From the NCBI RefSeq assembly GCF_001029285.1, contig NZ_LDZY01000001.1, positions 248,001-312,000 on the forward strand: a stretch of DNA of 64,000 nt, read 5' to 3'. The DNA is from Desulfosporosinus acididurans (GTDB taxonomy: Bacteria > Bacillota > Desulfitobacteriia > Desulfitobacteriales > Desulfitobacteriaceae). Made by a program: the position numbers and the translations under genes. Below the pieces are notes generated by a model that was not told the origin of the DNA, searched no databases, and saw only the letters and a list, made by a program, of their open reading frames with translations. Below are positions 1 to 64,000 of this stretch, piece by piece; within the stretch, counting starts at the first letter, position 1; each line of letters opens with the position of its first letter.

Positions 1-1
1 A

Positions 2-265
2 ATTGAAAGCCAAATATCAGCCATATGCAAATCAAAAAACGGAAGATATTATAAATCAAAATCCAAGTCTGCTAAATATGCAATAATTTTTAGCCCATAT
101 AGCAGACTAAACTCAAATATAGGGCGATTAAGGGAAGAAGGATATAAGGTGACAACACTTGAAAGAGCCCTTCAACATTTTGGCCTTTATCATTTGTTGG
201 ATTATGAGTTAATGGTTCAAAAAGAAAAGGAAGCTATAGATTATTTAAAATCAAGATACTGTTAA
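2..265 (+). CDS. C-terminal fragment of unknown protein (cut by window edge)
   Basis: An open frame runs from the first complete codon to a TAA at 263-265 and gives 87 residues with no start inside the window, so the gene begins to the left. The visible part is basic and mixed in composition: an N-terminal Lys/Ser-rich stretch, then a segment ending LERALQHFGLYHLLDYEL and a charged tail. I do not recognise the family. A perfect hairpin with a T run follows about 50 bases later, which supports a real gene that ends here. It points toward the minus-strand genes beginning at 396, so it marks the edge of a convergent pair. Confidence 0.55.
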   Translation: MESQISAICKSKNGRYYKSKSKSAKYAIIFSPYSRLNSNIGRLREEGYKVTTLERALQHFGLYHLLDYELMVQKEKEAIDYLKSRYC

Positions 266-312
266 ACGAAATATCTTTGCATGAAATGTCAATCATGGTG
301 GATCGGGTAACA

Positions 313-338
313 AAAAAGAGAGCTTAAGCTCTCTTTTT
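313..338. terminator. bidirectional hairpin terminator
   Basis: A perfect 26-base palindrome has a core of GAGAGCTTAAGCTCTC flanked by A5 and T5. It would stop the plus-strand partial gene at 265 and the minus-strand gene ending at 396. Confidence 0.8.
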
Positions 339-395
339 CATGTGGGGATATTACGGGAAGTAACCGCGGTATTCTATACAGTATTAGAAAATACG

Positions 396-644
396 TTACA
401 TCTTCCACAACAACCACTTGCAAGTATTCAATTCGTATTTTAGCTCAAAGCGTTTCAGCTCTCTGTTAATCTCACTTTGGCACTTAAACAGCAACATCCA
501 GTTCCCTGCGATCTTCTCTTCTTCCATGGAGATGACCTGCTCGATCTTGACCTCTTTGTCATCGAGTTTCATGCGGATTGGTTGAGGACGGCCGTTAAGT
601 TCGAACCAAGCTAGGACAGAGATAGGCGTAGCATAAATTTTCAT
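396..644 (-). CDS. 82-aa conserved small protein, intact copy of the R2 family
   Basis: This small protein begins MKIYATPISVLAWFELNGRP and continues with a charged, beta-rich-looking body containing Phe/Trp/Leu and a single Cys. I do not know its function. Its ATG overlaps the stop of the upstream methyltransferase by four bases (ATGA), so it is probably translationally coupled to it. Decayed copies of its first 12-20 codons occur three more times in this window (1558-1610, 3731-3765, 6801-6870), always on the same strand, and each lies downstream of another minus-strand cargo gene. The intact copy here therefore looks like the founder of a recurring 3' flank. No enzyme motif is visible. Confidence 0.7.
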   Translation of the reverse strand: MKIYATPISVLAWFELNGRPQPIRMKLDDKEVKIEQVISMEEEKIAGNWMLLFKCQSEINRELKRFELKYELNTCKWLLWKM

Positions 645-1441
645 TTGTCTATCTCTATCTCATAATTACTTATGAATAATTCCTTGGCAAAGCTGCTTTT
701 ATCGGTTTTGCAAACTGAATATCTTACTTCTATCTCCTTAATGTTAAAGTCGGAATACAGCGCTCGAATCTCCGGATGGTCATTAATACTTAGCAAAAAC
801 TTTCCCTTTATTTTAGCCAGACATTCCTTCAATCTAATATGATCATCTTTAGAAAATGGTTTGCTCCCCTGACTTGTATAATCAGCCAATCCATAATATG
901 GCGGATCACAATAGAAAAACGTTGAAGAACGATCGTAACTTAATATAATCTTCTCGACATCCCTGTTCTCTATAATGGTATTTATCAGCCTGTCCCTCAC
1001 AGAGGTTATGCTTTCCCTTACTCGTTCAAGAGTCATCGGTGGCTTCCTTAAAGGACTAATCATAAAATCCTTCATTAAAGATCCAAAGCTAAAATGTAAT
1101 AGGTAATAAAACCTGACTGCCCTTTTTACATCTGAGGTTCCGCTGAGACTTAGAGCCTTGTATTTCTGGAATATTTCTCTTGAAATAAGTAGATAATCCA
1201 ACGCCTGTATGAATTCTTCGGGCTTTTCCTTTACTACTCGAAAAAAGTTAATTAGTTCAGAGTTTATATCGTTGTAGACTTCTACTTTAGAAGGAACCTT
1301 TTCAAAGAGGACCCAGCCAGCGCCTCCGAAGGGCTCACAGTAGCATACATGCTCTGGTATCATCTTTACGATGGTTTTCCTTAGTCTATATTTGCCACCC
1401 ATCCATTTGATTGGACTATTCAAGTCTTCACCACCAAACAT
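641..1441 (-). CDS. D12-class DNA adenine (N6) methyltransferase
   Basis: The protein is 266 residues and carries the hallmarks of D12/Dam-type N6-adenine methyltransferases: an N-terminal KWMGGKYRLR, a SAM-binding FGGAGWVLFEK at about residues 38-48, and the catalytic DPPY near residue 180. It would methylate adenine in duplex DNA using S-adenosylmethionine. No cognate restriction enzyme is adjacent, so it may be an orphan or phage-type methyltransferase. The ATG at 1441 has no clear ribosome binding site; a TTG at 1423 preceded by GGTGGTGA is an alternative start that keeps the whole conserved domain. The recognition site cannot be read from the sequence. Confidence 0.88.
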   Translation of the reverse strand: MFGGEDLNSPIKWMGGKYRLRKTIVKMIPEHVCYCEPFGGAGWVLFEKVPSKVEVYNDINSELINFFRVVKEKPEEFIQALDYLLISREIFQKYKALSLSGTSDVKRAVRFYYLLHFSFGSLMKDFMISPLRKPPMTLERVRESITSVRDRLINTIIENRDVEKIILSYDRSSTFFYCDPPYYGLADYTSQGSKPFSKDDHIRLKECLAKIKGKFLLSINDHPEIRALYSDFNIKEIEVRYSVCKTDKSSFAKELFISNYEIEIDK

Positions 1442-1510
1442 TTGTATTATTTTGTTAGATCATTTGTTCTAATTATATAACTATAGTTCATGGATGACTA
1501 GCCCCAAAAA

Positions 1511-1536
1511 GCAAAAAATCCCCTCATTAAGAGGGG
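1511..1536 (-). terminator. minus-strand hairpin terminator
   Basis: A CCCCTC/GAGGGG hairpin is followed on the minus strand by a run of six T. It lies after the UPF0489 gene and the R2 relic, separating that unit from the methyltransferase. Confidence 0.7.
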
Positions 1537-1557
1537 ACATCAAGAAAAGTAGTACAT

Positions 1558-1610
1558 CCGTTGATTTCGAATCAGACAAGAACGGAGATGGGGGTGGCGA
1601 TGATTTTTAT
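1558..1610 (-). pseudogene. R2 relic: decayed 5' end of the 82-aa gene
   Basis: Read on the minus strand this translates as IKIIATPISVLV, stop, FEING, matching MKIYATPISVLAWFELNG of the intact 82-aa protein. The start Met is Ile and the Trp codon is TGA. Many differences from the intact copy are silent (GCT/GCC, CCT/CCC, TCT/TCC), so the copy diverged under protein-level selection before it broke. It sits 22 bases after the stop of the UPF0489 gene. Confidence 0.75.
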
Positions 1611-1632
1611 ATTACATTCCTTCCTAATGTAA

Positions 1633-2400
1633 TTATCTCAAACTGCATTCAATCTGAAGCTCATTAAGTAAGGTTGGATAAAATAAGTTATTGTCCAGAA
1701 TATTAAACAAATGATTAGAATTTCGCAAACCTCCACAAAAATCCGGTTCTAAGGCTATAGTCATACCCTTAAGTTTCGGTAAAATCAATTGCATTAGGGG
1801 CGAGTGAGGCGAAATCGTTTTTACCACCTCTTCATCATTGACTAACTTCACATCTACACCCCCACCACAAGCATCCTTACTTTCGGTAAAATAATCCAAA
1901 TCGATATCAAAGTATATCGAGTTAATGTCATCTTTTTTTAGACAATCTATCAATTCATCAATTGTATAAAACACCTTTCCGTTATGTTTTTTGCCAAGAT
2001 AATCTGTAAAAGGAAATATATCATCATACTCTCTCTGCTTGCACAACACGTAGATTTTTGACACTAGATTTAAATATGCCGCCGCTAATATTTGCCCATC
2101 ATTACATGGATTGAGTTTATATGCAGTGAAAATACCTACTTCATTAAAATCATCTCGATTTAGTGCTGTTAAATCATCACATTCCATCTCACTCAATGGG
2201 GCCAAATCTTGATGCCAATCCAGCGATACTAACGTTGAGGGAACATTCTCTGCTTGTAAACTTGCCCATTTAGTCCAATAATAAAAGGCAAAACGGTGTT
2301 CATTTAGTACAGAAACGTTAACAACTTTATCATTATAATCATTATGAAGTATATAATTAAAGGTCCCGGGCATTGTTCTATCTTCATAATTCCAATTCAC
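1633..2400 (-). CDS. UPF0489 family protein (arginase-fold)
   Basis: The 255-residue protein has the two metal-site signatures of the UPF0489 family: SLDWHQDL near residue 58-65 and FDIDLDYF near residue 164-171. The family adopts an arginase/deacetylase-like fold, and some members (OspR type) are peptide arginases that convert arginine to ornithine in ribosomal peptides; whether this member does so is unknown and no precursor peptide gene is adjacent. It starts at a GTG with GGGGGG five bases upstream. The gene is preceded by an R1 promoter block and followed by an R2 relic, so it looks like one cargo gene of the island. Confidence 0.7.
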   Translation of the reverse strand: MNWNYEDRTMPGTFNYILHNDYNDKVVNVSVLNEHRFAFYYWTKWASLQAENVPSTLVSLDWHQDLAPLSEMECDDLTALNRDDFNEVGIFTAYKLNPCNDGQILAAAYLNLVSKIYVLCKQREYDDIFPFTDYLGKKHNGKVFYTIDELIDCLKKDDINSIYFDIDLDYFTESKDACGGGVDVKLVNDEEVVKTISPHSPLMQLILPKLKGMTIALEPDFCGGLRNSNHLFNILDNNLFYPTLLNELQIECSLR

Positions 2401-2506
2401 TTTATCCCCCCTAATAATGAATCAAATGATTTCTTCATTATTAATTAATTGACATCCAACAATTATTTATTAGCCTTTTATTTTTTCTAGCAAAACAAAA
2501 GTATTT

Positions 2507-2548
2507 AGAATCTCACACCTTCCCCGCAAGTAAGGGGAAACTTGTCTA
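2507..2548 (-). promoter_or_regulatory. R1 promoter/operator block, copy A (UPF0489 gene)
   Basis: On the minus strand the block reads GACAAGTTTCCCCTTACTT, then a GC-rich spacer, then TGnGATnnT, a weak extended -10. It contains an inverted repeat CAAGT-N8-ACTTG. The predicted start is about 100 bases before the GTG of the UPF0489 gene. Three further copies occur at 3655, 4008 and 8479. Confidence 0.6.
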
Positions 2549-2664
2549 ATCAAATAAAAGGCTCCCATCATCTCCCATCATTTAGATGAAAGGTCTTAAG
2601 TACTTAAAACAAATACATTACAGTTTTTATAAGAGTAGCTTCTTTCTTATCCAAACTATTGCTT

Positions 2665-3612
2665 TCAAAAGATAGCTTTAATTCTAGTATCCAATTTGTC
2701 ATATAGGTCATTTTCAGTTACCCAAACTATATGATTATACTGCCGAGTATCAAAGTGAAGATCTTTAACGTGATCCTCTCTACATGTCCAAATTACCGGT
2801 TTCCCTAAACCAATCGCAAAACCAGCCTCGTAATAAACACCACCACGATTAAAGGTGAAATCTGCTACAACATATTTACATCTCCTTATATCGGCAATGA
2901 TACGATCAGAAATTTGTTCAATATGTTCCTCGTAATCTACTCGAATAGGATTATATCCATTGTCACTAATAGCCTTTGCAATACTATTCTCGTAGACAGT
3001 AATTAAAGAAGGATCAAAAGACATAGCTATAAAGACACTTTTATTATCTTTTTGATCTCCTAGTTCCAATTCTGCGACTTTGCCCCAACCTTTTGGCGTT
3101 AACCGAACCTCATTGGGCAACGATAGACCATTATCTTTTAGCTCAATGAGGTTTTCATCAATCAACTGTTTCATAATATAAAATTGCGCTGTTGTATTAT
3201 TCTTATCAGCATAAAAAAGAGAATAGTCATTAGCCGTTACCTTGATAAAATCACCTGAATATGCAGACAATTTGGCAAGATTTAAAAGAACCAAATCCAG
3301 TCGATCAAAAATCAACCTCGGAAATTGTTCGATAATTTGATCAAGGCCTATACCAGATGGCACTGATAAAGCAGACGTTCTATTAAGACAGATGATGGGT
3401 AGAGATGAGCCTTGAATATATCTATTTCTTAAATATGCAGATATCTTTGCTGAATGTTCATTTCGAGTTGCGTTACCTTTAAAATTTAATAAAGATAAAG
3501 CTTCATGATGTATAGCGTATTCACCACAAACTGGACAAGAGAAACTAAGAATCGCACCATTAGTTAATGATTGCTGCGAAGCTGATGTATTATCACAAAT
3601 TGCGCAAGCCAT
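2665..3612 (-). CDS. zinc-ribbon protein with C-terminal deoxyribosyltransferase/TIR-fold domain
   Basis: The 315-residue protein opens with two Cys pairs (CAIC at 3-6 and CPVC near 26-29) that look like a zinc ribbon. A helical middle region follows. The C-terminal 125 residues start KSVFIAMSFD and include YVVADFTFN and GVYYEAGFAIGLGKPVIW, the pattern of the nucleoside 2-deoxyribosyltransferase/TIR-like fold, with the Glu of YEAGFA in the catalytic position. Relatives cleave N-glycosidic bonds in nucleosides or NAD, which suggests a nucleotide-sensing or abortive defence role; this is inference. The start ATG has GGAGG nine bases upstream, and an R1 block lies about 45 bases before it. Confidence 0.7.
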   Translation of the reverse strand: MACAICDNTSASQQSLTNGAILSFSCPVCGEYAIHHEALSLLNFKGNATRNEHSAKISAYLRNRYIQGSSLPIICLNRTSALSVPSGIGLDQIIEQFPRLIFDRLDLVLLNLAKLSAYSGDFIKVTANDYSLFYADKNNTTAQFYIMKQLIDENLIELKDNGLSLPNEVRLTPKGWGKVAELELGDQKDNKSVFIAMSFDPSLITVYENSIAKAISDNGYNPIRVDYEEHIEQISDRIIADIRRCKYVVADFTFNRGGVYYEAGFAIGLGKPVIWTCREDHVKDLHFDTRQYNHIVWVTENDLYDKLDTRIKAIF

Positions 3613-3654
3613 AATTATTACCTCCGTTGAGAAAATCTTTCTTATATGATTAAC

Positions 3655-3696
3655 ATCATCTCATAACTTTTTCGCGAAGTAAGGTGAAAATTGTCC
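3655..3696 (-). promoter_or_regulatory. R1 promoter/operator block, copy B (zinc-ribbon/TIR-fold gene)
   Basis: This is the same block as at 2507, with TTTTTCGCGAAGTAAGG on the plus strand and TGAGATGAT as extended -10 on the minus strand. The predicted leader to the ATG at 3612 is only about 36 bases. The copy is slightly more diverged (GGTGAAAATTG instead of GGGGAAACTTG). Confidence 0.62.
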
Positions 3697-3707
3697 TATA
3701 AACGCAA

Positions 3708-3736
3708 AAATTCCCTCCCACCATTTTCTGGCGAGG
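3708..3736 (-). terminator. minus-strand hairpin terminator
   Basis: An imperfect CCCTCGCCA/TGGTGGGAGGG hairpin is followed by ATTTTTG on the minus strand. It ends the unit that carries the small membrane protein gene at 3818-3979 and overlaps the R2 relic. Confidence 0.5.
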
Positions 3737-3765
3737 GCGGAGATGGGGGTGGCTAGGATTTTCAT
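3731..3765 (-). pseudogene. R2 relic: start of the 82-aa gene
   Basis: The minus strand reads MKILATPISALA, nearly the same as MKIYATPISVLA of the intact copy, and then runs straight into a terminator hairpin. It lies about 50 bases after the stop of the small membrane protein gene. Confidence 0.7.
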
Positions 3766-3817
3766 AGGGTTAGCTCGTAGTTATATAAGTAAGGTGCTTC
3801 CACCATGAATCAAAAAA

Positions 3818-3979
3818 CTATCGCCTTTTTGGTCCTCTTCGTGCAACAAAGTTTACTACGACAGCCAAAACGAATAAGCCCCATAACCATAACGGAATAT
3901 TTGTAACTAAGATTTTTATTGTCCATAGTGCGTAGTGTAATATCGCCAACTGATCAACTTTAAAACTAATAGTAAACAC
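3818..3979 (-). CDS. 53-aa membrane protein driven by an R1 promoter
   Basis: This short frame, from GTG to TAG, gives MFTISFKVDQLAILHYALWT followed by a hydrophobic span (about residues 18-45, ending VLAVVVNFVA) and a basic tail RRGPKRR. That is the pattern of a single-span membrane protein with the positive end inside. The ribosome site is weak (AGGGGTG overlaps the proposed GTG). Support comes mainly from context: an R1 promoter block lies about 30 bases upstream, and an R2 relic and terminator lie downstream, as for the neighbouring cargo genes. The function is unknown; a small membrane effector would fit. Confidence 0.5.
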   Translation of the reverse strand: MFTISFKVDQLAILHYALWTIKILVTNIPLWLWGLFVLAVVVNFVARRGPKRR

Positions 3980-4007
3980 CCCTATTTCACTAGATTAGTA
4001 TTTTTCT

Positions 4008-4049
4008 ATAATCTCACAACCTTTTCGCGAAGTAAGGGGAAACTTGTCT
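4008..4049 (-). promoter_or_regulatory. R1 promoter/operator block, copy C (53-aa membrane protein)
   Basis: Minus strand: TAGACAAGTTTCCCCTTACT, then TTCGCGAAAAGG, then TGAGATTAT as extended -10. The predicted start is about 22 bases before the GTG at 3979. Confidence 0.62.
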
Positions 4050-4055
4050 AAAACG

Positions 4056-4091
4056 AAAAGACGCCAAAGAATTAACCTTCGGCGTCTTTTT
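4056..4091. terminator. bidirectional hairpin terminator
   Basis: AAAAGACGCC pairs with GGCGTCTTTT. It follows the XRE fragment on the minus strand and immediately precedes R1 copy C. Confidence 0.75.
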
Positions 4092-4194
4092 ATGCTCCAA
4101 TATATCTTCCACATTGCAGTCGAGTAAATTGCAAAGCCGGTCAATTACTGACAATGCCACATATTCATCATCCCATAGCTTAGAAGCTAGGTAT
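4079..4194 (-). pseudogene. C-terminal piece of a Cro/CI (XRE) family regulator
   Basis: The minus strand encodes KLWDEYVALSVIDRLCNLLD followed by CNVEDILEHKK, the second half of a small XRE helix-turn-helix protein, with an in-frame TGA just before it and no start. The N-terminal helices are missing, so this is a remnant. The frame runs through the terminator into R1 copy C before stopping. Confidence 0.7.
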
Positions 4195-4328
4195 CATTTA
4201 TGATTGCTCAATAGGGATAACCTGAAAGAATCTTTTTCTTATATTTGAAACCGTTTCGGAGAAAATTTCAGTGTTTATGCTGTATTTGAGGGCAGAACGA
4301 TAACCGCAGTAATAGAAATTGATAAATA

Positions 4329-4437
4329 ACCCCGCCTGACGAGGGCAGCCTGGGTAGCTGTCGAAACCTAACCGGGACAAGCTCCGGGGAGGTCGCGAGA
4401 TCCCGCACCGAGGGAGTAGTACAGCTTCCCTTTACAT
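4329..4437. other. GC-rich block of unknown origin
   Basis: About 110 bases of clearly higher GC (GGGACAAGCTCCGGGGAGG, CGCGAGATCCCGCACCGAGG) sit between AT-rich flanks. No convincing gene crosses it: the open frames on the minus strand lack ribosome sites. Several short self-complementary tracts could fold. It may be a fragment of an inserted element or a structured RNA; I cannot assign it. Confidence 0.4.
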
Positions 4438-4562
4438 CTATTTTGATCTTTGAGAAATAGAAAAGCCCCCATCGTTCAGTGAGGGCCTTAAGGAAAAACT
4501 TTATTGGACAATCCGACATAATATGTATTGCAGTAATGGACATTAGAGCTGTAGTCTTAGTC

Positions 4563-4856
4563 CTATAAATTCAGATTTAAATATACATTATCTATTATTT
4601 CCTGTCTTTTCTTTTTATCGTATATTTCTATTTTTTTTGTTCCAAAATCACCAAGTACTTCTACTCCTTTATTAAAGACGCTCTGGAATTCTTCCATATT
4701 TTCAATAATTAAGTATAAATACCTCTCGCTTGCGTCTATAGAATATATTCCATAATCCGCATTAATTATTTTTTTCATAATAACATCTAGATCCCATCCA
4801 AGACCCCGAAAATCGCGTGCTGTATTTAGATAGATTTCGTCCACAGAAATAGTCAT
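4563..4856 (-). CDS. 97-aa hypothetical protein
   Basis: This is an acidic soluble protein beginning MTISVDEIYLNTARDFRGLG, with repeated Tyr/Ile residues and a Lys-rich stretch near residue 80. The ATG is preceded by AGGAGAGAGG, a strong ribosome binding site, which makes it a real gene. I do not recognise the family. It stands alone between XRE remnants. Confidence 0.6.
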   Translation of the reverse strand: MTISVDEIYLNTARDFRGLGWDLDVIMKKIINADYGIYSIDASERYLYLIIENMEEFQSVFNKGVEVLGDFGTKKIEIYDKKKRQEIIDNVYLNLNL

Positions 4857-5029
4857 TAAACCTCTCTCCTTTGATTTACTTATCCAATTTACATAATATT
4901 ATTACATACCCTTATGCTAAAAAATGTCGAAATTAGACTAAAATCTTTGCGTTTAATAAAGTGTGTAAAACATAAAAATCCCTCCCCCGCACTAAGCGAG
5001 AGAGAAATTTGATATCGATGTCGGAGTTT

Positions 5030-5119
5030 ACTCTCCGGCATCTTTTTATGCTCCAACAGCTCCCCCACACTCACATTGAGATAAGTGCAGAGCTTGTCAA
5101 TCAGGTCTTGCGGGTAATG
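5030..5119 (-). pseudogene. second XRE regulator remnant
   Basis: The minus strand reads YPQDLIDKLCTYLNVSVGEL followed by LEHKKMPES, the C-terminal half of a small Cro/CI regulator, after an in-frame TAG. It is a paralogue of the fragment at 4079-4194 and likewise lacks the DNA-recognition half. Confidence 0.65.
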
Positions 5120-5323
5120 CTACATATCATTGTTATACATATGAGATATTTCATGTGTTTGGGTAGTGTATTGCTGTCTCATAGATGACATAATGTCTAA
5201 AGCAATCGGATAATTAACATACAAATAATATGCACCGGCAATTTCAGCTAGGATGGCACAAACAATTACATAAGCGACAATCGTTGGTTTAATCAATTCC
5301 CTCCACACGCTATATACAGTCAT
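5120..5323 (-). CDS. 67-aa single-span membrane protein
   Basis: The 67-residue protein starts MTVYSVWRELIKPTIVAYVI and has one hydrophobic span (about residues 11-37) followed by a polar, Met/Gln-rich tail. GAGGTGA lies at good distance before the ATG. The family is unknown. It abuts the XRE remnant, so it may once have been its partner. Confidence 0.5.
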   Translation of the reverse strand: MTVYSVWRELIKPTIVAYVIVCAILAEIAGAYYLYVNYPIALDIMSSMRQQYTTQTHEISHMYNNDM

Positions 5324-5473
5324 TTGCTTTCACCTCAGCGTATAGCCTGCCCCTAGCTCCTACCTCTTAAACAATTATCATACTCAGATAAAATCAATAT
5401 TACTATTCTGCATAAATTGCAATTATTTGGCAAGATATCTTCCTTTACTCAGAACAATAGTTTTGGTAAAATC

Positions 5474-5487
5474 AGAACATATATTCT
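5474..5487. promoter_or_regulatory. probable LexA (SOS) box before the Y-family polymerase
   Basis: AGAACATATATTCT is a near-palindrome close to the Gram-positive LexA site CGAACATATGTTCG. It lies 17 bases before the polymerase start, where a repressor would block transcription. Confidence 0.55.
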
Positions 5488-5503
5488 ATGTGGGGTGAAG
5501 GAA

Positions 5504-6757
5504 ATGGGCAAGAGAATCATTTTTCACGTCGATGTTAATTCAGCCTATCTCTCCTGGGAGGCTGTTTACAGGCTTCAGCATGGCGATTCACTTGATTTAA
5601 GAACCATTCCCTCAATTGTTGGCGGCAATCCTGAGACTCGACACGGCATTGTTTTAACGAAGTCAATTCCGGCCAAAAAATATGGCATTCAAACAGGTGA
5701 AACCCTTCATACTGCTTTGGCTAAATGCCCGGAGTTAGTGATTATTCCGCCAAACTATGGATTATATATGCAATGTAGTAAGGCTTTTGGTGATATACTC
5801 CGCGAGTATTCTCCCCTAGTTGAGCAGTATAGCATCGACGAGTATTTCATGGATTTTTCAAATATGGAACGTCTGTTTAAAGACCCTGTTGTGGCTGCCT
5901 ACATGCTAAAGGATCGAATTAAAAGCGAGTTAGGATTCACCGTTAATATAGGAGTTTCTACTAATAAAATCCTTGCTAAAATGGCGTCTGAGCTTCAAAA
6001 GCCTGACAAGGTCCATACAATTTTCCCGGATGAAATCGCAGAGAAAATGTGGGTCCTTCCTATCGAAGAGCTATTTATGGTCGGTCGTGCTACTTCCAAA
6101 AAGTTAAGAAGCCGGGGAATCAGAACAATTGGAGATTTGGCACATTATGACCCTAAACTAATCAAACCCTTTCTACACAGCCATGGGCTACTCGTTTGGA
6201 ATTATGCTAACGGGATCGAATGCAACCCAGTTAGAGAAAATAGGCGACCCATAATTAAAGGGATGGGTAACTCAACAACGATCGCATTTGACATTGACGA
6301 TAGAAAAACCGCACACTTGGTTTTGTTGTCTTTGACCGAGACTGTGGCTACAAGGCTACGGCAATCCGGTTATTGCGCAAGGCTGGTATCTGTCTCGTTT
6401 AGGACAAATGAGTTTTTTGATTGTTCTCACCAAAGAAAGATTTTCTCGGCTATTGACTGCACAAATGCGATATACGAGGTGGCTCGTGAGCTGTTCGACG
6501 AGCTATGGAAGTGTGAACCAATCCGTCATTTAGGCATTAGAGTTTCCGAGCTATGTCAGAATGATTTTCAGCAGATGACCTTTTTTGAGAAGGATTATGC
6601 AAAGCAACGCGCCGTAGATCGGGCAATTGATTCCATACGAGAGAGGTTTGGAAATGGATCGGTATTTAGATCGGCTTTTTTAAATAGTGGGGTACGCTTT
6701 TCTAGTGGTGGAACGATGGATGATGAGGAGTACCCGATGATGTCGAGTCAATTATAG
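5504..6757 (+). CDS. dinB: Y-family DNA polymerase (DinB/Pol IV type)
   Basis: This translesion polymerase has the catalytic N-terminal FHVDVNSAYLSWE, the active-site YSIDEYFMDF (Asp-Glu pair) near residue 108, and the conserved IGVSTNKILAKMAS. The C-terminal little-finger region carries QQMTFF, which fits a beta-clamp binding motif. I chose ATG 5504 (MGKRIIFHV, 417 residues) because GGGGTGAAGG precedes it. A LexA-like box upstream fits SOS induction. Its place inside the island suggests an accessory copy rather than the housekeeping dinB. Confidence 0.87.
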   Translation: MGKRIIFHVDVNSAYLSWEAVYRLQHGDSLDLRTIPSIVGGNPETRHGIVLTKSIPAKKYGIQTGETLHTALAKCPELVIIPPNYGLYMQCSKAFGDILREYSPLVEQYSIDEYFMDFSNMERLFKDPVVAAYMLKDRIKSELGFTVNIGVSTNKILAKMASELQKPDKVHTIFPDEIAEKMWVLPIEELFMVGRATSKKLRSRGIRTIGDLAHYDPKLIKPFLHSHGLLVWNYANGIECNPVRENRRPIIKGMGNSTTIAFDIDDRKTAHLVLLSLTETVATRLRQSGYCARLVSVSFRTNEFFDCSHQRKIFSAIDCTNAIYEVARELFDELWKCEPIRHLGIRVSELCQNDFQQMTFFEKDYAKQRAVDRAIDSIRERFGNGSVFRSAFLNSGVRFSSGGTMDDEEYPMMSSQL

Positions 6758-6762
6758 ACATT

Positions 6763-6796
6763 AAAAAATCCCGACTTCGAAAGTTCGGGATTTTTT
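6763..6796. terminator. bidirectional hairpin terminator
   Basis: A6-TCCCGACTT/AAGTTCGGGA-T6 separates the plus-strand polymerase from the minus-strand dGTPase unit. Confidence 0.85.
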
Positions 6797-6800
6797 GTCC

Positions 6801-6870
6801 GGGCGAGGGCGGCCATTAGTTCAAACCAGACGAGGAAAGAGATGGGGGTAAAGCCAATTTTAAGACTCAT
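6801..6870 (-). pseudogene. R2 relic: most complete decayed copy of the 82-aa gene start
   Basis: The minus strand reads MSLKIGFTPISFLVWFEL, aligning with MKIYATPISVLAWFELNG of the intact protein, and then becomes ALART and runs into the terminator. It lies 45 bases after the dGTPase stop. Confidence 0.7.
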
Positions 6871-6914
6871 TTCCATTTCAATTTAATTAATTCTAGAACA
6901 ACAAACAATTTCTA

Positions 6915-8396
6915 TTAGCCATATAAATTTTCGTATTCTTTGATTGCAAAGGAATCTGTCATACCAGCAATATAGTCGCAAATAACTCGCAAAAGTGATG
7001 CCTTAAAATCCATTGATCCTTGTTCTTCGTCAATGGCAAAATTATGTTTTTTCTTTGTCTCAAGTATATTTCTCAAATCGCTAATATTATGGGTATTATT
7101 CGTTTCCTTACATTCTCTAAATAAGGATTGTATTGTCTTATCGGGTAACTGTTGAGGATTTGCTAAATAAGCTTTATATAGTCTTCTAATAATATATTGA
7201 GCTTTTCCATCCATACGATGTACGTTATAAGAGTTCAATACAATATCTTTCAGTTGGTCTTGGAACTTCTTATGAGCTTTGTCCAAGTCATCATTAAGAT
7301 TACTTAAATCCATAAGTCCTATAACCCTATTCGCATCATTTATATCTAAAGATAAATACTTTTTGTCAAAATCCTCCATAGTCTTTATGGAATTTTTTTG
7401 TGCAAAGTTAATAATATTTTGAGTACTTATTTCAAGTAATTTACTTACGAGAAAATTTACAATTAGCCGTGATAATTTGGGCAAAAAAAACTCAGTTTCT
7501 TTATTTATCCTGGCATCTTCAAAGTTTCTAAGATCTATCTTGGAAAAAAATTTTTCAAAATTACTTTGAACTAGATTTAAAGCTGCACTATGACTCAGCA
7601 ATTTTCCTTCGATGGCATCTTCTATATCATGATGTCTCTGAGATATTTCATCTGCCCATGCAACAGAGAATGCCTCAAAAGACCAAGCTTCCCGATCACT
7701 ATTTTTGGCAAGATAAAATTTTTTATATTTGTCAAAATAACCAAGCGAAAACTCAGAATCAAGGCATTCTGCGAACTTACTAAATTCAAAGCAGTATTTC
7801 TTATCGTCATCATTTTCTTTTGACCATTTCTTACACTCCGACCATTTTGTTTTACTATGGCTCTTTATTCCGTATAAAGTAAAATTAGTTAAATTCAAAC
7901 CTCTATCATTTATTCCCGTGCTGGGAGATTCTAAATCCATCGCAATCCTAACACTTTGTAAATTATGCTTAAATCCCTTGTCAACATCCGTTAGAAGAAT
8001 ACATGCGCCAGGTAAGCTAAAGTAATCTCTAACTAATGGATCACATCCATTCATAATTAGATTAAGAGTCCTTTCACCAACATGTCCAAATGGAGTATGT
8101 CCAAGGTCGTGAGCAAGAGCAATGGCCTCAGTTAGGTCTTGATCCAATTTTAAATTCTGAGAAATTGTTCGTGCGATTTGCGAGACTTCGAGAGTATGTG
8201 TGAGCCGATTCCTCATATGATCATCAAATCCTGATACAAAGACTTGTGTTTTTGATGACAGACGCCTGAATGCCTTGCAATATAAAATTCTATCCCTATC
8301 ACGAGTAAAATCACTTCTATATTTATGCCGAGTTTCATTTTCTTTTCGACTTACATATTTTCCAGGAGCTCTTAAGGAAAAATTCAGTTTAGTCAT
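6915..8396 (-). CDS. dgt: deoxyguanosinetriphosphate triphosphohydrolase (dGTPase)
   Basis: This HD-domain phosphohydrolase would cleave dGTP (or other dNTPs) to nucleoside and triphosphate. The metal-binding pattern is present: RLTHTLEVSQIART, then AHDLGHTPFGHVGE with the HD pair at about residues 97-98. About 493 residues fits the Dgt family. ATG 8396 is preferred because GAGGTG stands seven bases before it; an in-frame GTG three codons earlier is inside that site. Dgt enzymes can deplete dNTPs against phage, and the position in this island behind an R1 promoter supports such a role, though a housekeeping role is possible. Confidence 0.85.
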   Translation of the reverse strand: MTKLNFSLRAPGKYVSRKENETRHKYRSDFTRDRDRILYCKAFRRLSSKTQVFVSGFDDHMRNRLTHTLEVSQIARTISQNLKLDQDLTEAIALAHDLGHTPFGHVGERTLNLIMNGCDPLVRDYFSLPGACILLTDVDKGFKHNLQSVRIAMDLESPSTGINDRGLNLTNFTLYGIKSHSKTKWSECKKWSKENDDDKKYCFEFSKFAECLDSEFSLGYFDKYKKFYLAKNSDREAWSFEAFSVAWADEISQRHHDIEDAIEGKLLSHSAALNLVQSNFEKFFSKIDLRNFEDARINKETEFFLPKLSRLIVNFLVSKLLEISTQNIINFAQKNSIKTMEDFDKKYLSLDINDANRVIGLMDLSNLNDDLDKAHKKFQDQLKDIVLNSYNVHRMDGKAQYIIRRLYKAYLANPQQLPDKTIQSLFRECKETNNTHNISDLRNILETKKKHNFAIDEEQGSMDFKASLLRVICDYIAGMTDSFAIKEYENLYG

Positions 8397-8478
8397 TTTT
8401 TTCACCTCAATTTTACTCTTTTATATCATTAATTCCACAATATCCAAGAAAACGTCACTAAAAAACAATTCGTATTAA

Positions 8479-8520
8479 ATTATCGCATATCTCTCTCGCG
8501 AAGTAAGGGGAAACATGTCT
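8479..8520 (-). promoter_or_regulatory. R1 promoter/operator block, copy D (dGTPase)
   Basis: Minus strand: GTTTCCCCTTACTTCGCGAG, then TGCGATAAT, the best extended -10 of the four copies. The predicted leader to the dGTPase ATG is about 76 bases. Confidence 0.65.
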
Positions 8521-8533
8521 TTGTTCTAAAAGC

Positions 8534-8558
8534 AAAAAGACCCTATGTGGGTCTTTTT
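8534..8558. terminator. bidirectional hairpin terminator
   Basis: AAAAAGACCC-TATGT-GGGTCTTTTT lies just upstream of R1 copy D, insulating the dGTPase promoter from the divergent side. Confidence 0.75.
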
Positions 8559-8676
8559 GTTTGAAATTTTGTCGTAATACCATTATTCTTGTCGCGTGAT
8601 AGGAATATGAATTAAACTATAGAAAGTCTAAATATTCTGTTTTGCTGAGAAGTTTTTGTTAAGGAGGTTATTCACA

Positions 8677-9729
8677 ATGACTAAATTAGATCCCAAATGC
8701 TATGTACCGATCTTAAAATGGAAGAAAGGCGAACAAGAAGCCCTCAGGCATCTTGAACCTGTTAAAAAACAGTTAATTACACCTATTATTGAAGTCGTTG
8801 ATCCAGTTGACCCGAGGAAAATTGTAGATGACCTTGACTATTGTTTTCAATATCCTATTTTTCTTGATACCTTCAATGTTGAACAGTACGACATAAGTCT
8901 CCTGAAACAGATAACTGACGAATTCACAAGCCGCGGAAGGAATAGTTACCCAATTTTATACTTTGATAACTTGAGTGATAATTTCTCCATAATTTCCAGC
9001 TGCGCAAATAGGATAGCTATAAGAATTCCCGTCCCTGAGTGCGTAGATGGCCCAACTTATCAAGAAATTATAAAGGAAATTAAAAGGGTAAAATTGAAAA
9101 ATCAATCGACTTATATTGATTTAATTTTAGATTTAGGAGTAATCGATACCAGTACAGCTTCAATTTATCTTCACGCCACAATATCTCTCCTGGAGGACTA
9201 TCTGATTAATGAGGACTTTTATGACAGGATCATCATTGCCGTAACTTCATTCCCTGAGGATTTACAATCAGTACCAAAGTCGGGATCTGAAGAATATAGC
9301 AGAATTGACTTCTCTCTCTTTGTTAAATTAATAAGTCTCAATAATCTGAAAAATATTCGTGAACGTATGATCTATTCAGACTATGGTGTTACAAAATTCT
9401 CCGATTCGGATATTGACTTCAGTAAATTGCGGTATGGTATTTTGCCCAAAGTAAGATATACTACCGATAAGACATATTGGGTCCTTAAAGGAGAAAAGGA
9501 CATTGTTACTCGCGTAATGATTAAAAGTTATGTTGATTTAGCAAAGGAAATTTCTCTTTCTCCTAAATATTACGGAGAGACATTCTCATTCGGAGATTTG
9601 GATATTAAGGAAAGAGCTTTTGGTTTAAATAAAAAAGGTCCTGGTGGAAACAAAGATTGGGTTACGATATCGGCAAATCACCATATAGTTGTTTTAATTC
9701 AACAGCTTTCCACTCTTCTCGGGATTTAA
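8677..9729 (+). CDS. beta family protein (sce7725-like)
   Basis: The 350-residue protein begins MTKLDPKCYVPILKWKKGEQ, the typical opening of the phage T4 beta protein family (sce7725-like), and keeps the recurring TIM-barrel-like pattern of Ile/Asp strands. I chose ATG 8677 because AAGGAGG lies ten bases upstream. Members are often found next to sce7726-family genes in mobile islands; that partner is present here, convergent and overlapping at the 3' ends by 68 bases. The biochemical function is not known; a defence pair is an inference from context. Confidence 0.72.
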   Translation: MTKLDPKCYVPILKWKKGEQEALRHLEPVKKQLITPIIEVVDPVDPRKIVDDLDYCFQYPIFLDTFNVEQYDISLLKQITDEFTSRGRNSYPILYFDNLSDNFSIISSCANRIAIRIPVPECVDGPTYQEIIKEIKRVKLKNQSTYIDLILDLGVIDTSTASIYLHATISLLEDYLINEDFYDRIIIAVTSFPEDLQSVPKSGSEEYSRIDFSLFVKLISLNNLKNIRERMIYSDYGVTKFSDSDIDFSKLRYGILPKVRYTTDKTYWVLKGEKDIVTRVMIKSYVDLAKEISLSPKYYGETFSFGDLDIKERAFGLNKKGPGGNKDWVTISANHHIVVLIQQLSTLLGI

Positions 9730-10276
9730 TGGATTTTCGGACAAAATCTTTGATAACTGTACAATCTATCTTTTCGACAGCAACTCTACCAAGTTGCTGT
9801 CGTGTTTTACTCTTTATTCCTTTACAAATACCATTTATCATCAAAAGACTAATCAATTCTTCCTTCCACAATAGCTGAGATACTGAGAAAATATCAACTG
9901 AAGGGTTTATTTTGGCCTGTCTTTTCCTTACAAGACGAGCTTCATTTTTGTTTTTCTCAACGGAATAAATTCCCCAGAACTCAGGGATCAATGTATTGAC
10001 TTTTTCTAAATGGTCGTTTGCTGCAACTATAGAAACTGTGTCAAAAATCATATTATATGCCTTGATTTGATATGGAAGTCTTTCAAGTGAATCTCTTTCG
10101 CTCTTTATTTCGTATCCATGCATTTTTCCATTAACAACCGCAACATCCACCCTTGAAGATCCATAACAAATGTCCATTTCATAAATCAATTTGGTAGAAG
10201 GATCTGAGGTAAAATGTTTCATGTTAAGAAACTTTTCAACTAAAAGTTTTCGAATATCCTTATCATAAACTTTCAC
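9662..10276 (-). CDS. sce7726 family protein, PD-(D/E)XK nuclease-like
   Basis: The protein (204 residues from the GTG) contains SRVDVAVVNGKMHGYEIKSE, in which VDVAVV and YEIK fit the D...ExK active site of PD-(D/E)XK nucleases, followed by SLERLPYQI. This matches the sce7726 family. GTG 10276 is preferred because GGAGG lies eight bases before it; the longer ATG at 10297 has no site and would place the Shine-Dalgarno inside the gene. It faces the beta family gene tail-to-tail and shares its last 68 bases with it, so the two transcripts are antisense at the ends. Confidence 0.7.
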   Translation of the reverse strand: MKVYDKDIRKLLVEKFLNMKHFTSDPSTKLIYEMDICYGSSRVDVAVVNGKMHGYEIKSERDSLERLPYQIKAYNMIFDTVSIVAANDHLEKVNTLIPEFWGIYSVEKNKNEARLVRKRQAKINPSVDIFSVSQLLWKEELISLLMINGICKGIKSKTRQQLGRVAVEKIDCTVIKDFVRKSIKSREEWKAVELKQLYGDLPIS

Positions 10277-10426
10277 CGACATCACCTCCACTCCCATGCT
10301 AGTACTATTATTATCTTCAAGCTTGTTACTGTCAATGGTTACTGTATGCCCAGATTCTTAAACTATAGACATAATCCTATTTTATCCCTAGCGCTTCTTC
10401 AAACTAAGTAGGTTCAAAACCAGAAA

Positions 10427-10489
10427 AATTCCTCCCTCGCATAATCGAGAGAGGAATTCATTCACTTAGCGTCGGCCGGCACCGACGCT
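10427..10489 (-). terminator. two tandem hairpins after the LLH holin gene
   Basis: AGCGTCGG/CCGACGCT at 10468-10489 is followed on the minus strand by AATTCCTC...GAGGAATT with TTTTT. Together they end the lysis cassette transcript. Confidence 0.7.
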
Positions 10490-10493
10490 TCTA

Positions 10494-11159
10494 TTATGCA
10501 GGTTGTTGGGCTTGGGCTTGCGAATCTGACTGAGCAACTTGAGTGTCAGAAGTGTCCTGAGCTGGTTGGGCAGCCTGCGGGGTCACGGCACCCGAGAAAG
10601 CTTGAGCCGTCTGATTAATCGCTTGTTGAACTGCATCATTCGCGGCTTGCGTCGCAATAGGAGTAACAACCTGCTTGACCTTAGTAGCAATGGCCTGGCT
10701 AACTGCTTGATCGGGTGCAGTTTGGCCTGCTTCTTCAGAAGATGCACTCGAATTCATATCAAAGACACCGGTTTCTATCATATCCTTAACGGCTTTTTGA
10801 ATTTCAAGAGTTGGTTCGTATCCGGCAATCTTAAGCATATTCATAGCAGCATCATAGGCGTTTTGATTTCGTTGATCTTTCGTGATCTGGCTACTATTGT
10901 ATTTCTGCTCAGCAGAATGAACGCATACCTGGGCAAATTGGATAATCTTATCGGCGGCAGACTCGACAGGGGCCGGAAGAACGAGTTTACCAATGTCATC
11001 ATTAACGACCTTCGCTTCACTGATAACGGTTTCGGCAGTTGAAAGAATTGCCTGGGGATCTTTACCGGACTTCTTAAGGTATCCCAATCCTAAACCTACT
11101 CCAGCGCCAACGACTAAACTTCCGACAGAAATTAATAACATAATAAGTGTTGAATTCAT
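10494..11159 (-). CDS. phage holin, LLH family
   Basis: The 221-residue protein has one N-terminal membrane span (about residues 4-28, rich in Gly/Val/Leu, ending GLGYLKKSG), a helical soluble middle and an Ala/Gln-rich low-complexity tail. This arrangement fits Holin_LLH proteins that permeabilise the membrane for a lysin. The ATG has AGGAGG about eleven bases upstream. The lysin and a second holin lie upstream on the same strand. Confidence 0.7.
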   Translation of the reverse strand: MNSTLIMLLISVGSLVVGAGVGLGLGYLKKSGKDPQAILSTAETVISEAKVVNDDIGKLVLPAPVESAADKIIQFAQVCVHSAEQKYNSSQITKDQRNQNAYDAAMNMLKIAGYEPTLEIQKAVKDMIETGVFDMNSSASSEEAGQTAPDQAVSQAIATKVKQVVTPIATQAANDAVQQAINQTAQAFSGAVTPQAAQPAQDTSDTQVAQSDSQAQAQQPA

Positions 11160-11199
11160 AATGATAAAACCTCCTAAAATTTAATTATGGCAATAGGAA

Positions 11200-11522
11200 A
11201 GCAGGCCATCTCTGACCTGCTCGTTTTAAATCCTGCCTGCCGGGACAGGAAGAATTACTTTACTTTATAACGAAAATATAGATTTTGCTTGACTAAAAAA
11301 GTCAAGCATTTCCCATTAATCAAGGGTATAAGTCAAGTTCGCTTGATAAAATTAACTAAATATGCTGCTCTACTTGAAGGGTTAGCGTTATCAAGTGGAC
11401 ATATTTTTTGGCATATTTTACTTAATATCTGACAAGGTGCACTCCCAAGCTATTGATATAAGCCTAACCAAGCCTTTTTATTTCATTGAAAATTCCTGGC
11501 CAAATCGCAAGCGCTTGCGAAT
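11200..11522. other. intergenic region within the lysis cassette
   Basis: No gene is visible. The stretch holds hairpins AGCAGG/CCTGCT at 11200-11221 and GCTTGACT-N5-AGTCAAGC at 11287-11307, the latter a possible terminator or operator, and a perfect palindrome GCAAGCGCTTGC near 11507-11518 right after the lysin stop. Confidence 0.4.
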
Positions 11523-12395
11523 TTAGCCTAGATATTTTTTCACAGCAGCTGCCGTGCCAAACTTATCATCGCCGCTCAGCAGCGTTTCGTTCGGATGCCC
11601 TGTCGTTGCTCCGCCAACTGTGATCAGATGTTTAGCTTTCATGGCATCGGCAGGCGGTGTAGCATTATGTGACGGCCGCACGAATAAAGCACAGTTGCCA
11701 TTACTCCGTGAAACGTCAATGGCTGACCAAAAATCTTCCTCGGTATCCATCAAAACTGCTACTTCTAAATTCATGTTCTCGCTCCCTTTCTCTACAGCTG
11801 TATTCGCTGTTGTTTCGACGATCCATAGCCCAGCATCGTCATTGACATAATCTTTGTCGCAGGCCACCCCGGCAACAGTTACATTGTTACTGTATTGGTA
11901 GATATGGTTAGGTGCCTGTTTACCATAGCTCCAAGCGTAAGTTTGAAAATATCGATCCGGCGGGTAATCTGCACTCTTAGCGGCTACCATGACCGCGTAA
12001 GAGCCATAAATCCCAACTAAGTATTTGCCGGTTAACACAGTATGGACACCACGTAAATACTCCTTAATGGCGGGCATGTCTTCCGGCTGGGCCTCATAAT
12101 CGACGGTAAAATATATCGCTATGCCCTTAGGAGCACCGAGATATTCAGCTTCAGCCAGGGCAAACTGAGCGTCTGATATTCCTCTTAGGTAATTAAAGTA
12201 ACTCGACTTCGTTGGCGATAACTCAAGGATTAGAAACAACGCCAAGCCAGCGTCTAAGATTGCCTTGGCTTCTGTTACGGTTAAGCCGTTCCAGAGGTTG
12301 CGGCCTAAGTAACGCCCGACCGCTTTTATTCCCGCGCTCTTTAGAGCTTGTACATTCGCTGGGGTTAACTTGGTCGCGCAATCTATACCATTCAT
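11523..12395 (-). CDS. phage-type lysin with DUF1906 glycoside-hydrolase-like domain
   Basis: Residues 1-190 (MNGIDCATKLTPANVQALKS, then KAVGRYLGRN and GIAIYFTVDYEAQ) match the DUF1906/Rv2525c-like glycoside-hydrolase fold used by phage endolysins against peptidoglycan. The last 90 residues contain NCALFVRPSHNATPPADAM and LITVGGATTGHPNETLLSG, resembling a CWB2-like cell-wall-binding segment. The ATG overlaps the stop of the upstream holin by four bases, so the two are translationally coupled. Confidence 0.8.
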   Translation of the reverse strand: MNGIDCATKLTPANVQALKSAGIKAVGRYLGRNLWNGLTVTEAKAILDAGLALFLILELSPTKSSYFNYLRGISDAQFALAEAEYLGAPKGIAIYFTVDYEAQPEDMPAIKEYLRGVHTVLTGKYLVGIYGSYAVMVAAKSADYPPDRYFQTYAWSYGKQAPNHIYQYSNNVTVAGVACDKDYVNDDAGLWIVETTANTAVEKGSENMNLEVAVLMDTEEDFWSAIDVSRSNGNCALFVRPSHNATPPADAMKAKHLITVGGATTGHPNETLLSGDDKFGTAAAVKKYLG

Positions 12396-12799
12396 TTTTC
12401 TTCTCCTTTCTCTTGTAGTTGCTGAAAAATACTTTTAAATTTTGGCGGCATTCTAAGACCAATCTTTCCAACGTTCTCAATCATTGAAATCCCTTCGCGC
12501 CCGGCATAGTAGTACATCGCCAGCGTTCTTAAGACCGGACCTGTGTTGCCAAAAAGCTTATCCAAAAGAACTGCTAAGGCGACAAGAGAAAGAATAACAA
12601 TCTTTCTAATGCCGCCCCAAAACATGACTTCGGAATTTACTTTTTTCTGTCTTACCGCCCCCAAGAAGCCGGTAATATAGTCTAAGACCATAAGGTAAAC
12701 AAGAACCTTTAACGCGATATCCCACCCACCGCACCAAGCCGTAATGGCCGTCCCTATCGCGGCAAACGTTGTTTTGAAAATGAATTCCTTTTCGTTCAT
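12392..12799 (-). CDS. phage holin, phage_holin_4 (TcdE-like) family
   Basis: The protein of 135 residues has hydrophobic spans at about 26-50, 65-85 and 95-115 and the family motif LDYITGFLGAVRQKKVNSEV. It belongs to the toxin-secretion/phage-lysis holins. I prefer ATG 12799 because GGAGG stands five bases before it. It is the first gene of the lysis cassette; no capsid, tail or replication genes follow, so this is either a prophage remnant or a domesticated lysis module. Confidence 0.82.
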   Translation of the reverse strand: MNEKEFIFKTTFAAIGTAITAWCGGWDIALKVLVYLMVLDYITGFLGAVRQKKVNSEVMFWGGIRKIVILSLVALAVLLDKLFGNTGPVLRTLAMYYYAGREGISMIENVGKIGLRMPPKFKSIFQQLQEKGEEK

Positions 12800-13057
12800 A
12801 TCTGCCTCCATGTATTGAAATTCTAGGGCATAAGAAAAACGCCCTTATTCAGAGCGTTTGCTGGGCATAATGAGTCTTTATCGAAGGTTTATTTGCATCT
12901 AAAATGCTCCCTTTCATAAATTAACGAATTTAAATAATTTGGATCCATTAATTTACTCCTAATAAAGGAAAAAATGTTTCTTTGTAGAAGAATTATTCCA
13001 GAACCTAGTGCGTGTCAAATAGGTCTATAAAATATTCATGGAGGGAGAAGCTGTATA

Positions 13058-14140
13058 ATGATAATACAATGGATTGTAAAAAACCAAACAATAGCTTTTT
13101 TCGTTATTTTGTGTAGTATCGCTGGAATAATCTTTCCAATAATAAGCCATAAAAGGGAATGGTTAAAAAGAGTCATACTAGGTATGTTTGTTATCTTTAT
13201 TATCATTATATCTATAGATAAAATAATAGACGTTAAGGCAGCTATAAATATTACGGAAGCAAATACGGTAGCGTCAACACAACCACAGGCACAAGCTCCG
13301 ACTCCAACTCAGACCCAAACACAAGCTCCAACTCAGACCCAAACACAGTCCCCAACTCAGACCCAAACACAGTCCCCAACTCAGACTCAAACACAGTCCC
13401 CAACTCAGACTCAAACACAGTCCCCAACTCAGACTCAAACACAGTCCCCAACTCAAACTCAAACACAGTCCCCAACTCAAACTCAAACTCAGTCCCCAAC
13501 TCAGACTCAAACACAGTCCCCAACTCAAACTCAAACACAGTCCCCAACTCAAACTCAAACTCAGTCCCCAACTCAGACTCAAACACAGTCCCCAACTCAA
13601 ACTCAAACACAGTCCATAACGATTAGCCCTTCCAGAATAAATAAGCAAACAGATAACTATGATTCTATTGTAATCACAGGTTACAATACACACTTCTCAC
13701 AAGACCGAACACATTTACAAATTTTATATTACGGAATAGAAGACGCTATTGGTGGATCAAAACTTAATGTTCTTAGCCCGACTAAAGCGGAATTACTCAA
13801 TTTCGGGGGTGGTAGATCTACGGGGGAATACCAAATAACCTTGTCTACTGATGGAGAATCCCAGAATACAACGCTTTTAATAGTTACAAACCTCCCTACA
13901 GGTGCGATTAGAGGCACGGTCGTGGATGCGAACAACAAACCTGTTGCTAATGCTACTATTGAAGTTATACTTAATAATAGTACAATGCGGACATCAACCA
14001 ATCAAAATGGCCAATTTGAAATGGGTGATTTGCCAGTGGGTAGTTTGACCATTTTTGCCCAAGGAAATAGTGCTCAGGGGGAAACTATTGTCCAAGTAAA
14101 TGAAAATAGTTTAGGATCTTGCACCATTCAATTGCGATAA
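13058..14140 (+). CDS. membrane-anchored protein with PTQTQTQS repeats and carboxypeptidase-regulatory-like domain
   Basis: The 360-residue protein starts with two hydrophobic spans (about residues 10-30 and 37-52). It then has a long hydrophilic Pro/Thr/Gln/Ser linker made of 8-residue units, an IPT/TIG-like beta domain (about 190-280), and a C-terminal GTVVDANNKPVANATIEVIL segment typical of CarboxypepD_reg-like folds. It would place the beta domains outside the membrane on a flexible stalk. GGAGGG precedes the ATG by about eleven bases. It is divergent from the lysis cassette. No enzymatic motif is seen. Confidence 0.72.
   Translation: MIIQWIVKNQTIAFFVILCSIAGIIFPIISHKREWLKRVILGMFVIFIIIISIDKIIDVKAAINITEANTVASTQPQAQAPTPTQTQTQAPTQTQTQSPTQTQTQSPTQTQTQSPTQTQTQSPTQTQTQSPTQTQTQSPTQTQTQSPTQTQTQSPTQTQTQSPTQTQTQSPTQTQTQSPTQTQTQSITISPSRINKQTDNYDSIVITGYNTHFSQDRTHLQILYYGIEDAIGGSKLNVLSPTKAELLNFGGGRSTGEYQITLSTDGESQNTTLLIVTNLPTGAIRGTVVDANNKPVANATIEVILNNSTMRTSTNQNGQFEMGDLPVGSLTIFAQGNSAQGETIVQVNENSLGSCTIQLR
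13323..13610 (+). repeat. 24-bp tandem repeat encoding PTQTQTQS units
   Basis: Twelve 24-base units (CAGTCCCCAACTCAGACTCA type) lie in frame; the first encodes Ala in place of the Ser before Pro. Units differ only at a few silent sites (CAG/CAA, ACA/ACT, ACC/ACT), and pairs of identical variants recur, which points to recent unit duplication. Confidence 0.95.
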
Positions 14141-14320
14141 TATCAATGTTTAAATTATATATTCCATAAAAAAACGAAAATTTTTAAAAGTTTTCTTTTA
14201 TTACTATATATGTTTTTAACAACTGATACATGAAGATTATTGCGATTTCCGAAACAGCTACCGTTCATGTTCTAAATTCGATTTTCCTCAAAAGTAAAAC
14301 TAAAAGTAGTAGTATTCTTC

Positions 14321-14351
14321 ACAAGGTTTCCGTAATAACAGGAAGCCTTGT
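14321..14351 (+). terminator. hairpin terminator
   Basis: ACAAGGTTTCC/GGAAGCCTTGT is followed by TTTT, 180 bases after the repeat-protein gene. Confidence 0.65.
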
Positions 14352-14423
14352 TTTGCAATGGTTTAGGCAACTCAAATGATATCGGTATAGCTAACTTTTC
14401 GGGAAACATAGTGATGCTAACTC

Positions 14424-14693
14424 TTGACTAATTTTTGAAATCCTTTTGTATCATAACTATATTAAAGGAAAGAAAAGCCGCTTTAATAGAGACTCTACAG
14501 GTTGTTACATGTATGCTACTTCTCATTAAAACCATAAGGAAACGGCTGACAGGGTAAAGACGCTCGTTGCAAGCCAAAAGGAACATTTTTGCTCAGCGGG
14601 CGAAATGGTGGGTACGTGAGTATTTCCAGATTCGCTAAACTCCCAACTATAGAACGCCTTAATCGAAGGACGCCCTTCGATTAAGGCGTTCTT
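14424..14693 (+). ncRNA. candidate structured non-coding RNA
   Basis: No open frame with a ribosome site exists here, yet a promoter-like TTGACT (14424) with TTGTAT/TATCAT (14446-14454) precedes about 230 bases that end in a perfect 19-bp hairpin plus TTT (14651-14693). Internal pairings are visible: AGCCG near 14476 with CGGCT near 14542, and CGCTCG with CGGGCG. I could not match it to 6S, SRP, tmRNA, T-box or a riboswitch class by eye. It could be a free RNA or a leader that lost its gene; the downstream gene is on the opposite strand. Confidence 0.45.
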
Positions 14694-14717
14694 TGCACAT
14701 AATGCGTCTACTGCCTA

Positions 14718-14760
14718 GGAAAAGACCTACTTGGTTTTTATACCAAGTACAGGTCTTTCC
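14718..14760. repeat. long inverted repeat
   Basis: GGAAAAGACCTACTTGG and CCAAGTACAGGTCTTTCC flank an 8-base loop. There is no T run, so it may be a terminator for the acetyltransferase remnant or an insertion end. Confidence 0.45.
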
Positions 14761-14824
14761 ACAAATAGGATCAGAAGTAAGTGTAATAAAGTTATGCTCA
14801 AACCCCTATCAAAGTTTTTCGCTA

Positions 14825-15344
14825 TTATATAATAAATGAATACATTAACTCTCTTGCAATTTCTGATGTTTTCGGATATTGCCTTACCCCATCGTCCTTC
14901 ACTAAGGTTAATCCAATTTTCCCCATAACTTTACATGAGGCAGCGTTCCTAAAATCGCAATGTGCCACTAAATTAGAAACTTTTAGTTCATTTACTGCAA
15001 AGTCCTTTACTGCCATAGCCGCCTCAGTTGCATAACCATTACCCCAATTATTTTTTATTAATTATCCAGCCTAATTCGGCATAAGTTCGCTGTTCATTCA
15101 AATAAACAGAAACAGCACCAATTTGTTTTTCTTCAATGGCAAATTCATAAAATTTTAACTGGTCTTTCTTCCACTCATTTGTGATACGCGTTAAAAAATG
15201 CGATGTTTCTTCTATTGTATCATTTGGCAAATGTATCATATATTTAGTGTTTTCAACATCTGATGCATATTCATGAACAGTGTCTAGATCTTCAATATCT
15301 AATGGTCGTAAAACTAACCTTTCAGTTTTTAGTACAAAAGACAT
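14825..15344 (-). pseudogene. GNAT acetyltransferase (RimJ/RimL type), frameshifted
   Basis: The N-terminal frame (MSFVLKTERLVLRPLDIEDL to ELGWIINKK, stop at 15048) continues one base out of frame as WGNGYATEAAMAVKDF and ends at 14825. Removing one A from the six-base run at 15051-15056 restores WIINKNNWGNGYATEAA, the acetyl-CoA-binding motif, and a full protein of about 173 residues. The gene would acetylate an amino group (ribosomal protein or antibiotic). Homopolymer slippage in nature or in sequencing are both possible. AAGGAG lies upstream of the ATG. Confidence 0.8.
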
Positions 15345-15449
15345 TTCTATCTCCTTTGTTAGTAAAAAAGCCTTTATTACAGGACATAAAAATAGTTTAT
15401 TTTTTCAATTTTCATGATATAATTTCTCCTATACATATACGTTTTTTTC

Positions 15450-15482
15450 AAGCTTCCGTTGACACGGGGGCTTCTTTTTTTT
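15450..15482 (+). terminator. plus-strand hairpin terminator
   Basis: AAGCTTCCGT-TGAC-ACGGGGGCTT is followed by ten bases almost all T. The gene it ends is not evident; no plus-strand gene remains immediately upstream. Confidence 0.6.
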
Positions 15483-15582
15483 GTGTGATTATGAAGAAAA
15501 TAGGCTGTCCAATGGTTGACGCAACAGGCAAAGCAGTTGAAGAAACCGCAAGTAATATTAAGATATAAAGAGAGGATGGTAT

Positions 15583-15735
15583 ATGATGGAGGACAATAAA
15601 AGATTTGTGATATCGATTTTACTTATCACTATGATTATCATTTTTGTCGTTATAGATAAGGGAATAGTAATCGCATCTACCACAGCAGTGGGTATATTAA
15701 ATTATTGGTTCAAGTCCAACTACCGAAATCGTTGA
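15583..15735 (+). CDS. 50-aa membrane protein
   Basis: This short frame, MMEDNKRFVISILLITMIII and so on to a TGA, has one long hydrophobic span (about residues 8-24) and a second weaker one ending LNYWFKSNYRNR. AGAGAGGAT lies six bases before the ATG, and a hairpin terminator follows at 15764-15786. Size and pattern recall small phage membrane proteins, but the family is not recognised. A 25-residue frame (15491-15568) lies just upstream without a ribosome site. Confidence 0.5.
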   Translation: MMEDNKRFVISILLITMIIIFVVIDKGIVIASTTAVGILNYWFKSNYRNR

Positions 15736-15763
15736 ACTTTTCGCATTTTACGTCTTGTACTAA

Positions 15764-15786
15764 ACCGCTGCGCGGTGGCTTTTTAG
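15764..15786 (+). terminator. short hairpin terminator
   Basis: ACCGC-TGC-GCGGT followed by GGCTTTTT lies after the 50-aa membrane protein. Confidence 0.55.
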
Positions 15787-15856
15787 GCCCAAATAATAAA
15801 TGAGGCATGATATCATTCTTTTGCAAACCCAATTTACTTTGGAAAGGATGATAATC

Positions 15857-16717
15857 ATGCCTCAAACTTCTCGTACTCTTTCACCACATTTTCAAAAAAT
15901 GCAGATCGAAATGGAACTTCGTGGTTTATCCCCTCAAACCCTACAACAATATTTTATCCCTTTAAGGCTCCTAGAAAAACATTTTGATAAACCTGCCTTT
16001 GAAGTCTCACCTGATGAACTCAAACAATATCTTTATCATCGCATCAAATCTGGTATTAGTAACAGCAGTCTCAACATTTCCTGCAGTGCATTTAAGCTCT
16101 TTTTTAACAAGGTTCTCAACTACAACTGGTCAGATGATGTTATTATTCGCCCAAAACGCCCTAAAAAACTTCCTTATGTGCTTTCTCAAAACGAGATTCT
16201 AGCAATTATAGATCAATTGAGTAATATTAAACACAAAGCCATTCTCCTAACCACGTATTCTTCTGGCTTGAGAATTAGTGAAACTCTGAGTCTCCGGGTC
16301 TCCGATATTGATTCTGAGAACATGCTGATTAGAATCAATGATGGCAAAGGTAGTAAAGATCGTCTAACTGTTCTTTCTATTAAAAACCTTAAACTATTAA
16401 GGCGTTATTGGAAACTTTATCGACCAACTGATTTACTTTTTCCAGGTCCTATTGAGGGCAAACCTCTTTCCGCGCGCAATATTCAATATGTTTTTTCAAG
16501 TGCTAAACAAAAAGCAGGTATTTCGAAACCCGCTACAGTCCATACCCTTCGGCACAGTTTCGCGACTCATTTGCTTGAGAATCGTACTGATCTCAGAACC
16601 ATTCAGATGCTGATGGGGCATAGTAATATTTCCACGACTTCTAAATATATTCACCTCTCTACTGCCCATATTGCCTCAGTTAGAAGCCCTCTTGATGGTC
16701 GTGATCCAAATGCCTGA
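15857..16717 (+). CDS. tyrosine recombinase (phage integrase family)
   Basis: The 286-residue protein has an N-terminal SAM-like core-binding domain (about 10-90) and a catalytic domain with the expected residues: Arg in SSGLRISE, HTLRHSFATH (His-x-x-Arg), LMGHSNISTT and the Tyr of SKYIHLS. ATG 15857 is chosen because GGAAAGG lies nine bases before it. Its stop overlaps the start of the IS91 transposase by eight bases (ATGCCTGA), so the two are made together and probably act on the same element. Confidence 0.88.
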   Translation: MPQTSRTLSPHFQKMQIEMELRGLSPQTLQQYFIPLRLLEKHFDKPAFEVSPDELKQYLYHRIKSGISNSSLNISCSAFKLFFNKVLNYNWSDDVIIRPKRPKKLPYVLSQNEILAIIDQLSNIKHKAILLTTYSSGLRISETLSLRVSDIDSENMLIRINDGKGSKDRLTVLSIKNLKLLRRYWKLYRPTDLLFPGPIEGKPLSARNIQYVFSSAKQKAGISKPATVHTLRHSFATHLLENRTDLRTIQMLMGHSNISTTSKYIHLSTAHIASVRSPLDGRDPNA

Positions 16718-17816
16718 ACTTCAGGATATTTTTGCTCAGGTTTATCTGAATTCTATGTCATCTGATCAAGCGAAAGCATTCAATATGATTCGCCATTGCA
16801 GAACAGCTTCCCTTGGATCTCATTCTGACGTTTGTACTGAATGTGGTGCAGTTGACGTTTCTTATAATTCCTGTCGAAACAGACATTGTCCTAAATGCCA
16901 ACATTCTGTCCAAGAGCATTGGGTTGAGGCTCAGATGCCCAAACTTTTGCCTGTCGGTTACTTTCACATTGTTTTTACGATTCCTCAAGAATTGAACACC
17001 CTTGTCTTGCAAAATCAGGAACTTCTATATTCCCTGCTTATTCGATCAGCTGGTCATACTTTAACCGAACTTGCTAAAGACCCAAAATACCTTGGAGCAA
17101 CAACCGGAGTAACCTCCGTTCTCCATACATGGGGTCAGAACTTATCCTTTCATCCTCATGTTCACTGTATAGTTCCCGGTGGAGGGCTTTCCAATGATGG
17201 TCTCCGTTTTGTTCGTTCGAGTAAGAAATTTTTTATTCCGGTTAAGGTAATTTCAAAAAAATTTAAGGGTAAGTTCCTTTATCTTTTGAAACAGGTTTTT
17301 AATGAGGGGAAGATAAGCTTCTTTAACAATGCTGTCAGTCTTTCGTCCAGAAGCAATTTCCTTTCCTTAGTCGATAGTTTGTATCTTAAAGACTGGGTTG
17401 TTTTCTGTAAAAAACCATTTAAATCTCCAGCTCATGTTGTTAGATATCTTGGTCGTTATACCCACAGAGTCGCAATTAGCAACTCTAGGATTCAGGCATT
17501 TGACGGTAAATCGGTGAGTTTTTCGTGGAAGGATTATAGGGATGGTAATAAGTCTAAGGTGATGACTCTTGATGCTAAAGAATTTGCTAGAAGATTTCTT
17601 CTGCATGTACTTCCCACTCGTTTTGTAAAGATCCGACATTATGGCATAATGTGCAGCCGTAATATTAGTACTAAGCTTTCAAAATGTATGAAGCTTATTG
17701 GAAAGAAACCTTTAAAAATTATTACCCCGAAACCAAACCAAAACAAGATCTGTCGGTATTGTGGAAATCAAAATATCATTTTATTTTTCCCTAAACACTC
17801 GTGTGCAGGTCCATAA
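16710..17816 (+). CDS. IS91 family transposase (HUH, zinc-binding)
   Basis: The protein of 368 residues has an N-terminal zinc domain (CTECGAVDVSYNSCRNRHCP), the HUH metal motif HPHVHCIVPGGG and a tyrosine region YLGRYTHRVAISNSRI, the marks of rolling-circle IS91 transposases. A C-terminal CRYCGNQN adds a second Cys pair. The start ATG at 16710 is inside the end of the recombinase gene. It appears intact, so the element may still be active. Confidence 0.9.
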   Translation: MPELQDIFAQVYLNSMSSDQAKAFNMIRHCRTASLGSHSDVCTECGAVDVSYNSCRNRHCPKCQHSVQEHWVEAQMPKLLPVGYFHIVFTIPQELNTLVLQNQELLYSLLIRSAGHTLTELAKDPKYLGATTGVTSVLHTWGQNLSFHPHVHCIVPGGGLSNDGLRFVRSSKKFFIPVKVISKKFKGKFLYLLKQVFNEGKISFFNNAVSLSSRSNFLSLVDSLYLKDWVVFCKKPFKSPAHVVRYLGRYTHRVAISNSRIQAFDGKSVSFSWKDYRDGNKSKVMTLDAKEFARRFLLHVLPTRFVKIRHYGIMCSRNISTKLSKCMKLIGKKPLKIITPKPNQNKICRYCGNQNIILFFPKHSCAGP

Positions 17817-18387
17817 TCATACAGAAATTTAATATTTTTAAAAAAGCGACCCATTTGGGGAGGGGGGACGTCTGTCCATTTTGAGAGTTTTAACAGATAT
17901 TAATAGCAATAAAAGCAATAATCCCGTTCATTAATATCCCTGTAAATTGAACTTTAACCCTGATGAGAAAGATTGAATTCCCATATAGCCCAAGTGCCGT
18001 CGGCAGCGGTTCAGTACAAGAAGAGATTTATGATGTTCTATGCGCTTTTAACTCAAATAATATAATTTAAGCCATTGATTCTAATCACTGGCTTTTTCTT
18101 TGTCTACGAACATCATAAATCTCTAGTTACTTTAGCGAAGGTCAATCGGTGGCCATTTTTATTAGAGTCCGATAAGAGCGATGTAAATTGCAGCAGCGTT
18201 TAACGTTCCATGCATTCCCGACGCGTCACAACCACCTTCATCTTTGCCAGTGTTGAGAATGACGTGTTATTCGATGCCACGGCAGAAGCACGCTCGCAAA
18301 TCTCTAAGATCATGTAAATCCTGAACCAAATTACATTCATACGTTCAAGCCCTGAGTGGATTATTTCGTGATGCGGCTATCCTTATT
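17817..18387. other. intergenic region with a 17-bp inverted repeat and a gene scrap
   Basis: No intact gene lies here. On the minus strand about 33 codons near 18169-18270 read ILNTGKDEGGCDASGMHGTL and NAAAIYIALIGL before a stop, with stops upstream, so they look like the tail of a dead gene of unknown family. The inverted repeat at 18022-18124 is listed separately. Confidence 0.4.
18022..18124. repeat. perfect 17-bp inverted repeat enclosing a terminator
   Basis: AGAGATTTATGATGTTC at 18022-18038 and its complement at 18108-18124 flank 69 bases. Inside them GCCATTGATT pairs with AATCACTGGC and is followed by TTTTTCTTT. The whole could be a small non-autonomous element or a regulatory stem. 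Confidence 0.7.
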
Positions 18388-18804
18388 TTAATCTTCCGCC
18401 GTTAAATGAATTATCTCAACCCAAGGTGCTAGTAGAAACCAATCAAAATCTATACGATAATCCCGACCGAAAACTACCCGTTTTATCCCGGACGAAATAA
18501 TTAACTTTGAGCATTCGGCACATGGACGATCGGAAATATATATTGTTGCGCCATTTCGTACGTCAGGAGTACATTCTAATAACGCATTTACCTCTGCATG
18601 TATTGTTCTGACACAATGATCGTTGACAATTAGACATCCCTCATCTATACAATGTGGTAGGCCAGCCGCGCTTCCGTTGTAGCCAGTTCCCTTAATTCTC
18701 CTATCTTTAACAATTACTGCACCTACACTGCGTCTCGGACAGGTGCTTCTGCTGGCTACCTGAGACGCAATATCTAAGAAATAAGAATCCCAATCTTTAC
18801 GCAA
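18388..18804 (-). CDS. dCMP deaminase (ComEB-like)
   Basis: The 138-residue zinc enzyme would deaminate dCMP to dUMP. It has HAEVN (zinc His and proton-shuttling Glu, about residues 69-73) and PCAECSK (two zinc Cys, about 94-100), plus the nucleotide-binding SVGAVIVKD and GTGYNG. The start is TTG with GGGAGG at good spacing. It stands alone between two mobile elements, so it is probably accessory. Confidence 0.9.
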   Translation of the reverse strand: MRKDWDSYFLDIASQVASRSTCPRRSVGAVIVKDRRIKGTGYNGSAAGLPHCIDEGCLIVNDHCVRTIHAEVNALLECTPDVRNGATIYISDRPCAECSKLIISSGIKRVVFGRDYRIDFDWFLLAPWVEIIHLTAED

Positions 18805-18959
18805 TCTTTTTCCTCCCTATAATATCTTGATATTTTCTTTAGATATCTCGTGTTTTCATAGAATTCCTAGCTAACCAAATTAGCTCACCACGGATAGAAT
18901 TCGCATAAAATGTCTAATTCGGAGAAATTGGATATGGCAAAGCCAACGTCTACTATTTG

Positions 18960-20640
18960 TGGATATGTTGGCCGTTGTAAACCCATGATTCTCACGGTGG
19001 TAAACCTCCCATGTCTAACAGGGTCAAGATTATAAATCTGCCCTAAATTCCTTCGTTCCACCTATCCATGATTGGGTGTCAGTTATGCTCCTCTACCGAG
19101 TCCTTGCTCTAATGGAAAAATATGCGACTGACTACCAGCTCTTTTGTCTTGCTAGGTTACCTGGATTGCTCGCTTCTGTGGTGACGCTTTAACCCACAGA
19201 TCGTTTGTTTCTTATGGTTTCGCTGCTATTCTAATTACGCTGCTAAATGCTCAACTGGACGATGAATGTCCTTAATTAGCTTTTCTGGATCGTATTCTGT
19301 ACCTTTTGTTAATATTGCATAGAACACCCGAATTAGTTTACAGCTTAAGGCAATTAGTGATTGTTTCTTCTTCAGGGGATTCTTGATCCTTGTTGTGTAG
19401 TAGTTGTGTATCTCTGCAAACTCTGCGTTTTTTCGCGACTAGCGGTCATCACTGCTTGAAATAGGATTGCCCTCAGTCGTGCGCGGCCGCGCTTACTGAT
19501 CGTGGTCTGTCCCTTGTGCTTACCTGAGCTGCTTTCTCGTAAGGCTAAGCCCGCAAGCTTTTGGATCTGCTTTGGAGAATTAAAGCGTCTAATATCTCCA
19601 ACTTCGGAGAGAAAGCCTGCCACGGTAACAAGGCCAACACCTTTAATTTCAAGTAACTTCGCTACTTCTGGTATCTGACGGCACAACTCATCGATGGTTT
19701 CTATGACTGCCTGATATTGTGCTGTTTTAGTGTGATAGTCTTGGAGTAATAGCTGAATTTCCATTCGGGAACAAGACTCTCCTTCGGTGCAACCAATGCT
19801 CTTCTGAGCAGCTTCATACAGGCTCTTAGCCCTTTTCATTCCGACTGCTCTCAACTTGTTGTCTCTCCAAATTCGGTTTATTCCTTCTACTCCAAGTCTT
19901 TTGATATCCCTAGGTTGCGGGGCAACTTGCAGAACCAGCATGCTACTTGTCGCATCAAACTTTCCAAACACCGTTTCATGCTCGGGAAAGTAGATTTTCA
20001 GCCACCTCTGAATGCGATTTTTTATACTGCTCATTTCCTTTTGGATGCGCATTCTGCAAGCCATCGCTATTCGCAGTTCTGCATAGATCCCCTCCGGGAT
20101 ATAGGGCTCATTGTATCTCCCCTCGATGACCAGCTTAGCAATTGTTTTGGGGTCCTTAGCATCCGTTTTGCTGGGGTGGTTGTCATCAAGCTCCTTACTA
20201 CGCTTTACATGGAATGGGTTTACGAGGACTAGCTTAATGCTTTGCTCTTTTAGATATGATGCCAGGCCGAACCAGTAATGGCCGGTTGGCTCTGCGCCTA
20301 CCACTATGCAGTCCTTTTGTGCTTGACCTTTTAAACGTTCAATCCATGCATAGAAATCCCTGAATCCTTCAGCACTGTTTTCAAACTTGAATACTTTGCC
20401 CAGCTCTACTCCTCGCCAGTCGAAAGCCCTAGTGTAATGAAGCTCGCTGGCGATGTCCACTCCGATAACAATACTTCTTTCAGAAAGTTGCTTTAGTTTC
20501 TCGTTTTGTGTAAAATTCATTTGGGATGACCTCCGTTATTTTGATTGGATTCTGTTGGCCAACAGTCCTTTCAAATTGTAACGTGAGGTCTTCTTTTTGA
20601 CAAAGCTCATTTTTTCCTACTACAGGAATGCTCCTCACAG
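18960..20640 (-). mobile_element. IS110-family element (ends approximate)
   Basis: A DEDD transposase gene on the minus strand is followed by about 270 bases without genes (to about 18960), longer than the upstream flank. Elements of this group carry a bridge RNA in such a non-coding end. The exact ends are not defined because the group has little or no terminal repeat. Confidence 0.65.
19235..20520 (-). pseudogene. IS110 family transposase, frameshifted near the C-terminus
   Basis: The frame gives the DEDD domain (IVIGVDIASELHYTR, GAEPTGHYWFG, TDAKDPKTIAKL) and the C-terminal Transposase_20 part (EIKGVGLVTVAGFLSEVGD, SSGKHKGQTTISKRGRARL). After TASRE it leaves the family pattern and stops at 19372. 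One base out of phase the expected tail continues as AEFAEIHNYYTTRIKNPLKK and ends VEHLAA at 19235. One base is missing in the six-A run at 19428-19433. The last 65 residues are thus lost, which may or may not inactivate it. Confidence 0.85.
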
Positions 20641-21265
20641 ATAAACCCCAGTAACTCTGTCATTAGACTTAGTGGTTTCGGATAACGTTATATTAACAAA
20701 CGTAGTTCGTATAACCTCAAAATCAAGAGGTATTACCGAACTAGGTTCGTAATATTTTAACTCTATATGTCTTCGCCTTATTGGAATAAATATCCTTCTG
20801 CGCCTGATAAACAACATTTTGACAAGTTCATAGAAACCTAATTCATCGTTTTATGGTAAATTCCTCCCCCTTATTTTTACACTTTGAAATTCTATTCTAT
20901 TTTATTTTTGCGCACGTAGCATTGTTCTTCCACACGTCTCGCTCTCCCAATAACGTCACAACCGAATATAAAAACCTTTACGATTCCTGCATGGTTAAAC
21001 ACTATCGCTGAGGAGAGTAATATTAATTTCTCGCAAGTCCTACAAAATGCCTTAAAGGACCAACTTGGTATTGCCAACAGCTGATTAGATATAATGAATT
21101 CGCAGCATGAACAAATAAATAATATATTAAGCAGCCTTAACCGGCTTATCGCGCTCATATGTTTTTCGCCTTGCTTCGTGAGTTATTTACAGGGTTTTAA
21201 TCTTTTGTGTCGAAAATATGAGATTGACCATATCAACAGAATAGAAAAAGACAGGAGTTGTTTAC
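20521..21265. other. gene-poor region upstream of the IS110 element
   Basis: It includes the left flank of the IS110 element and about 600 bases of AT-rich DNA. Short open frames on the minus strand at 20635-20817 and 20892-21158 have no ribosome sites and no family resemblance. No clear signal beyond this. Confidence 0.4.
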
Positions 21266-21475
21266 TTGAAAGATTTTAAAGAATTCGTAGGGCAAGTAAG
21301 AGAAGAACATTATGCAAATGCTGTGGATGCCATTGACCAACTTGGAATTCAGATCCCATTTCCTTTGACTCAAGAGAATTCAAATGACTTGGCTGGCATA
21401 ATAACAGTCATGAGCACTATTTGCGCTTTTGAACTTCTCGAGAAATATCACAATTGGTTAAATAGCCCTGAGTAG
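21266..21475 (+). CDS. 69-aa hypothetical protein
   Basis: A TTG start with AGGAG eight bases before it opens MKDFKEFVGQVREEHYANAV, a soluble, acidic, probably all-helical protein. A hairpin terminator follows 37 bases after the stop. The family is not recognised. It stands alone. Confidence 0.55.
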   Translation: MKDFKEFVGQVREEHYANAVDAIDQLGIQIPFPLTQENSNDLAGIITVMSTICAFELLEKYHNWLNSPE

Positions 21476-21503
21476 TTTAAGCAAACTCCTTAATCAGCAC
21501 TAA

Positions 21504-21671
21504 TTACCCACGCCGAACTGAAACTTGCTCTTTCAGCTCGGCTTTTTTGTGATCATTAACCGTCGCATCAACAGCTGCCCAAAAGCCAAGACTGCGTTTT
21601 ACTTGACTAACACGAGGAGTAATGGCTTTCTTTTGCTCTGCCTCTATCATGAAGCGCAGACTTTTACTCAA
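21504..21671 (-). CDS. possible 55-aa basic protein
   Basis: A frame from a TTG (AAGGTG six bases before it) reads SKSLRFMIEAEQKKAITPRV and ends KEQVSVRRG. Its last codons coincide with the stem of the plus-strand terminator at 21512-21548, which counts against it. Weak support only. Confidence 0.28.
   Translation of the reverse strand: MSKSLRFMIEAEQKKAITPRVSQVKRSLGFWAAVDATVNDHKKAELKEQVSVRRG
21512..21548 (+). terminator. hairpin terminator
   Basis: GCCGAACTGAAA pairs with TTTCAGCTCGGC and is followed by six T; it ends the 69-aa gene. Confidence 0.75.
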
Positions 21672-21784
21672 TGGTTTCACCTTCATTTCGCTAAATACTC
21701 ACAGGAATATTCCTTTTTTGCGTCGAAGTTGATAGTTGATAATTGTTTAGACAAACCAATCCATACAGGAAGGAGATGAAATCA

Positions 21785-22036
21785 ATGAGTTTGATAGGCA
21801 ACAATCTGTCCGATCCAATTGAGCAAGATGAAAAAGGAAAACATGTTTATAAACAGGATTGTCATAATATCAATATCTGCAAGTCCTATGGGGAAATCAG
21901 CTTTGCATGTTTAGCAGGGGCTATCGCGAATACTAGGTGCTCATTAGGGGAAAAGATGCGGATAAGAGTATTGAATGACTCTAACCCAAACGCTACTTAC
22001 AAACCCAAGAAACCGATACCCGAGAAACCAGATTAA
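21785..22036 (+). CDS. 83-aa hypothetical protein
   Basis: ATG 21785 has GGAAGGAG at good spacing. The product begins MSLIGNNLSDPIEQDEKGKH and contains three Cys around INICKSYGEISFACLAG, then a Pro/Lys-rich tail (KPKKPIPEKPD). It could be a small secreted or metal-binding protein but shows no signal peptide. The family is not recognised. Confidence 0.55.
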   Translation: MSLIGNNLSDPIEQDEKGKHVYKQDCHNINICKSYGEISFACLAGAIANTRCSLGEKMRIRVLNDSNPNATYKPKKPIPEKPD

Positions 22037-22667
22037 GTTGTGAATCTAGACTGCTTGATAAGTTCAGCACTTTTCAATATCGAGATTGCTTCGTTAACTG
22101 TAAGTCTTTCTTTGCGGAGAACGCTCACAAAATCTGAAGCAATCTCTTTTTTTCTGTTTTATTTCCTGCAAAATCGTCATACACCTTTCGGGCGTATCCT
22201 TCGCAGTGAATTTTCCCATCTCTCCCACCTCCCCTCAACACCAACGTTTTCACAAACTATCAAGGAGTCCAACTTTCTTAAAAACTGGATAAACCGAAAC
22301 GCCTTCGATAGATCGGACCATTTCAGATCCCGGTAGCTCGGAATAGCAAACTGCCGTTTGAAAGCAGAACCGTCTCGAGATATGAGCAACTGCTTCAACG
22401 TATCGATGATTTTCTTCAAGACGATTTTGTTGAGGACATAATGAATTGTAAGCATAAACAAGTGAACCGCCCCTACCTACACTTCATTAAGAACGAAAAC
22501 ACTGTTTTCGCCGTAGGATAGGGGCTTCCGGCAAACCCAGAATGCATGTCTCAGAGGATCTCGTTAGAGAGATACTTCACCCAATGGCTTGAGTACATCA
22601 TTTCGGTATGGCCGGCAACTACATGCCTTTGCTTCATACGGGCCAGGTTCATGACTTCTACTACTTC
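22037..22667. other. gene-poor region with probable insertion-element debris
   Basis: No intact gene. From about 22465 to 22720 the sequence is GC-richer and structured: CCGCCCCTACCTACAC near 22470 and GTAGGATAGGGG near 22514 form an imperfect inverted pair around GAAAACACTGTTTTC. This looks like the right end of an insertion element whose coding part is mostly gone. An open minus frame at 22177-22461 has no ribosome site. Confidence 0.4.
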
Positions 22668-23264
22668 TCACCTTAGACGATCCGCAGATGCTTTTGCTCT
22701 TCCAGATTGATTGTTTGAAATTTGCCATATTTGTATTGTAGGTAAGTGGTCATTTTGTGAAGGGCATCCGTTAACTGGGCATCGCTCTTGCGAGTCTCTA
22801 TCTTTGTGAGGCGGAAAAATTGAATCAGCACCCAGCGTTGATACCAACGTCGCCGTCGTTGCTCCAAAAATTACATGGTCCAAATAGCTTAAAAGCGCAG
22901 CTATCGGTTTATTACTTTTTCGCACTTGAGCTTGAGTGCTTATACCGTATATTCCAAGCCATGCCATAGATGATATTCCTATGCCCTTTAGCATTGCATG
23001 ATCTCGACCTGTTTTTGAAAGAACATATGCAGTAGTAATTCCATTTGCCGATGTCAATAAACCATTAGCTATTTTCCCGACGCCATTCCCCATAATCTTA
23101 TGTGCATCTCTTCTGCTTACAAAAAGCATAGATGCCATTTCTTCATAACGAGAGTCTGTGATACCAAGCTTAAATTCCAGCTTATTTAATAGTCTACCAG
23201 GAATTGCTCCAATCATCCCTGCGATAAAGCCAAGAAAGATTCTGTCTTTTATTTTTTCCATCAT
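22668..23264 (-). CDS. small membrane protein with a replaced C-terminus
   Basis: The first 150 residues (MMEKIKDRIFLGFIAGMIGA onward) show hydrophobic segments near 10-25, 85-108 and 120-145 and end plausibly at STLGADSIFPP. The remaining 45 residues are low in hydrophobicity and Gln/Asn-rich, unlike the rest. A different frame across the same bases (about 22673-22840) reads KIETRKSDAQLTDALHKMTT and FQTINLEEQKHLRIV, which looks like the end of another, probably mobile, protein. The gene was therefore probably cut by an insertion. GGAGGG precedes the tandem ATGs. Confidence 0.5.
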   Translation of the reverse strand: MMEKIKDRIFLGFIAGMIGAIPGRLLNKLEFKLGITDSRYEEMASMLFVSRRDAHKIMGNGVGKIANGLLTSANGITTAYVLSKTGRDHAMLKGIGISSMAWLGIYGISTQAQVRKSNKPIAALLSYLDHVIFGATTATLVSTLGADSIFPPHKDRDSQERCPVNGCPSQNDHLPTIQIWQISNNQSGRAKASADRLR

Positions 23265-23506
23265 CTACCCTCCTCTATGTAATGACCATTTAAATAAGGT
23301 CATCTATGGCCTTGATATAAGCCATAAAAAACCAAATTGCAAGATCGCTCTATTACTATTCCCATAAGTTCCTAAACACTTACTAGTATTTTTTTCTATA
23401 ATAGGCTCAGAACGTCTTCAAACATGGAAGCTATTTTATTCTTTGCGAAGCCTCCGGATGTATGGGAACCATTTTCACTTGCGGAAGTGGGGTTCTTACG
23501 ATTGGA

Positions 23507-23536
23507 TAAAAAAAAAAGCCCCTCTCAAGGGAGGGG
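23507..23536 (-). terminator. orphan minus-strand terminator
   Basis: CCCCTCCC/GAGGGG is followed by ten T on the minus strand. No intact minus-strand gene lies directly upstream, so it may be left over from a lost gene. Confidence 0.6.
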
Positions 23537-23550
23537 TATATAAAGGTATA

Positions 23551-23617
23551 ATAGGTATTTGGGTATTTGGGTATTTGGGTATATAGGTAAATGGACATAT
23601 AGGTAAATGGGCATATG
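23551..23617. repeat. short tandem repeats
   Basis: Three copies of GGTATTTG are followed by two copies of an ATATAGGTAAATGG unit. The tract is non-coding and could vary in length between strains. Confidence 0.75.
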
Positions 23618-23888
23618 GCTGTATTGACATACGTAATAATAATACTTACTGACCGAAAAGACAAATCACATCTTTTAAAGTTTAGTATAAGAAATACTTA
23701 TGCAAGAAAATCCACCTCCAATCCAAGGAAGTGGGCTTTCGTCATGCCCAGCGTCCAGCAACGCTGCTTATTTTATCTGGCTCTTGGTCTCTGATTAATC
23801 GCTTGGGATTTTTTATGGTTTTTGCCAATACCCAATCTTTATTGTGTTATACTAACAAATGACTAATTTCACTTGGGGGGGTAATAAC

Positions 23889-25052
23889 GTGTCTGGCATA
23901 ACGTTTAAAAGAAATCTTTTAGCTGCAATCACTATCCTATTTTGGTTTGCGCAATATGTCTACATACCATTCCTTACACCCTACCTGCTATCTCTTTCGA
24001 TATCGGCAACAGTTGTGGGAGTTATTGTTGGGGCATACGGAGTCACCCAACTGCTATTAAGGATTCCGTTGGGAATTATTACCGATATCGTCGGAAATCA
24101 CAAAATTTTTATCATTATAGGTGCTTTCTTAGCCGGCACTTCTTCCATCATGATCATACTTTTTGGTTCACCTATTATGCTGTTTGTAGCTAATGCCCTA
24201 TCGGGAGTTGCTTCTTCAACATGGATTTCTTTTACTTTGCTTTATTCTTCATACTATGACAAATCAGAAGGTACGAAAGCAATTGGCCTTATCACTTCCC
24301 TTATGAACCTCGGTATTTTAGCTGCATTTTTACTCGGTGGAGTTTTTGAACAATTAGGCATCCGCTCACTGTTCATTTTAAGTTTTATATTCGGTATGAC
24401 CGGCTTCATTCTTTCATTCTTTATCAATTCTGAGACTGCAGGCCGAACAAATGTTACTACCGCTAGTCTTATAAAAGTTATGAAGAATAAGAAACTACTA
24501 ATAGTCTCTCTTTTGGGTGGTTTTGTTTGGTTTTTAATGTTTGGAACTGTGTACTCCTTCACAACGAGTACTGCAAAAGAGCTTGGTGCAACAGGCCTCC
24601 AACTTGGTGTTATTTATGTTTTATTTAGCGTTATGAATATTATAGGCGCCTATTTCGTCAGTACAAAGGCTTCGAATAAACTTGGCGAAAAAAATATTAT
24701 AACGTTAGGCTTTATCTTACTGGCGGCATATTGTGCAGGCATAGCCGTCGCCCCTAAGCCTATCTGGTTCTTCCCGCTCCAAATGATCGGCGGGTTTGGA
24801 GCAGGCATCCTCACAGCAATTCTTATGGCAATTGCAGTAAGAGGCTTTGATGCAGATAAAAAATCCACGGCTATGGGTTTTTATCAATCGATATATTCAC
24901 TCGGTATAACCTTTGGACCAATAGTAATGGGGATCTTGATCGACCATTCGTCTAAAGTCTTTTCGTTTTCTGTCATGGCTGTAATTGCCTTAGCCTGTTC
25001 CGTTTTCGTGTTAGCAATGTATAAGCTTAGTCCTCTATTTAAACAAGCTTAA
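23889..25052 (+). CDS. MFS transporter
   Basis: The 387-residue protein has about twelve hydrophobic spans and an MFS loop-2-3 motif-like region (GAYGVTQLLLRIPLGIITDI). I chose GTG 23889 because GGGGGGG stands seven bases before it. Substrate is unknown; the family includes drug and sugar efflux pumps. It is a single-gene unit with a strong terminator at 25092. Confidence 0.85.
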   Translation: MSGITFKRNLLAAITILFWFAQYVYIPFLTPYLLSLSISATVVGVIVGAYGVTQLLLRIPLGIITDIVGNHKIFIIIGAFLAGTSSIMIILFGSPIMLFVANALSGVASSTWISFTLLYSSYYDKSEGTKAIGLITSLMNLGILAAFLLGGVFEQLGIRSLFILSFIFGMTGFILSFFINSETAGRTNVTTASLIKVMKNKKLLIVSLLGGFVWFLMFGTVYSFTTSTAKELGATGLQLGVIYVLFSVMNIIGAYFVSTKASNKLGEKNIITLGFILLAAYCAGIAVAPKPIWFFPLQMIGGFGAGILTAILMAIAVRGFDADKKSTAMGFYQSIYSLGITFGPIVMGILIDHSSKVFSFSVMAVIALACSVFVLAMYKLSPLFKQA

Positions 25053-25091
25053 CGGAGGAGTCAAGAATCTTATCGCCATGCATGGCGCACA

Positions 25092-25132
25092 CCAAAGGGC
25101 GCTTATCAGTTTTCATGATAAGCGCCCTTTGG
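25092..25132. terminator. perfect 17-bp hairpin
   Basis: CCAAAGGGCGCTTATCA and its complement flank a 7-base loop between the MFS gene and the convergent zinc-ribbon gene. Confidence 0.7.
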
Positions 25133-25173
25133 AATTCAGCTTGTAAGAATTTTACTGAATAATGGTGTCTGAA

Positions 25174-25380
25174 TTAAACAGCTTGAAACTTAGTTCCGCA
25201 TTTGGGACATTCCGTCATCCCACTGAAATAATCCCATATTGAGTGACACATTTTGCACTCTTTTATAAAAGGAACAAATGGAGCAATATTCTCCGTTATG
25301 TTATTCTCGATTTGATTTGGTTCTCCAGTATATTGTTCCCCAGAATTTTCAACCTCAGACTTGCTAACAGCAATAGACAC
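25174..25380 (-). CDS. 68-aa protein with C-terminal zinc ribbon
   Basis: The C-terminal half has CKMCHSIWDYFSGMTECPKC, a CxxC...CxxC zinc ribbon, after a polar, Glu/Asn-rich N-terminus. It starts at GTG with AAAGGA nine bases before. Such small ribbons often bind nucleic acid or partner proteins; function unknown. Confidence 0.55.
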   Translation of the reverse strand: MSIAVSKSEVENSGEQYTGEPNQIENNITENIAPFVPFIKECKMCHSIWDYFSGMTECPKCGTKFQAV

Positions 25381-25580
25381 AAGACAACGTCCTTTCCTCC
25401 ATAATCGAATATTCTTATAGATAATTATAAGAAAATCTCGACAACTCCGTCAATTAAGAACCCCCATCGTAATTCGCACTATATTTCACTTATTTAAAGG
25501 AAATTATGCGTTTTCGGGAAAAAATTGCTTCCCTTCCTCCAAAGGTAGCTCAGACTCTTTTTCAGGGTACGATCTGTTAA

Positions 25581-25853
25581 TTATTGTAAAATAAATAGTT
25601 TCTGTTCTTCGAGAACAGATTCTAATTCGAGCATATATATGCTTGTAACTTCTCTATTGTCCGAACTCATTTCTGCTAGTTCATTAAAGCTTATTTCATT
25701 CTGGCACTTTAATAACGTCCGCAGTATCCCTCGGCTGGCTAAGGGGATCATCCAAAAAGTATTGGGATGTTGCAGCGTTTCAAACCAAGATTCAATTTTA
25801 GTTCTATTGGCAAATATTTTAGCAAGAATTCCATTTTCTCTCGAATCAATCAT
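25581..25853 (-). CDS. 90-aa hypothetical protein
   Basis: It begins MIDSRENGILAKIFANRTKI and is mostly helical, with one Cys in LLKCQNEI and a glutamate-rich end. GGGAGG lies eleven bases before the ATG, and the stop lies in AT-rich DNA. I do not recognise it. Confidence 0.5.
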   Translation of the reverse strand: MIDSRENGILAKIFANRTKIESWFETLQHPNTFWMIPLASRGILRTLLKCQNEISFNELAEMSSDNREVTSIYMLELESVLEEQKLFILQ

Positions 25854-26433
25854 TTCTTAAGCTTCCTCCCTGTTGACAAAATGCATATTGACAATATATT
25901 CAACACAAAAACACATAAACCTTCTAAACTTAAAAATTAGCTTCCCTTTAATTCACCTTAAGACAAATAGAATGAAAATTTTGTATTTGCAAAAAAGACT
26001 CTCATCATTTAATGACGAGAGTTGACGGAGGGTAAATCAAACGCCGCTAAACATTATGCCCAAAGGCTTGGGCAAATACCTTCAAATGTTTACCAAATAC
26101 AACTCTGCCTTGGCCACTCTTACGAAATGAGGAAAATCGAAAGGAAGTCAAACAAAAACCTCCGCGTCCGGAGGTTCAAAGCGCAATGCCCCATTGTATA
26201 TCCCGCTAAAAGATTCTGAGGGACACAGTTTTAAGAAATCTTCTTCATTTTAAAAAATCATGAGACTAAGAAAACTAAGTGGTCTAAATATTTTTCTTAC
26301 GACATATTATACTATATATTTACATATTTGTGTTAAAAAAGTATCTTGGTAATTTATCACATTAGAACCTGTATAAATTAATAGCTAAATAGGTTAGGTT
26401 GGATACTCCTAAACTGCAAAGTTTGTTACGTAA
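25854..26433. other. AT-rich intergenic region
   Basis: A hairpin with GACTCTCATCATTTAATGACGAGAG near 25998-26023 could end a transcript. The open frame at 26022-26219 starts in that stem and has no ribosome site. Nothing else is supported. Confidence 0.4.
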
Positions 26434-26457
26434 GAAAAAGCCCTCTCTAGGAGGGCT
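26434..26457 (-). terminator. minus-strand terminator of the lipoprotein gene
   Basis: AGCCCTC-CTAGA-GAGGGCT is followed by TTTTT on the minus strand. Confidence 0.8.
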
Positions 26458-26469
26458 AGTGAAGGAGTG

Positions 26470-27663
26470 TTAATTACTTTTTTGTTCCATTTTTAACAAA
26501 TCTGTCATATTAAAGGAGTTTGCCGCGTTAACTTCCGGAATTTGAATTTCTATTGGAGAGTTTGTGCCGGAAATATCAGAATTATAATTAAGAATCATTT
26601 CCAAACTACCTTTTGGAGTATCTGAAGCAGATGATTTGTTGTCAATTGTACTCATGAATTGATTCAATTGATTTAAATCAATTTTAAGGTCAATGGTTCC
26701 ACTCTCTTTTATTACATAACCATTATCGATATAATACTTTAGATCGATCCCCTTATCCCCTAAAAGAGTGACATTCTTCAGCTTATCCATTTGAGAATTA
26801 AATGTTGCCAAAAAAACAGTTTTACTAGCATCAAATTGTTCAAAAGCCTGATCAAAAGCTTGGATGCTTTTTTCCTTGTCCGGTGCTTGACTCATTTGCA
26901 GCGTGGAATGAACTAAATCTTTCACAAAATCCATAGCTTCTTTATCTTGGCTAAAATTATTAACGGTATACCGGATTAAATCTTTAAATTGCTGATCATT
27001 AAGTCTAATTTCATAGCATCGGACTAACTTATAGCCATCATCAGTTGATATTGATTCAGTTGAGTTAGCGACGGTGCTAAAATTCGGGTTAAATCGACTT
27101 GCATAACTTTTTAAGAAGTCAATTTCCTTTTCTTGAAATGTTTTGCTGAATTCTAGAAGCTGCTTTAGGCTTTCATTATCCAAACCAGAATCTTTCGTAT
27201 CCAAAGGGTTCATGACTAAATAATCTTTGTTTGCAGCCAGTTGAGGCAAAGAGCTTTTGGCAATTAAAGGAAGTTTTACAATTTCCTTAATTGATGGAGT
27301 ATCCCCTGTTAAATCCGAGTCTACCCAAACGGGGATATTAATTTTCATTCCTGGAGTAACTACGTCCACAATAGCTTTGCTCTTACCGACTGTTTTTTGA
27401 TCATTATATGTAGATTCTACATCAAAATTGAGCGAAGCATTATTTAAGAGCGCAGCAACAGAATCGATTTGTTGTTGAACCTGCGGATCAAACCCCTGGC
27501 CACTAACGTGAAGATTCATCGTTGTTTGAATATGTGATGAATTAATCGTTTGCATGTTCAAAGCAGCGTTAAAAATTTCCTGCTCATTACTGCTGCAACC
27601 TGTTAAGACTAAAAGCAACATCATAGCTAAAGCAAACCAGATAACTATTTTTTTCCTTTTCAT
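26470..27663 (-). CDS. lipoprotein of unknown function (397 aa)
   Basis: A lipoprotein signal peptide (MKRKKIVIWFALAMMLLLVL then TGC, Cys at residue 23) precedes a soluble extracellular protein rich in Asn, Gln, Ser and Asp. The body resembles LolA/LppX-like or DUF-type lipoproteins in having long amphipathic beta pattern (SLNFDVESTYND, TIDLKIDLNQLNQF), but no family is certain. GGAGG precedes the ATG. Lgt at 48.7 kb would lipidate it. It is a single-gene unit with its own terminator. Confidence 0.7.
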   Translation of the reverse strand: MKRKKIVIWFALAMMLLLVLTGCSSNEQEIFNAALNMQTINSSHIQTTMNLHVSGQGFDPQVQQQIDSVAALLNNASLNFDVESTYNDQKTVGKSKAIVDVVTPGMKINIPVWVDSDLTGDTPSIKEIVKLPLIAKSSLPQLAANKDYLVMNPLDTKDSGLDNESLKQLLEFSKTFQEKEIDFLKSYASRFNPNFSTVANSTESISTDDGYKLVRCYEIRLNDQQFKDLIRYTVNNFSQDKEAMDFVKDLVHSTLQMSQAPDKEKSIQAFDQAFEQFDASKTVFLATFNSQMDKLKNVTLLGDKGIDLKYYIDNGYVIKESGTIDLKIDLNQLNQFMSTIDNKSSASDTPKGSLEMILNYNSDISGTNSPIEIQIPEVNAANSFNMTDLLKMEQKSN

Positions 27664-27798
27664 TCATTTCCTCCTTCTTAACTATCTTAAATTGACTCTG
27701 TTATATTATAATATACTTCCTACTACATTGTATATCGGCAAATTAGAAATAATTATCAGGTCAAATTATTATTCTTATTTAGGCAAAGTGAATTCGGA

Positions 27799-27840
27799 CC
27801 CACCCCCACTTATAAAAGTGGGTGACTTAAAACTGATCAA
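27799..27840 (+). repeat. dispersed palindromic element M, partial copy 1
   Basis: This is only the second half of the element: CACCCCCACTTATAAAAGTGGGTGA followed by CTTAAAACTGATCAAA. Coordinates of the other copies are 28140, 39904, 53769 and 62021. Confidence 0.65.
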
Positions 27841-28139
27841 ACAGAGGGCTATTGCTCTACGAGTCCTAGGTTTATGTTTTTATTTTTTATTCTGTAACCG
27901 AAAAACTTCTCAAGATAGTAAATATAAAGCCACATGTAAGCAAGGTAATAATTAATTTCATAATCAGCATCTCTTTCAATTCGTTAATATGGGTAAGTTA
28001 CCCTTGCTTTTAAGATTACACTAGAATTCTTATAATTCCATGAACATTATATTAATAATTTATTAAATTTTTTGCAGACATCTCCTTAATGCGTCACCCC
28101 TAAAAACAGAAGTCCCGGCGTTCAGCATAACTGTTCCGA

Positions 28140-28254
28140 GTGAACTCATTCAGCTAAAGCTGAACATCGGGGCTTCAGATTGGGACTCTACCCCACCTGA
28201 AATTTACGAAGGCCCCCCCACTTATAGAAGTGGGGGGCTTAAAAACTGAATAAA
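28140..28254 (+). repeat. dispersed palindromic element M, copy 2 (with internal insertion)
   Basis: GTGAACTCATTCAGCTAAAG and CTGAACATCGGGGCTTCAGA are followed by GGGACTCTACCCCAC, about 20 extra bases, then the CCCCCACTT/AAGTGGGGG hairpin and CTTAAAAACTGAATAAA. Compare the cleaner copy at 62021-62111. Confidence 0.75.
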
Positions 28255-28459
28255 TTAATAGCATTATGTTTAATTAAAACATCAGAGTTTTCCTTATTAC
28301 TTAACCGTTTGCTGGACACTTTTAACATCAAGGGATATCCTCTAGAGAATATTAGTTCAGGATCAGATTAAACGATTGAAACTCAAAATACCCAACATTT
28401 ATTATGCCAACTTAGGAAATACTGTATAGGGAATCAGTAAACTACAAGGAGGGTTCATA

Positions 28460-28615
28460 ATGAGTAAAGATAAGGATAGAAGAGAAGAATTAGCCGCAAA
28501 ATATCCTGAAGTAGAACAACATTTTCAAAATATCAAGCAAGAAATGTATGAGCCTCAAATCGAGAGATTAGGAGAAACGAAAAAGGAACAAAAGCAGCGT
28601 ACAGAAGGTCATTAA
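28460..28615 (+). CDS. 51-aa hydrophilic protein
   Basis: A short frame with a very strong AAGGAGG seven bases before ATG gives MSKDKDRREELAAKYPEVEQ and a Lys/Gln/Glu-rich helical rest ending RTEGH. A hairpin follows at 28644-28677. Composition fits a small spore or stress protein, but this is only an impression. Confidence 0.6.
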   Translation: MSKDKDRREELAAKYPEVEQHFQNIKQEMYEPQIERLGETKKEQKQRTEGH

Positions 28616-28643
28616 GGTATTGTCTTTAAACAAAGCACCAAAA

Positions 28644-28677
28644 GAAGGACTGATATTCAGAGAGGTATCAGTCCTTC
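28644..28677. terminator. hairpin between convergent genes
   Basis: GAAGGACTGATA pairs with TATCAGTCCTTC and is followed by TTCTTCC. It separates the 51-aa gene from the EF-G-like gene. Confidence 0.6.
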
Positions 28678-28705
28678 TTCTTCCCGTTCTATCTTACATC
28701 AAGTA

Positions 28706-30727
28706 CTAATGATTATGGGCTACCTTAAGCTGATTTACGATGGTTCCGCTGATTCTATCCGGAACCTCTTCGTACTGAAGGAATTTAAGAGTAAATGACC
28801 CTCTTCCTTGAGTAAGAGCCCTTAAATCAATAGCATAACGCATCATTTCAGCCTGAGGCACGTGAGCCTTAATAACTTGATATTTTCCAATGGCCTCCAT
28901 CCCTAATACTTTTCCCCGTTTAGTATTAAGATCCCCGATGACATCACCCATGAAGATTTCAGGTACTTTGACTTCAACTTCCACCACCGGCTCGAGCAAC
29001 GTTGGTTTTGCCAATTCCACTCCCTTGCGAAAGGCAATCATAGCGGCTAGTTTGAACGCCATTTCCGACGAATCAACGGAGTGATAAGAACCATCACAGA
29101 GAGTGACCTTAATATCGGTCACAGGATATCCAACCATAGCCCCTTCTGCCATGGCTTCACGGATTCCTTTTTCCACAGCGGGAATATACTGTTTGGGGAC
29201 TGACCCTCCGAAAATCTCCTCGGAAAATTCAAAGTCTTTGCCATCTAATGGTTCCAGATTAATCCAAACATGGCCATATTGTCCATGCCCGCCCGTTTGT
29301 TTTTTATGCTTGCCTTCAACTTTCACGGCTTTACGAATCGTCTCACGATATGGGACGCGCGGAACCTTGATAGCTACAGCAACTCCAAACTTACGAGCTA
29401 ATTTTTCCTGAATAATATCGAGGTGCATTTCACCTAAGCCCATCAACAATAATTCTTTCGTTTCTATGTTTTTGCTAAGTTTAATAGTAGGGTCTTCTTC
29501 AGCTAATCTTGCTAAAGAGTTACCCAATTTATCTTCATCGCCCTTGCTCTTTGGTTCAATTGCCATCGATAAAGTTGGAATTGGAAAATCTATATCCTCT
29601 AATTGGAGCGGATGTTCTTTAGTGCATAAGGTATCCCCAGTTTTTACACTTTGCAATTTTGCAGCCACCGCTATATCTCCCGCTGGAACAGATGTAATGG
29701 GCTCCTGGGTTTTGCCTTTCAAGTAAAAGGGTTGGCCAATTTTTTCTTCGACGTCGCGATTAACATTATAGACCATGGTTTCTGAAAAAAAAGTCCCTCC
29801 ATATACTCGAAAAAAAGACATTTTTCCAACATAAGGATCAGCAAGGGTTTTAAAAACTAATGCAGACTTTTGTGGTAAAACCTCAGGTGAAGGAACTATA
29901 TCGACAATGAAATTAAGAAGGTTGTTAATGCCTATATTCTTATACGCTGAACCGCAAAGTACGGGGACCAGGAGATTTTGCTTCAATGCTAAACGTAAAG
30001 TAGTTTGCAAATCATGGCACGTTAAAGATTCGCCATCAAGATATTTCGTCAGGATTTCATCATCAGCTTCAGCAACCGCTTCTGTCAGTTGCTCTTGCAG
30101 AAGGTTTAATTCATCTTGATAGTCTTCAGGAACTTCTTGAATTACATACTTGCCGCTTCCATTTGTCTCATAAGCATACATTTTATTTTCGAGAATATCG
30201 ATAACTCCATGAAAATCTGCTTCAAGTCCAACTGGAATTTGTAAGGGAGCAAAGCGGGCATCAGGATATACATCTTTCAACTGTTCAATAATCTTATTAA
30301 AATTAGCATTCTCACGATCTAGTTTGTTGATAAATACAACTCTCGGCAGCTTCTTTTCTTCCATAAGTTCCATAGTAATTTCAGCCTGCACTTCCAGACC
30401 TGATACACCATTGAGGACAATTATGCCGCACTCCGCAATCCTCAACGCACTTATGACTTCCCCAATGAAGTCTGAATATCCTGGAGTATCGAGAACATTG
30501 ACCTTAACTCCTTGCCATTCAACAGGAATAAGACTCGTACTAATCGACACTTTGTGCTTAATTTCTTCTGGCAAAAAATCGGAGACTGTGTTTCCTTCAG
30601 TGATTTTGCCGATTCGGTTGATCACACCTGAATTGAAGAGAAAAGCTTCCGAAAGAGAAGTCTTTCCTACTCCACCATGGCCGACCAGACAGATATTACG
30701 AAGATTTTTCGTGTCATAGTTCTTCAA
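28706..30727 (-). CDS. elongation factor G-like GTPase
   Basis: The 673-residue translational GTPase has G1 GHGGVGKTSL (about 16-25), G3 DTPGYSDF (about 79-86) and G4 INKLDREN (about 133), then domain II and the EF-G domain IV/V pattern (RVPYRETI, GGHGQYGHV). The P-loop GHGGVGKT differs from AHVDAGKT of canonical EF-G, which marks the EF-G-like paralogue group; it is probably not the main fusA, which usually sits with the str operon. It starts at TTG with GGAGGG six bases before. The paralogues' roles are still debated. Confidence 0.88.
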   Translation of the reverse strand: MKNYDTKNLRNICLVGHGGVGKTSLSEAFLFNSGVINRIGKITEGNTVSDFLPEEIKHKVSISTSLIPVEWQGVKVNVLDTPGYSDFIGEVISALRIAECGIIVLNGVSGLEVQAEITMELMEEKKLPRVVFINKLDRENANFNKIIEQLKDVYPDARFAPLQIPVGLEADFHGVIDILENKMYAYETNGSGKYVIQEVPEDYQDELNLLQEQLTEAVAEADDEILTKYLDGESLTCHDLQTTLRLALKQNLLVPVLCGSAYKNIGINNLLNFIVDIVPSPEVLPQKSALVFKTLADPYVGKMSFFRVYGGTFFSETMVYNVNRDVEEKIGQPFYLKGKTQEPITSVPAGDIAVAAKLQSVKTGDTLCTKEHPLQLEDIDFPIPTLSMAIEPKSKGDEDKLGNSLARLAEEDPTIKLSKNIETKELLLMGLGEMHLDIIQEKLARKFGVAVAIKVPRVPYRETIRKAVKVEGKHKKQTGGHGQYGHVWINLEPLDGKDFEFSEEIFGGSVPKQYIPAVEKGIREAMAEGAMVGYPVTDIKVTLCDGSYHSVDSSEMAFKLAAMIAFRKGVELAKPTLLEPVVEVEVKVPEIFMGDVIGDLNTKRGKVLGMEAIGKYQVIKAHVPQAEMMRYAIDLRALTQGRGSFTLKFLQYEEVPDRISGTIVNQLKVAHNH

Positions 30728-30867
30728 GACGATCCCTCCTAGTATGTTATTAAGAAAAGGTCTTAGCCTTTTACTTGCAACAGTAATTGGGAGCTTTCAT
30801 TAAAGTCTGAAGATAATAGTTTTGATTAGTTTATTGAGCCGAGCAGGTCAAGTATTCTCATTATAAA

Positions 30868-32031
30868 TTATTTCTTTTCGTAAGTACCCCTTATGAGGGG
30901 TGTTTTATTCCTCACCATATAGTTTCCTTTGGCCCAGACATCTCGAACCTGTAAAGACTCATCGAGAACTACCAGGTCAGCATCGTAACCTACTCGTATC
31001 ATGCCTTTATTTTTAAGAGACAGTACTCTGGCCACATTAGATGTTATGGTACTCAAAGCCTTTTCTAAGGCTACTCCATGGTGATGAACAGCTTCTCTGA
31101 CATCACGCCATAAAACTTCGACAGAGCCAACACCCATGCCAACTAAAACGCCCTCTTCGTTATATTGGGGCATACTTCCATTTCCATCCGAAGTTACGGT
31201 AATTCGTTCATTGAGAAGATTGCGTTGTTCTAACATTGAAAGGACGGCCGGTACCTGAAGTTCCGCGGAAAAATCGTCACACCCTGCCGTTAAATCAATG
31301 TGTCCTCCTGCTTGCAAGAATTGAATTCCCTGTTCTAACAAGGAATGTGTCCGATTAATATGTGTGGGCATAAATTGAGTAATAGGAATCTCAGTTTGTT
31401 CAAGAATCTTCCATATATAATCGAGCCCACGCTTACCCTCCCCAAGATGGAGATGAACAACACCTGCTTTGCTCCCGAGCATTCCGCCGACTCGGGCTTC
31501 TGAAGCTAAACGTTCAAGCTCGGCAATTTGAGGTTGAGCAGAACGGTGATCTGAAATTGCGATTTCTCCTGCACCGATTACTTTTTCAATCAGGGCCAAG
31601 TCTTGCTGCAGAGTTGGCAAAAGGGTCCTTACTGGTACTTGATAGGCCCCGCTGTAGATAAAGGTGCTTATTCCCTCATCTTCAAGGGCATGAGCTTTCG
31701 TAAGAAGTTCGGAAATTGAGCGAGAAACCGAATCTGTCCCTAAGCAGCCGACAACGGTGGTTGTTCCGCTTAAAGTGAGCTGAGACAGTTGAATTTCTGG
31801 AGTTCTGGAAGCCGGACCCGCTTCCCCGCCGCCGCCGCAGATATGTACATGAGCATCTATAAAACCGGGAGTCAAGATCATACCCTGAAGATCAATCTCT
31901 TCTCCCTCAACAAAGTCAGGCAGATGTAGATTCTTCCCGATTACTGCAATGCTTGAACCAACAATGAGGACATCTGTTTCCTCAATATAGTTCGGACTGT
32001 ATATCTTTGCGTTCTTGAGCAGTTGCCACAT
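30868..32031 (-). CDS. iadA: beta-aspartyl-dipeptidase (isoaspartyl dipeptidase)
   Basis: This amidohydrolase of 387 residues has the metal-binding GFIDAHVHICGGGGE (His 61 and 63), the HLHLGEGKRG segment and the DLTAGCDDF near residue 270, characteristic of IadA. It would cleave beta-aspartyl dipeptides arising from protein isomerisation. The start has GGGGGG nine bases before the ATG. A divergent flippase gene starts 190 bases away. Confidence 0.88.
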   Translation of the reverse strand: MWQLLKNAKIYSPNYIEETDVLIVGSSIAVIGKNLHLPDFVEGEEIDLQGMILTPGFIDAHVHICGGGGEAGPASRTPEIQLSQLTLSGTTTVVGCLGTDSVSRSISELLTKAHALEDEGISTFIYSGAYQVPVRTLLPTLQQDLALIEKVIGAGEIAISDHRSAQPQIAELERLASEARVGGMLGSKAGVVHLHLGEGKRGLDYIWKILEQTEIPITQFMPTHINRTHSLLEQGIQFLQAGGHIDLTAGCDDFSAELQVPAVLSMLEQRNLLNERITVTSDGNGSMPQYNEEGVLVGMGVGSVEVLWRDVREAVHHHGVALEKALSTITSNVARVLSLKNKGMIRVGYDADLVVLDESLQVRDVWAKGNYMVRNKTPLIRGTYEKK

Positions 32032-32219
32032 TATGATTCCCCCCTTGAGGTAGAATGCCCCATTTTAAGAACCATATTCCTCCATGGAAAACTTTTCTCT
32101 ATCCAACATTAAAATCCTTTTGTTTTTCGCAGCTCGGTAAAAAATTTCTTAAGCATTTCCTTATTTCCCTGTGCATATGGTTAGAAGTAACGATATTGCC
32201 ATAGTTGTGGAGGAAAGAG

Positions 32220-33761
32220 ATGCCAAGAAGGACCTTTGTCTACGGCGCAACAATTCTCTTAGGCGCTAATTTATTGAACCGTGTATTAGGCTTTACTTAT
32301 CAATATTTAATCATGGCCCATATAGGCGGAGAAGCCTACGGACTCTTTAATATGGTCTTTCCCCTATACATGCTGGCCCTAGTTTTTACGACAGCAGGAA
32401 TCCCCCTTGCCATTGCCAAAATGGTTGCCGAAGAGGTTTCCTTAGGAAGAGGTTATCAAGCTCGTTCCATCTTTCGCCTTGCCTTTTGGCTTCTTACAGT
32501 GTCGGGGGCCTTAGTTTCATCAGGCCTCTATTTCCTGACACCCTACATCGCCCACAGGCTTTTTCCTGACCCCAGAGTCCTGACGATTTTTCAGATTTGT
32601 ACACCTGCTATCTTCATAGTCTCTATCTCCTCAGTCTTTCGAGGATATTTTCAAGGCTTACAAAATATGGTCCCTACAGCAGTAAGCCAAATTTGTGAGC
32701 AAATCGTCCGCGTTGCTGTAGGCTACACAACAGCCATTTACCTTCTCAAAACCGGTGTTGAATGGGCCGCGGCGGGATTAGCCTTCGGAATGCTGGCCGG
32801 TGAAGCCGTTGGCCTTTTGGTAATTATCATCCATTATCAAAGGTCGCGAATACCCTTAGAAAAAGATCCGGCCTCCCATACTTCTTCGGGCTATATTTTA
32901 CGGCAATTATGGCATCTTGCTTCTCCTGTAACCGTCGGAAGATTATTTTCTACCGGATTGTCTGCTTTAGACGCTATGCTTATCCCCCAACGTCTGCACG
33001 CTGCAGGTTACAGTGCTCGGGAAGCAACTACCTTGTTCGGGCAATTAGGGGGATCTGCCTTTACCTTACTTACCTTTCCCAGTGTCTTTACCTTTGCCTT
33101 AGCCACATCACTAGTTCCATCTATTTCTGAAGCAGCAGCTCAACATCAGTTTCATATTGTCCGTGCTCGAAGCGTTGAAGCAATACGTTTAACGATCTTG
33201 ATTGGTATTCCCTGTCTGATCACTCTCTTCTATTTTTCTCGTCCACTAACCATTTTTTTTAAAAGTCCTGAAATCTCACCTATTTTACGAATCTTAGCTT
33301 TAGGTGGTATTTTTTCGTACATTCAACAAACAACAACAGGAATTCTGCAAGGACTCGGAAAAGTTCAGCTTCCGGTTCTTCATTCTATTATTGCAGCCAT
33401 GCTGCGGATCCCCATTTTGATCTACCTTACCGGTCTTCCCCAATGGGGTCTTAGGGGAACTGCCTGGGCTTATGTGATTGGTTTTATTATAATGGCTGCC
33501 TTGAACCTTCTAGCTATCACACGAAGCAGCGGCATGCCTATTGACCTTCAGCGGTTTCTCCTCCAACCCTTTAGCGGAGGTATCGCCATGATTCTTGCTT
33601 TTAGCCTCTTAGACCCTATCATAGGCGGACATTTAGTGGGGTATAGTTTAGAATTTTCCTGCGGAGTTTTGCTTTACGGCATAGTGCTAGTCTTCAATGG
33701 CGGCATTACTTTCTCAGATTTAAGACGGCTGCCTTGGCTCGGAAAATTTTTAAAGCCTTAA
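32220..33761 (+). CDS. MOP-superfamily flippase, SpoVB-like
   Basis: The 513-residue membrane protein has about fourteen hydrophobic spans and starts MPRRTFVYGATILLGANLLN, the opening of SpoVB/MurJ-like polysaccharide exporters (MATE/MOP fold). FRGYFQGLQNMVPTAVSQI matches the SpoVB group. It probably flips a lipid-linked peptidoglycan precursor, with a role in spore cortex. ATG 32220 has GGAGG six bases before it. Confidence 0.82.
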   Translation: MPRRTFVYGATILLGANLLNRVLGFTYQYLIMAHIGGEAYGLFNMVFPLYMLALVFTTAGIPLAIAKMVAEEVSLGRGYQARSIFRLAFWLLTVSGALVSSGLYFLTPYIAHRLFPDPRVLTIFQICTPAIFIVSISSVFRGYFQGLQNMVPTAVSQICEQIVRVAVGYTTAIYLLKTGVEWAAAGLAFGMLAGEAVGLLVIIIHYQRSRIPLEKDPASHTSSGYILRQLWHLASPVTVGRLFSTGLSALDAMLIPQRLHAAGYSAREATTLFGQLGGSAFTLLTFPSVFTFALATSLVPSISEAAAQHQFHIVRARSVEAIRLTILIGIPCLITLFYFSRPLTIFFKSPEISPILRILALGGIFSYIQQTTTGILQGLGKVQLPVLHSIIAAMLRIPILIYLTGLPQWGLRGTAWAYVIGFIIMAALNLLAITRSSGMPIDLQRFLLQPFSGGIAMILAFSLLDPIIGGHLVGYSLEFSCGVLLYGIVLVFNGGITFSDLRRLPWLGKFLKP

Positions 33762-33766
33762 AAGAA

Positions 33767-34024
33767 TTATCTCCACCAACGTCTAAACTGCCCCCCCCAT
33801 TGCCAATAGGATAACAAAATCAGCACACTAATAAAAAGAATAATCAGAAACTTATATACAAAGTAGACTTTTATTATTTTTAATATCACGACTAAAGCCC
33901 CTAAGAAAATAGGGATAACTAATAGTTTAACTATTGAACTTGAACGCTTTTTATTTCTGAAACTCGGAAATGATAAAAGCAAAGAAAAAACAATAACGTA
34001 TACTATAAAAGATGCAAATATCAT
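33767..34024 (-). CDS. 85-aa membrane protein
   Basis: Three hydrophobic spans (about residues 3-18, 30-48, 52-72) and a basic end FRRWWR. ATG 34024 is chosen because GGAAGG lies seven bases before it; the longer frame start has no site. It is convergent with the flippase, six bases from its stop. Family not recognised. Confidence 0.5.
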   Translation of the reverse strand: MIFASFIVYVIVFSLLLSFPSFRNKKRSSSIVKLLVIPIFLGALVVILKIIKVYFVYKFLIILFISVLILLSYWQWGGQFRRWWR

Positions 34025-34103
34025 GAAACTTCCTTCCTTAACAAAAAGAAATAAGATATCCATAATTTTAGTGCCATAAAGCTTTAAAAAATGTTAATAC
34101 TAT

Positions 34104-34110
34104 CATTGTA
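34104..34110 (+). promoter_or_regulatory. possible sigma-G/F -10 element before the SASP gene
   Basis: CATTGTA fits the forespore -10 consensus CATNNTA and is placed 38 bases before the ATG. The -35 is not clear, so this is tentative. Confidence 0.35.
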
Positions 34111-34141
34111 CGGATAAAGATAAGAGGGAGGAGATTTATAT

Positions 34142-34363
34142 ATGAGTCGTCGAAATAGAAACGCCGGTATTTTACCACAACCAGTTTTAGAACAATTCAA
34201 ATGGGAAGTCGCTGAAGAATTAGGTCTTAGTTCTAAGATCCAAACTCAGGGCTGGGAAAACATGACCTCCCGTGAATGTGGACATGTTGGCGGCAGAATC
34301 GGCGGAAGTATGGTAAAAACAATGATCCGACGAGCAAAAGAATCTCTTAATACCCCCGTCTAA
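34142..34363 (+). CDS. alpha/beta-type small acid-soluble spore protein
   Basis: The 73-residue protein carries the two SASP signatures: LEQFKWEVAEELGL near residues 16-29 (with the GPR protease site region) and TSRECGHVGGRIGGSMVK near 42-59. It coats and protects DNA in the dormant spore. GGAGG lies eight to nine bases before the ATG. It is expected to be expressed in the forespore. The Cys in the second motif is unusual for this family. Confidence 0.9.
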   Translation: MSRRNRNAGILPQPVLEQFKWEVAEELGLSSKIQTQGWENMTSRECGHVGGRIGGSMVKTMIRRAKESLNTPV

Positions 34364-34377
34364 ACCGTATTCGACGA

Positions 34378-34410
34378 TAAAAGGAGTACAGAAATTTCTG
34401 TACTCCTTTA
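34378..34410. terminator. bidirectional hairpin terminator
   Basis: TAAAAGGAGTACAGAAA and its complement form a perfect palindrome between the SASP gene and convergent surE; it overlaps the surE stop. Confidence 0.8.
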
Positions 34411-35163
34411 TTTTAACTTAGCCAGCTCTTCAGTCCAAAGCGACAAATTCGCATAATCCGTTAAGTTACTGTGAACCGGAGTCACAGAAACAAACCCCTC
34501 CTGAATTGCCCATAAATCCGTATCGCTTTCATTATCTGGAGTCATAGTGCCACTTTGCCAATAATAAAGCCTTCCTCTGGGATCAGTTCGCTGTTCAAAA
34601 ATATTTTCATAAACTGCCTTACCTAATCTTGTTACTTTCAGTCCCCGCCACTCATTGCGAGGTTTTCCGGGAAGGTTCAAATTGATTAATCCCTTATAAT
34701 CCAACTTGCGAAAAAGCTTCAAATTCTCAGCGACATAGGCTGCAGCAGGTTCAAACTCCTGATATTCAAAGCTGGCTAAAGACACAGCAATAGAGGGAAC
34801 ACCCAATAAAACTCCTTCCATCGCTGCTGAAACCGTTCCAGAATAAAAAATATCAGTCCCTAAATTAGGACCTTGATTAATCCCTGAAATCAAAAGATCA
34901 GGTCTAGGAACAAGTTCACCTTGAATTGCAAGTTTTACACAATCGGAAGGAGTTCCGCTTATGGCAAATCCTTTTAAGGATTCCTTCAACAAATGTTCGC
35001 TCACAAATAAAGGATTAAATAACGTAATGGAGTGGCCTGTTGCTGAGCGCTGACCTTCTGGGGCTACAATGCTGACATCATATCCGGTATTGCTAAGAAC
35101 CTTGTAAAGCATTTGAATTCCTGGAGCAAAATAGCCGTCATCATTGGTCAATAAAATATGCAT
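34408..35163 (-). CDS. surE: 5'/3'-nucleotidase SurE
   Basis: The 251-residue phosphatase has LLTNDDGYFAPGI (metal-binding Asp pair at 8-9), GTPSDCVKLAI and SGINQGPNLGTD, the SurE signatures. It dephosphorylates nucleoside monophosphates. AGGAGG stands at good distance before the ATG. It is the last gene of the preQ0/folate operon, 14 bases after the ypmA-like gene. Confidence 0.92.
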   Translation of the reverse strand: MHILLTNDDGYFAPGIQMLYKVLSNTGYDVSIVAPEGQRSATGHSITLFNPLFVSEHLLKESLKGFAISGTPSDCVKLAIQGELVPRPDLLISGINQGPNLGTDIFYSGTVSAAMEGVLLGVPSIAVSLASFEYQEFEPAAAYVAENLKLFRKLDYKGLINLNLPGKPRNEWRGLKVTRLGKAVYENIFEQRTDPRGRLYYWQSGTMTPDNESDTDLWAIQEGFVSVTPVHSNLTDYANLSLWTEELAKLK

Positions 35164-35177
35164 ATTTTTCCTCCTAT

Positions 35178-35375
35178 TTACTCTACTTCATAAATCGACA
35201 CAACCATTTTATCCTCTTTTTTCGTTAACCCAAACATTAGTCGATAATCTTTCAAGTTTTTATTGAGAAAATCTACTACTTTATAAAGTTCTCGATTAGG
35301 GCTAACTTTCTGTGTCGCAATAAGTTCGAGTTTTCCCGACCGTTCCGGCATAGGAGAAGTAGGTCTCTCATCCAT
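35178..35375 (-). CDS. YpmA-like DUF4264 protein
   Basis: The 65-residue protein contains KVSPNRELYKVVDFLNKNLK and YRLMFGLTKKEDKMVVSIYE, matching YpmA of Bacillus (DUF4264). Its function is unknown. It sits between folE and surE with gaps of about 14 bases on each side, so it is part of the operon. Confidence 0.75.
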   Translation of the reverse strand: MDERPTSPMPERSGKLELIATQKVSPNRELYKVVDFLNKNLKDYRLMFGLTKKEDKMVVSIYEVE

Positions 35376-35389
35376 AGGATACCTCTTTC

Positions 35390-35962
35390 TTAGCTTTTAT
35401 GACCTTGAATTAAGGAGAAAGCCTCCGATCTCGTTATAGGATTCGTTTTAAAAATTCCACGTACTGCAGAAGTGAGGGTTCTAGAACCTGCCTTTTTTAC
35501 ACCTCGCATGGTCATACACATATGCTCAGCTTCAATAACAACAAGCACTCCTAAAGGTGTAAGTTCAGCCATAATTGCATCAGCAATCTCAGATGTCAAG
35601 CGTTCCTGAAGCTGAGGTCTGCGGGCAAAGCCCTCCACTACACGGGCGAATTTCGATAAACCAGTGATTTTCCCCTTCCTGGGAATATAGGCGACATGAG
35701 CCTTACCATAAAAAGGAACAAGGTGATGTTCGCACATAGAATAGACTGGGATGTCCTTAACAATCACCATTTCTTCATGTTCCTCGGAAAACTGTACTTT
35801 TAAATGTCTACTGGGGTCTTCATGCAGACCTGCAAATACCTCTGCATACATCCTGGCAACACGTTTTGGTGTGTCCTGAAGTCCCTCTCTTTTAGGATCC
35901 TCCCCTATTGCTTCTAAAATCATATAGACTGCCTGCTCAATTTTTTCCAAATCCATCCCCAT
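35390..35962 (-). CDS. folE: GTP cyclohydrolase I
   Basis: The enzyme (190 residues) makes dihydroneopterin triphosphate from GTP, the first step to both folate and queuosine. It has the zinc-binding [11 protein letters not shown] and the substrate-site [12 protein letters not shown], and the MCMTMRGV near the end. The ATG at 35962 has AAAGGAG eight bases before it. Its place in a que operon indicates service to preQ0 synthesis. Confidence 0.93.
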
Positions 35963-36001
35963 AATCATTTCTCCTTTACACGATGATCCCTCACCAGTTT
36001 T

Positions 36002-36736
36002 CTATAACTGCCCCATAAAGACATGTGTTTGAGGAATAACTCGGACATTCATAAGCTTTTCCAGAAAGAACCGCTGCCAATCTAAAAGTTGGCCGGGCTT
36101 GGGACTCTCGCAACCGTTGACTTTAGTAACAGGCTGCAAAATAGTTAGCAATGACGGGTTAATGCCCGCAATTAAATCCCGAGCCTTTTGAAGATCGTCT
36201 AATTTGCTTTTCTCAGTCACGACAATTTTGATAAATACTTCTTTAGCAAGACTTTTACGCAGAAAGTCTTCGTGAACATCCCAAAAGATCTCTTCTCCGA
36301 AAGGTAACTTGATATCCATACTGATAATATCAATAAGTGACAATATTTTGAGAAGTTGGGACGGGAGTGTTCCATTCGTTTCCAGATAAATCGGAAGATT
36401 CTTCTTCTTGATTAAGGGTAGAAACGACGAAAGTTCATCAGCCCAAAGAAGAGGTTCTCCGCCAGTGATGCTTAGGGAGTGATGGAGAGAAAAATCGTAA
36501 GACTGAAGCAACTCCACTAGTTCGAAAATATCAATAGGATTTTCGAATTCCCGAAAACTTCGCGAACCTGGGTTGATTTCTATGCGAAATTGTTTCGGAA
36601 CTATAGTCTCTGTATCACAATATGGACATTTTAAATTGCAGCGAGGAAACCTTAAGAAAATTTGACGTGTGCCGACGTACGGGCCTTCCCCTTGAATCGA
36701 TGAAAAAATTTCAGTTACCGGTAACTTAATCATCAC
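36002..36736 (-). CDS. queE: 7-carboxy-7-deazaguanine synthase
   Basis: This radical SAM enzyme of 244 residues converts carboxytetrahydropterin to CDG. The SIQGEGPYVGTRQIFLR opening and the CNLKCPYC cluster motif are clear, followed by SITGGEPLLW. The start overlaps the stop of the DUF366 gene by four bases, so the two are coupled. Confidence 0.92.
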   Translation of the reverse strand: MMIKLPVTEIFSSIQGEGPYVGTRQIFLRFPRCNLKCPYCDTETIVPKQFRIEINPGSRSFREFENPIDIFELVELLQSYDFSLHHSLSITGGEPLLWADELSSFLPLIKKKNLPIYLETNGTLPSQLLKILSLIDIISMDIKLPFGEEIFWDVHEDFLRKSLAKEVFIKIVVTEKSKLDDLQKARDLIAGINPSLLTILQPVTKVNGCESPKPGQLLDWQRFFLEKLMNVRVIPQTHVFMGQL

Positions 36737-37290
36737 ATAACCCCTCGGACTTTACAACGAGCATGGCGCATCGACAAGACCTCGGCACAATAACGTTTGG
36801 CAACGTTCTCTCCGAATTCCAAAACATTACAGACTTGAAGATCATTTAAGCCAGTCGTCGGAATAGGAGTATTATGGCTAGAAACGTTTAAGCCGCAGTG
36901 GATAAGCGTGGAGACAGGCGAAAGAGTTGCAATACTTACAGAAAGCTTTCGGTCTCCATCATAAAGGTCGTCTCCAGTTCGTCTCAGAGAGGATGCTCCT
37001 AATTTTTCCAGTTCTTCTTTTATAGTTGCTATTAGCAAGCGCTGCCGAACAATCGTCTTCTCTAAATCCATTTCAAAATGTTCAACGATAAAATGCAGCA
37101 TGTCCTCACTATAGATCCAATCCTGTGCTGCCACATCTTCCATGTCCACCATCTCATTTTGTTCAACGCGGCATGCTCCTCGAAACACACACATACTATC
37201 CCCCATTAAACCAAAGTTTTTGTAGGTAAACAGGGATTGAAGCTGACTCCCATCATAGTTGAGAGGATTTTGACAAATATGATATTTCAA
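36733..37290 (-). CDS. DUF366 family protein in the preQ0 operon
   Basis: The 185-residue protein resembles the DUF366 family, with LRRTGDDLYDGDRKLSVSIA and IHCGLNVSSHNTP. The family often travels with queuosine or archaeosine genes, but its reaction is unknown. It starts at TTG with GAGGG seven bases before it. The frame overlaps queE by four bases and follows queC after about 59 bases. Confidence 0.72.
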   Translation of the reverse strand: MKYHICQNPLNYDGSQLQSLFTYKNFGLMGDSMCVFRGACRVEQNEMVDMEDVAAQDWIYSEDMLHFIVEHFEMDLEKTIVRQRLLIATIKEELEKLGASSLRRTGDDLYDGDRKLSVSIATLSPVSTLIHCGLNVSSHNTPIPTTGLNDLQVCNVLEFGENVAKRYCAEVLSMRHARCKVRGVM

Positions 37291-37349
37291 GACTATTCCC
37301 TCTTTTCGCGGCCTTTGAGTCTTTTAACATTCAAATATTTAAGATACTA

Positions 37350-38045
37350 TTAAGGAGTGTCGAACAGTTCACTTACCAAAGCTTCAGCCTCATTTACGAT
37401 TAAAGCTCGTTTCATTCTCAAACAACTCTCGCAATGTCCACAAGGGCGCTGCCCATTTTCATAACAGCTCCATACCTTTTCAAATGGAATATTGAGTCTT
37501 AAGCCTTCTCGGACGATTTCAGATTTTGATAACGCTGCAGTAGGGCTATCAACCGTCACCGTATTTTGAGTCGAGTATTTGAAGCAATCATTCATTGCGG
37601 TCATGAATTCTAAAGAATTATCCGGAAATGTTGCGGCCTCTTCCCGATTGAAGCCCGTAATCAGAGTTACCGCTTCACCCATATTTTCGGCAAATACAGC
37701 GGCAATGTTCATAAACAAGCCATTGCGATTAGGCACCCAAACCTGATGAGCGCTTTTAAGAGCTTCTTCTTCAATATTATCAAGTTGTTTAAACTCTAAT
37801 TGAGGTAAATCTGTTGAACGATTAACCAAGGCAGTACGAGTCTGCTCTTGAAGAAAAGGCAAAGCAATAATCGTATGGCGGATATTAAAATGGTCGGCAA
37901 TCTGACGAGATGCAGATATTTCCTTCTCCTTTGCCCGTTGACCATAATCAAAGGTTATAGCTAAATCTAAGGTTGTTTTCTCGAGAAATAGGGCCATAGC
38001 CACAGTTGAATCTAAACCGCCTGATAGTAAAACAATACCAGCCAA
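37350..38045 (-). CDS. queC: 7-cyano-7-deazaguanine synthase
   Basis: The ATP-dependent enzyme (231 residues) makes preQ0 from CDG and ammonia. The PP-loop LLSGGLDSTVAMAL is at the N-terminus and the zinc site CYENGQRPCGHCESC near the end. It starts at TTG; AAGGAGG lies inside the end of queD, only three bases separate the two genes. Confidence 0.93.
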   Translation of the reverse strand: MAGIVLLSGGLDSTVAMALFLEKTTLDLAITFDYGQRAKEKEISASRQIADHFNIRHTIIALPFLQEQTRTALVNRSTDLPQLEFKQLDNIEEEALKSAHQVWVPNRNGLFMNIAAVFAENMGEAVTLITGFNREEAATFPDNSLEFMTAMNDCFKYSTQNTVTVDSPTAALSKSEIVREGLRLNIPFEKVWSCYENGQRPCGHCESCLRMKRALIVNEAEALVSELFDTP

Positions 38046-38048
38046 AAG

Positions 38049-38426
38049 TCAGTCCTCCTTATAAATTGCCCAGGCATCTGGAGCTTCGAAAACTTTCACC
38101 CATACTAAGCGATTTTCACCTAATACTAAATTCTGCTTAAATTCACAGAATAAAAATTGGGCTATAAGCTCTGCTGTAGGATTGACTCCTGCGGGTCCAA
38201 ACGCCGGCAAATCATTGAGCAGGCTGTGATCTAACAAATCAAGAGTCTTTCTAATCGCCTGTTTTACTTCACTAAAATCCACCAGCATTCCCAAATTATC
38301 TAATTGTTTACCTTCAATACAAACGACAACATTCCAACGATGCCCATGCAAATTGGAACACTTACCCTTGTAATTGCGGATAAAATGAGCGGCATCAAAA
38401 TGCGCCTGAACACATACCTGATACAT
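38049..38426 (-). CDS. queD: 6-carboxytetrahydropterin synthase
   Basis: The enzyme (125 residues) has zinc-binding His in AHFDAAHFI and CSNLHGHRWNV and the catalytic Cys of the latter. ATG 38426 has AAGGAG six bases before it; the longer frame would run into the terminator upstream. It is the first gene of the operon queD-queC-DUF366-queE-folE-ypmA-like-surE. A -10-like AATATAAAT precedes it. I see no preQ1 riboswitch. Confidence 0.9.
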   Translation of the reverse strand: MYQVCVQAHFDAAHFIRNYKGKCSNLHGHRWNVVVCIEGKQLDNLGMLVDFSEVKQAIRKTLDLLDHSLLNDLPAFGPAGVNPTAELIAQFLFCEFKQNLVLGENRLVWVKVFEAPDAWAIYKED

Positions 38427-38501
38427 AGTTAACTCCTTATTTGAGATATTACTATTTATATTAACATTTTTAGATACAAAATAAAAATGAAATTTAAACA
38501 A

Positions 38502-38527
38502 AAGAAGAAGGGTTTTCCCTTCTTCTT
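38502..38527 (-). terminator. terminator of the TPR gene
   Basis: AAGAAGAAGGG-AAAA-CCCTTCTTCTT with TTTTGTTT on the minus strand overlaps the TPR stop codon and separates it from queD. Confidence 0.8.
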
Positions 38528-39692
38528 AGGCTAATTTGAGTGCTTTATTATAGCAATCAATGGCCGTATCATACTGATTCATTTGATCGTAGACATTTCC
38601 AAGCAAAGCCCATCCCGCTGAATGATTGGGGTCTATTTCTATAAGTTTATTTAGAGATTCTATACACTCCTGCCAATTACCTTTACGAGTAAGACATACA
38701 CTAAGGTTATAAAGAATCAACGGGTGATCGGGGCTTAGCTCTAAAGCCTTTTTATAGTATTCCACCGCCCTTCTTGATCTTCCTTGATGAACAAGGGTAA
38801 AGGCGAGGTTGTTCAGTAGAATTGGATCTTGGGGATAAATCTTTATAGCCCGATCCAAGAGGTTTAATGCTTCCTGAGTTCGTCCCTGATTTTGATAGAC
38901 CGCGGCAAGATTACTTAAAGAATCGTAATGATCCGGCTCATATTTAAGGGTGAATTTGTAGTATTGGATTCCCTTTTTTATTTGACCGATTTGAATATAA
39001 CAATAGGCTAATCTTGCCGCTAAATCAGGCGTTCCGCCATAACGAAGGGCCCGATCAAAACTCAGGCAGGCATCAGCCAATTGCTCCAACTTCAAGTGCA
39101 TTTCTCCCTTTTCTTCCCAATATCGTGATTCACGCGGTGATAGTTGACAACACCCTTGAAAACAGCGCAAGGCTTCTTGATATTCTTCATGATAAGCATA
39201 AATAATCCCTAGCCGATAATAGGTTTCCGCATTTTTAGGTTCTGCTCGACAGGAATTGTCAAGAGCCTTAACTCCCTCCTGCCAATTTCCTTGTTCCAAA
39301 TGACAATCTGCAAGAATCCCCCAGAACTTGGAACTTTGCGGTTTTAATTTAAGCGCATCTTCAATCATAGTTTTCGCTTGCAGAATGAGGCCTTGTCCAA
39401 GATAACATTGCGCTAAGAGACCACATATCATCCCCGATTCGTCATAGCCCTTTCGTTCCAGAGTTTCTAAATAATCCCTTGCTTCTTGAAATGCCTGAAC
39501 TTCAATTAAATGTTCAACTTCATTTAGCCGAAGTTTACCTTTGCTTTGCTTCAATAAATCTACCCATTCCTGGATAGCTAAATCCGTTTTTCCCAGCCAA
39601 AAGTGCCATTTTGCTTGCAAAGAATTCCACAGATATGTTTTCCTGAGAGTCGGCCTTTTTTGTTTGACGTTTGAGGCCAAAGGTACAACCAT
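38526..39692 (-). CDS. TPR-repeat protein
   Basis: The 388-residue protein is built of about ten tetratricopeptide repeats, for example YYRLGIIYAYHEEYQEALRC and LLNNLAFTLVHQGRSRRAVE. It has no signal peptide or enzymatic domain and is probably a cytoplasmic scaffold. GGGG precedes the ATG. It is a single-gene unit with its own terminator. Confidence 0.85.
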   Translation of the reverse strand: MVVPLASNVKQKRPTLRKTYLWNSLQAKWHFWLGKTDLAIQEWVDLLKQSKGKLRLNEVEHLIEVQAFQEARDYLETLERKGYDESGMICGLLAQCYLGQGLILQAKTMIEDALKLKPQSSKFWGILADCHLEQGNWQEGVKALDNSCRAEPKNAETYYRLGIIYAYHEEYQEALRCFQGCCQLSPRESRYWEEKGEMHLKLEQLADACLSFDRALRYGGTPDLAARLAYCYIQIGQIKKGIQYYKFTLKYEPDHYDSLSNLAAVYQNQGRTQEALNLLDRAIKIYPQDPILLNNLAFTLVHQGRSRRAVEYYKKALELSPDHPLILYNLSVCLTRKGNWQECIESLNKLIEIDPNHSAGWALLGNVYDQMNQYDTAIDCYNKALKLA

Positions 39693-39903
39693 TGTCTCAG
39701 CCCCTTTTTTACTTATTTTTCCATTATTTCATTCTCCTTTTTTTCTTTTAATCCTCCTGGGACACTCGAGAATCGAACGCCAAAAGCCTTGGATATACGC
39801 GATTATTCATTATACTTGAGCTGCTTTTCCTACACTCTCGTCAGATTATTATAATTACTACTTAATTTATGTCATAATAAGTTTTTATTCCTATAAATCA
39901 GCA

Positions 39904-39950
39904 GTGAACTCGTTCAGCTAAAGCTGAACATCGGGGCTTAACTGGATAAA
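39904..39950 (+). repeat. dispersed palindromic element M, copy 3 (deletion derivative)
   Basis: GTGAACTCGTTCAGCTAAAG and CTGAACATCGGGGCTT are joined directly to AACTGGATAAA; the central hairpin region seen at 62021 is missing. Confidence 0.75.
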
Positions 39951-39987
39951 TGGTTTAACAGTGTCCTCGAAATTTCATTCTGACAGC

Positions 39988-40016
39988 AAAAAACTCAGCT
40001 AAATCGCCGAGTTTTT
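39988..40016. terminator. hairpin terminator after the Fur-family gene
   Basis: AAAAACTC-A-GC/GC-C-GAGTTTTT lies 93 bases after the fur-like stop and could work in both directions. Confidence 0.65.
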
Positions 40017-40108
40017 GTAAACAGAGGTTTTATTTCTCTAATGTTCCATCAAGAAAGAAGATTTGACCTATTATTTCTTCTTAAGGCGAATTAAGGCAAA
40101 GAGGCGCA

Positions 40109-40561
40109 TTACTGCGCCCCTTCACATTTAGAACAATAGCCATAAAATTTTAAATCGTGGTCGGAAACTTTAAAATGATTTCGTTTCATAATGACGGCTT
40201 CTAAGGACTCTAATAAATCATCATCAAATTCCGAAACATTTCCACAGCGTAAACAAATAAGGTGATGGTGGTGATGATGTTCATCCTTACGACTAAATTC
40301 ATAACGAGTGCGGCCATCTCCAAAATCGTTCTTAATAAGAACTCCAATTTCCGCCAATATATCTAAAGTTCGATAAACGGTAGCAAGACCTATCTCTGGG
40401 TTTTCATTTTTAACGAGCATATATACTTCTTCGGCACTTAAATGCCGATCCACATGCTCCACAAACATGTGGAGAATCGTCTGTCTTTGAGGAGTTACTT
40501 TATAGGAGTGATTACGCAGCAAGTTGCAGATATTCTCAAACGTTCTAAAGTTCTCCATCAA
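40109..40561 (-). CDS. Fur-family transcriptional regulator
   Basis: The 150-residue protein has the winged-helix part (SAEEVYMLVKNENPEIGLAT then VYRTLDILAEIGVL) and the metal/dimer part with DEHHHHHHLICLRCGNVSEF and CSKCEGAQ. The six-His run reflects the family regulatory metal site. It could be Fur, PerR or Zur; a second, more Zur-like member is at 60.1 kb near znu genes, so this one is more likely Fur or PerR. GGAGG lies before the TTG/ATG start pair. Confidence 0.85.
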   Translation of the reverse strand: MMENFRTFENICNLLRNHSYKVTPQRQTILHMFVEHVDRHLSAEEVYMLVKNENPEIGLATVYRTLDILAEIGVLIKNDFGDGRTRYEFSRKDEHHHHHHLICLRCGNVSEFDDDLLESLEAVIMKRNHFKVSDHDLKFYGYCSKCEGAQ

Positions 40562-40629
40562 TGCCCCTCCTCCATATATTTCCTATTATAAGACATTATT
40601 TTCACTTTGCAAAGTGATTTTAAGAAATA

Positions 40630-41904
40630 TTAACGATTAAAGACTTCATAAATCGCGAACTTTAGATAATCTGTTTCTTCACTTCCTAAAAGAACTGGAT
40701 GATCTTTACCGGCACGACGGAATTCTACTAGGCGCAAGATTTTATGAGCATCTGCTGCAGCTTCTTGCAGCATTTTTTGAAATCGTGCTGAACTTAAATG
40801 GTATGAGCATGATGCTGTTATTAAAACGCCACCATCTCGAACTAACTTCATTCCTTGAAGATTTATTTCCTTATAGCCTCGCAGCGCTCCTTCCAGAACC
40901 TGACGACTTTTAGCAAAGGCCGGAGGATCTAAAATGACTACATCCCAAGTCTTCTTCTCGTTTACTTGGTTTCTTAAAAAATCAAAAGCATTTTCCGCAA
41001 CAAATTGAGTACGATGCAGAAATCCATTAAGCAATGCATTCCTCTTAGCCATTTCAATAGCTTTCTCTGAGATATCAACACAAGTAACCTTTTTAGCCCC
41101 ATACAGACACGCGTGCAGCATAAACGATCCTGTATGGGAAAAGCAATCTAAGACCTCAGCACCATCCCAAAACGGATTTTTAATTTCTTTTCCCTTTTTA
41201 TCTTGAGGACGTCCTTCAGGATCTCGGTAAATCCCATGACTCGCTCCCCATCCAGTCATAATGGGCTTTAAGGAAGCACGATTTTCACGTTGATCAAAGA
41301 AATACCCAGTCTTCTGTCCTTCAGCTACATCGACCATGATCTTTAACTCATTTTCCTGGAGGGTTATTTGAGTATCAAAAGGAGTATCCACGAAGCCGAC
41401 TCTCTCTTCCAGACCTTCCAAGCGCCGAACAGAAACATCGCTTCGTTCATAAATTCCTCGTGGATTGAAGATTTTTTTTAAGGCCTGAAATATCCATTGT
41501 CGTCGGACTTCCATGCCAAGGGCAAGAATTTGAACCACAAGAACGTCTTCATATTTATCAATAATCAGGCCTGGCAAGAAATCCGCTTCACCGTGGACAA
41601 CCCGACAGGAGGTTATATTAGATAATAGCCATTGTCGCCGCTTCCAAGCACTTTGAATTTTGTTTAAAAAAAACTCTTCATCAATGGGGTTTTCCGAATA
41701 GGATATCACTCGCAGAATCAGCTGCGATACAGGGTTATAAAATCCTTGGGCCAAGAAATGTCCATCGTGATTTAAAATATGTACAATATCTCCTCCTGAG
41801 GGATTCCCTTCGATTCTGCCAATTTCTCCGGGATAGATCCAGGGATGCCCCTGTTCAAGCCTTCTTTTGCGATTTCTTATAAGAAACACTCTTGGTATAG
41901 ACAT
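40630..41904 (-). CDS. class I SAM-dependent rRNA methyltransferase, RlmI-like
   Basis: The N-terminal PUA domain (RVFLIRNRKRRLEQGHPWIY) and the methyltransferase core (AEGQKTGYFFDQRENRASL, then VLDCFSHTGSFMLHACL and ILDPPAFAKSR) match the RlmI/YwbD group that makes m5C in 23S rRNA. It has an extra segment of about 25 residues (near 215-240, GIYRDPEGRPQDKKGKEI) between the two conserved motifs, not seen in E. coli RlmI. GAGGATC precedes the ATG. Confidence 0.86.
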   Translation of the reverse strand: MSIPRVFLIRNRKRRLEQGHPWIYPGEIGRIEGNPSGGDIVHILNHDGHFLAQGFYNPVSQLILRVISYSENPIDEEFFLNKIQSAWKRRQWLLSNITSCRVVHGEADFLPGLIIDKYEDVLVVQILALGMEVRRQWIFQALKKIFNPRGIYERSDVSVRRLEGLEERVGFVDTPFDTQITLQENELKIMVDVAEGQKTGYFFDQRENRASLKPIMTGWGASHGIYRDPEGRPQDKKGKEIKNPFWDGAEVLDCFSHTGSFMLHACLYGAKKVTCVDISEKAIEMAKRNALLNGFLHRTQFVAENAFDFLRNQVNEKKTWDVVILDPPAFAKSRQVLEGALRGYKEINLQGMKLVRDGGVLITASCSYHLSSARFQKMLQEAAADAHKILRLVEFRRAGKDHPVLLGSEETDYLKFAIYEVFNR

Positions 41905-42046
41905 AACAGATCCTCGCTTTCAAAAACGTAAAGATTCATATCTTTAAAATATACCGTGAAATCAAAGGAAAGGAAAGCTTTCATTTTTCTTTGATTTCAT
42001 AGTTACATCCATACAATCGTTTCTACCATCTGATAGACGATATGCT

Positions 42047-42073
42047 AAAAAACCATCCTTTTTCGGATGGTTT
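42047..42073 (-). terminator. terminator of the UPF0180 gene
   Basis: AAACCATCC/GGATGGTTT is followed by TTTT on the minus strand. Confidence 0.75.
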
Positions 42074-42103
42074 AAGAAGTGGGAGTGGCTCGAGTTCATT
42101 CTA

Positions 42104-42343
42104 TTAGGAAAAACGATCCCTAAGAACCTCAACGACTTCTTCTGCACTACGACCGGAGGCATTAATAACTGGCAGCTTGACCGGCCAATCCGCCGATAAA
42201 TTATGAGTTCCATCACCCTTAACGACAACTGCCCGAATATTATACAATGCCTTTCCTTCTAAAGGAGCGGTCTTAAATCCTGAAGCATGTAATGCTTGTA
42301 CGACATTGCTGAGTCCATCTTCTACTGCTATCATTTTATACAT
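42104..42343 (-). CDS. UPF0180 (YkuS-like) protein
   Basis: The 79-residue protein has VEDGLSNVVQALHASGF near the start and LPVINASGRSAEEVVEVLRD near the end, the UPF0180 pattern. Function unknown. GGAGAGGGTG lies before the ATG. It is in front of the rRNA methyltransferase on the same strand, separated by a terminator. Confidence 0.78.
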   Translation of the reverse strand: MYKMIAVEDGLSNVVQALHASGFKTAPLEGKALYNIRAVVVKGDGTHNLSADWPVKLPVINASGRSAEEVVEVLRDRFS

Positions 42344-42414
42344 TTATTTCACCCTCTCCTTGAATTATACTTAGTTTCCCACCAATAAATCATCTTATCC
42401 AGAGAGAAATTTCC

Positions 42415-44721
42415 TTAAAAAGAATAGTTTTCTTTAAATAAGCGTAGATAGTCTATCGATAATTGCTTGTTATGTATTTGCAGCTGAGGCTCCGAACAAG
42501 GAAATATTCCTTCGATTGAACATGTTAGCAATCCCTGAGTTTCTACGCTTAAATGAATGGTGTTCTTCTGAGGCGGGGTTCTTTGCAAGAGCAGCGAATA
42601 CTTGCCCGTTGGCTGCCGAAATCCTATTAATTGTATTTGTTTAGGCAGTTTGGTCATTGGAAGGAACTCATCCGTTTTAGCTTCAAAAGGATGATCACTT
42701 TCCAATTCTAGTTGAACCAAATAGGGTTCTTGAAGATAATTCAATTTTATGGTTAGATCCAAAAGTCTTTGAGCATTTAAACTTTTCTCCTCAACTGTCG
42801 TCGCCACACTTAAAGGAGCTTTCTCATTCACTAGAGGTACCTCGACGCTTTTTCCTTCTTTGACGCCTAAATCCTTCACTAATTGACTCGGTAAACGTTC
42901 ATCCGAATAAATATGAATTTTCCCCTCCTTGTTCCCGATCCATTCTTCTTGAACTGTAACTTGCTGTGGGTACTTCGCGTTGAAGGAGGGTACCAAACCT
43001 AAACAGAGTACCAGCAGACCAAGCCCAATCAAGGCCGGCATTTTTACATAGACCAAAATTTTTTTGGCAAGAGCGGATCTCTTCAGGGCGACATGACAGC
43101 AGGCAAGCAAAAAGGGAACTAAAAGTAAGGCATACGTCACGAGGAAAATGACAGGGTATTTATGGATAGCTTCATTAAAACTCAACCATTGTTCAGAAGT
43201 CAAAAGCTCATAATGGATCGAATATAAGAAATAGGGACCTATTAGCACGAACACGATATTAGGAAAAAAGAACTGAATATCTAGACAAAAGAGCCAGAAA
43301 ACAAAAGGAAAGGCAAGATCAATGCGTATAAGAGCTAAGCTTAGACTCACAATCAAGAGCGGAAGTCCGGCAGCTAAACAGTAGAGATTCGCATCCCGGA
43401 TCATCGGCAGCTTTTTTAACCAACCGGCAAGAAGTATAATAAGACCAACAGAAATCCCCACACGAGCAATAAGGTATACTTCAGGATGAGCATAATATAC
43501 CTTTTGAGTATGTTTTAAGCTTTGCCAGAGGAGTTCTCCAATTCCACCAGTTCCTATAATAATTATACTCAGCAAGGTAATAATGCCAGTACTTACAAAG
43601 ACATCCTTCCAGGGTATTTTATCTCTACGTTGTTTCAGGTAATTGAAGTAGATAATAACTGTTAAAAGCAAAATGAGAATAATAAGTCCTCTCAGGGCAA
43701 AACTAGGCAGTACAAAAACATTTCCGCCAATCTGAAACGAAAGATACAACTCATCCCAGTTCTGGGGTCCAAGTCTGTCTAGTTTTACGTTATTCACTAA
43801 TAAATGAACAAGATTACCAACGTTTTGCAAAGTTTCCAATGATACATGGTCCAACTGATCTTCTGGTCTATGAAAATATCCTTCCGGCCTCCCGTAAATC
43901 CCTAAGCCCAAGGCAGGAATCCCCTGATCTAAAAAAGAGCTAAAATCACTTGAACCGCCCTGCGAATTATCCCGAGTCATAACGGTAAAATCTCGGCTGA
44001 GATGAAAAGGAATATGGCTCTCTTTAGCCAAAGCCGAAACTTGTTTAAGCAGATCCGGCGGGGCAGATTTATTGCCTGCAACATCAATTTCCAGAGGAGT
44101 TCCGACCATATCAACATTGATCATCCATTGTACAGCTGATAAATCGGCTTGTGAGATATAATAGTTTGAACCGACTAGTCCATTTTCTTCAGCGCCGAAG
44201 AAAACCAATTGATAAGTTTTTTCATGAGGTTCCTTGCTTAAGACTCGTGCAAGTTCAAGCAATACTCCTACCCCTGAACCATTATCTACAGCTCCAGGTA
44301 CATTCATTGCTGCCGTATCATAATGGGCACCGAGTACAACAGTATCTGGAAGCGTTCCAGGCAGCTCAGCGATGATATTTTGACTATTTATCAATTCAAC
44401 ACGTTTTTGAGGATCATTGAGGGATGGATTGCGAAGGATCACTTTACTAAATGGCTGTTCACGAACTTTCCAGCCATTTTGACTTAAAACATAAGCAATA
44501 TACTGGGCTGCCTTTAGCTCTCCTTTGCTCCCGGCCGGGCGAGGTCCAATCTTATCTGTAAGGTATTTTACATGGTCGAAGGCTAAGGCTGCAGAGAAAT
44601 TTAAACCTGATCCCTGGGCAGGCAGTACAGCTTCGGCCTTGCTGTTCATATATCCGAGAATTACTAAAACGCTAAAAATAATCGATATAAAAATAGTCCA
44701 ACGAGTTTTCATCACCCTCAT
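42415..44721 (-). CDS. M28-family zinc aminopeptidase with multi-span C-terminal domain
   Basis: From the GTG-proximal ATG at 44721 the product has about 768 residues: an N-terminal membrane anchor (about 8-28), a peptidase M28 domain with GAHYDTAAM (131-139), VDNGSGVGVLLELA, GAEENGLVGS (177-186) and the His of GRPEGYFHRPEDQLDH, then about eight membrane spans (410-630), and a soluble C-terminal beta domain. It is probably an extracytoplasmic aminopeptidase. A more distant upstream ATG would make the frame overlap the promoter of the divergent PLD gene and is not used. Confidence 0.82.
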   Translation of the reverse strand: MRVMKTRWTIFISIIFSVLVILGYMNSKAEAVLPAQGSGLNFSAALAFDHVKYLTDKIGPRPAGSKGELKAAQYIAYVLSQNGWKVREQPFSKVILRNPSLNDPQKRVELINSQNIIAELPGTLPDTVVLGAHYDTAAMNVPGAVDNGSGVGVLLELARVLSKEPHEKTYQLVFFGAEENGLVGSNYYISQADLSAVQWMINVDMVGTPLEIDVAGNKSAPPDLLKQVSALAKESHIPFHLSRDFTVMTRDNSQGGSSDFSSFLDQGIPALGLGIYGRPEGYFHRPEDQLDHVSLETLQNVGNLVHLLVNNVKLDRLGPQNWDELYLSFQIGGNVFVLPSFALRGLIILILLLTVIIYFNYLKQRRDKIPWKDVFVSTGIITLLSIIIIGTGGIGELLWQSLKHTQKVYYAHPEVYLIARVGISVGLIILLAGWLKKLPMIRDANLYCLAAGLPLLIVSLSLALIRIDLAFPFVFWLFCLDIQFFFPNIVFVLIGPYFLYSIHYELLTSEQWLSFNEAIHKYPVIFLVTYALLLVPFLLACCHVALKRSALAKKILVYVKMPALIGLGLLVLCLGLVPSFNAKYPQQVTVQEEWIGNKEGKIHIYSDERLPSQLVKDLGVKEGKSVEVPLVNEKAPLSVATTVEEKSLNAQRLLDLTIKLNYLQEPYLVQLELESDHPFEAKTDEFLPMTKLPKQIQLIGFRQPTGKYSLLLQRTPPQKNTIHLSVETQGLLTCSIEGIFPCSEPQLQIHNKQLSIDYLRLFKENYSF

Positions 44722-44866
44722 AACCCCATGCCCTTTCAAAGCTTTAAACTCACCCTGCCCAATTCTTATGAAAAACTTCTTGATGTTATGCCTTTCCAAT
44801 CTTTTAACCTTTTGGACACATATGTTATAATGTAGACAAATTTTGACCTTGGGAGAAGTAAGTATT

Positions 44867-45889
44867 ATGCCTAAGCGACATATCCCCTTAGTTACAATAG
44901 TTATTCTTTTATTCTGCCTTCTGTTTTTAAGTGGATGTACCATGAAAGTTCCTAAAATTTTTGCTAAGAAGGCCCCAATTTCCAATCTTTCCGCCGAAGC
45001 ACTTTTGATTGATCAAGAGGCTATCTATCAACGCACCATCAGTCTGATTCAATCAGCACAATCCTCAATTTATGTGGAACAAGCCGAGTTTGACGACCCT
45101 CAGCTCATTAATCTTTTGCTGTCTAAATCCCGTTCAGGTATTGAAGTCCATATTCTCTTAGACCAATGGCAGAAGCAAAATTGGGCTACTCTCGACCAGT
45201 TGAAAAATCAAAATGTATCGATTCAGTACTATCCTGCTCAGAAAGGACAAAATGACCATACCAAGTGGTTAATTGTTGACCAAAACAAAGCTTTAGTTTA
45301 CGGACCATCATGGACAAGTAAAAGCTTCAAAGCTCATGATTTAGCCGTGGAACTTTCTGGAAGTTCTGCCTGGAAAATCGCAGCACTCTTCTCCAAGGAT
45401 TGGGAATTCACCACAACTTTTCCCCTAGATGTACCCAAACCAACTACTCTTAATAACGATAATATTACATTGGCTGTCAACGCTAACGTCAAGGAACAAC
45501 TGCTGGAGTATATATCCAGCAGTGCAAAATCCATCTGGATTGAAAACACAGAAATCACCGAGCCTGATATTGTTCAAGCCTTATTTGACGCTGCTGGAAA
45601 GGGCCGAAATATCCGCATTATATTAGACTCCAGTGCTGCCAGCAAGACACCGGTAACTCTGGAAAAACTAAAAGCCGCCGGCATCTCCATACGTTATTTT
45701 CCTAAGCAGTCACCTCTCGGACTTCACCTAGCAATTTTTGACCAGAACTCCTTTCTGGCAAGCGGCTCCGATTGGACACGTTATAACTTTGTTGCAGATC
45801 ATGAGTTTTCTATTACTGTCCCCTCACCTGCTGCAACCTCAAAATTAGACCAGATGTTTCAAGAGGACTGGAAGAAAAGCTCACCCTAA
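44867..45889 (+). CDS. phospholipase D-like lipoprotein
   Basis: The lipoprotein (340 residues; lipobox FLSGC, Cys at about residue 26) contains two PLDc domains. The first HxK motif is intact (NDHTKWLIVDQNKALVYG); in the second the Lys is replaced (GLHLAIFDQNSFLASG), so the enzyme may have lost one half of the active site. ATG 44867 has GGGAGAAG before it. Divergent from the M28 gene. It could act on phospholipid or nucleic acid outside the cell, or serve as a binding protein. Confidence 0.8.
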   Translation: MPKRHIPLVTIVILLFCLLFLSGCTMKVPKIFAKKAPISNLSAEALLIDQEAIYQRTISLIQSAQSSIYVEQAEFDDPQLINLLLSKSRSGIEVHILLDQWQKQNWATLDQLKNQNVSIQYYPAQKGQNDHTKWLIVDQNKALVYGPSWTSKSFKAHDLAVELSGSSAWKIAALFSKDWEFTTTFPLDVPKPTTLNNDNITLAVNANVKEQLLEYISSSAKSIWIENTEITEPDIVQALFDAAGKGRNIRIILDSSAASKTPVTLEKLKAAGISIRYFPKQSPLGLHLAIFDQNSFLASGSDWTRYNFVADHEFSITVPSPAATSKLDQMFQEDWKKSSP

Positions 45890-45901
45890 GCAATAATCCC
45901 G

Positions 45902-45956
45902 GATTCACATAAAAACCACCCAAAGCATTTTGCCTTGGGTGGTTTTTATGTGAATC
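45902..45956. terminator. strong bidirectional terminator
   Basis: A near-perfect inverted repeat (GATTCACATAAAAACCACCC with its complement) separates the convergent PLD and phosphoglycerate-mutase-like genes. Confidence 0.9.
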
Positions 45957-45962
45957 AAGAGT

Positions 45963-46592
45963 TTAGTTTCTTTGGTCAACTTTTTCTAAATGCTGACAAT
46001 CCCCGACCAACTCAGGCTTCCATTCATCACCGTCAACTTCAAAAATATTTAGGGCAGTATTATTCTGCCAAGGCGTTTTAGTCCAATCATGAATCTCAAA
46101 GCCTAAAGCTTTGGTTACTAATAGTTTCAGAGTTAGCCCATGAGTTACCACACAAATAGTCTCTCCTGGATGGTTAACAAGAATCTTTTGTACAAAATCC
46201 CAGGAGCGTAATAGTACCATTGCCATATTTTCTCCGCCGGGAGCCGTAACCAAATGGGGGGAAGCATCCCATATTTTAAACAAATCCGGGTATGCTTTCC
46301 TTAATTCTCCCCAAATATGCCCTTCCCAATCACCAAAGGAAAATTCTCGCAAGGCGGGATTGATGATTAATTGATCCAATCCGATTTCTCGCCGAATCTC
46401 TTCAGCAGTTCCCCGAGCCCTAGGAGCGTCACTGGTATATATATATTGAATCCCCTCGTCCTTAAGTCTATTGGCCAAAGATCGAGCCTGAAGCAGCCCA
46501 GTTTCGGAAAGAGGGGAATCCAGACGACCCTGTACACGCCCCTCAATATTCCACAAGGTTTGGCCATGACGAGTTAAAATTATCCTTGTCAT
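45963..46592 (-). CDS. histidine phosphatase (phosphoglycerate mutase-like)
   Basis: The protein (209 residues) has the catalytic LTRHGQTLWN (His 8), EFSFGDWEGH and VVTHGLTLKLLV of the histidine phosphatase superfamily. The group includes cobalamin phosphatase CobC and broad-specificity PhoE; the exact substrate cannot be read. GAGGTG lies before the ATG. Confidence 0.88.
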   Translation of the reverse strand: MTRIILTRHGQTLWNIEGRVQGRLDSPLSETGLLQARSLANRLKDEGIQYIYTSDAPRARGTAEEIRREIGLDQLIINPALREFSFGDWEGHIWGELRKAYPDLFKIWDASPHLVTAPGGENMAMVLLRSWDFVQKILVNHPGETICVVTHGLTLKLLVTKALGFEIHDWTKTPWQNNTALNIFEVDGDEWKPELVGDCQHLEKVDQRN

Positions 46593-46663
46593 TAGTACAC
46601 CTCTTAAAAAAACTTATCCAGCGAAAAAGCATCTGGAGTTAAAAGATCTCCCTTTTCGCGGAC

Positions 46664-46700
46664 ATAAAATACAACAAGGGTAGGAAATTCTCCCTACCCT
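46664..46700 (-). terminator. terminator of the 6S RNA
   Basis: AGGGTAGG/CCTACCCT is followed by TTGTTGTATTTT on the minus strand. Confidence 0.75.
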
Positions 46701-46878
46701 CCCCAACTTGCCGTAAGATTTCAGGTTTCTGACCCCGCTTTCGCAGGTGGGCACCTAGTCCATGCTTTCCAACTTCCCTGTTTCCACAAAGAAAGGGCAT
46801 GTTGTAATCACATGACATTTAGTTCCCGTGTCATTAATAGGATCAAAACCATGAAAATCTCTACGCACAAGTCAGGCT
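46701..46878 (-). ncRNA. ssrS: 6S RNA
   Basis: The transcript (about 178 bases) has the classic long closing stem: 5' GACTTGTGCGTAGAGATTTT pairs with 3' AAATCTTACGGCAAGTTGG (small bulges), and the central bubble is flanked by GTGCCCACCTGCGAAAGCGG. TATAAT at 46887-46892 gives a start near 46878, and a terminator follows. 6S RNA binds sigma-A RNA polymerase and damps vegetative transcription in stationary phase. The stem, size and terminator make this the likely identity; a covariance search was not possible. Confidence 0.78.
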
Positions 46879-46932
46879 ATGTTTTTATTATATCACCATA
46901 ATTAAAAAAAATCTCTAGCAAATGCTTGGAAA

Positions 46933-47382
46933 TTATCGTTTTCGCAGTTTATCCTCAATTTCCGCCATTCGATCCTGCAATAAGGCAATGGACATCTCTT
47001 GAGTACGTACGCGTCGACGAAGATGATCGACTAGCTGAAGAAGTTCTTGGAGATTTTCGTTAATGGTATCATTATTTTGTGGTTCGTCGGCCATAGAATT
47101 TTCATCGTTCTCTTTTTCACTAGACAAAGATTCCATAGCGTCAACTGATTGGGCTGCTAGTAAGTAACGAAACCGAGCGTATCTTGAATTTCTGCCAGGC
47201 TGAACATCAAGTACTCCATCTTCTGCCAATGCTTGAATGGCTCGTTTTAAGGTGACACTTGCTGCTCCTGTTTCACGTTGAATATCTGAATATGCTAATT
47301 CAAAATCTTGTCCTTGATACATATTAGAAATCTTCTCAAAAAAATCGACAAATTTCCGATGAGTTTTTTCCTTTAATCTCAA
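46933..47382 (-). CDS. winged-helix-like regulator with C-terminal coiled coil
   Basis: The protein (149 residues from TTG 47382, which has AAGGA nine bases before it; a GTG eight codons earlier is possible) has a helix-turn-helix region (AYSDIQRETGAASVTLKRAI then LAEDGVLDVQPGR) and a C-terminal Leu/Arg coiled coil (QELLQLVDHLRRRVRTQEMS). It probably binds DNA as a dimer. Neighbour of 6S RNA. The family is not identified. Confidence 0.65.
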   Translation of the reverse strand: MRLKEKTHRKFVDFFEKISNMYQGQDFELAYSDIQRETGAASVTLKRAIQALAEDGVLDVQPGRNSRYARFRYLLAAQSVDAMESLSSEKENDENSMADEPQNNDTINENLQELLQLVDHLRRRVRTQEMSIALLQDRMAEIEDKLRKR

Positions 47383-47671
47383 AGCTAGTCCATCCTTCCA
47401 CAACACTAATTAAAACACTGAAGAATAATTAATATTATAGCAAATTTTAAGCAAAAATCCATACTAAGAATTACTTTTAATATGAAGTTTGAAATACAAT
47501 TTTAAAATAACCTTTCTATCTCCATAAAGTTTTTGAATTACTCCATCTGATAAACTTAAAGTATGTTCTTCGGCTGGTTCTCCGGAAATATATTTTTATC
47601 TTTATAGCAAGGTGTTGTCATACTCTTTGAAAAAGAGGCATAGGTAGTTAACAATTAAAAGGAGGGATACC

Positions 47672-48043
47672 ATGACAAAATCCTTTCAGTTAACGATGAT
47701 TTTAAAAGGAATTCTTCTAGCAACCGTGTTAGCCTTATTGTTATCGGTAGTTTTCGGGATCGTACTTTCCTACACATCTGTTCCTGAATCAGACTTGTTC
47801 CTCAATATTATTTTTGGCTTTAGTGTTTTTGCAGCATCCTTTATTACCGCACATCAAGCAGGCACTAAAGGTTTATACTACGGACTTGCCATCGGATTGG
47901 GCTTTTCACTCATCGTTCTTATCTTATCCGCTGTTCTGTGGTCGGATGCGCCTTCATGGCTCAGAATGGGTGAAAAAGCCGTTATTGCTCTTGTGTCCGG
48001 TGGAATAGGCGGAATTATAGGAGTACTTTTTCCTAACACTTAG
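47672..48043 (+). CDS. TIGR04086 (YrzE-like) membrane protein
   Basis: The protein (123 residues) has four hydrophobic spans and motifs SYTSVPESDLFLNIIFG and GTKGLYYGLAIGLGFS of the TIGR04086 family, of unknown function. AAGGAGGG lies before the ATG. A terminator at 48080 follows. Confidence 0.75.
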   Translation: MTKSFQLTMILKGILLATVLALLLSVVFGIVLSYTSVPESDLFLNIIFGFSVFAASFITAHQAGTKGLYYGLAIGLGFSLIVLILSAVLWSDAPSWLRMGEKAVIALVSGGIGGIIGVLFPNT

Positions 48044-48079
48044 AACAATTGAGCTCAAACTCTTCAAATTAAGTTATTT

Positions 48080-48115
48080 ATGAGAGGAAAATCCCCTAAG
48101 AGATTTTCCTCTCAT
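48080..48115 (+). terminator. hairpin terminator
   Basis: ATGAGAGGAAAATC pairs with GATTTTCCTCTCAT and is followed by TTCTATTT. Confidence 0.7.
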
Positions 48116-48224
48116 TTCTATTTACATTAAAATATTACGATATCTATTAATGTGATCATAACTCTTTTCTTTTGATCCCCTAAGTTATACAATATCCTCA
48201 AAGCAAACGAAAGGGGAATAATCT

Positions 48225-48665
48225 ATGTGTATTGAAAAAACTCCTTGGGAACAAGTGATTGATTTTCACGGTCATACTTGCCCGGAAATAGCTTTAGGTT
48301 ACAGGGTTGCCCAAATAGCTATGCGCGAATTGGGTATTAAGCCAACGCCCAGCACTGAGCTTGTGGTGACAGCCCAAACCCATTCTTGTGCTTTAGACGC
48401 CTTTCAAATATTAAACCATGCAACCTTCGGCCGAGGAGCACTAAAGGTCGATGAGAATAAACAGCACAAATACCTCTTTGAATATTCGGACACCTCTGTC
48501 CGTGTGACCATTACGGTACTCCCGAAAATTCTCGAGCATTTGGTTATTCCTGAAAATTTAGCCACCCGCCGCGAAATCCAAAATGCAACTTTGGAAGCAA
48601 TCCAGTTTATTCTTAGTTCTGAGGAGAACATGTTTTGCACAATTCAAAAAGACGATCACCAGTAA
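48225..48665 (+). CDS. FmdE-family protein
   Basis: The protein (146 residues) has VIDFHGHTCPEIALGYRVAQ near the start and AQTHSCALDAFQ, the FmdE pattern. The name comes from the E subunit of formylmethanofuran dehydrogenase, but stand-alone proteins in Clostridia may handle molybdenum/tungsten or other functions. The Cys and His residues could bind a metal. AAAGGGG precedes the ATG. Confidence 0.82.
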   Translation: MCIEKTPWEQVIDFHGHTCPEIALGYRVAQIAMRELGIKPTPSTELVVTAQTHSCALDAFQILNHATFGRGALKVDENKQHKYLFEYSDTSVRVTITVLPKILEHLVIPENLATRREIQNATLEAIQFILSSEENMFCTIQKDDHQ

Positions 48666-48710
48666 TGCACGTTCAAAAGTACCGGGAACTATGAAGAATG
48701 ATAGCTCTCC

Positions 48711-49517
48711 TTAAATAGAATCTTGAGGAGTATTGTCTAAATCCTTATGTTGACGATCTTTCCATATTCTCCATGCCAACAAACATAAGGCGATAATGAC
48801 AGCTACTGAGCTGCTCCATTGTGCCGCTGTCCAATGGAACAAGAACCTTGGACTATCACCCCTCAGCCCTTCGAGAAAAAACCTTGAGGTGTTATAGAAG
48901 ATCAAATAAAGAAGGAAAATCGTCCCTGAAGGCCATTTCTTCAGCTTAAGAATGACGAGAATTGCAAAGATAATAACGTCAGCTTGTCCTTCCCATACTT
49001 CAGCTGGCCAAAGGGGTTGGTTGCCAAAAGTATCCCGGGCAATTGTCCCTACCGGATAGAGGATGCCAAAGTTTCCTCCTGTTGGACCCCCAAAAGCATC
49101 GCCATTCATTAGATTAGCGTCTCTGCCTATTGATTGAGCAAGCATCAAGCCGGGAGCAATTAAATCGGCAAGCTCCCAGAAAGGAAGCTTTTTACGCCAG
49201 ACATATAGTCCCCCTCCTAATAAAGCCCCGACGACTCCGCCTTGAATAGAAAGTCCCCCATGCCAGATAGCAATAATTTCACCAGGATATTTGCTATAGT
49301 AAGACCAATCGAAAAAAAACACCTGCCAAATCCTTGCACCCAGCAAACCACAAAGAAGTAATATAGGCGCTAAATCAAGCATGGTCTCCATATATTCTTC
49401 TCGTTTTTCAGCTTTCGCAAAGTATAAGGTGACTCCTACTCCCAGAACAAAGGCGAGCGCAAAAAGCGTGCCATAAGCACGTATTGGAAAACTCCCAATA
49501 AAAAACCAAAACTGATG
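48711..49517 (-). CDS. lgt: phosphatidylglycerol-prolipoprotein diacylglyceryl transferase
   Basis: The enzyme (268 residues) attaches diacylglycerol to the Cys of prolipoproteins. It has seven or so spans and the signature IGRDANLMNGDAFGGPTG near residue 136. ATG 49517 has GGAGG eight bases before it. It would act on the lipoproteins at 26.5, 44.9 and 57.4 kb. Confidence 0.93.
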   Translation of the reverse strand, partial: HQFWFFIGSFPIRAYGTLFALAFVLGVGVTLYFAKAEKREEYMETMLDLAPILLLCGLLGARIWQVFFFDWSYYSKYPGEIIAIWHGGLSIQGGVVGALLGGGLYVWRKKLPFWELADLIAPGLMLAQSIGRDANLMNGDAFGGPTGGNFGILYPVGTIARDTFGNQPLWPAEVWEGQADVIIFAILVILKLKKWPSGTIFLLYLIFYNTSRFFLEGLRGDSPRFLFHWTAAQWSSSVAVIIALCLLAWRIWKDRQHKDLDNTPQDSI

Positions 49518-49745
49518 CATTAATTTTTCCTCCACTCAAATATAGCTGCCCGTTTTTTTCAAGTTTCCAGTATTATAGCCAAACTTCCTATGATTATATC
49601 CAACTATATCCAAAATTGCAATTCAGACTACGCCTAAAACACATCTAAATATTGAGGATAAAGAAAACTTAGCTGGCGAAAGCGGCAGGTTAGCTGCACT
49701 TATACTATCAGACGAAGACACTGTCTGATAGTATAAAAAATAACG

Positions 49746-49776
49746 ACAGATCCGATGCAATGTCCATCGGATCTGT
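49746..49776 (-). terminator. hairpin after the 66-aa gene
   Basis: ACAGATCCGATG/CATCGGATCTGT is followed after a few bases by TTTTTT on the minus strand. A second inverted repeat TATACTATCAGAC lies next to it at 49701-49735. Confidence 0.6.
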
Positions 49777-49782
49777 TGTGTT

Positions 49783-49983
49783 TTATAGAGTATTCAGTTT
49801 AGAAAAGAAACGATTATGCCGGTCCGAATCAGGAATAGAAGCCTCTCGTTCTTTTTTTCCCAACGGTTTTTGAACTGTTTGGAAATAGGTAGAATGTTTC
49901 TTTTTACCAGTTAAAGCATCTGAATAAACAGTAACTACTAAAATAGCGACAGCAATAAGAGCTACTAACCATTGAAAGAGCAT
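49783..49983 (-). CDS. 66-aa membrane-anchored protein
   Basis: An N-terminal span (about residues 3-22, MLFQWLVALIAVAILVVTVY) is followed by a basic, polar tail rich in Lys, Arg and Ser. GGAGGTG lies before the ATG. Unknown family; downstream of the FtsA-like gene on the same strand. Confidence 0.5.
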   Translation of the reverse strand: MLFQWLVALIAVAILVVTVYSDALTGKKKHSTYFQTVQKPLGKKEREASIPDSDRHNRFFSKLNTL

Positions 49984-50062
49984 AATATTTTACACCTCCA
50001 TCACCATTTTATGGCCTCTGGGAAGAATGTCAAGTGTTCTTTTGCTCAATCTTTTAGCAATG

Positions 50063-52180
50063 TCACTCGAAACTAGCCGACACACGATCTCCGGGATGCA
50101 GGACCGTCGTAAATTCAGCCTCCTGCCCGTTTACACGTAATTTTAAAGAAGCCCCTTTCGGCATCTCATCTGGGAACTTAACGAAAGGCAATAAGTCTGA
50201 AAGAATCGGCATCTCTTTATAACCGTTGACTCTTAAATCCATTCCATCTTCGAGTAATTCATCATCTGAGACGGGTTTTCCATGAAATATGATTTCAGCA
50301 ACTTGGGGAGGGTATTCAAATTCTTGTCCGTTAATCGTAAAAATCAGCGGCTTTGGTTGGAGACTCAATTCACCAACCCTTTTCTGTTCCTGACGAACCT
50401 CTATAGAATCACCATCTTGGATCGGACAGTTTCCTTCAACAAGACAACCATTAACCAATAGCTGCCGTTCCAAAACAATTTTTCGCACTTCCCCATTAAC
50501 TTTAATGGTTAAGGTTACTGGAGCTAAAATTGGCTCTTTAAACAGAGTTTTCTTTTGCTCTAATAAATTTTGCAGATTATCGTTAAAAATACAGGTTAAC
50601 TTATAGCCATCTTGAATTTTATCGTTAATATTTAACACCTGATCATTATGAAAAACATGAGGTGAAAAGTCTTCTCGCCTCCCATTCCAGAAAATCCATT
50701 TCTTTTCATAGGGAGGCAGAATTTCGCCGATGGTCATCTCAGCATCTTTGCCGGGGAGACCGGGAATAAACTCAATCTGGTCTCCACTGTTCAACGTCTG
50801 ATCAAATCGGCCCGGTCGTGAGTTAACCGTCAATTGGGCCGACCGCCCCATGGTACCCTTGATTATCTGCACTTCTTGATTCCATTCGAAGGTAAGAGCT
50901 GCCCCCGGTTTCCCGACAAAGGAACGAGGAGATATTCCCGCAGCAAGCAGAGCCTCTGCGACCGTTGTCAATTGCACCTCAAAAATTGGTATCGGTATAT
51001 TGTTGACAGTTACTGTGTAGTATTGAAGTCCGGTTCCTTCAAGCGCGGATATACCAATTCCTATAGGAGTTATACTCTCCGGCCCTTTAAGATCATTTTC
51101 ACCCTGAACGTCCTCTAAACGTTCTCGAATTTGAATACCAACGCGTTTCGGGGAAATTCCCAAAACTTCTGATAACATCTTGGGGAGCATGGGCGTTAGA
51201 CTTCCTCCGCCAATGAGAATAATTCCTTGGGGAACATTTTCATTTAGTTTTGTGATTTCTTTGGCTACATCTTGAGCCAGTTTATTAACGACAGGTTCAA
51301 TTACCGTTAGTACCTCTTCTTTAGAAACAGTTACCTTGTTACCGAGAAAATCTACGAATTTTAGTCGAGATTTAGTATTCACCTCTCGCTTTATCTTTTC
51401 ACCCACTTTAAAATCAAGGAGATAATGTTCACAAATGGCTTCTGTGACCTCATCCCCGGCCATCGGCACCATCCCGTAAGCAAAAAAAGATCCTTCTCGA
51501 GTCAGGGCTATATCTGCTGTTCCCGCCCCCACATCAACAAGTGCCAGGTTTAGACGCCGCATATTCTGAGGTATCGCTGCCTGCCCTGCCGCAATAGGTT
51601 CTAAAGTTAAGCTCATCATTTCTAAACCAACTTGCCCCAGAACCGATACTAAACCATCGACAACGGTTCTGGGCAAAAACGTAGCAATCACTTTAACTTT
51701 GGCCTTTTTTCCCCGCTGCCCAATGAGGTTGGAAATCTCTTCGTCTTCGTTCCAGCAGGCAATAGTGCTGTATCCGACACAATGATATTGATTTGAGTTA
51801 TGTTCGCCGGATGATATTAATTGGTGCAGAGCTTGATGGACTGCTTCTAACTCCAAAGCCAAGATCGTTTCTTGTTCCCACCGCACAGGCAACAATTCCC
51901 GACGTTCGGCGCTGGCTATTTCCGTTCGCAGGGCTCTGCCGGCTGCGGCAACAGCGACTTGTTTAAGACTTACATCTAACGTTTTCTCCAAAGTCTCTTT
52001 AACAGCGCTGACGGCTCGTGCCACTTCATTAACATCATGAACTTGCCCGTCATACATAGCACGCTGACGGTGTTCGATACAGGCACTTGCCAAAATTTCA
52101 CACCCTTGATCTTGGGTTTTAGCCATCACTAATCCCATGACCATTCGAGTTCCAATATCCAAGGCAAAAATAGGTTCCAT
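50063..52180 (-). CDS. FtsA-like actin-fold protein with long C-terminal extension
   Basis: Residues 1-350 follow FtsA (phosphate-1 ALDIGTRMVMGL, then LALVDVGAGTADIAL, and IILIGGGSLTPML), the actin/Hsp70 ATPase fold. Residues 380-705 form repeated beta-grasp-like units marked by VNG...GD motifs (SGDQIEFIPG, DGDSIEVRQE, LRVNGYKEMP, HPGDRVSASFE). FtsA is normally about 420 residues and ends with a membrane helix, which is not seen here. The role may be in a division or pilus-like process; unclear. Confidence 0.82.
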   Translation of the reverse strand: MEPIFALDIGTRMVMGLVMAKTQDQGCEILASACIEHRQRAMYDGQVHDVNEVARAVSAVKETLEKTLDVSLKQVAVAAAGRALRTEIASAERRELLPVRWEQETILALELEAVHQALHQLISSGEHNSNQYHCVGYSTIACWNEDEEISNLIGQRGKKAKVKVIATFLPRTVVDGLVSVLGQVGLEMMSLTLEPIAAGQAAIPQNMRRLNLALVDVGAGTADIALTREGSFFAYGMVPMAGDEVTEAICEHYLLDFKVGEKIKREVNTKSRLKFVDFLGNKVTVSKEEVLTVIEPVVNKLAQDVAKEITKLNENVPQGIILIGGGSLTPMLPKMLSEVLGISPKRVGIQIRERLEDVQGENDLKGPESITPIGIGISALEGTGLQYYTVTVNNIPIPIFEVQLTTVAEALLAAGISPRSFVGKPGAALTFEWNQEVQIIKGTMGRSAQLTVNSRPGRFDQTLNSGDQIEFIPGLPGKDAEMTIGEILPPYEKKWIFWNGRREDFSPHVFHNDQVLNINDKIQDGYKLTCIFNDNLQNLLEQKKTLFKEPILAPVTLTIKVNGEVRKIVLERQLLVNGCLVEGNCPIQDGDSIEVRQEQKRVGELSLQPKPLIFTINGQEFEYPPQVAEIIFHGKPVSDDELLEDGMDLRVNGYKEMPILSDLLPFVKFPDEMPKGASLKLRVNGQEAEFTTVLHPGDRVSASFE

Positions 52181-52305
52181 TGTTTCACCTCTTTTGGAAT
52201 AAATTCGACTTTAATTGGTAAAATCCTTCTAAAAATAGACATAAAGAAACCCCCATATACCTTTTCCTCGACTAAGTACACGAGAGTTTAGCAGAGCGTT
52301 AAGAT

Positions 52306-53718
52306 TTACGTTAAGATATGCCGTTCGCTGCCATAGGCCTCGATGGCTAACTTTTCAGCTTCATAGCCGGGGCGTCCCATTAAACCATAAGTACCATTTT
52401 TGCCTTCCTCTACGCCTGGCTGATCAAAGGCGTTGATATTGAGCAGTTCACCCATATAGGCAGTTTCCCATTCCAGAAGAAGAAGTAATTGTCCAATATT
52501 ATAGGGAGTTAAAGCAGAAAGGATAATTTTCAGATGCTGCCGGCCTGCCTTGGTTAAGGCGTATTCGGTAGCTTTTTGCTCAGCAAATAAAAGCTCCTCT
52601 AAGGTTTTCCCTCCTAAAAATCGAATATCTTCCGGTAAGGTTAAATCCTCAGGAATTTCTTGAGTTACCCGGAATTCCTTCAAAGTTAGGAAGGTAATAA
52701 CCTTATCGTCCGGTCCTTCCGTATATAATTGAATCTGAGAGTGTTGATCCGTCACTCCCAGAGCTTTTACCGGAGTCTGCCCTAAAGTAACCTCTTTCCC
52801 TAATCGATCATAACGTTTGCCCAAACTTTCCGCCCATAACTGAGCATACCAATCGGCCATTGTTTTCAAGCCGTCCACATAAGGCATAAATACTGAAATG
52901 TTTTTTCCTTTTTGCCAAGACAAATAAGATAAGGCAGTCTTCAATTGGGCAGGGTTACCAAAAACTCCCTTCGTTTCTCTAATTCGCCTGTCCATCTCTA
53001 TAGCCCCTGCTAAGAGTTGTTCGACGTCAATTCCGCAGATTGCCGCCGCCAGAAGACCAACTGGGGTCAATTCGGAAAATCTTCCTCCAATACCTGAGGG
53101 AATTACAAAACGTTTGAATCCTTCCTTTAGGGCTATGGGCAAAAGGTTGCCTTTTTGTTGGTCTGTAGTAACAACCAGATGATCGGCATAGCTTTCTCCA
53201 CAGAAATGACGCAAGTAATCGCGAACTATGAGGAATTGTGCCATGGTCTCTGACGTATTTCCAGATTTGGAAATAACATTGTAGAGAGTTTTTTGCGGAT
53301 CAAGAATTTGACCCAGCTCTCGAAAACGAAGCGGATCAATATTATCCAGGACATAGAATCGAGATCGGCCAAACCTCTTCTCCGGTGCTAATTCGTTGTA
53401 GTAATAATGATTTAACGCTTGCTGAACCGCTAAAGGGCCAAGTGCTGACCCTCCTATGCCCAGGACAACAAAGTTCTCGAATCTTGAGGCGGCTTGATCA
53501 GCATATTCACACAATTCAGGAAGTTGACTGAGCATAGACGGCAAAAGCAGGGAAAAATCCAAATTTCCCGATTCCCTCCGAGCATGCAAGGAATTTTGAG
53601 CCTCGTCCAATTTCGCCTGCAATCCTTGTAAATCTTCCTTGGAAAAGCCTTTAGGATTTTGAGACGAACACATCATTCCTGTGTAATCGATGCAAAGTTT
53701 AGATATTTCATTAACCAT
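52306..53718 (-). CDS. pgi: glucose-6-phosphate isomerase
   Basis: The enzyme (470 residues) interconverts glucose-6-phosphate and fructose-6-phosphate. VLGIGGSALGPLAVQ (residues 82-96) and VISKSGNTSETMAQF match the sugar-binding site. ATG 53718 has AGAGG six bases before it. The gene follows pfkA; the gap carries element M copy 4. Confidence 0.93.
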   Translation of the reverse strand: MVNEISKLCIDYTGMMCSSQNPKGFSKEDLQGLQAKLDEAQNSLHARRESGNLDFSLLLPSMLSQLPELCEYADQAASRFENFVVLGIGGSALGPLAVQQALNHYYYNELAPEKRFGRSRFYVLDNIDPLRFRELGQILDPQKTLYNVISKSGNTSETMAQFLIVRDYLRHFCGESYADHLVVTTDQQKGNLLPIALKEGFKRFVIPSGIGGRFSELTPVGLLAAAICGIDVEQLLAGAIEMDRRIRETKGVFGNPAQLKTALSYLSWQKGKNISVFMPYVDGLKTMADWYAQLWAESLGKRYDRLGKEVTLGQTPVKALGVTDQHSQIQLYTEGPDDKVITFLTLKEFRVTQEIPEDLTLPEDIRFLGGKTLEELLFAEQKATEYALTKAGRQHLKIILSALTPYNIGQLLLLLEWETAYMGELLNINAFDQPGVEEGKNGTYGLMGRPGYEAEKLAIEAYGSERHILT

Positions 53719-53768
53719 TGCAAAACCTCTTCTCCACAAAAAATTCATCCAATCGTAAGACTCCGAAC

Positions 53769-53794
53769 GTTCAGCTTTAGCTGAACGCATTCAC
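53769..53794 (-). repeat. dispersed palindromic element M, copy 4 (core only)
   Basis: GTTCAGCTAAAGCTGAAC with GTGAATGC in front (minus strand) lies between pfkA and pgi and could act as a processing or termination stem. Confidence 0.6.
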
Positions 53795-53802
53795 TCCTTC
53801 CG

Positions 53803-54774
53803 TTAAATTGATAACTGATTAGCTAAATCATAAAGTTCGCGATTTAGAGGACGACGAGGACCATAAGCATCATCAAGAGGCCTGGAAACTACACCTTGAT
53901 TAATGTAAGCTGTCATACGATTCGTTTCATTGGCCATAAGGATTTCAACGGCTTTCCCCCCCATAGCTGCAGCAATTACGACATCAAGAGCACTGGGATT
54001 ACCTCCGCGCTGCAAGTGCCCAAGAACTGTGATACGAGTTTCAAAGCCTGAGCGGACATGCAATTCTTCTCCGATTTTGTAGGCGCTTCCAACACCCTCA
54101 GCAACAAGGATAATACTATGATTCTTACCCCGTTGATGACCTCTGAGTAATTTATTGCTGATTTCATCCAAATCATAGGGAATCTCCGGCACCAGAATCG
54201 ATTCTGCGCCACAGGCCAAACCTGCCTGGAGGGCAATATTCCCACAGTTTCGTCCCATAACTTCAACAATAAATGTCCGGTCATGAGATGACGCCGTATC
54301 ACGAATTTTGCTTACAGCATCAACAACCGTATTAACCGCAGTATCAAAGCCAATGGTTAGGTCTGTTCCGGCAATATCATTGTCAATGGTTCCGGGAATA
54401 CCAGCGACCTTGACCCCTTGAGCCACAAGGGTTTGCGCGCCTCGAAAAGACCCATCCCCACCTATTACAACAAGGGCATCAATCTTTCGTTCCTGCAATT
54501 GAGCGAGAGCCTTTTGCTGTCCGGCAGGAGTCTTCATTTCTTCCGAACGGGCAGTTTTCAGGACTGTACCTCCCCGCAGAACGATATCCGCTACGGAACC
54601 GATACTCATTTCCTGGATTTCGCCGTGAATGAGTCCTTCATACCCTCGATGAACGCCAAAAATAGTCAGCCCGTGGAAAATACCTTTACGAACAACTGCT
54701 CGAACAGCAGCATTCATTCCGGGAGCATCTCCTCCGCTTGTGAGCACCCCTATTCTCTTAATCGAGTCTGACAT
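53803..54774 (-). CDS. pfkA: 6-phosphofructokinase (ATP-dependent)
   Basis: The 323-residue enzyme has the PFK motifs GVLTSGGDAPGMNAAVR, GGDGSFRGA and PGTIDNDIAGTDLTIGFD. AAGGAG lies seven bases before the ATG, inside the end of the DnaA-like gene, which is only four bases upstream, so they are co-transcribed. Confidence 0.95.
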   Translation of the reverse strand: MSDSIKRIGVLTSGGDAPGMNAAVRAVVRKGIFHGLTIFGVHRGYEGLIHGEIQEMSIGSVADIVLRGGTVLKTARSEEMKTPAGQQKALAQLQERKIDALVVIGGDGSFRGAQTLVAQGVKVAGIPGTIDNDIAGTDLTIGFDTAVNTVVDAVSKIRDTASSHDRTFIVEVMGRNCGNIALQAGLACGAESILVPEIPYDLDEISNKLLRGHQRGKNHSIILVAEGVGSAYKIGEELHVRSGFETRITVLGHLQRGGNPSALDVVIAAAMGGKAVEILMANETNRMTAYINQGVVSRPLDDAYGPRRPLNRELYDLANQLSI

Positions 54775-54778
54775 CGGA

Positions 54779-55756
54779 TCACTCCTTCGTAATATCTTTA
54801 AACTTATTTTTTATTTCTTGATAACGGTTAAGTAATTCCTGATTCTGAAACAACTTTTCTTCCATTTTTTTATAGGCGGTGATAATGGTAGAATGTCGGC
54901 GATTAAAATATGAGGCTATGGCCGGATATGAGAGATTGCAAAGGGTTCGAACCGCATAAATTGCTAATTGTCTGGCTTCGTTGACAGAAGGTTTTTGAGT
55001 AGAACCAACAATTTCCTCGAGAGTAAAACCCATAACTTGAGACGCAGCCTGAAGGATGTTCATTGGGCTTATCTCCTGACTCTGTTTTCTAACCTCCTCT
55101 TGCCAATAGGACAAAAAGCATTGCTTACTAAGTTCATCGTTATGAAGTTCCGCATATTTCAAAAAACCGTGAAGGATTTTTTGCGCCCCGGTGAGACTTT
55201 CTGTTCGCTGGGCAATCATTTCCGGAATTGCGAGATCCATTGAAAGTAATAAGCGATGTGAGTATTCTTCCACAAAGCCTTCTAACTCATAGCCCTGAGG
55301 CTTATTGATGGGGATGACAATTCCGCCTAGCAAACGCGACGTCAAACGGTCTCCTAAATAGTTCAGATTCAGAACATCGGTTTCCAGAATCGCTACCATT
55401 TTACCTCCTCTTTGCACGATATTTTCATAAGTAAAAAGAATTTCTTCAATCGTTTGCTTTTTTCCAGCTAAACATTGCAGATCATCCAGAAGCAGCAAGG
55501 ATGCAGCGCGATAGTATTGGCGAAACCGGGGGAGATTATTTTCCTGTGCAGCAAAAGCATATTGACGGGAAAAGGATGGAGAATCGATTAAAATACTCCC
55601 CTCTTTTTTCCTCTGTTGATTAAGAAAGTTTAAAAGAGAAGACTTTCCAACACCCGGTGGTCCGTAAACAAGCGTCATGCTTGGCGCTGTTTCGAATTCG
55701 TAATGCTTCATGAAACGCCACGCCCTTATATTAAAATCGCTTAAAAACCAGTTCAA
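54779..55756 (-). CDS. DnaA paralogue lacking the N-terminal domain
   Basis: The protein (325 residues) has Walker A GPPGVGKSSLLNF (32-44), Walker B LLLLDDLQ (about 87-94), arginine-type box region RLTSRLLGGIVIP and a C-terminal DnaA domain IV helix-turn-helix ending YFNRRHSTIITAYKK. DnaA is about 450 residues; domain I-II is missing. It starts at TTG with GGAGAGG. Paralogues of this kind can help or inhibit replication initiation. It is in one operon with pfkA. Confidence 0.82.
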   Translation of the reverse strand: MNWFLSDFNIRAWRFMKHYEFETAPSMTLVYGPPGVGKSSLLNFLNQQRKKEGSILIDSPSFSRQYAFAAQENNLPRFRQYYRAASLLLLDDLQCLAGKKQTIEEILFTYENIVQRGGKMVAILETDVLNLNYLGDRLTSRLLGGIVIPINKPQGYELEGFVEEYSHRLLLSMDLAIPEMIAQRTESLTGAQKILHGFLKYAELHNDELSKQCFLSYWQEEVRKQSQEISPMNILQAASQVMGFTLEEIVGSTQKPSVNEARQLAIYAVRTLCNLSYPAIASYFNRRHSTIITAYKKMEEKLFQNQELLNRYQEIKNKFKDITKE

Positions 55757-55832
55757 GCGATCCTCTCCTTTTTGTCATCGATATAAAAATGCATTGTTAG
55801 CCTATGCTGAAAATTCAATGTCCATTCCCAAG

Positions 55833-56732
55833 TTATTTAAGGTCTGATCTCTGAAGGGAAAGGTAACGATAACACTCTTCGGCGATATATGATAGGGATT
55901 TATTACGGCGAGTTAAAAGATAAAAACCTCGTTCCAGATTCAAATCTTTAACCGCCAATTCGGCCAAACCTGATTTTTCACCTTGTTCAATAGCATGTCT
56001 TGATAAAAATGAATAGCCCAATCCAGATCGAACAGAGTTTTTAACGCCTTCTGTGCTGCCAACTTCTAAAACGATATTGAAATCATGTAAATCAAAACTG
56101 TGTTTAGCGAGAGCCTCTTCAAAAGCACGTCGATGTCCTGATCCATTCTCTCGAATCACCATTGGATAAGACTTGAGCGTTTGAAGATCAACACTTTTCT
56201 TGGCCTGTAACGGATGATCCTCTTGAACAAGTATGACCAGTTCATCTTTAAGCCAATATTCAGACGTTAATTTTTCAGTATCGAAGACCGCACCTACAAC
56301 AGCAAAGTCTACCTCATGGTTTAAAACTTTTTCAGCAACCTCCAAACTGTCTCCAATCGTCAATTTAAAGCTTATATCGGGAAAGGACTTACGAAAATTT
56401 GCTAAGTACATTGGCAATAAATACTCACCTGGGACATTGGAAGCTCCGATATGTATTTTCCCACTCATAACCCGATCCGAATTTCCAATTTGTTCTATTA
56501 TTTCTGTCCAGGAATCCAGCATATGCTTTGAATGGCGATAAAATATTTCTCCCTCTTGAGTTAGGACAAAGCCTTTCCCTTTGCGATTAATGAGTTTGAC
56601 ACCGCCTAATTTCTCTTCTAGAGCACGCATTTGATTTGAAACTGCAGGCTGACTAATCTCTAATTTCCGAGCAACAACCGTGAAGCTCTCCTCTTCAACG
56701 ACTTGAACAAATAAACGCATTAAATCGAACAT
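55833..56732 (-). CDS. LysR-type transcriptional regulator
   Basis: The protein (299 residues) begins with a helix-turn-helix (VVARKLEISQPAVSNQMRAL) and has the substrate-binding LysR domain. SsuR/CysB/CbbR relation cannot be told. GAGGAG precedes the ATG. A LysR protein commonly controls its neighbour, here possibly the DnaA-like/pfkA unit, but no operator was identified. Confidence 0.9.
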   Translation of the reverse strand: MFDLMRLFVQVVEEESFTVVARKLEISQPAVSNQMRALEEKLGGVKLINRKGKGFVLTQEGEIFYRHSKHMLDSWTEIIEQIGNSDRVMSGKIHIGASNVPGEYLLPMYLANFRKSFPDISFKLTIGDSLEVAEKVLNHEVDFAVVGAVFDTEKLTSEYWLKDELVILVQEDHPLQAKKSVDLQTLKSYPMVIRENGSGHRRAFEEALAKHSFDLHDFNIVLEVGSTEGVKNSVRSGLGYSFLSRHAIEQGEKSGLAELAVKDLNLERGFYLLTRRNKSLSYIAEECYRYLSLQRSDLK

Positions 56733-56772
56733 AGCTATCTCCTCTTAGAGGGAAAAAGAGGGCATAGCCCTC

Positions 56773-57279
56773 CTATTCCGCGTTATTGGTCACTTTCTTC
56801 ATCCGTTGGTCTTCAAGAGGTTTATCGGCACGGTCTCTCGGCACATTTACAATTCGGTCAACTTCCTCCATGCCCTCAATAACCTTTCCAAACGAAGCAT
56901 ATTGTCCGTCTAAGTGACTTGAGGGTTTAACGACAATAAAGAACTGAGAACTTGCTGAATTAGGATTAGCAGTTCGAGCCATGGATATAACACCACGTTC
57001 ATGCTTTAGATCATTCCTAAAGCCATTGGCCGTAAACTCCCCTCGAATTGTCTGTTTACTTCCGCCCATACCTGTACCATTGGGGTCTCCGCCTTGAATC
57101 ATAAAACCGGGAATAACTCTATGGAAAATAAGGCCATCGTAAAATCCTTGCTCTGCAAGAGTTATAAAGTTCTTGACCGTTTCCGGTGCTATTTCCGGAT
57201 AAAGTTCAATCTTAATACTATTACCGTTTTCCATTTCAATTGTCACAATTGGATTTTTAGTCGTACTTTCATTTGCCAC
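56773..57279 (-). CDS. peptidyl-prolyl cis-trans isomerase (cyclophilin)
   Basis: The enzyme (168 residues) has FHRVIPGFMIQGGDPNGTG and SMARTANPNSASSQFFI, the cyclophilin signature, with no signal peptide, so it is cytoplasmic. It starts at GTG with GGAGG before it. Confidence 0.93.
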   Translation of the reverse strand: MANESTTKNPIVTIEMENGNSIKIELYPEIAPETVKNFITLAEQGFYDGLIFHRVIPGFMIQGGDPNGTGMGGSKQTIRGEFTANGFRNDLKHERGVISMARTANPNSASSQFFIVVKPSSHLDGQYASFGKVIEGMEEVDRIVNVPRDRADKPLEDQRMKKVTNNAE

Positions 57280-57441
57280 AAGTGCAGCCTCCTTTAAGTT
57301 TATCCTTTAAATTATACCACTTGAGTTAATTTTAGCCTAATCCTCAAAGAAATAACCTTAAGAGATCGATAATAATTGACATTTCTAAGATCTTATATTA
57401 AACTCCTTATTGAAACAATATTACATTAAGGAGTGTGTCCT

Positions 57442-58347
57442 ATGTCTCACAAACCCATTTACGTTTTTTGGGCTATTGTACTTGTTTCCTTTCTACTAGT
57501 CAGTGGCTGCAGTACACAAGCTCCTGCGGTTTCGGTCCAGCCCAAAACCGTAGTTACTAGTATCTCTCCCATTGCAGATCTTATCAAGCAAGTGGCTGGC
57601 GACAAAGTTAAAGTGATTAATTTAGTGCCTGCCGGGAGCGATCCTCATGAATTCGAGCCTAAACCATCAGACGTGCGTCAAGTTGCTGCTTCCAGCATTT
57701 TCTTCGCTAATGGTGTCGGTGAAGAAGTGTATTTAAATAAAGTGATTTCCAATGCCGCCAATCCCAACCTCCGTACAGTTGTTCTGTCAGATGGTCTAAC
57801 CATATTAGGCAAAGATCAGGGGGGAGAAGGCAATCCTCATCTCTGGCTCGATGTGCAAAATGCCAAACATTACGTTGAAACAATTCGTGATCAACTATCT
57901 CAGACATATCCGGAAGATAAACAGTATTTTAATCAAAACGCTGCTGCGTATCTTACAAAATTGACAGAGCTTGATCAATGGATTCGCTCCCAAATTTCCA
58001 GCCTTCCGCCAGAATCACGAAAGATGGTCGTCTTGCACGATGCCTGGAGTTATTATGCCAAACAATACGGTTTAACTTTCGTTCAGCCTTTGCTTCATAC
58101 TGGTGAAGCCGAACCTTCGGCTAAAGAGTACGCTGATTTGATCCAACTTATCCATGAACAAAAGATTCATGCCGTATTCAGCGAAGCAGGTTTTAATCCG
58201 AAGTTAGCTCAGCAGTTGGCCTCGGAAACCGGTGTAAAATTTATCGACAATCTTCACGATGATACATTAGGCGATACACCGGACTCTAATTCCTACATTG
58301 CGATGATGAAAACGAATACCACTGTCATCGTTTCTGCTTTAAAATAA
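57442..58347 (+). CDS. zinc ABC transporter substrate-binding lipoprotein
   Basis: The lipoprotein (301 residues; LVSGCS, Cys at about residue 23) belongs to the ZnuA/AdcA family: metal-binding His in GSDPHEFEPKPSDV and NPHLWLDVQNA, plus SEAGFNPKLAQQLASE. No His-rich loop is present, so manganese is also possible. AAGGAG lies before ATG 57442. It heads the operon with the ATPase and permease. Confidence 0.9.
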   Translation: MSHKPIYVFWAIVLVSFLLVSGCSTQAPAVSVQPKTVVTSISPIADLIKQVAGDKVKVINLVPAGSDPHEFEPKPSDVRQVAASSIFFANGVGEEVYLNKVISNAANPNLRTVVLSDGLTILGKDQGGEGNPHLWLDVQNAKHYVETIRDQLSQTYPEDKQYFNQNAAAYLTKLTELDQWIRSQISSLPPESRKMVVLHDAWSYYAKQYGLTFVQPLLHTGEAEPSAKEYADLIQLIHEQKIHAVFSEAGFNPKLAQQLASETGVKFIDNLHDDTLGDTPDSNSYIAMMKTNTTVIVSALK

Positions 58348-58369
58348 CATAGAGAGTAGGACTAAAACC

Positions 58370-59173
58370 ATGTCAGATAGTTTTGTCATAGAATTTGATC
58401 ATTTTAGTCTCAAGTACGGCGACCGGCAGGTCCTTAAGGATATTCATCTGCGCATTCCTAAAGGATCCTGTATCGGAATCATTGGGCCTAACGGATCTGG
58501 AAAAACGTCTCTCATCCGCAGTATTGTAGGCCTCAACAAACCGTATCAGGGAATAGTCCGCGTCTTTGGCGAACAACCCCGGCGCTCCTGGCGCCGCCGG
58601 CACCAAATCGGCTATGTACCTCAGCTCAAATCTATCAACAAAGAATTTCCTATTTCCGTCTATGAAGTGGTCATGTTAGGCCGTGTCGGACGTCTCGGAC
58701 CTTTACACTTTCCCAGAAAAGAAGACCATCAAGTTGTTCAGGAATCTCTCAAACGCGTTAAAATGTTGGACATTGCTGATCGTCCAATCGGTCAGCTCTC
58801 GGGAGGACAACAACAACGAGTATTTATAGCCCGTGCTCTGGCCCAAGAATCAAAACTTTTGTTATTGGACGAACCTGCAACAGGTCTGGATATTCCGACC
58901 CAGCAAAGTATTTACGAGCTGCTCGAACAGCTTCACGAGGATGGAATAACGACCTTAACTACCACCCATGATCTCTTAGCTTTGGATTTTCACCACTTCG
59001 GCCGAATTTTATGTTTAAACGAGCAAGTTATTGCCTTCGGGCCACCTGAGAAAGTCCTCACACCTGCGATATTAACCCAAACGTTTTCGGGACTTCCTTG
59101 GCCCCATCATCTCGTCGATGAGGATTCTCGTCTTTCGATTAAGGAGGATTCTATTTCATGCACTTGCTCTTAG
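58370..59173 (+). CDS. zinc/metal ABC transporter ATP-binding protein
   Basis: The 267-residue ATPase has Walker A GPNGSGKTSLIRS, signature QLSGGQQQRVFIAR and Walker B LLLLDEPATGLD. It ends with a Cys-containing tail (SISCTCS). It overlaps the permease gene by 16 bases and follows the binding protein after 22 bases. Confidence 0.93.
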   Translation: MSDSFVIEFDHFSLKYGDRQVLKDIHLRIPKGSCIGIIGPNGSGKTSLIRSIVGLNKPYQGIVRVFGEQPRRSWRRRHQIGYVPQLKSINKEFPISVYEVVMLGRVGRLGPLHFPRKEDHQVVQESLKRVKMLDIADRPIGQLSGGQQQRVFIARALAQESKLLLLDEPATGLDIPTQQSIYELLEQLHEDGITTLTTTHDLLALDFHHFGRILCLNEQVIAFGPPEKVLTPAILTQTFSGLPWPHHLVDEDSRLSIKEDSISCTCS

Positions 59174-60015
59174 ACCCCCTTCATTATGCTTTTATGCAAA
59201 ACGCTTTTATTGGAACTGTGGCAATTGGTATATTATGTGCAGTTATCGGAAGTTTTGTTGTCTTACTCCGCTTAGCATTTATTGGCGAAGGATTAGCTCA
59301 CGGCTCTCTTGCGGGCTTGGCCATAGGTTACCTTTTGAATTGGGATCTCTACCTCACTGCCAATTTTTATACGATTGGCCTGGCGCTGCTCATCGGATTT
59401 GTCCATGAAAAAGCTAAAGTCACGTTAGATACAGCCATCGGTATTATTTTCTCAACCTCAATGGCTTTAGGAATTGCTTTAATAAGCAGTATGAAATTTT
59501 ACACAACGGATCTTACAGGATATCTCTTTGGTTCTGTCTTGGCTATTACCCCTTTTGACTTGAGAATAATATTGGGGGCATCCATTCTTATCCTTTTAAT
59601 TATTATTCTTTTCTTTAAGGAATTTGTCTTCTATGCCTTTGATCCCGAAATGGCAGAAGTAGCAGGCTTATCGCGAGGATTCCTTCATTATTCAATGCTC
59701 ATTATGATCGCAATTACCGTCGTCGTTGCCTCACAGACAGTAGGGATTATTTTAGTTACTGCTCTCTTAATCATTCCTGCTGCCTCAGCTCAACAATGGA
59801 CTCGTTCCTTAAAAAGCCTCCTCCTGCTTGCTATTTTCTTTGGCCTGGCCAGTGCTGTAATTGGCCTATATATTTCTTACTACTTCAATGTTGCCTCGGG
59901 TGCAAGTATTGCTATAACTGCTGCTGTAGTTTTCCTTCTTAGTCTTATTTTTTCAAGGGAACGCCAACCGCTTAGGCGAAGCTTTGGGCTCAAAGAAACT
60001 ACAAAGAAACTATGA
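59158..60015 (+). CDS. zinc/metal ABC transporter permease
   Basis: The permease (285 residues) has eight or so spans and the ABC-3 family motifs FIGEGLAHGSLAGLAIGYLL and TVGIILVTALLIIPAASAQ. It starts inside the end of the ATPase gene with AAGGAGG before it, so synthesis is coupled. Confidence 0.92.
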   Translation: MHLLLDPLHYAFMQNAFIGTVAIGILCAVIGSFVVLLRLAFIGEGLAHGSLAGLAIGYLLNWDLYLTANFYTIGLALLIGFVHEKAKVTLDTAIGIIFSTSMALGIALISSMKFYTTDLTGYLFGSVLAITPFDLRIILGASILILLIIILFFKEFVFYAFDPEMAEVAGLSRGFLHYSMLIMIAITVVVASQTVGIILVTALLIIPAASAQQWTRSLKSLLLLAIFFGLASAVIGLYISYYFNVASGASIAITAAVVFLLSLIFSRERQPLRRSFGLKETTKKL

Positions 60016-60095
60016 GAAAACTATGTAACCGAAGGTTATACTTTCCGACAGTAAAAAAAAAGCGGCCTTAACCGCCCAAAATAGGAGATAACGTT

Positions 60096-60554
60096 ATGAA
60101 CTATGGAGAAATTCTTGAATATATCCAGCAACAAGGATATCGCCTTACCTCAGCTCGGAAGCACATTGTTGAAGTTCTTTGTCACAATTCCGATTACCTA
60201 GGAGCCTATGACATTCACCACATTCTTGAAGAGAACAACAAACATATTGCAGTCGTTTCTATTTATCGTGTTTTGGAAATGTTGAACAGTATCGGTTTGC
60301 TGGAAAAGGAGGAATTCGGAAGCGGCGGAGAACGATATTGTTTGAAAAACGCCGCCGAACAACATGGCCATCAGCTTATTTGTACCAAATGCGGCCAAAG
60401 TAAAGAGTTAGGTGACTGTCCCATAAGGCATCTTGCTCAATCTATTGAGGCTCAAAGCGGTTATCGCATTCAAAATCATTGGCTGCGCTTTTTCGGTTTA
60501 TGTCCTCACTGTCAATCAGAAGAAGATTTAAAGCCGCCGCAATCAATCCTCTAA
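60096..60554 (+). CDS. Fur-family regulator, probably Zur
   Basis: The protein (152 residues) has RLTSARKHIVEVLCHNSDYL and VVSIYRVLEMLNSIGLL in the DNA-binding half and HGHQLICTKCGQSKELGDCP with CPHC near the end in the metal half. Being just behind the metal-uptake genes, it is best read as the zinc repressor Zur. It overlaps the convergent DedA gene by 12 bases. AGGAGA precedes the ATG. Confidence 0.85.
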   Translation: MNYGEILEYIQQQGYRLTSARKHIVEVLCHNSDYLGAYDIHHILEENNKHIAVVSIYRVLEMLNSIGLLEKEEFGSGGERYCLKNAAEQHGHQLICTKCGQSKELGDCPIRHLAQSIEAQSGYRIQNHWLRFFGLCPHCQSEEDLKPPQSIL

Positions 60555-61157
60555 ACTCGCTTTTCCTCGTTTAATACTATAGAGATAGATTAAGAAGACT
60601 ATCAGGGCAAGAACGATTCCCCCTCTAACAAGATAACGATGCAAGATGAAGGTAATCTTCTCCCAATGCGCGCCTAAGATTCGGCCTAGAGTAATAAAGG
60701 TAAGCGCCCAAAGAAAGGCCCCGGTTGCAGCTAACAAAGCATAGCGACCGTAATGCAGTTTGCTCATACCTGAGAAATATGCAGTAAAATGCCGAAATCC
60801 CGGGAAGAAGTATCCAATAACAATTAAACGATCACCAAAGCGCTGAAACCAATGTTCAGCGCTTTTAATCTTTTTTTCGTTAAAATGCAGAAAAGGTCCA
60901 ACTTTCTCTAGAAAAGGAATTCCTAACCTTCGGCCAATCCAATAGCTTAAATTCATTCCCATAAAGCTGCCGAAAGCTGCAACCAAAAGCGTCTTGGCAA
61001 AGTTCATTCGGCCTAAGATCGTTTGAAAACCACTGAAGGTCATTAAAAACTCGTCAGGAACGGGGATGCCAATCATACCACCCATAAGCATGATAAACAA
61101 GCCGGCATAACGATAATGAAAAATTATGCTCATTACATAGTGTTCTAATTCGTGCAT
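60543..61157 (-). CDS. DedA family membrane protein 1
   Basis: The protein (204 residues) has the DedA/SNARE-associated motifs GIPVPDEFLMTFSG near the start and GFRHFTAYFSGMSKLHYGRY with four to five spans. DedA proteins are half-transporters implicated in lipid scrambling and envelope stability. It is 70 bases after a paralogue on the same strand. Confidence 0.88.
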   Translation of the reverse strand: MHELEHYVMSIIFHYRYAGLFIMLMGGMIGIPVPDEFLMTFSGFQTILGRMNFAKTLLVAAFGSFMGMNLSYWIGRRLGIPFLEKVGPFLHFNEKKIKSAEHWFQRFGDRLIVIGYFFPGFRHFTAYFSGMSKLHYGRYALLAATGAFLWALTFITLGRILGAHWEKITFILHRYLVRGGIVLALIVFLIYLYSIKRGKASLED

Positions 61158-61227
61158 GCCTAGCTCCTTCCCCAGATTATCTTAATTCTTAAGTATTGAT
61201 CAATAGCCTGCAGCAAGTATTTAAAGC

Positions 61228-61836
61228 TTACCGTTTTTTTAGGTGTTTCCAGACCAGCAAAATAAGGATAACGACGATTGCCCCTCCCACGACGACATCA
61301 GCACGATGAAAATAGGGCTTAAGGGCATTCCAATTTTCGCCTAATTTTTGGCCAATATATATCAATAACGTACACCAAAGAAACGCTCCAATTGTCGTAT
61401 AGGTCGCCATTTTTAAAGGATTCATACGTGCAATTCCCGCCGGTAAGGAAATAAATGTCCGAACAATAGGCAATACACGACCAATAAAGACTGTAATTTC
61501 ACCGTTGCGTTCAAAGATCCTCTCGGTCCAGGCTAATTCTTTAGCATTAATGAAGAAGTATTTGCCATACCGTTTTAAAAAGGGACGGCCACCCCATACA
61601 CCAACATAATAGGCAGCTAAGGCTCCAAAAAGATTTCCCAGGGTAGCGGCAATAGTCGCTTGCCAAAAGCCAAAATGACCGCTAAAAACCATATATCCAG
61701 TGAAAGGAAGAATAATTTCGCTTGGCAAAGGTATACAGGCGCTTTCAATCGCCATTGCCAAAAACACTCCTAAATAGCCAAAGGAAGAAATGATATGTAT
61801 GACGAACTGTCCCAGTTGAGTTATAATCGCTTCCAA
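61228..61836 (-). CDS. DedA family membrane protein 2
   Basis: The 202-residue paralogue has ESACIPLPSEIILPFTGYM and RVLPIVRTFISLPAGIARMN. I chose TTG 61836, which has AAAGGAGGAGG before it. The tandem pair of DedA genes is unusual but known in related genomes. Confidence 0.88.
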   Translation of the reverse strand: MEAIITQLGQFVIHIISSFGYLGVFLAMAIESACIPLPSEIILPFTGYMVFSGHFGFWQATIAATLGNLFGALAAYYVGVWGGRPFLKRYGKYFFINAKELAWTERIFERNGEITVFIGRVLPIVRTFISLPAGIARMNPLKMATYTTIGAFLWCTLLIYIGQKLGENWNALKPYFHRADVVVGGAIVVILILLVWKHLKKR

Positions 61837-62020
61837 ATTATATCCTCCTCCTTTACTATTAAATAAACACACCGTGGGTATTTTATCACAGACTCGAAAT
61901 CTTTACCAGTTTCCTTAGAAATCATTTCTAAAAATTGGCCAAAGCAGACTTACTTAGGTTTCATCTGCTTTGGCCAGAGTGTCATGATAATTGTCATTTT
62001 GCATTTCTAATTATTATCAG

Positions 62021-62111
62021 TTTTGATCCAGTTTTTAGACCCCCACTTCTATAAGTGGGGTAGAGTCCCCATCTGAAGCCCCGATGTTCAGCTTTAGCTG
62101 AACGAGTTCAC
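62021..62111 (-). repeat. dispersed palindromic element M, copy 5 (most complete)
   Basis: Minus strand: GTGAACTCGTTCAGCTAAAG, CTGAACATCGGGGCTTCAGA, GGGGACTCTACCCCACTT then AAGTGGGGGTCTAAAAACTG and GATCAAAA. Its first bases form the end of the spoVR gene. Confidence 0.8.
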
Positions 62112-63593
62112 TTTTTGCCGCCGGCTGACAAGCCCATCACTAAATTCGAAAATATGGGGTTTTCCATCAACAACTGTTTCCAGAGCAGCAGATTTTCCCC
62201 AAAGAGACTGAACTAAAGAAAGGGTCTTTTCAAGATAAACGATATCAAGATCCACGCCTTCATGGCAATGTTTGAGATAAAGTCCTCCTTTGCCCTCATA
62301 ATCTCCTTCTTGCACGACTATGCGCGGATTGCCGCCATTAACAAGCTGTTGAACTAAATTGTCCCGTACTTTCTCCCAATCAATTTCCGTGACTTGCCAG
62401 TGGGCTCCTACTTTGCGGAAATTAAACAAATTTAGTTCTTCCACTAATTCTTTGCTCAGATGATTGCGAATAAAGGAAAGATCGTTTTCCGTCTCCCGCA
62501 GTTCGAAGAGTTCTTCCAGCGATTTCTTTTTAGCAAGGCTTTCCCATAGTTTCACTCCTAAATAATAGGGATTAAGCCCCATGCGTGAAGGCTGAACAAC
62601 TTGACTATGCATCAAGGAAAATTCCAAAGCTTCATTCTCAGTAAGCTCGAGTTCGCGCATTATTTTGGCATGCCAAAAGGTTGCCCATCCTTCGTTGATA
62701 ATTTTAGTTTCGATTTGAGGGAAAAAGTAGAGTGACTCTTCGCGGACAATGCTTACAATATCCCTTTGCCATTCTTCCAAACCCGGAGAAAATTCAATGA
62801 GATAATACAAAAGGTCCTCATAATCCTGTTTTGCCTGTGTCCCATGTTCTTTGTCAGATAAATCCTCCCACAAATCTTCATAGGGAGTAGAGTTCCGCGA
62901 TTTTCTGCCCGCAGCCTTATTAGGCTCTCTCGTTGGAATTTTCGACTGTTGACAATTACCGCAACTTCCGCAAGTTCGCTTTGTCGAGCAGCCTTGACCT
63001 TGGCAGTTCGACCCCTGGCAAGAATTTTCTCCTCCTGTCTTCTTATTTTTCAGAGGATGTTTTGGGGTCTTGTCTGTTTTATAATCCGGCCCGATATGAG
63101 AGCGAAAGTCAACGTGTTCTTGGATCGCCAGAACTGCATCTAAAGTAGATTCCACCTTTTCCCGGCCATACAAACATTCATAATCACGAATTTTTTCCGC
63201 ATGGGCAGCCATTCTTTCCACCATGTCTTTAGGTGTATGGGAAAAATAATGGTTATTTTTAAAAAAGTCTACATGAGCATAGACATGACCTATTACAAGC
63301 TTGTTCTGGGTTAAATGATTACCCTCCAGTAGGAATGCATAGGCGGGATTTGTATTAATTACCAGTTCATAAATCCTACTTAAGTTCAAATCATACTGAG
63401 TTTTCATACGATAAAATGCCTTACCAAAACTCCAGTGAGCAAAACGCACCGGCATGCCGTAAGCTCCGAAGGTATACAAGGCCTCGGCAGGAACAATTTC
63501 AAAATTTACCGGATAGAAATCAAGTCCCATGCCTCGTGCCACCTGAGCGATGTTCTGGGCTATGGTCGTTAACCTAACCATCTCTGTATCCAT
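62094..63593 (-). CDS. SpoVR family protein
   Basis: The 499-residue protein is SpoVR-like (LGLNPYYLGVKLWESLA type motif GLNPYYLGVKLWE, ELVINTNPAYAFLLEGN). An insert near 190-215 holds six Cys (C192, 197, 202, 208, 211, 214). The last residues VNSFS and the TAA come from element M, so the C-terminus has been altered by it. SpoVR acts in spore cortex formation; the yhbH gene next to it belongs to the same set. Confidence 0.88.
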   Translation of the reverse strand: MDTEMVRLTTIAQNIAQVARGMGLDFYPVNFEIVPAEALYTFGAYGMPVRFAHWSFGKAFYRMKTQYDLNLSRIYELVINTNPAYAFLLEGNHLTQNKLVIGHVYAHVDFFKNNHYFSHTPKDMVERMAAHAEKIRDYECLYGREKVESTLDAVLAIQEHVDFRSHIGPDYKTDKTPKHPLKNKKTGGENSCQGSNCQGQGCSTKRTCGSCGNCQQSKIPTREPNKAAGRKSRNSTPYEDLWEDLSDKEHGTQAKQDYEDLLYYLIEFSPGLEEWQRDIVSIVREESLYFFPQIETKIINEGWATFWHAKIMRELELTENEALEFSLMHSQVVQPSRMGLNPYYLGVKLWESLAKKKSLEELFELRETENDLSFIRNHLSKELVEELNLFNFRKVGAHWQVTEIDWEKVRDNLVQQLVNGGNPRIVVQEGDYEGKGGLYLKHCHEGVDLDIVYLEKTLSLVQSLWGKSAALETVVDGKPHIFEFSDGLVSRRQKVNSFS

Positions 63594-63625
63594 GCCTTCC
63601 CCCCTTATGGTAACTCTTCCGAGGC

Positions 63626-64000
63626 CTAAGAAAAAACGGTCTTTAAAGCATCATAAACTTCGTTGCGATCACGAATCGTTACTAATCTGAGCTTTGGATC
63701 AGTAATACGTTTTAATGTCGACATCAACGTACTGGAATAATGGGTTCTCAGAATTTCGCCATATCCAACCACCCGACTTACCTCGACGAGATTTTTCATC
63801 AAGGTTAAAGCCCGAGAATTATCCGACCCTATATTATCTCCGTCCGTAAAATGAACCGGATAGATATTAAAATGCGCTGGTGGATAGTCGCTTTCAATTA
63901 AATCCAACGCGTATTTATATACTGAAGAACAACGTGTTCCGCCGCTTTCTCCCCGAGTAAAGAATTCTTCTTCGGTAACTTCTTTGGCCTCCGTATGATG
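63626..64000 (-). CDS. yhbH: YhbH/DUF444 family protein, partial
   Basis: The frame is open to the window edge and gives at least 124 C-terminal residues: EFFTRGESGGTRCSSVYKYA, then YPVHFTDGDNIGSDNS, the DUF444 (von Willebrand-like) pattern of sporulation protein YhbH. The start lies beyond base 64000. It precedes spoVR on the same strand, as in many sporulating Firmicutes, with prkA usually further upstream. Confidence 0.9.
   Translation of the reverse strand, partial: HHTEAKEVTEEEFFTRGESGGTRCSSVYKYALDLIESDYPPAHFNIYPVHFTDGDNIGSDNSRALTLMKNLVEVSRVVGYGEILRTHYSSTLMSTLKRITDPKLRLVTIRDRNEVYDALKTVFS

Follow-up and report, generated by a model that had tools for sequence, protein, structure and literature searches.

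A convergent beta–sce7726 gene pair with a recurrent tail-to-tail coding joint, a candidate two-gene phage-defence module

Two facing genes in the 64,000-nucleotide stretch of Desulfosporosinus acididurans DNA analysed here (the window) share their last 68 bp, one encoding a Beta_protein and the other a PD-(D/E)XK nuclease-like protein of the sce7726 family. The same convergent and usually overlapping arrangement recurs across many phyla and in phages, most often with exactly the same number of bases between two conserved codons. By analogy with characterized relatives, we lean slightly towards reading the pair as a minimal, prophage-borne phage-defence module of two genes, in which the sce7726 protein would act as nuclease effector under the control of beta. 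The pair would then be a gop-less member of a family of beta-centred defence modules that includes gop-beta-cII of satellite P4 and the PD-lambda-2-like operons.

Results

The two genes share their last 68 bp

In the ORF table, 8656-9729 (+) and 9662-10297 (-) face each other and have 9662-9729 in common, which confirms the two reading frames and the 68-bp tail-to-tail overlap described in a first-pass annotation of this DNA (Table 1). Ribosome-binding sites favour the starts proposed there, ATG 8677 and GTG 10276, over the longer ORFs, and residues are numbered from these codons (350 and 204 aa). The length of the overlap is not special in itself, as 13% of random synonymous recodings of the beta tail, with the phase as here, reach at least 68 bp; the excess over chance lies in the geometry repeated among relatives. 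For comparison, among 28 convergent CDS pairs counted by hand from tables for four 50-kb stretches (200 kb) of one E. coli chromosome, just three have overlaps, of 8, 14 and 16 bp.

Table 1. Features of the beta–sce7726 locus, in window coordinates
Feature	Position	Strand	Basis
beta gene, 350 aa, Beta_protein	8677-9729	+	PF14350 1.7e-42; start from ribosome-binding site
Shine-Dalgarno AAGGAGG of beta, 9-nt spacer to ATG 8677	8661-8667	+	sequence
Candidate terminator of beta transcript, 11-bp hairpin and T-rich tail, inside sce7726	9775-9802	+	pattern scan only
sce7726-family gene, 204 aa, PD-(D/E)XK nuclease-like	9662-10276	-	NF033832 3.1e-52
Shine-Dalgarno GGAGG of sce7726, 8-nt spacer to GTG 10276	10285-10289	-	sequence
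Promoter-like TTGACA-17-AATAAT ahead of sce7726, 11/12 match	10307-10335	-	consensus scan only
Tail-to-tail coding overlap, 68 bp	9662-9729	both	ORF coordinates
Butt joint: beta His336 codon 9682-9684, 25 bp, sce7726 Trp189 codon 9710-9712 (minus)	9682-9712		
Terminator-like hairpin upstream of beta, candidate cassette boundary	8530-8562	+	pattern scan only
Terminator-like hairpins upstream of sce7726, other candidate boundary	10459-10426; 10468-10489	-; +	pattern scan only

Beta is a predicted TIM barrel and sce7726 a predicted nuclease

The partner of sce7726 had been labelled sce7725-like, an identity that we reject: the gene matches PF14350 and no NCBIfam family at E <= 0.01, NF033831 (sce7725) included. 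PADLOC assigns it to PD-Lambda-2_C (PDLC03983, 2.9e-30) and, at 2.3e-6, to beta. The AlphaFold2 model (pLDDT 91.6), which matches TIM-barrel chains with Z scores of 14.1 and 13.9, predicts a TIM barrel with a C-terminal helix bearing the conserved His336, and in this predicted fold the helix that holds the histidine is encoded across the joint. Beta also carries invariant Asp, Arg, Tyr and His residues. A predicted TIM barrel says little about chemistry, and we claim no enzyme class for beta because its Foldseek matches, which include TIM barrels, are heterogeneous and have low TM-scores. At loci L010/L116, L080 and L234, beta is broken into two ORFs, with the overlapping 3' part and sce7726 still open.

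The window sce7726 protein scores 177.2 bits against NF033832, for which the curated cut-off is 70, and PADLOC matches it to cll (7.9e-32); we take Rst_gop_beta_cll to be PADLOC's system name for gop-beta-cII of satellite P4. Across 32 aligned sequences E33, D44, E56, K58 and Q70 are invariant, E56 and K58 forming an E-x-K motif, and the catalytic-type residues are present in P4 cII too; a C-terminal KxRxxW, whose Trp is W189, is also conserved. The structure model (pLDDT 92.0) matches 3dnx (Z 9.9 over 130 residues) and PaqCI (8.7), as well as EndoMS (7.5), LmuA (7.2) and Cap4 (6.1), values below 8 being of a size that can reflect a common arrangement; all five chains are PD-(D/E)XK proteins. 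The best Foldseek match is weak (E 9e-3), and neither sce7726 nor beta has a sequence relative in the PDB at E <= 0.01. The modelled PD-(D/E)XK core fold and the E...D...ExK residues together predict nuclease activity.

The convergent pair recurs across phyla and phages

That the two families co-occur elsewhere is borne out for beta and sce7726 across many phyla, and the neighbour survey proposed in the first-pass annotation finds the convergent, overlapping orientation recurring just as widely. Our survey loci are the best 80 of 228 viral and the best 80 of 379 species-genome loci confirmed as relatives of the window sce7726; because best-scoring relatives were taken, they lean towards its own subfamily, and neither count is dereplicated (L058 and L166 are apparently one contig, and further loci are present in both collections). 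A convergent beta ORF accompanies sce7726 at 77 of these 80 viral loci, overlapping it in 76, and at 71 of the 80 genome loci (68 overlapping, 3 not), whose titles name Firmicutes-type genera, Proteobacteria, Actinobacteria, Acidobacteria, Flavobacteriales and myxobacteria, among others. Convergent beta is missing from three viral loci (L047, L058, L089) and nine genome loci (L121, L148, L159, L161, L166, L177, L181, L183, L191); L047, L089, L148, L161 and L181 end with their contig, less than 300 bp beyond sce7726, whereas the other beta-less loci do not.

Samples drawn with beta first are without this subfamily lean. Thirteen of 398 genomes of the window's phylum have beta, and all 13 loci carry an overlapping convergent sce7726, the 12 other than the window's own overlapping by 44-86 bp, all in its phase. 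A class-level sample gave beta in 4 of 82 genomes, at five loci, each convergent and overlapping with sce7726. The phylum of Phytobacter massiliensis is less uniform: of 16 beta matches in 13 of 398 genomes, 11 have a convergent sce7726, with nine overlapping (six in the usual phase) and two abutting within 5 bp, and sce7726 is missing at the other five (L249, L254, L255, L260, L262).

The nuclease family also has other settings. Matches to sce7726 turn up in 569 phage records, chiefly from phages of Staphylococcus, Bacillus, Enterococcus and Listeria; in Twort-like phages, among the matches listed, about residues 6-154 of the 211-aa sce7726 ORF are covered. In these Twort-like phages tblastn finds no beta, a search in which the window beta matches one phage record and which missed the Gordonia phage beta described below. 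In three Melainabacteria MAGs (L159, L183, L191), sce7726 is convergent with a different gene of ~711 aa, overlapping it by 10-13 bp, with a DUF4384/DUF4388 match in L183, the only one scanned; this gene may be another partner of the nuclease family.

The essential coding stretches meet at a joint of fixed spacing

We pooled 156 pairs and dereplicated them at ~80% sce7726 similarity to 99. The genes overlap in 95 of the 99, and 87 of the 95 overlaps have a length of 2 mod 3, that is, a single phase. Exactly 25 bp lie between the beta His codon and the sce7726 Trp codon in 79 of the 99 pairs (78 of the 96 in which both residues are present). Six pairs, all with alphaproteobacterial titles, have 30 bp, and the remaining exceptions are spacings of 26, 28, 33, 40, 55, 64-69 and 100 bp, and P4. 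Base-by-base conservation over these 79 loci with the 25-bp spacing tracks the codon positions of beta until about +25 past the His codon, then those of sce7726 from +26, switching frame within ~3 bp. At the meeting point beta ends its conserved part in NHH-x6-QL and sce7726, on the opposite strand, in KxRxxW[RK]; from the codons, roughly 1-3 bp appear to do double duty, for Leu-Ser/Ala in beta versus Trp-Arg/Lys in sce7726. Because conservation swaps frame at the joint, the essential coding stretches meet there end to end on opposite strands, and the overlapping tails beyond it look unconstrained and free to vary.

The joint looks ancient, since it recurs, usually at the same spacing, in very distant bacteria and in phages. 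In the Gordonia phage Powerball the pair is convergent with an 89-bp overlap, and the 25-bp spacing is common to phage and window at 33% identity for sce7726 and 19% for beta. The earlier suggestion that the overlap locks the two genes together is supported in the sense of joint inheritance. Whether the overlap does anything beyond this is a separate matter, and we think that it probably does not: it could have arisen once and persisted as only an insertion at the joint undoes it, a reading compatible with any other offered here. The constraint changes from beta's frame to that of sce7726 at the joint, the overlaps measure anything between 4 and 336 bp and their tails vary, and some pairs lack an overlap altogether, with gaps of 27 bp in P4, 14 in L045, 39 in L165, 5 in L250 and 0 in both L156 and L252. 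Harder to square with a functionless overlap is the precision of the spacing, both in the 79 pairs with exactly 25 bp and in the Gordonia phage and Rac, which keep exactly 25 bp at 19-27% (beta) and 33-37% (sce7726) identity to the window proteins. The pattern of constraint favours a frozen, hard-to-escape arrangement, to which opposed transcription might add something. In a literature search that was thin on subscription papers, no title or abstract recognizably described this conserved overlap.

The window pair probably lies in a prophage remnant or island

A dGTPase gene (TIGR01353) stands upstream of beta in divergent orientation, and beyond sce7726 come phage lysis genes, encoding a holin (PF05105) and an endolysin-like protein; a DinB-type polymerase gene is in the neighbourhood and a phage integrase gene at 15800-16717. 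Since the subset of window ORFs that was scanned contains no capsid, portal or convincing terminase gene, the pair probably sits in a prophage remnant or island. It had been said to adjoin a dGTPase and a methyltransferase, which is right for the former but not for the latter: the D12 methyltransferase gene (641-1441) is ~7 kb away, and we rejected it as a part of the module. We likewise discarded the dGTPase as a component, as no dGTPase-like ORF (at least 100 aa, E <= 1e-5) occurs in the 160 survey loci with flanks of up to 5 kb.

Several other features of the island deserve mention. Just outside the lysis genes, 13058-14140 encodes a long SPTQTQTQ tandem repeat followed by a C-terminal carboxypeptidase-regulatory-like domain, and at 15800-17816 an IS91-type transposase ORF begins, in the same orientation, inside the integrase gene. 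A 315-aa protein encoded at 2665-3612, with a weak, below-cut-off match to the nucleoside deoxyribosyltransferase family PF05014, is possibly the product of a further defence gene.

Neighbours of this kind, namely the dGTPase, the polymerase and the lysis genes, together with the presence of the pair in many phage contigs and the service of PD-(D/E)XK proteins in repair as well, would suit a non-defence role in which prophages keep the pair for their own replication, as a DNA-metabolism or recombination function. We consider this improbable. The distribution is patchy, as expected for cargo, with beta in so few genomes of the class-level sample, the pair occurs on plasmids too (including L197-L199), and the relatives with experimental support are defence systems, as reported in two studies (PMC9122126, PMC9519451).

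Related partners occur in a second, co-directional architecture

In relatives of the host, all five loci read (L015-L019) have a long-type sce7726 followed by a co-directional sce7725; three scanned partners match NF033831 at 1e-102 to 1e-106, and the remaining two share 79-87% identity with one of these. A third gene is present in four of the five (not L019), with a RES domain in both copies scanned and an N-terminal HEPN match below its cut-off, and the three-gene run of L015-L018 is possibly an uncharacterized defence or toxin-antitoxin system. Profile comparison favours a single family for long and short sce7726 (98.9%), and hhalign aligns sce7725 with beta in the C-terminal part only (probability 72.7, E 3.2e-5), so that sce7725 is a probable distant relative of beta. 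The retention of related partners in two architectures speaks for a joint function of the proteins and against the overlap as the sole reason for their linkage.

Some PD-lambda-2-like operons include beta and sce7726

PD-lambda-2 consists of a HigB-like component, an Xre-peptidase and a component resembling a P4 antitoxin (PMC9519451). In five of the 160 survey loci (L138, L173, L175, L188, L189), a PD-lambda-2B-like gene lies directly upstream of beta with an overlapping sce7726, as it does in L199. The PADLOC scan of the B gene covered L199, and the other B genes were matched to that of L199 by phmmer. The first gene of the L199 operon matches PDC-M63A and no PD-lambda-2 A profile. In L175, L188 and L189, we read a small HigB-like ORF as the first gene. 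Loci L245, L246, L248 and L256 also combine PD-lambda-2-like parts with beta and sce7726. Seven PD-lambda-2B loci taken in full are mixed: L245 and L246 have beta and sce7726, L240 and L241 have beta alone, L242 has an incomplete beta close to the end of its contig, and L243 and L244 lack both. Beta can thus do without the nuclease, given L240 and L241, and at L243 and L244 the B gene stands with neither partner.

Discussion

How would such a pair work? Transcription of the two genes converges, with a separate promoter probable for each. From its conserved residues and modelled fold, we infer that sce7726 is a PD-(D/E)XK nuclease and likely the effector, and beta would most likely restrain this nuclease and then release or direct it on infection. 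Because the essential coding stretches meet at the butt joint, neither gene has a private stop codon, and each carries on through the antisense of its partner as far as the first stop. The geometry would be ancestral, with separation of the genes by insertion or deletion a rare event.

A stricter toxin-antitoxin scheme, in which sce7726 kills the cell, beta is a dedicated antitoxin and infection upsets their balance to give abortive infection, strikes us as unlikely, although a RES-domain gene does stand beside the sister sce7725 form in the loci scanned and opposed, overlapping transcripts could tie the levels of the two products. Toxin-antitoxin pairs seldom consist of convergent genes, each with its own promoter, and beta, a large TIM barrel with the invariant residues named above, is more than a simple antitoxin needs. 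Relatives of beta do belong to the toxin-antitoxin-like PD-lambda-2; however, its C component, a relative of a P4 antitoxin, was dispensable for neutralizing the toxin, although defence required it (PMC9519451).

Returning to the nuclease-and-controller module that we favour, an anti-phage role, as the first-pass annotation had proposed, is plausible by analogy because gop-beta-cII, with relatives of both genes, protects against lambda and P1 and because a relative of beta is needed for defence by PD-lambda-2 (PMC9122126, PMC9519451). More broadly, and with a confidence that stops short of even, beta and sce7726 may form the core of a modular defence superfamily, with toxins added 5' of beta (gop, or HigB-like and Xre-peptidase genes) or after the sister pair (RES). 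In such a superfamily many PD-lambda-2-like operons would have in sce7726 a partner that has been overlooked, and the phase-locked antisense joint would couple the genes physically and perhaps in expression. This scheme ties gop-beta-cII and PD-lambda-2, which have been described separately, to an uncharacterized nuclease family, and on this scheme sce7726 should contribute to the working of both systems. A coding overlap kept to the base across several phyla and phages also offers a clean natural test case for regulation versus linkage versus frozen accident.

Among known systems, PD-lambda-2 resembles the window pair in its third component, C, which PADLOC recognizes in the window beta. By contrast, the window pair comes with no HigB-like A or Xre-peptidase B gene; the divergent dGTPase upstream of beta leaves no room for them. 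The enterobacterial loci with the best-scoring B genes (L240, L241) differ in the other direction, having beta without sce7726. The sce7726–sce7725 pair shares the nuclease family (NF033832) with the window, but is co-directional, has a longer sce7726 and usually includes the third gene.

Further parallels are in P4 and Rac. An entirely new system is not what we see, as the P4 relative has already been described: the P4 record has gop at 247-648 (+), beta at 651-1718 (+) and cII at 1746-2540 (-), the last annotated as sce7726 family, so that homologues of beta and cII stand in the same convergent order in P4 and in the window. PF14350 is matched by P4 beta as by the window beta, and tblastn aligns the window sce7726 with P4 cII at 28.5% identity (1e-12) over 98% of the query. 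In contrast to the window pair, P4 has gop upstream of beta, its beta and cII do not overlap but are separated by the 27-bp gap, in which a terminator is annotated, and its cII, which carries a long extension at the C-terminus, has no counterpart of the conserved Trp. Unless beta is present, gop is toxic (PMC9122126). Where P4 has gop, the window has just a 67-aa ORF, which stops 177 bp short of the beta ORF. Among same-strand ORFs of at least 40 aa within 200 bp upstream at 50 loci (L041 and L051 having no room upstream), nothing but P4's own gene matches gop at E <= 1. Nor did another conserved upstream toxin emerge, as the upstream ORFs do not cluster, apart from a single two-member cluster of 82- and 346-aa ORFs. 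As neither gop nor another toxin is linked to the pair, the toxin-antitoxin logic of P4 does not transfer unchanged. Rac-SA53 (KU052037), with a hok/mok locus upstream of its beta on the other strand, is the difference in setting and the likeness in geometry combined: its beta and CII genes are convergent, overlap by 41 bp and keep the 25-bp joint, and this version of the pair is present in 93 of 5426 E. coli genomes.
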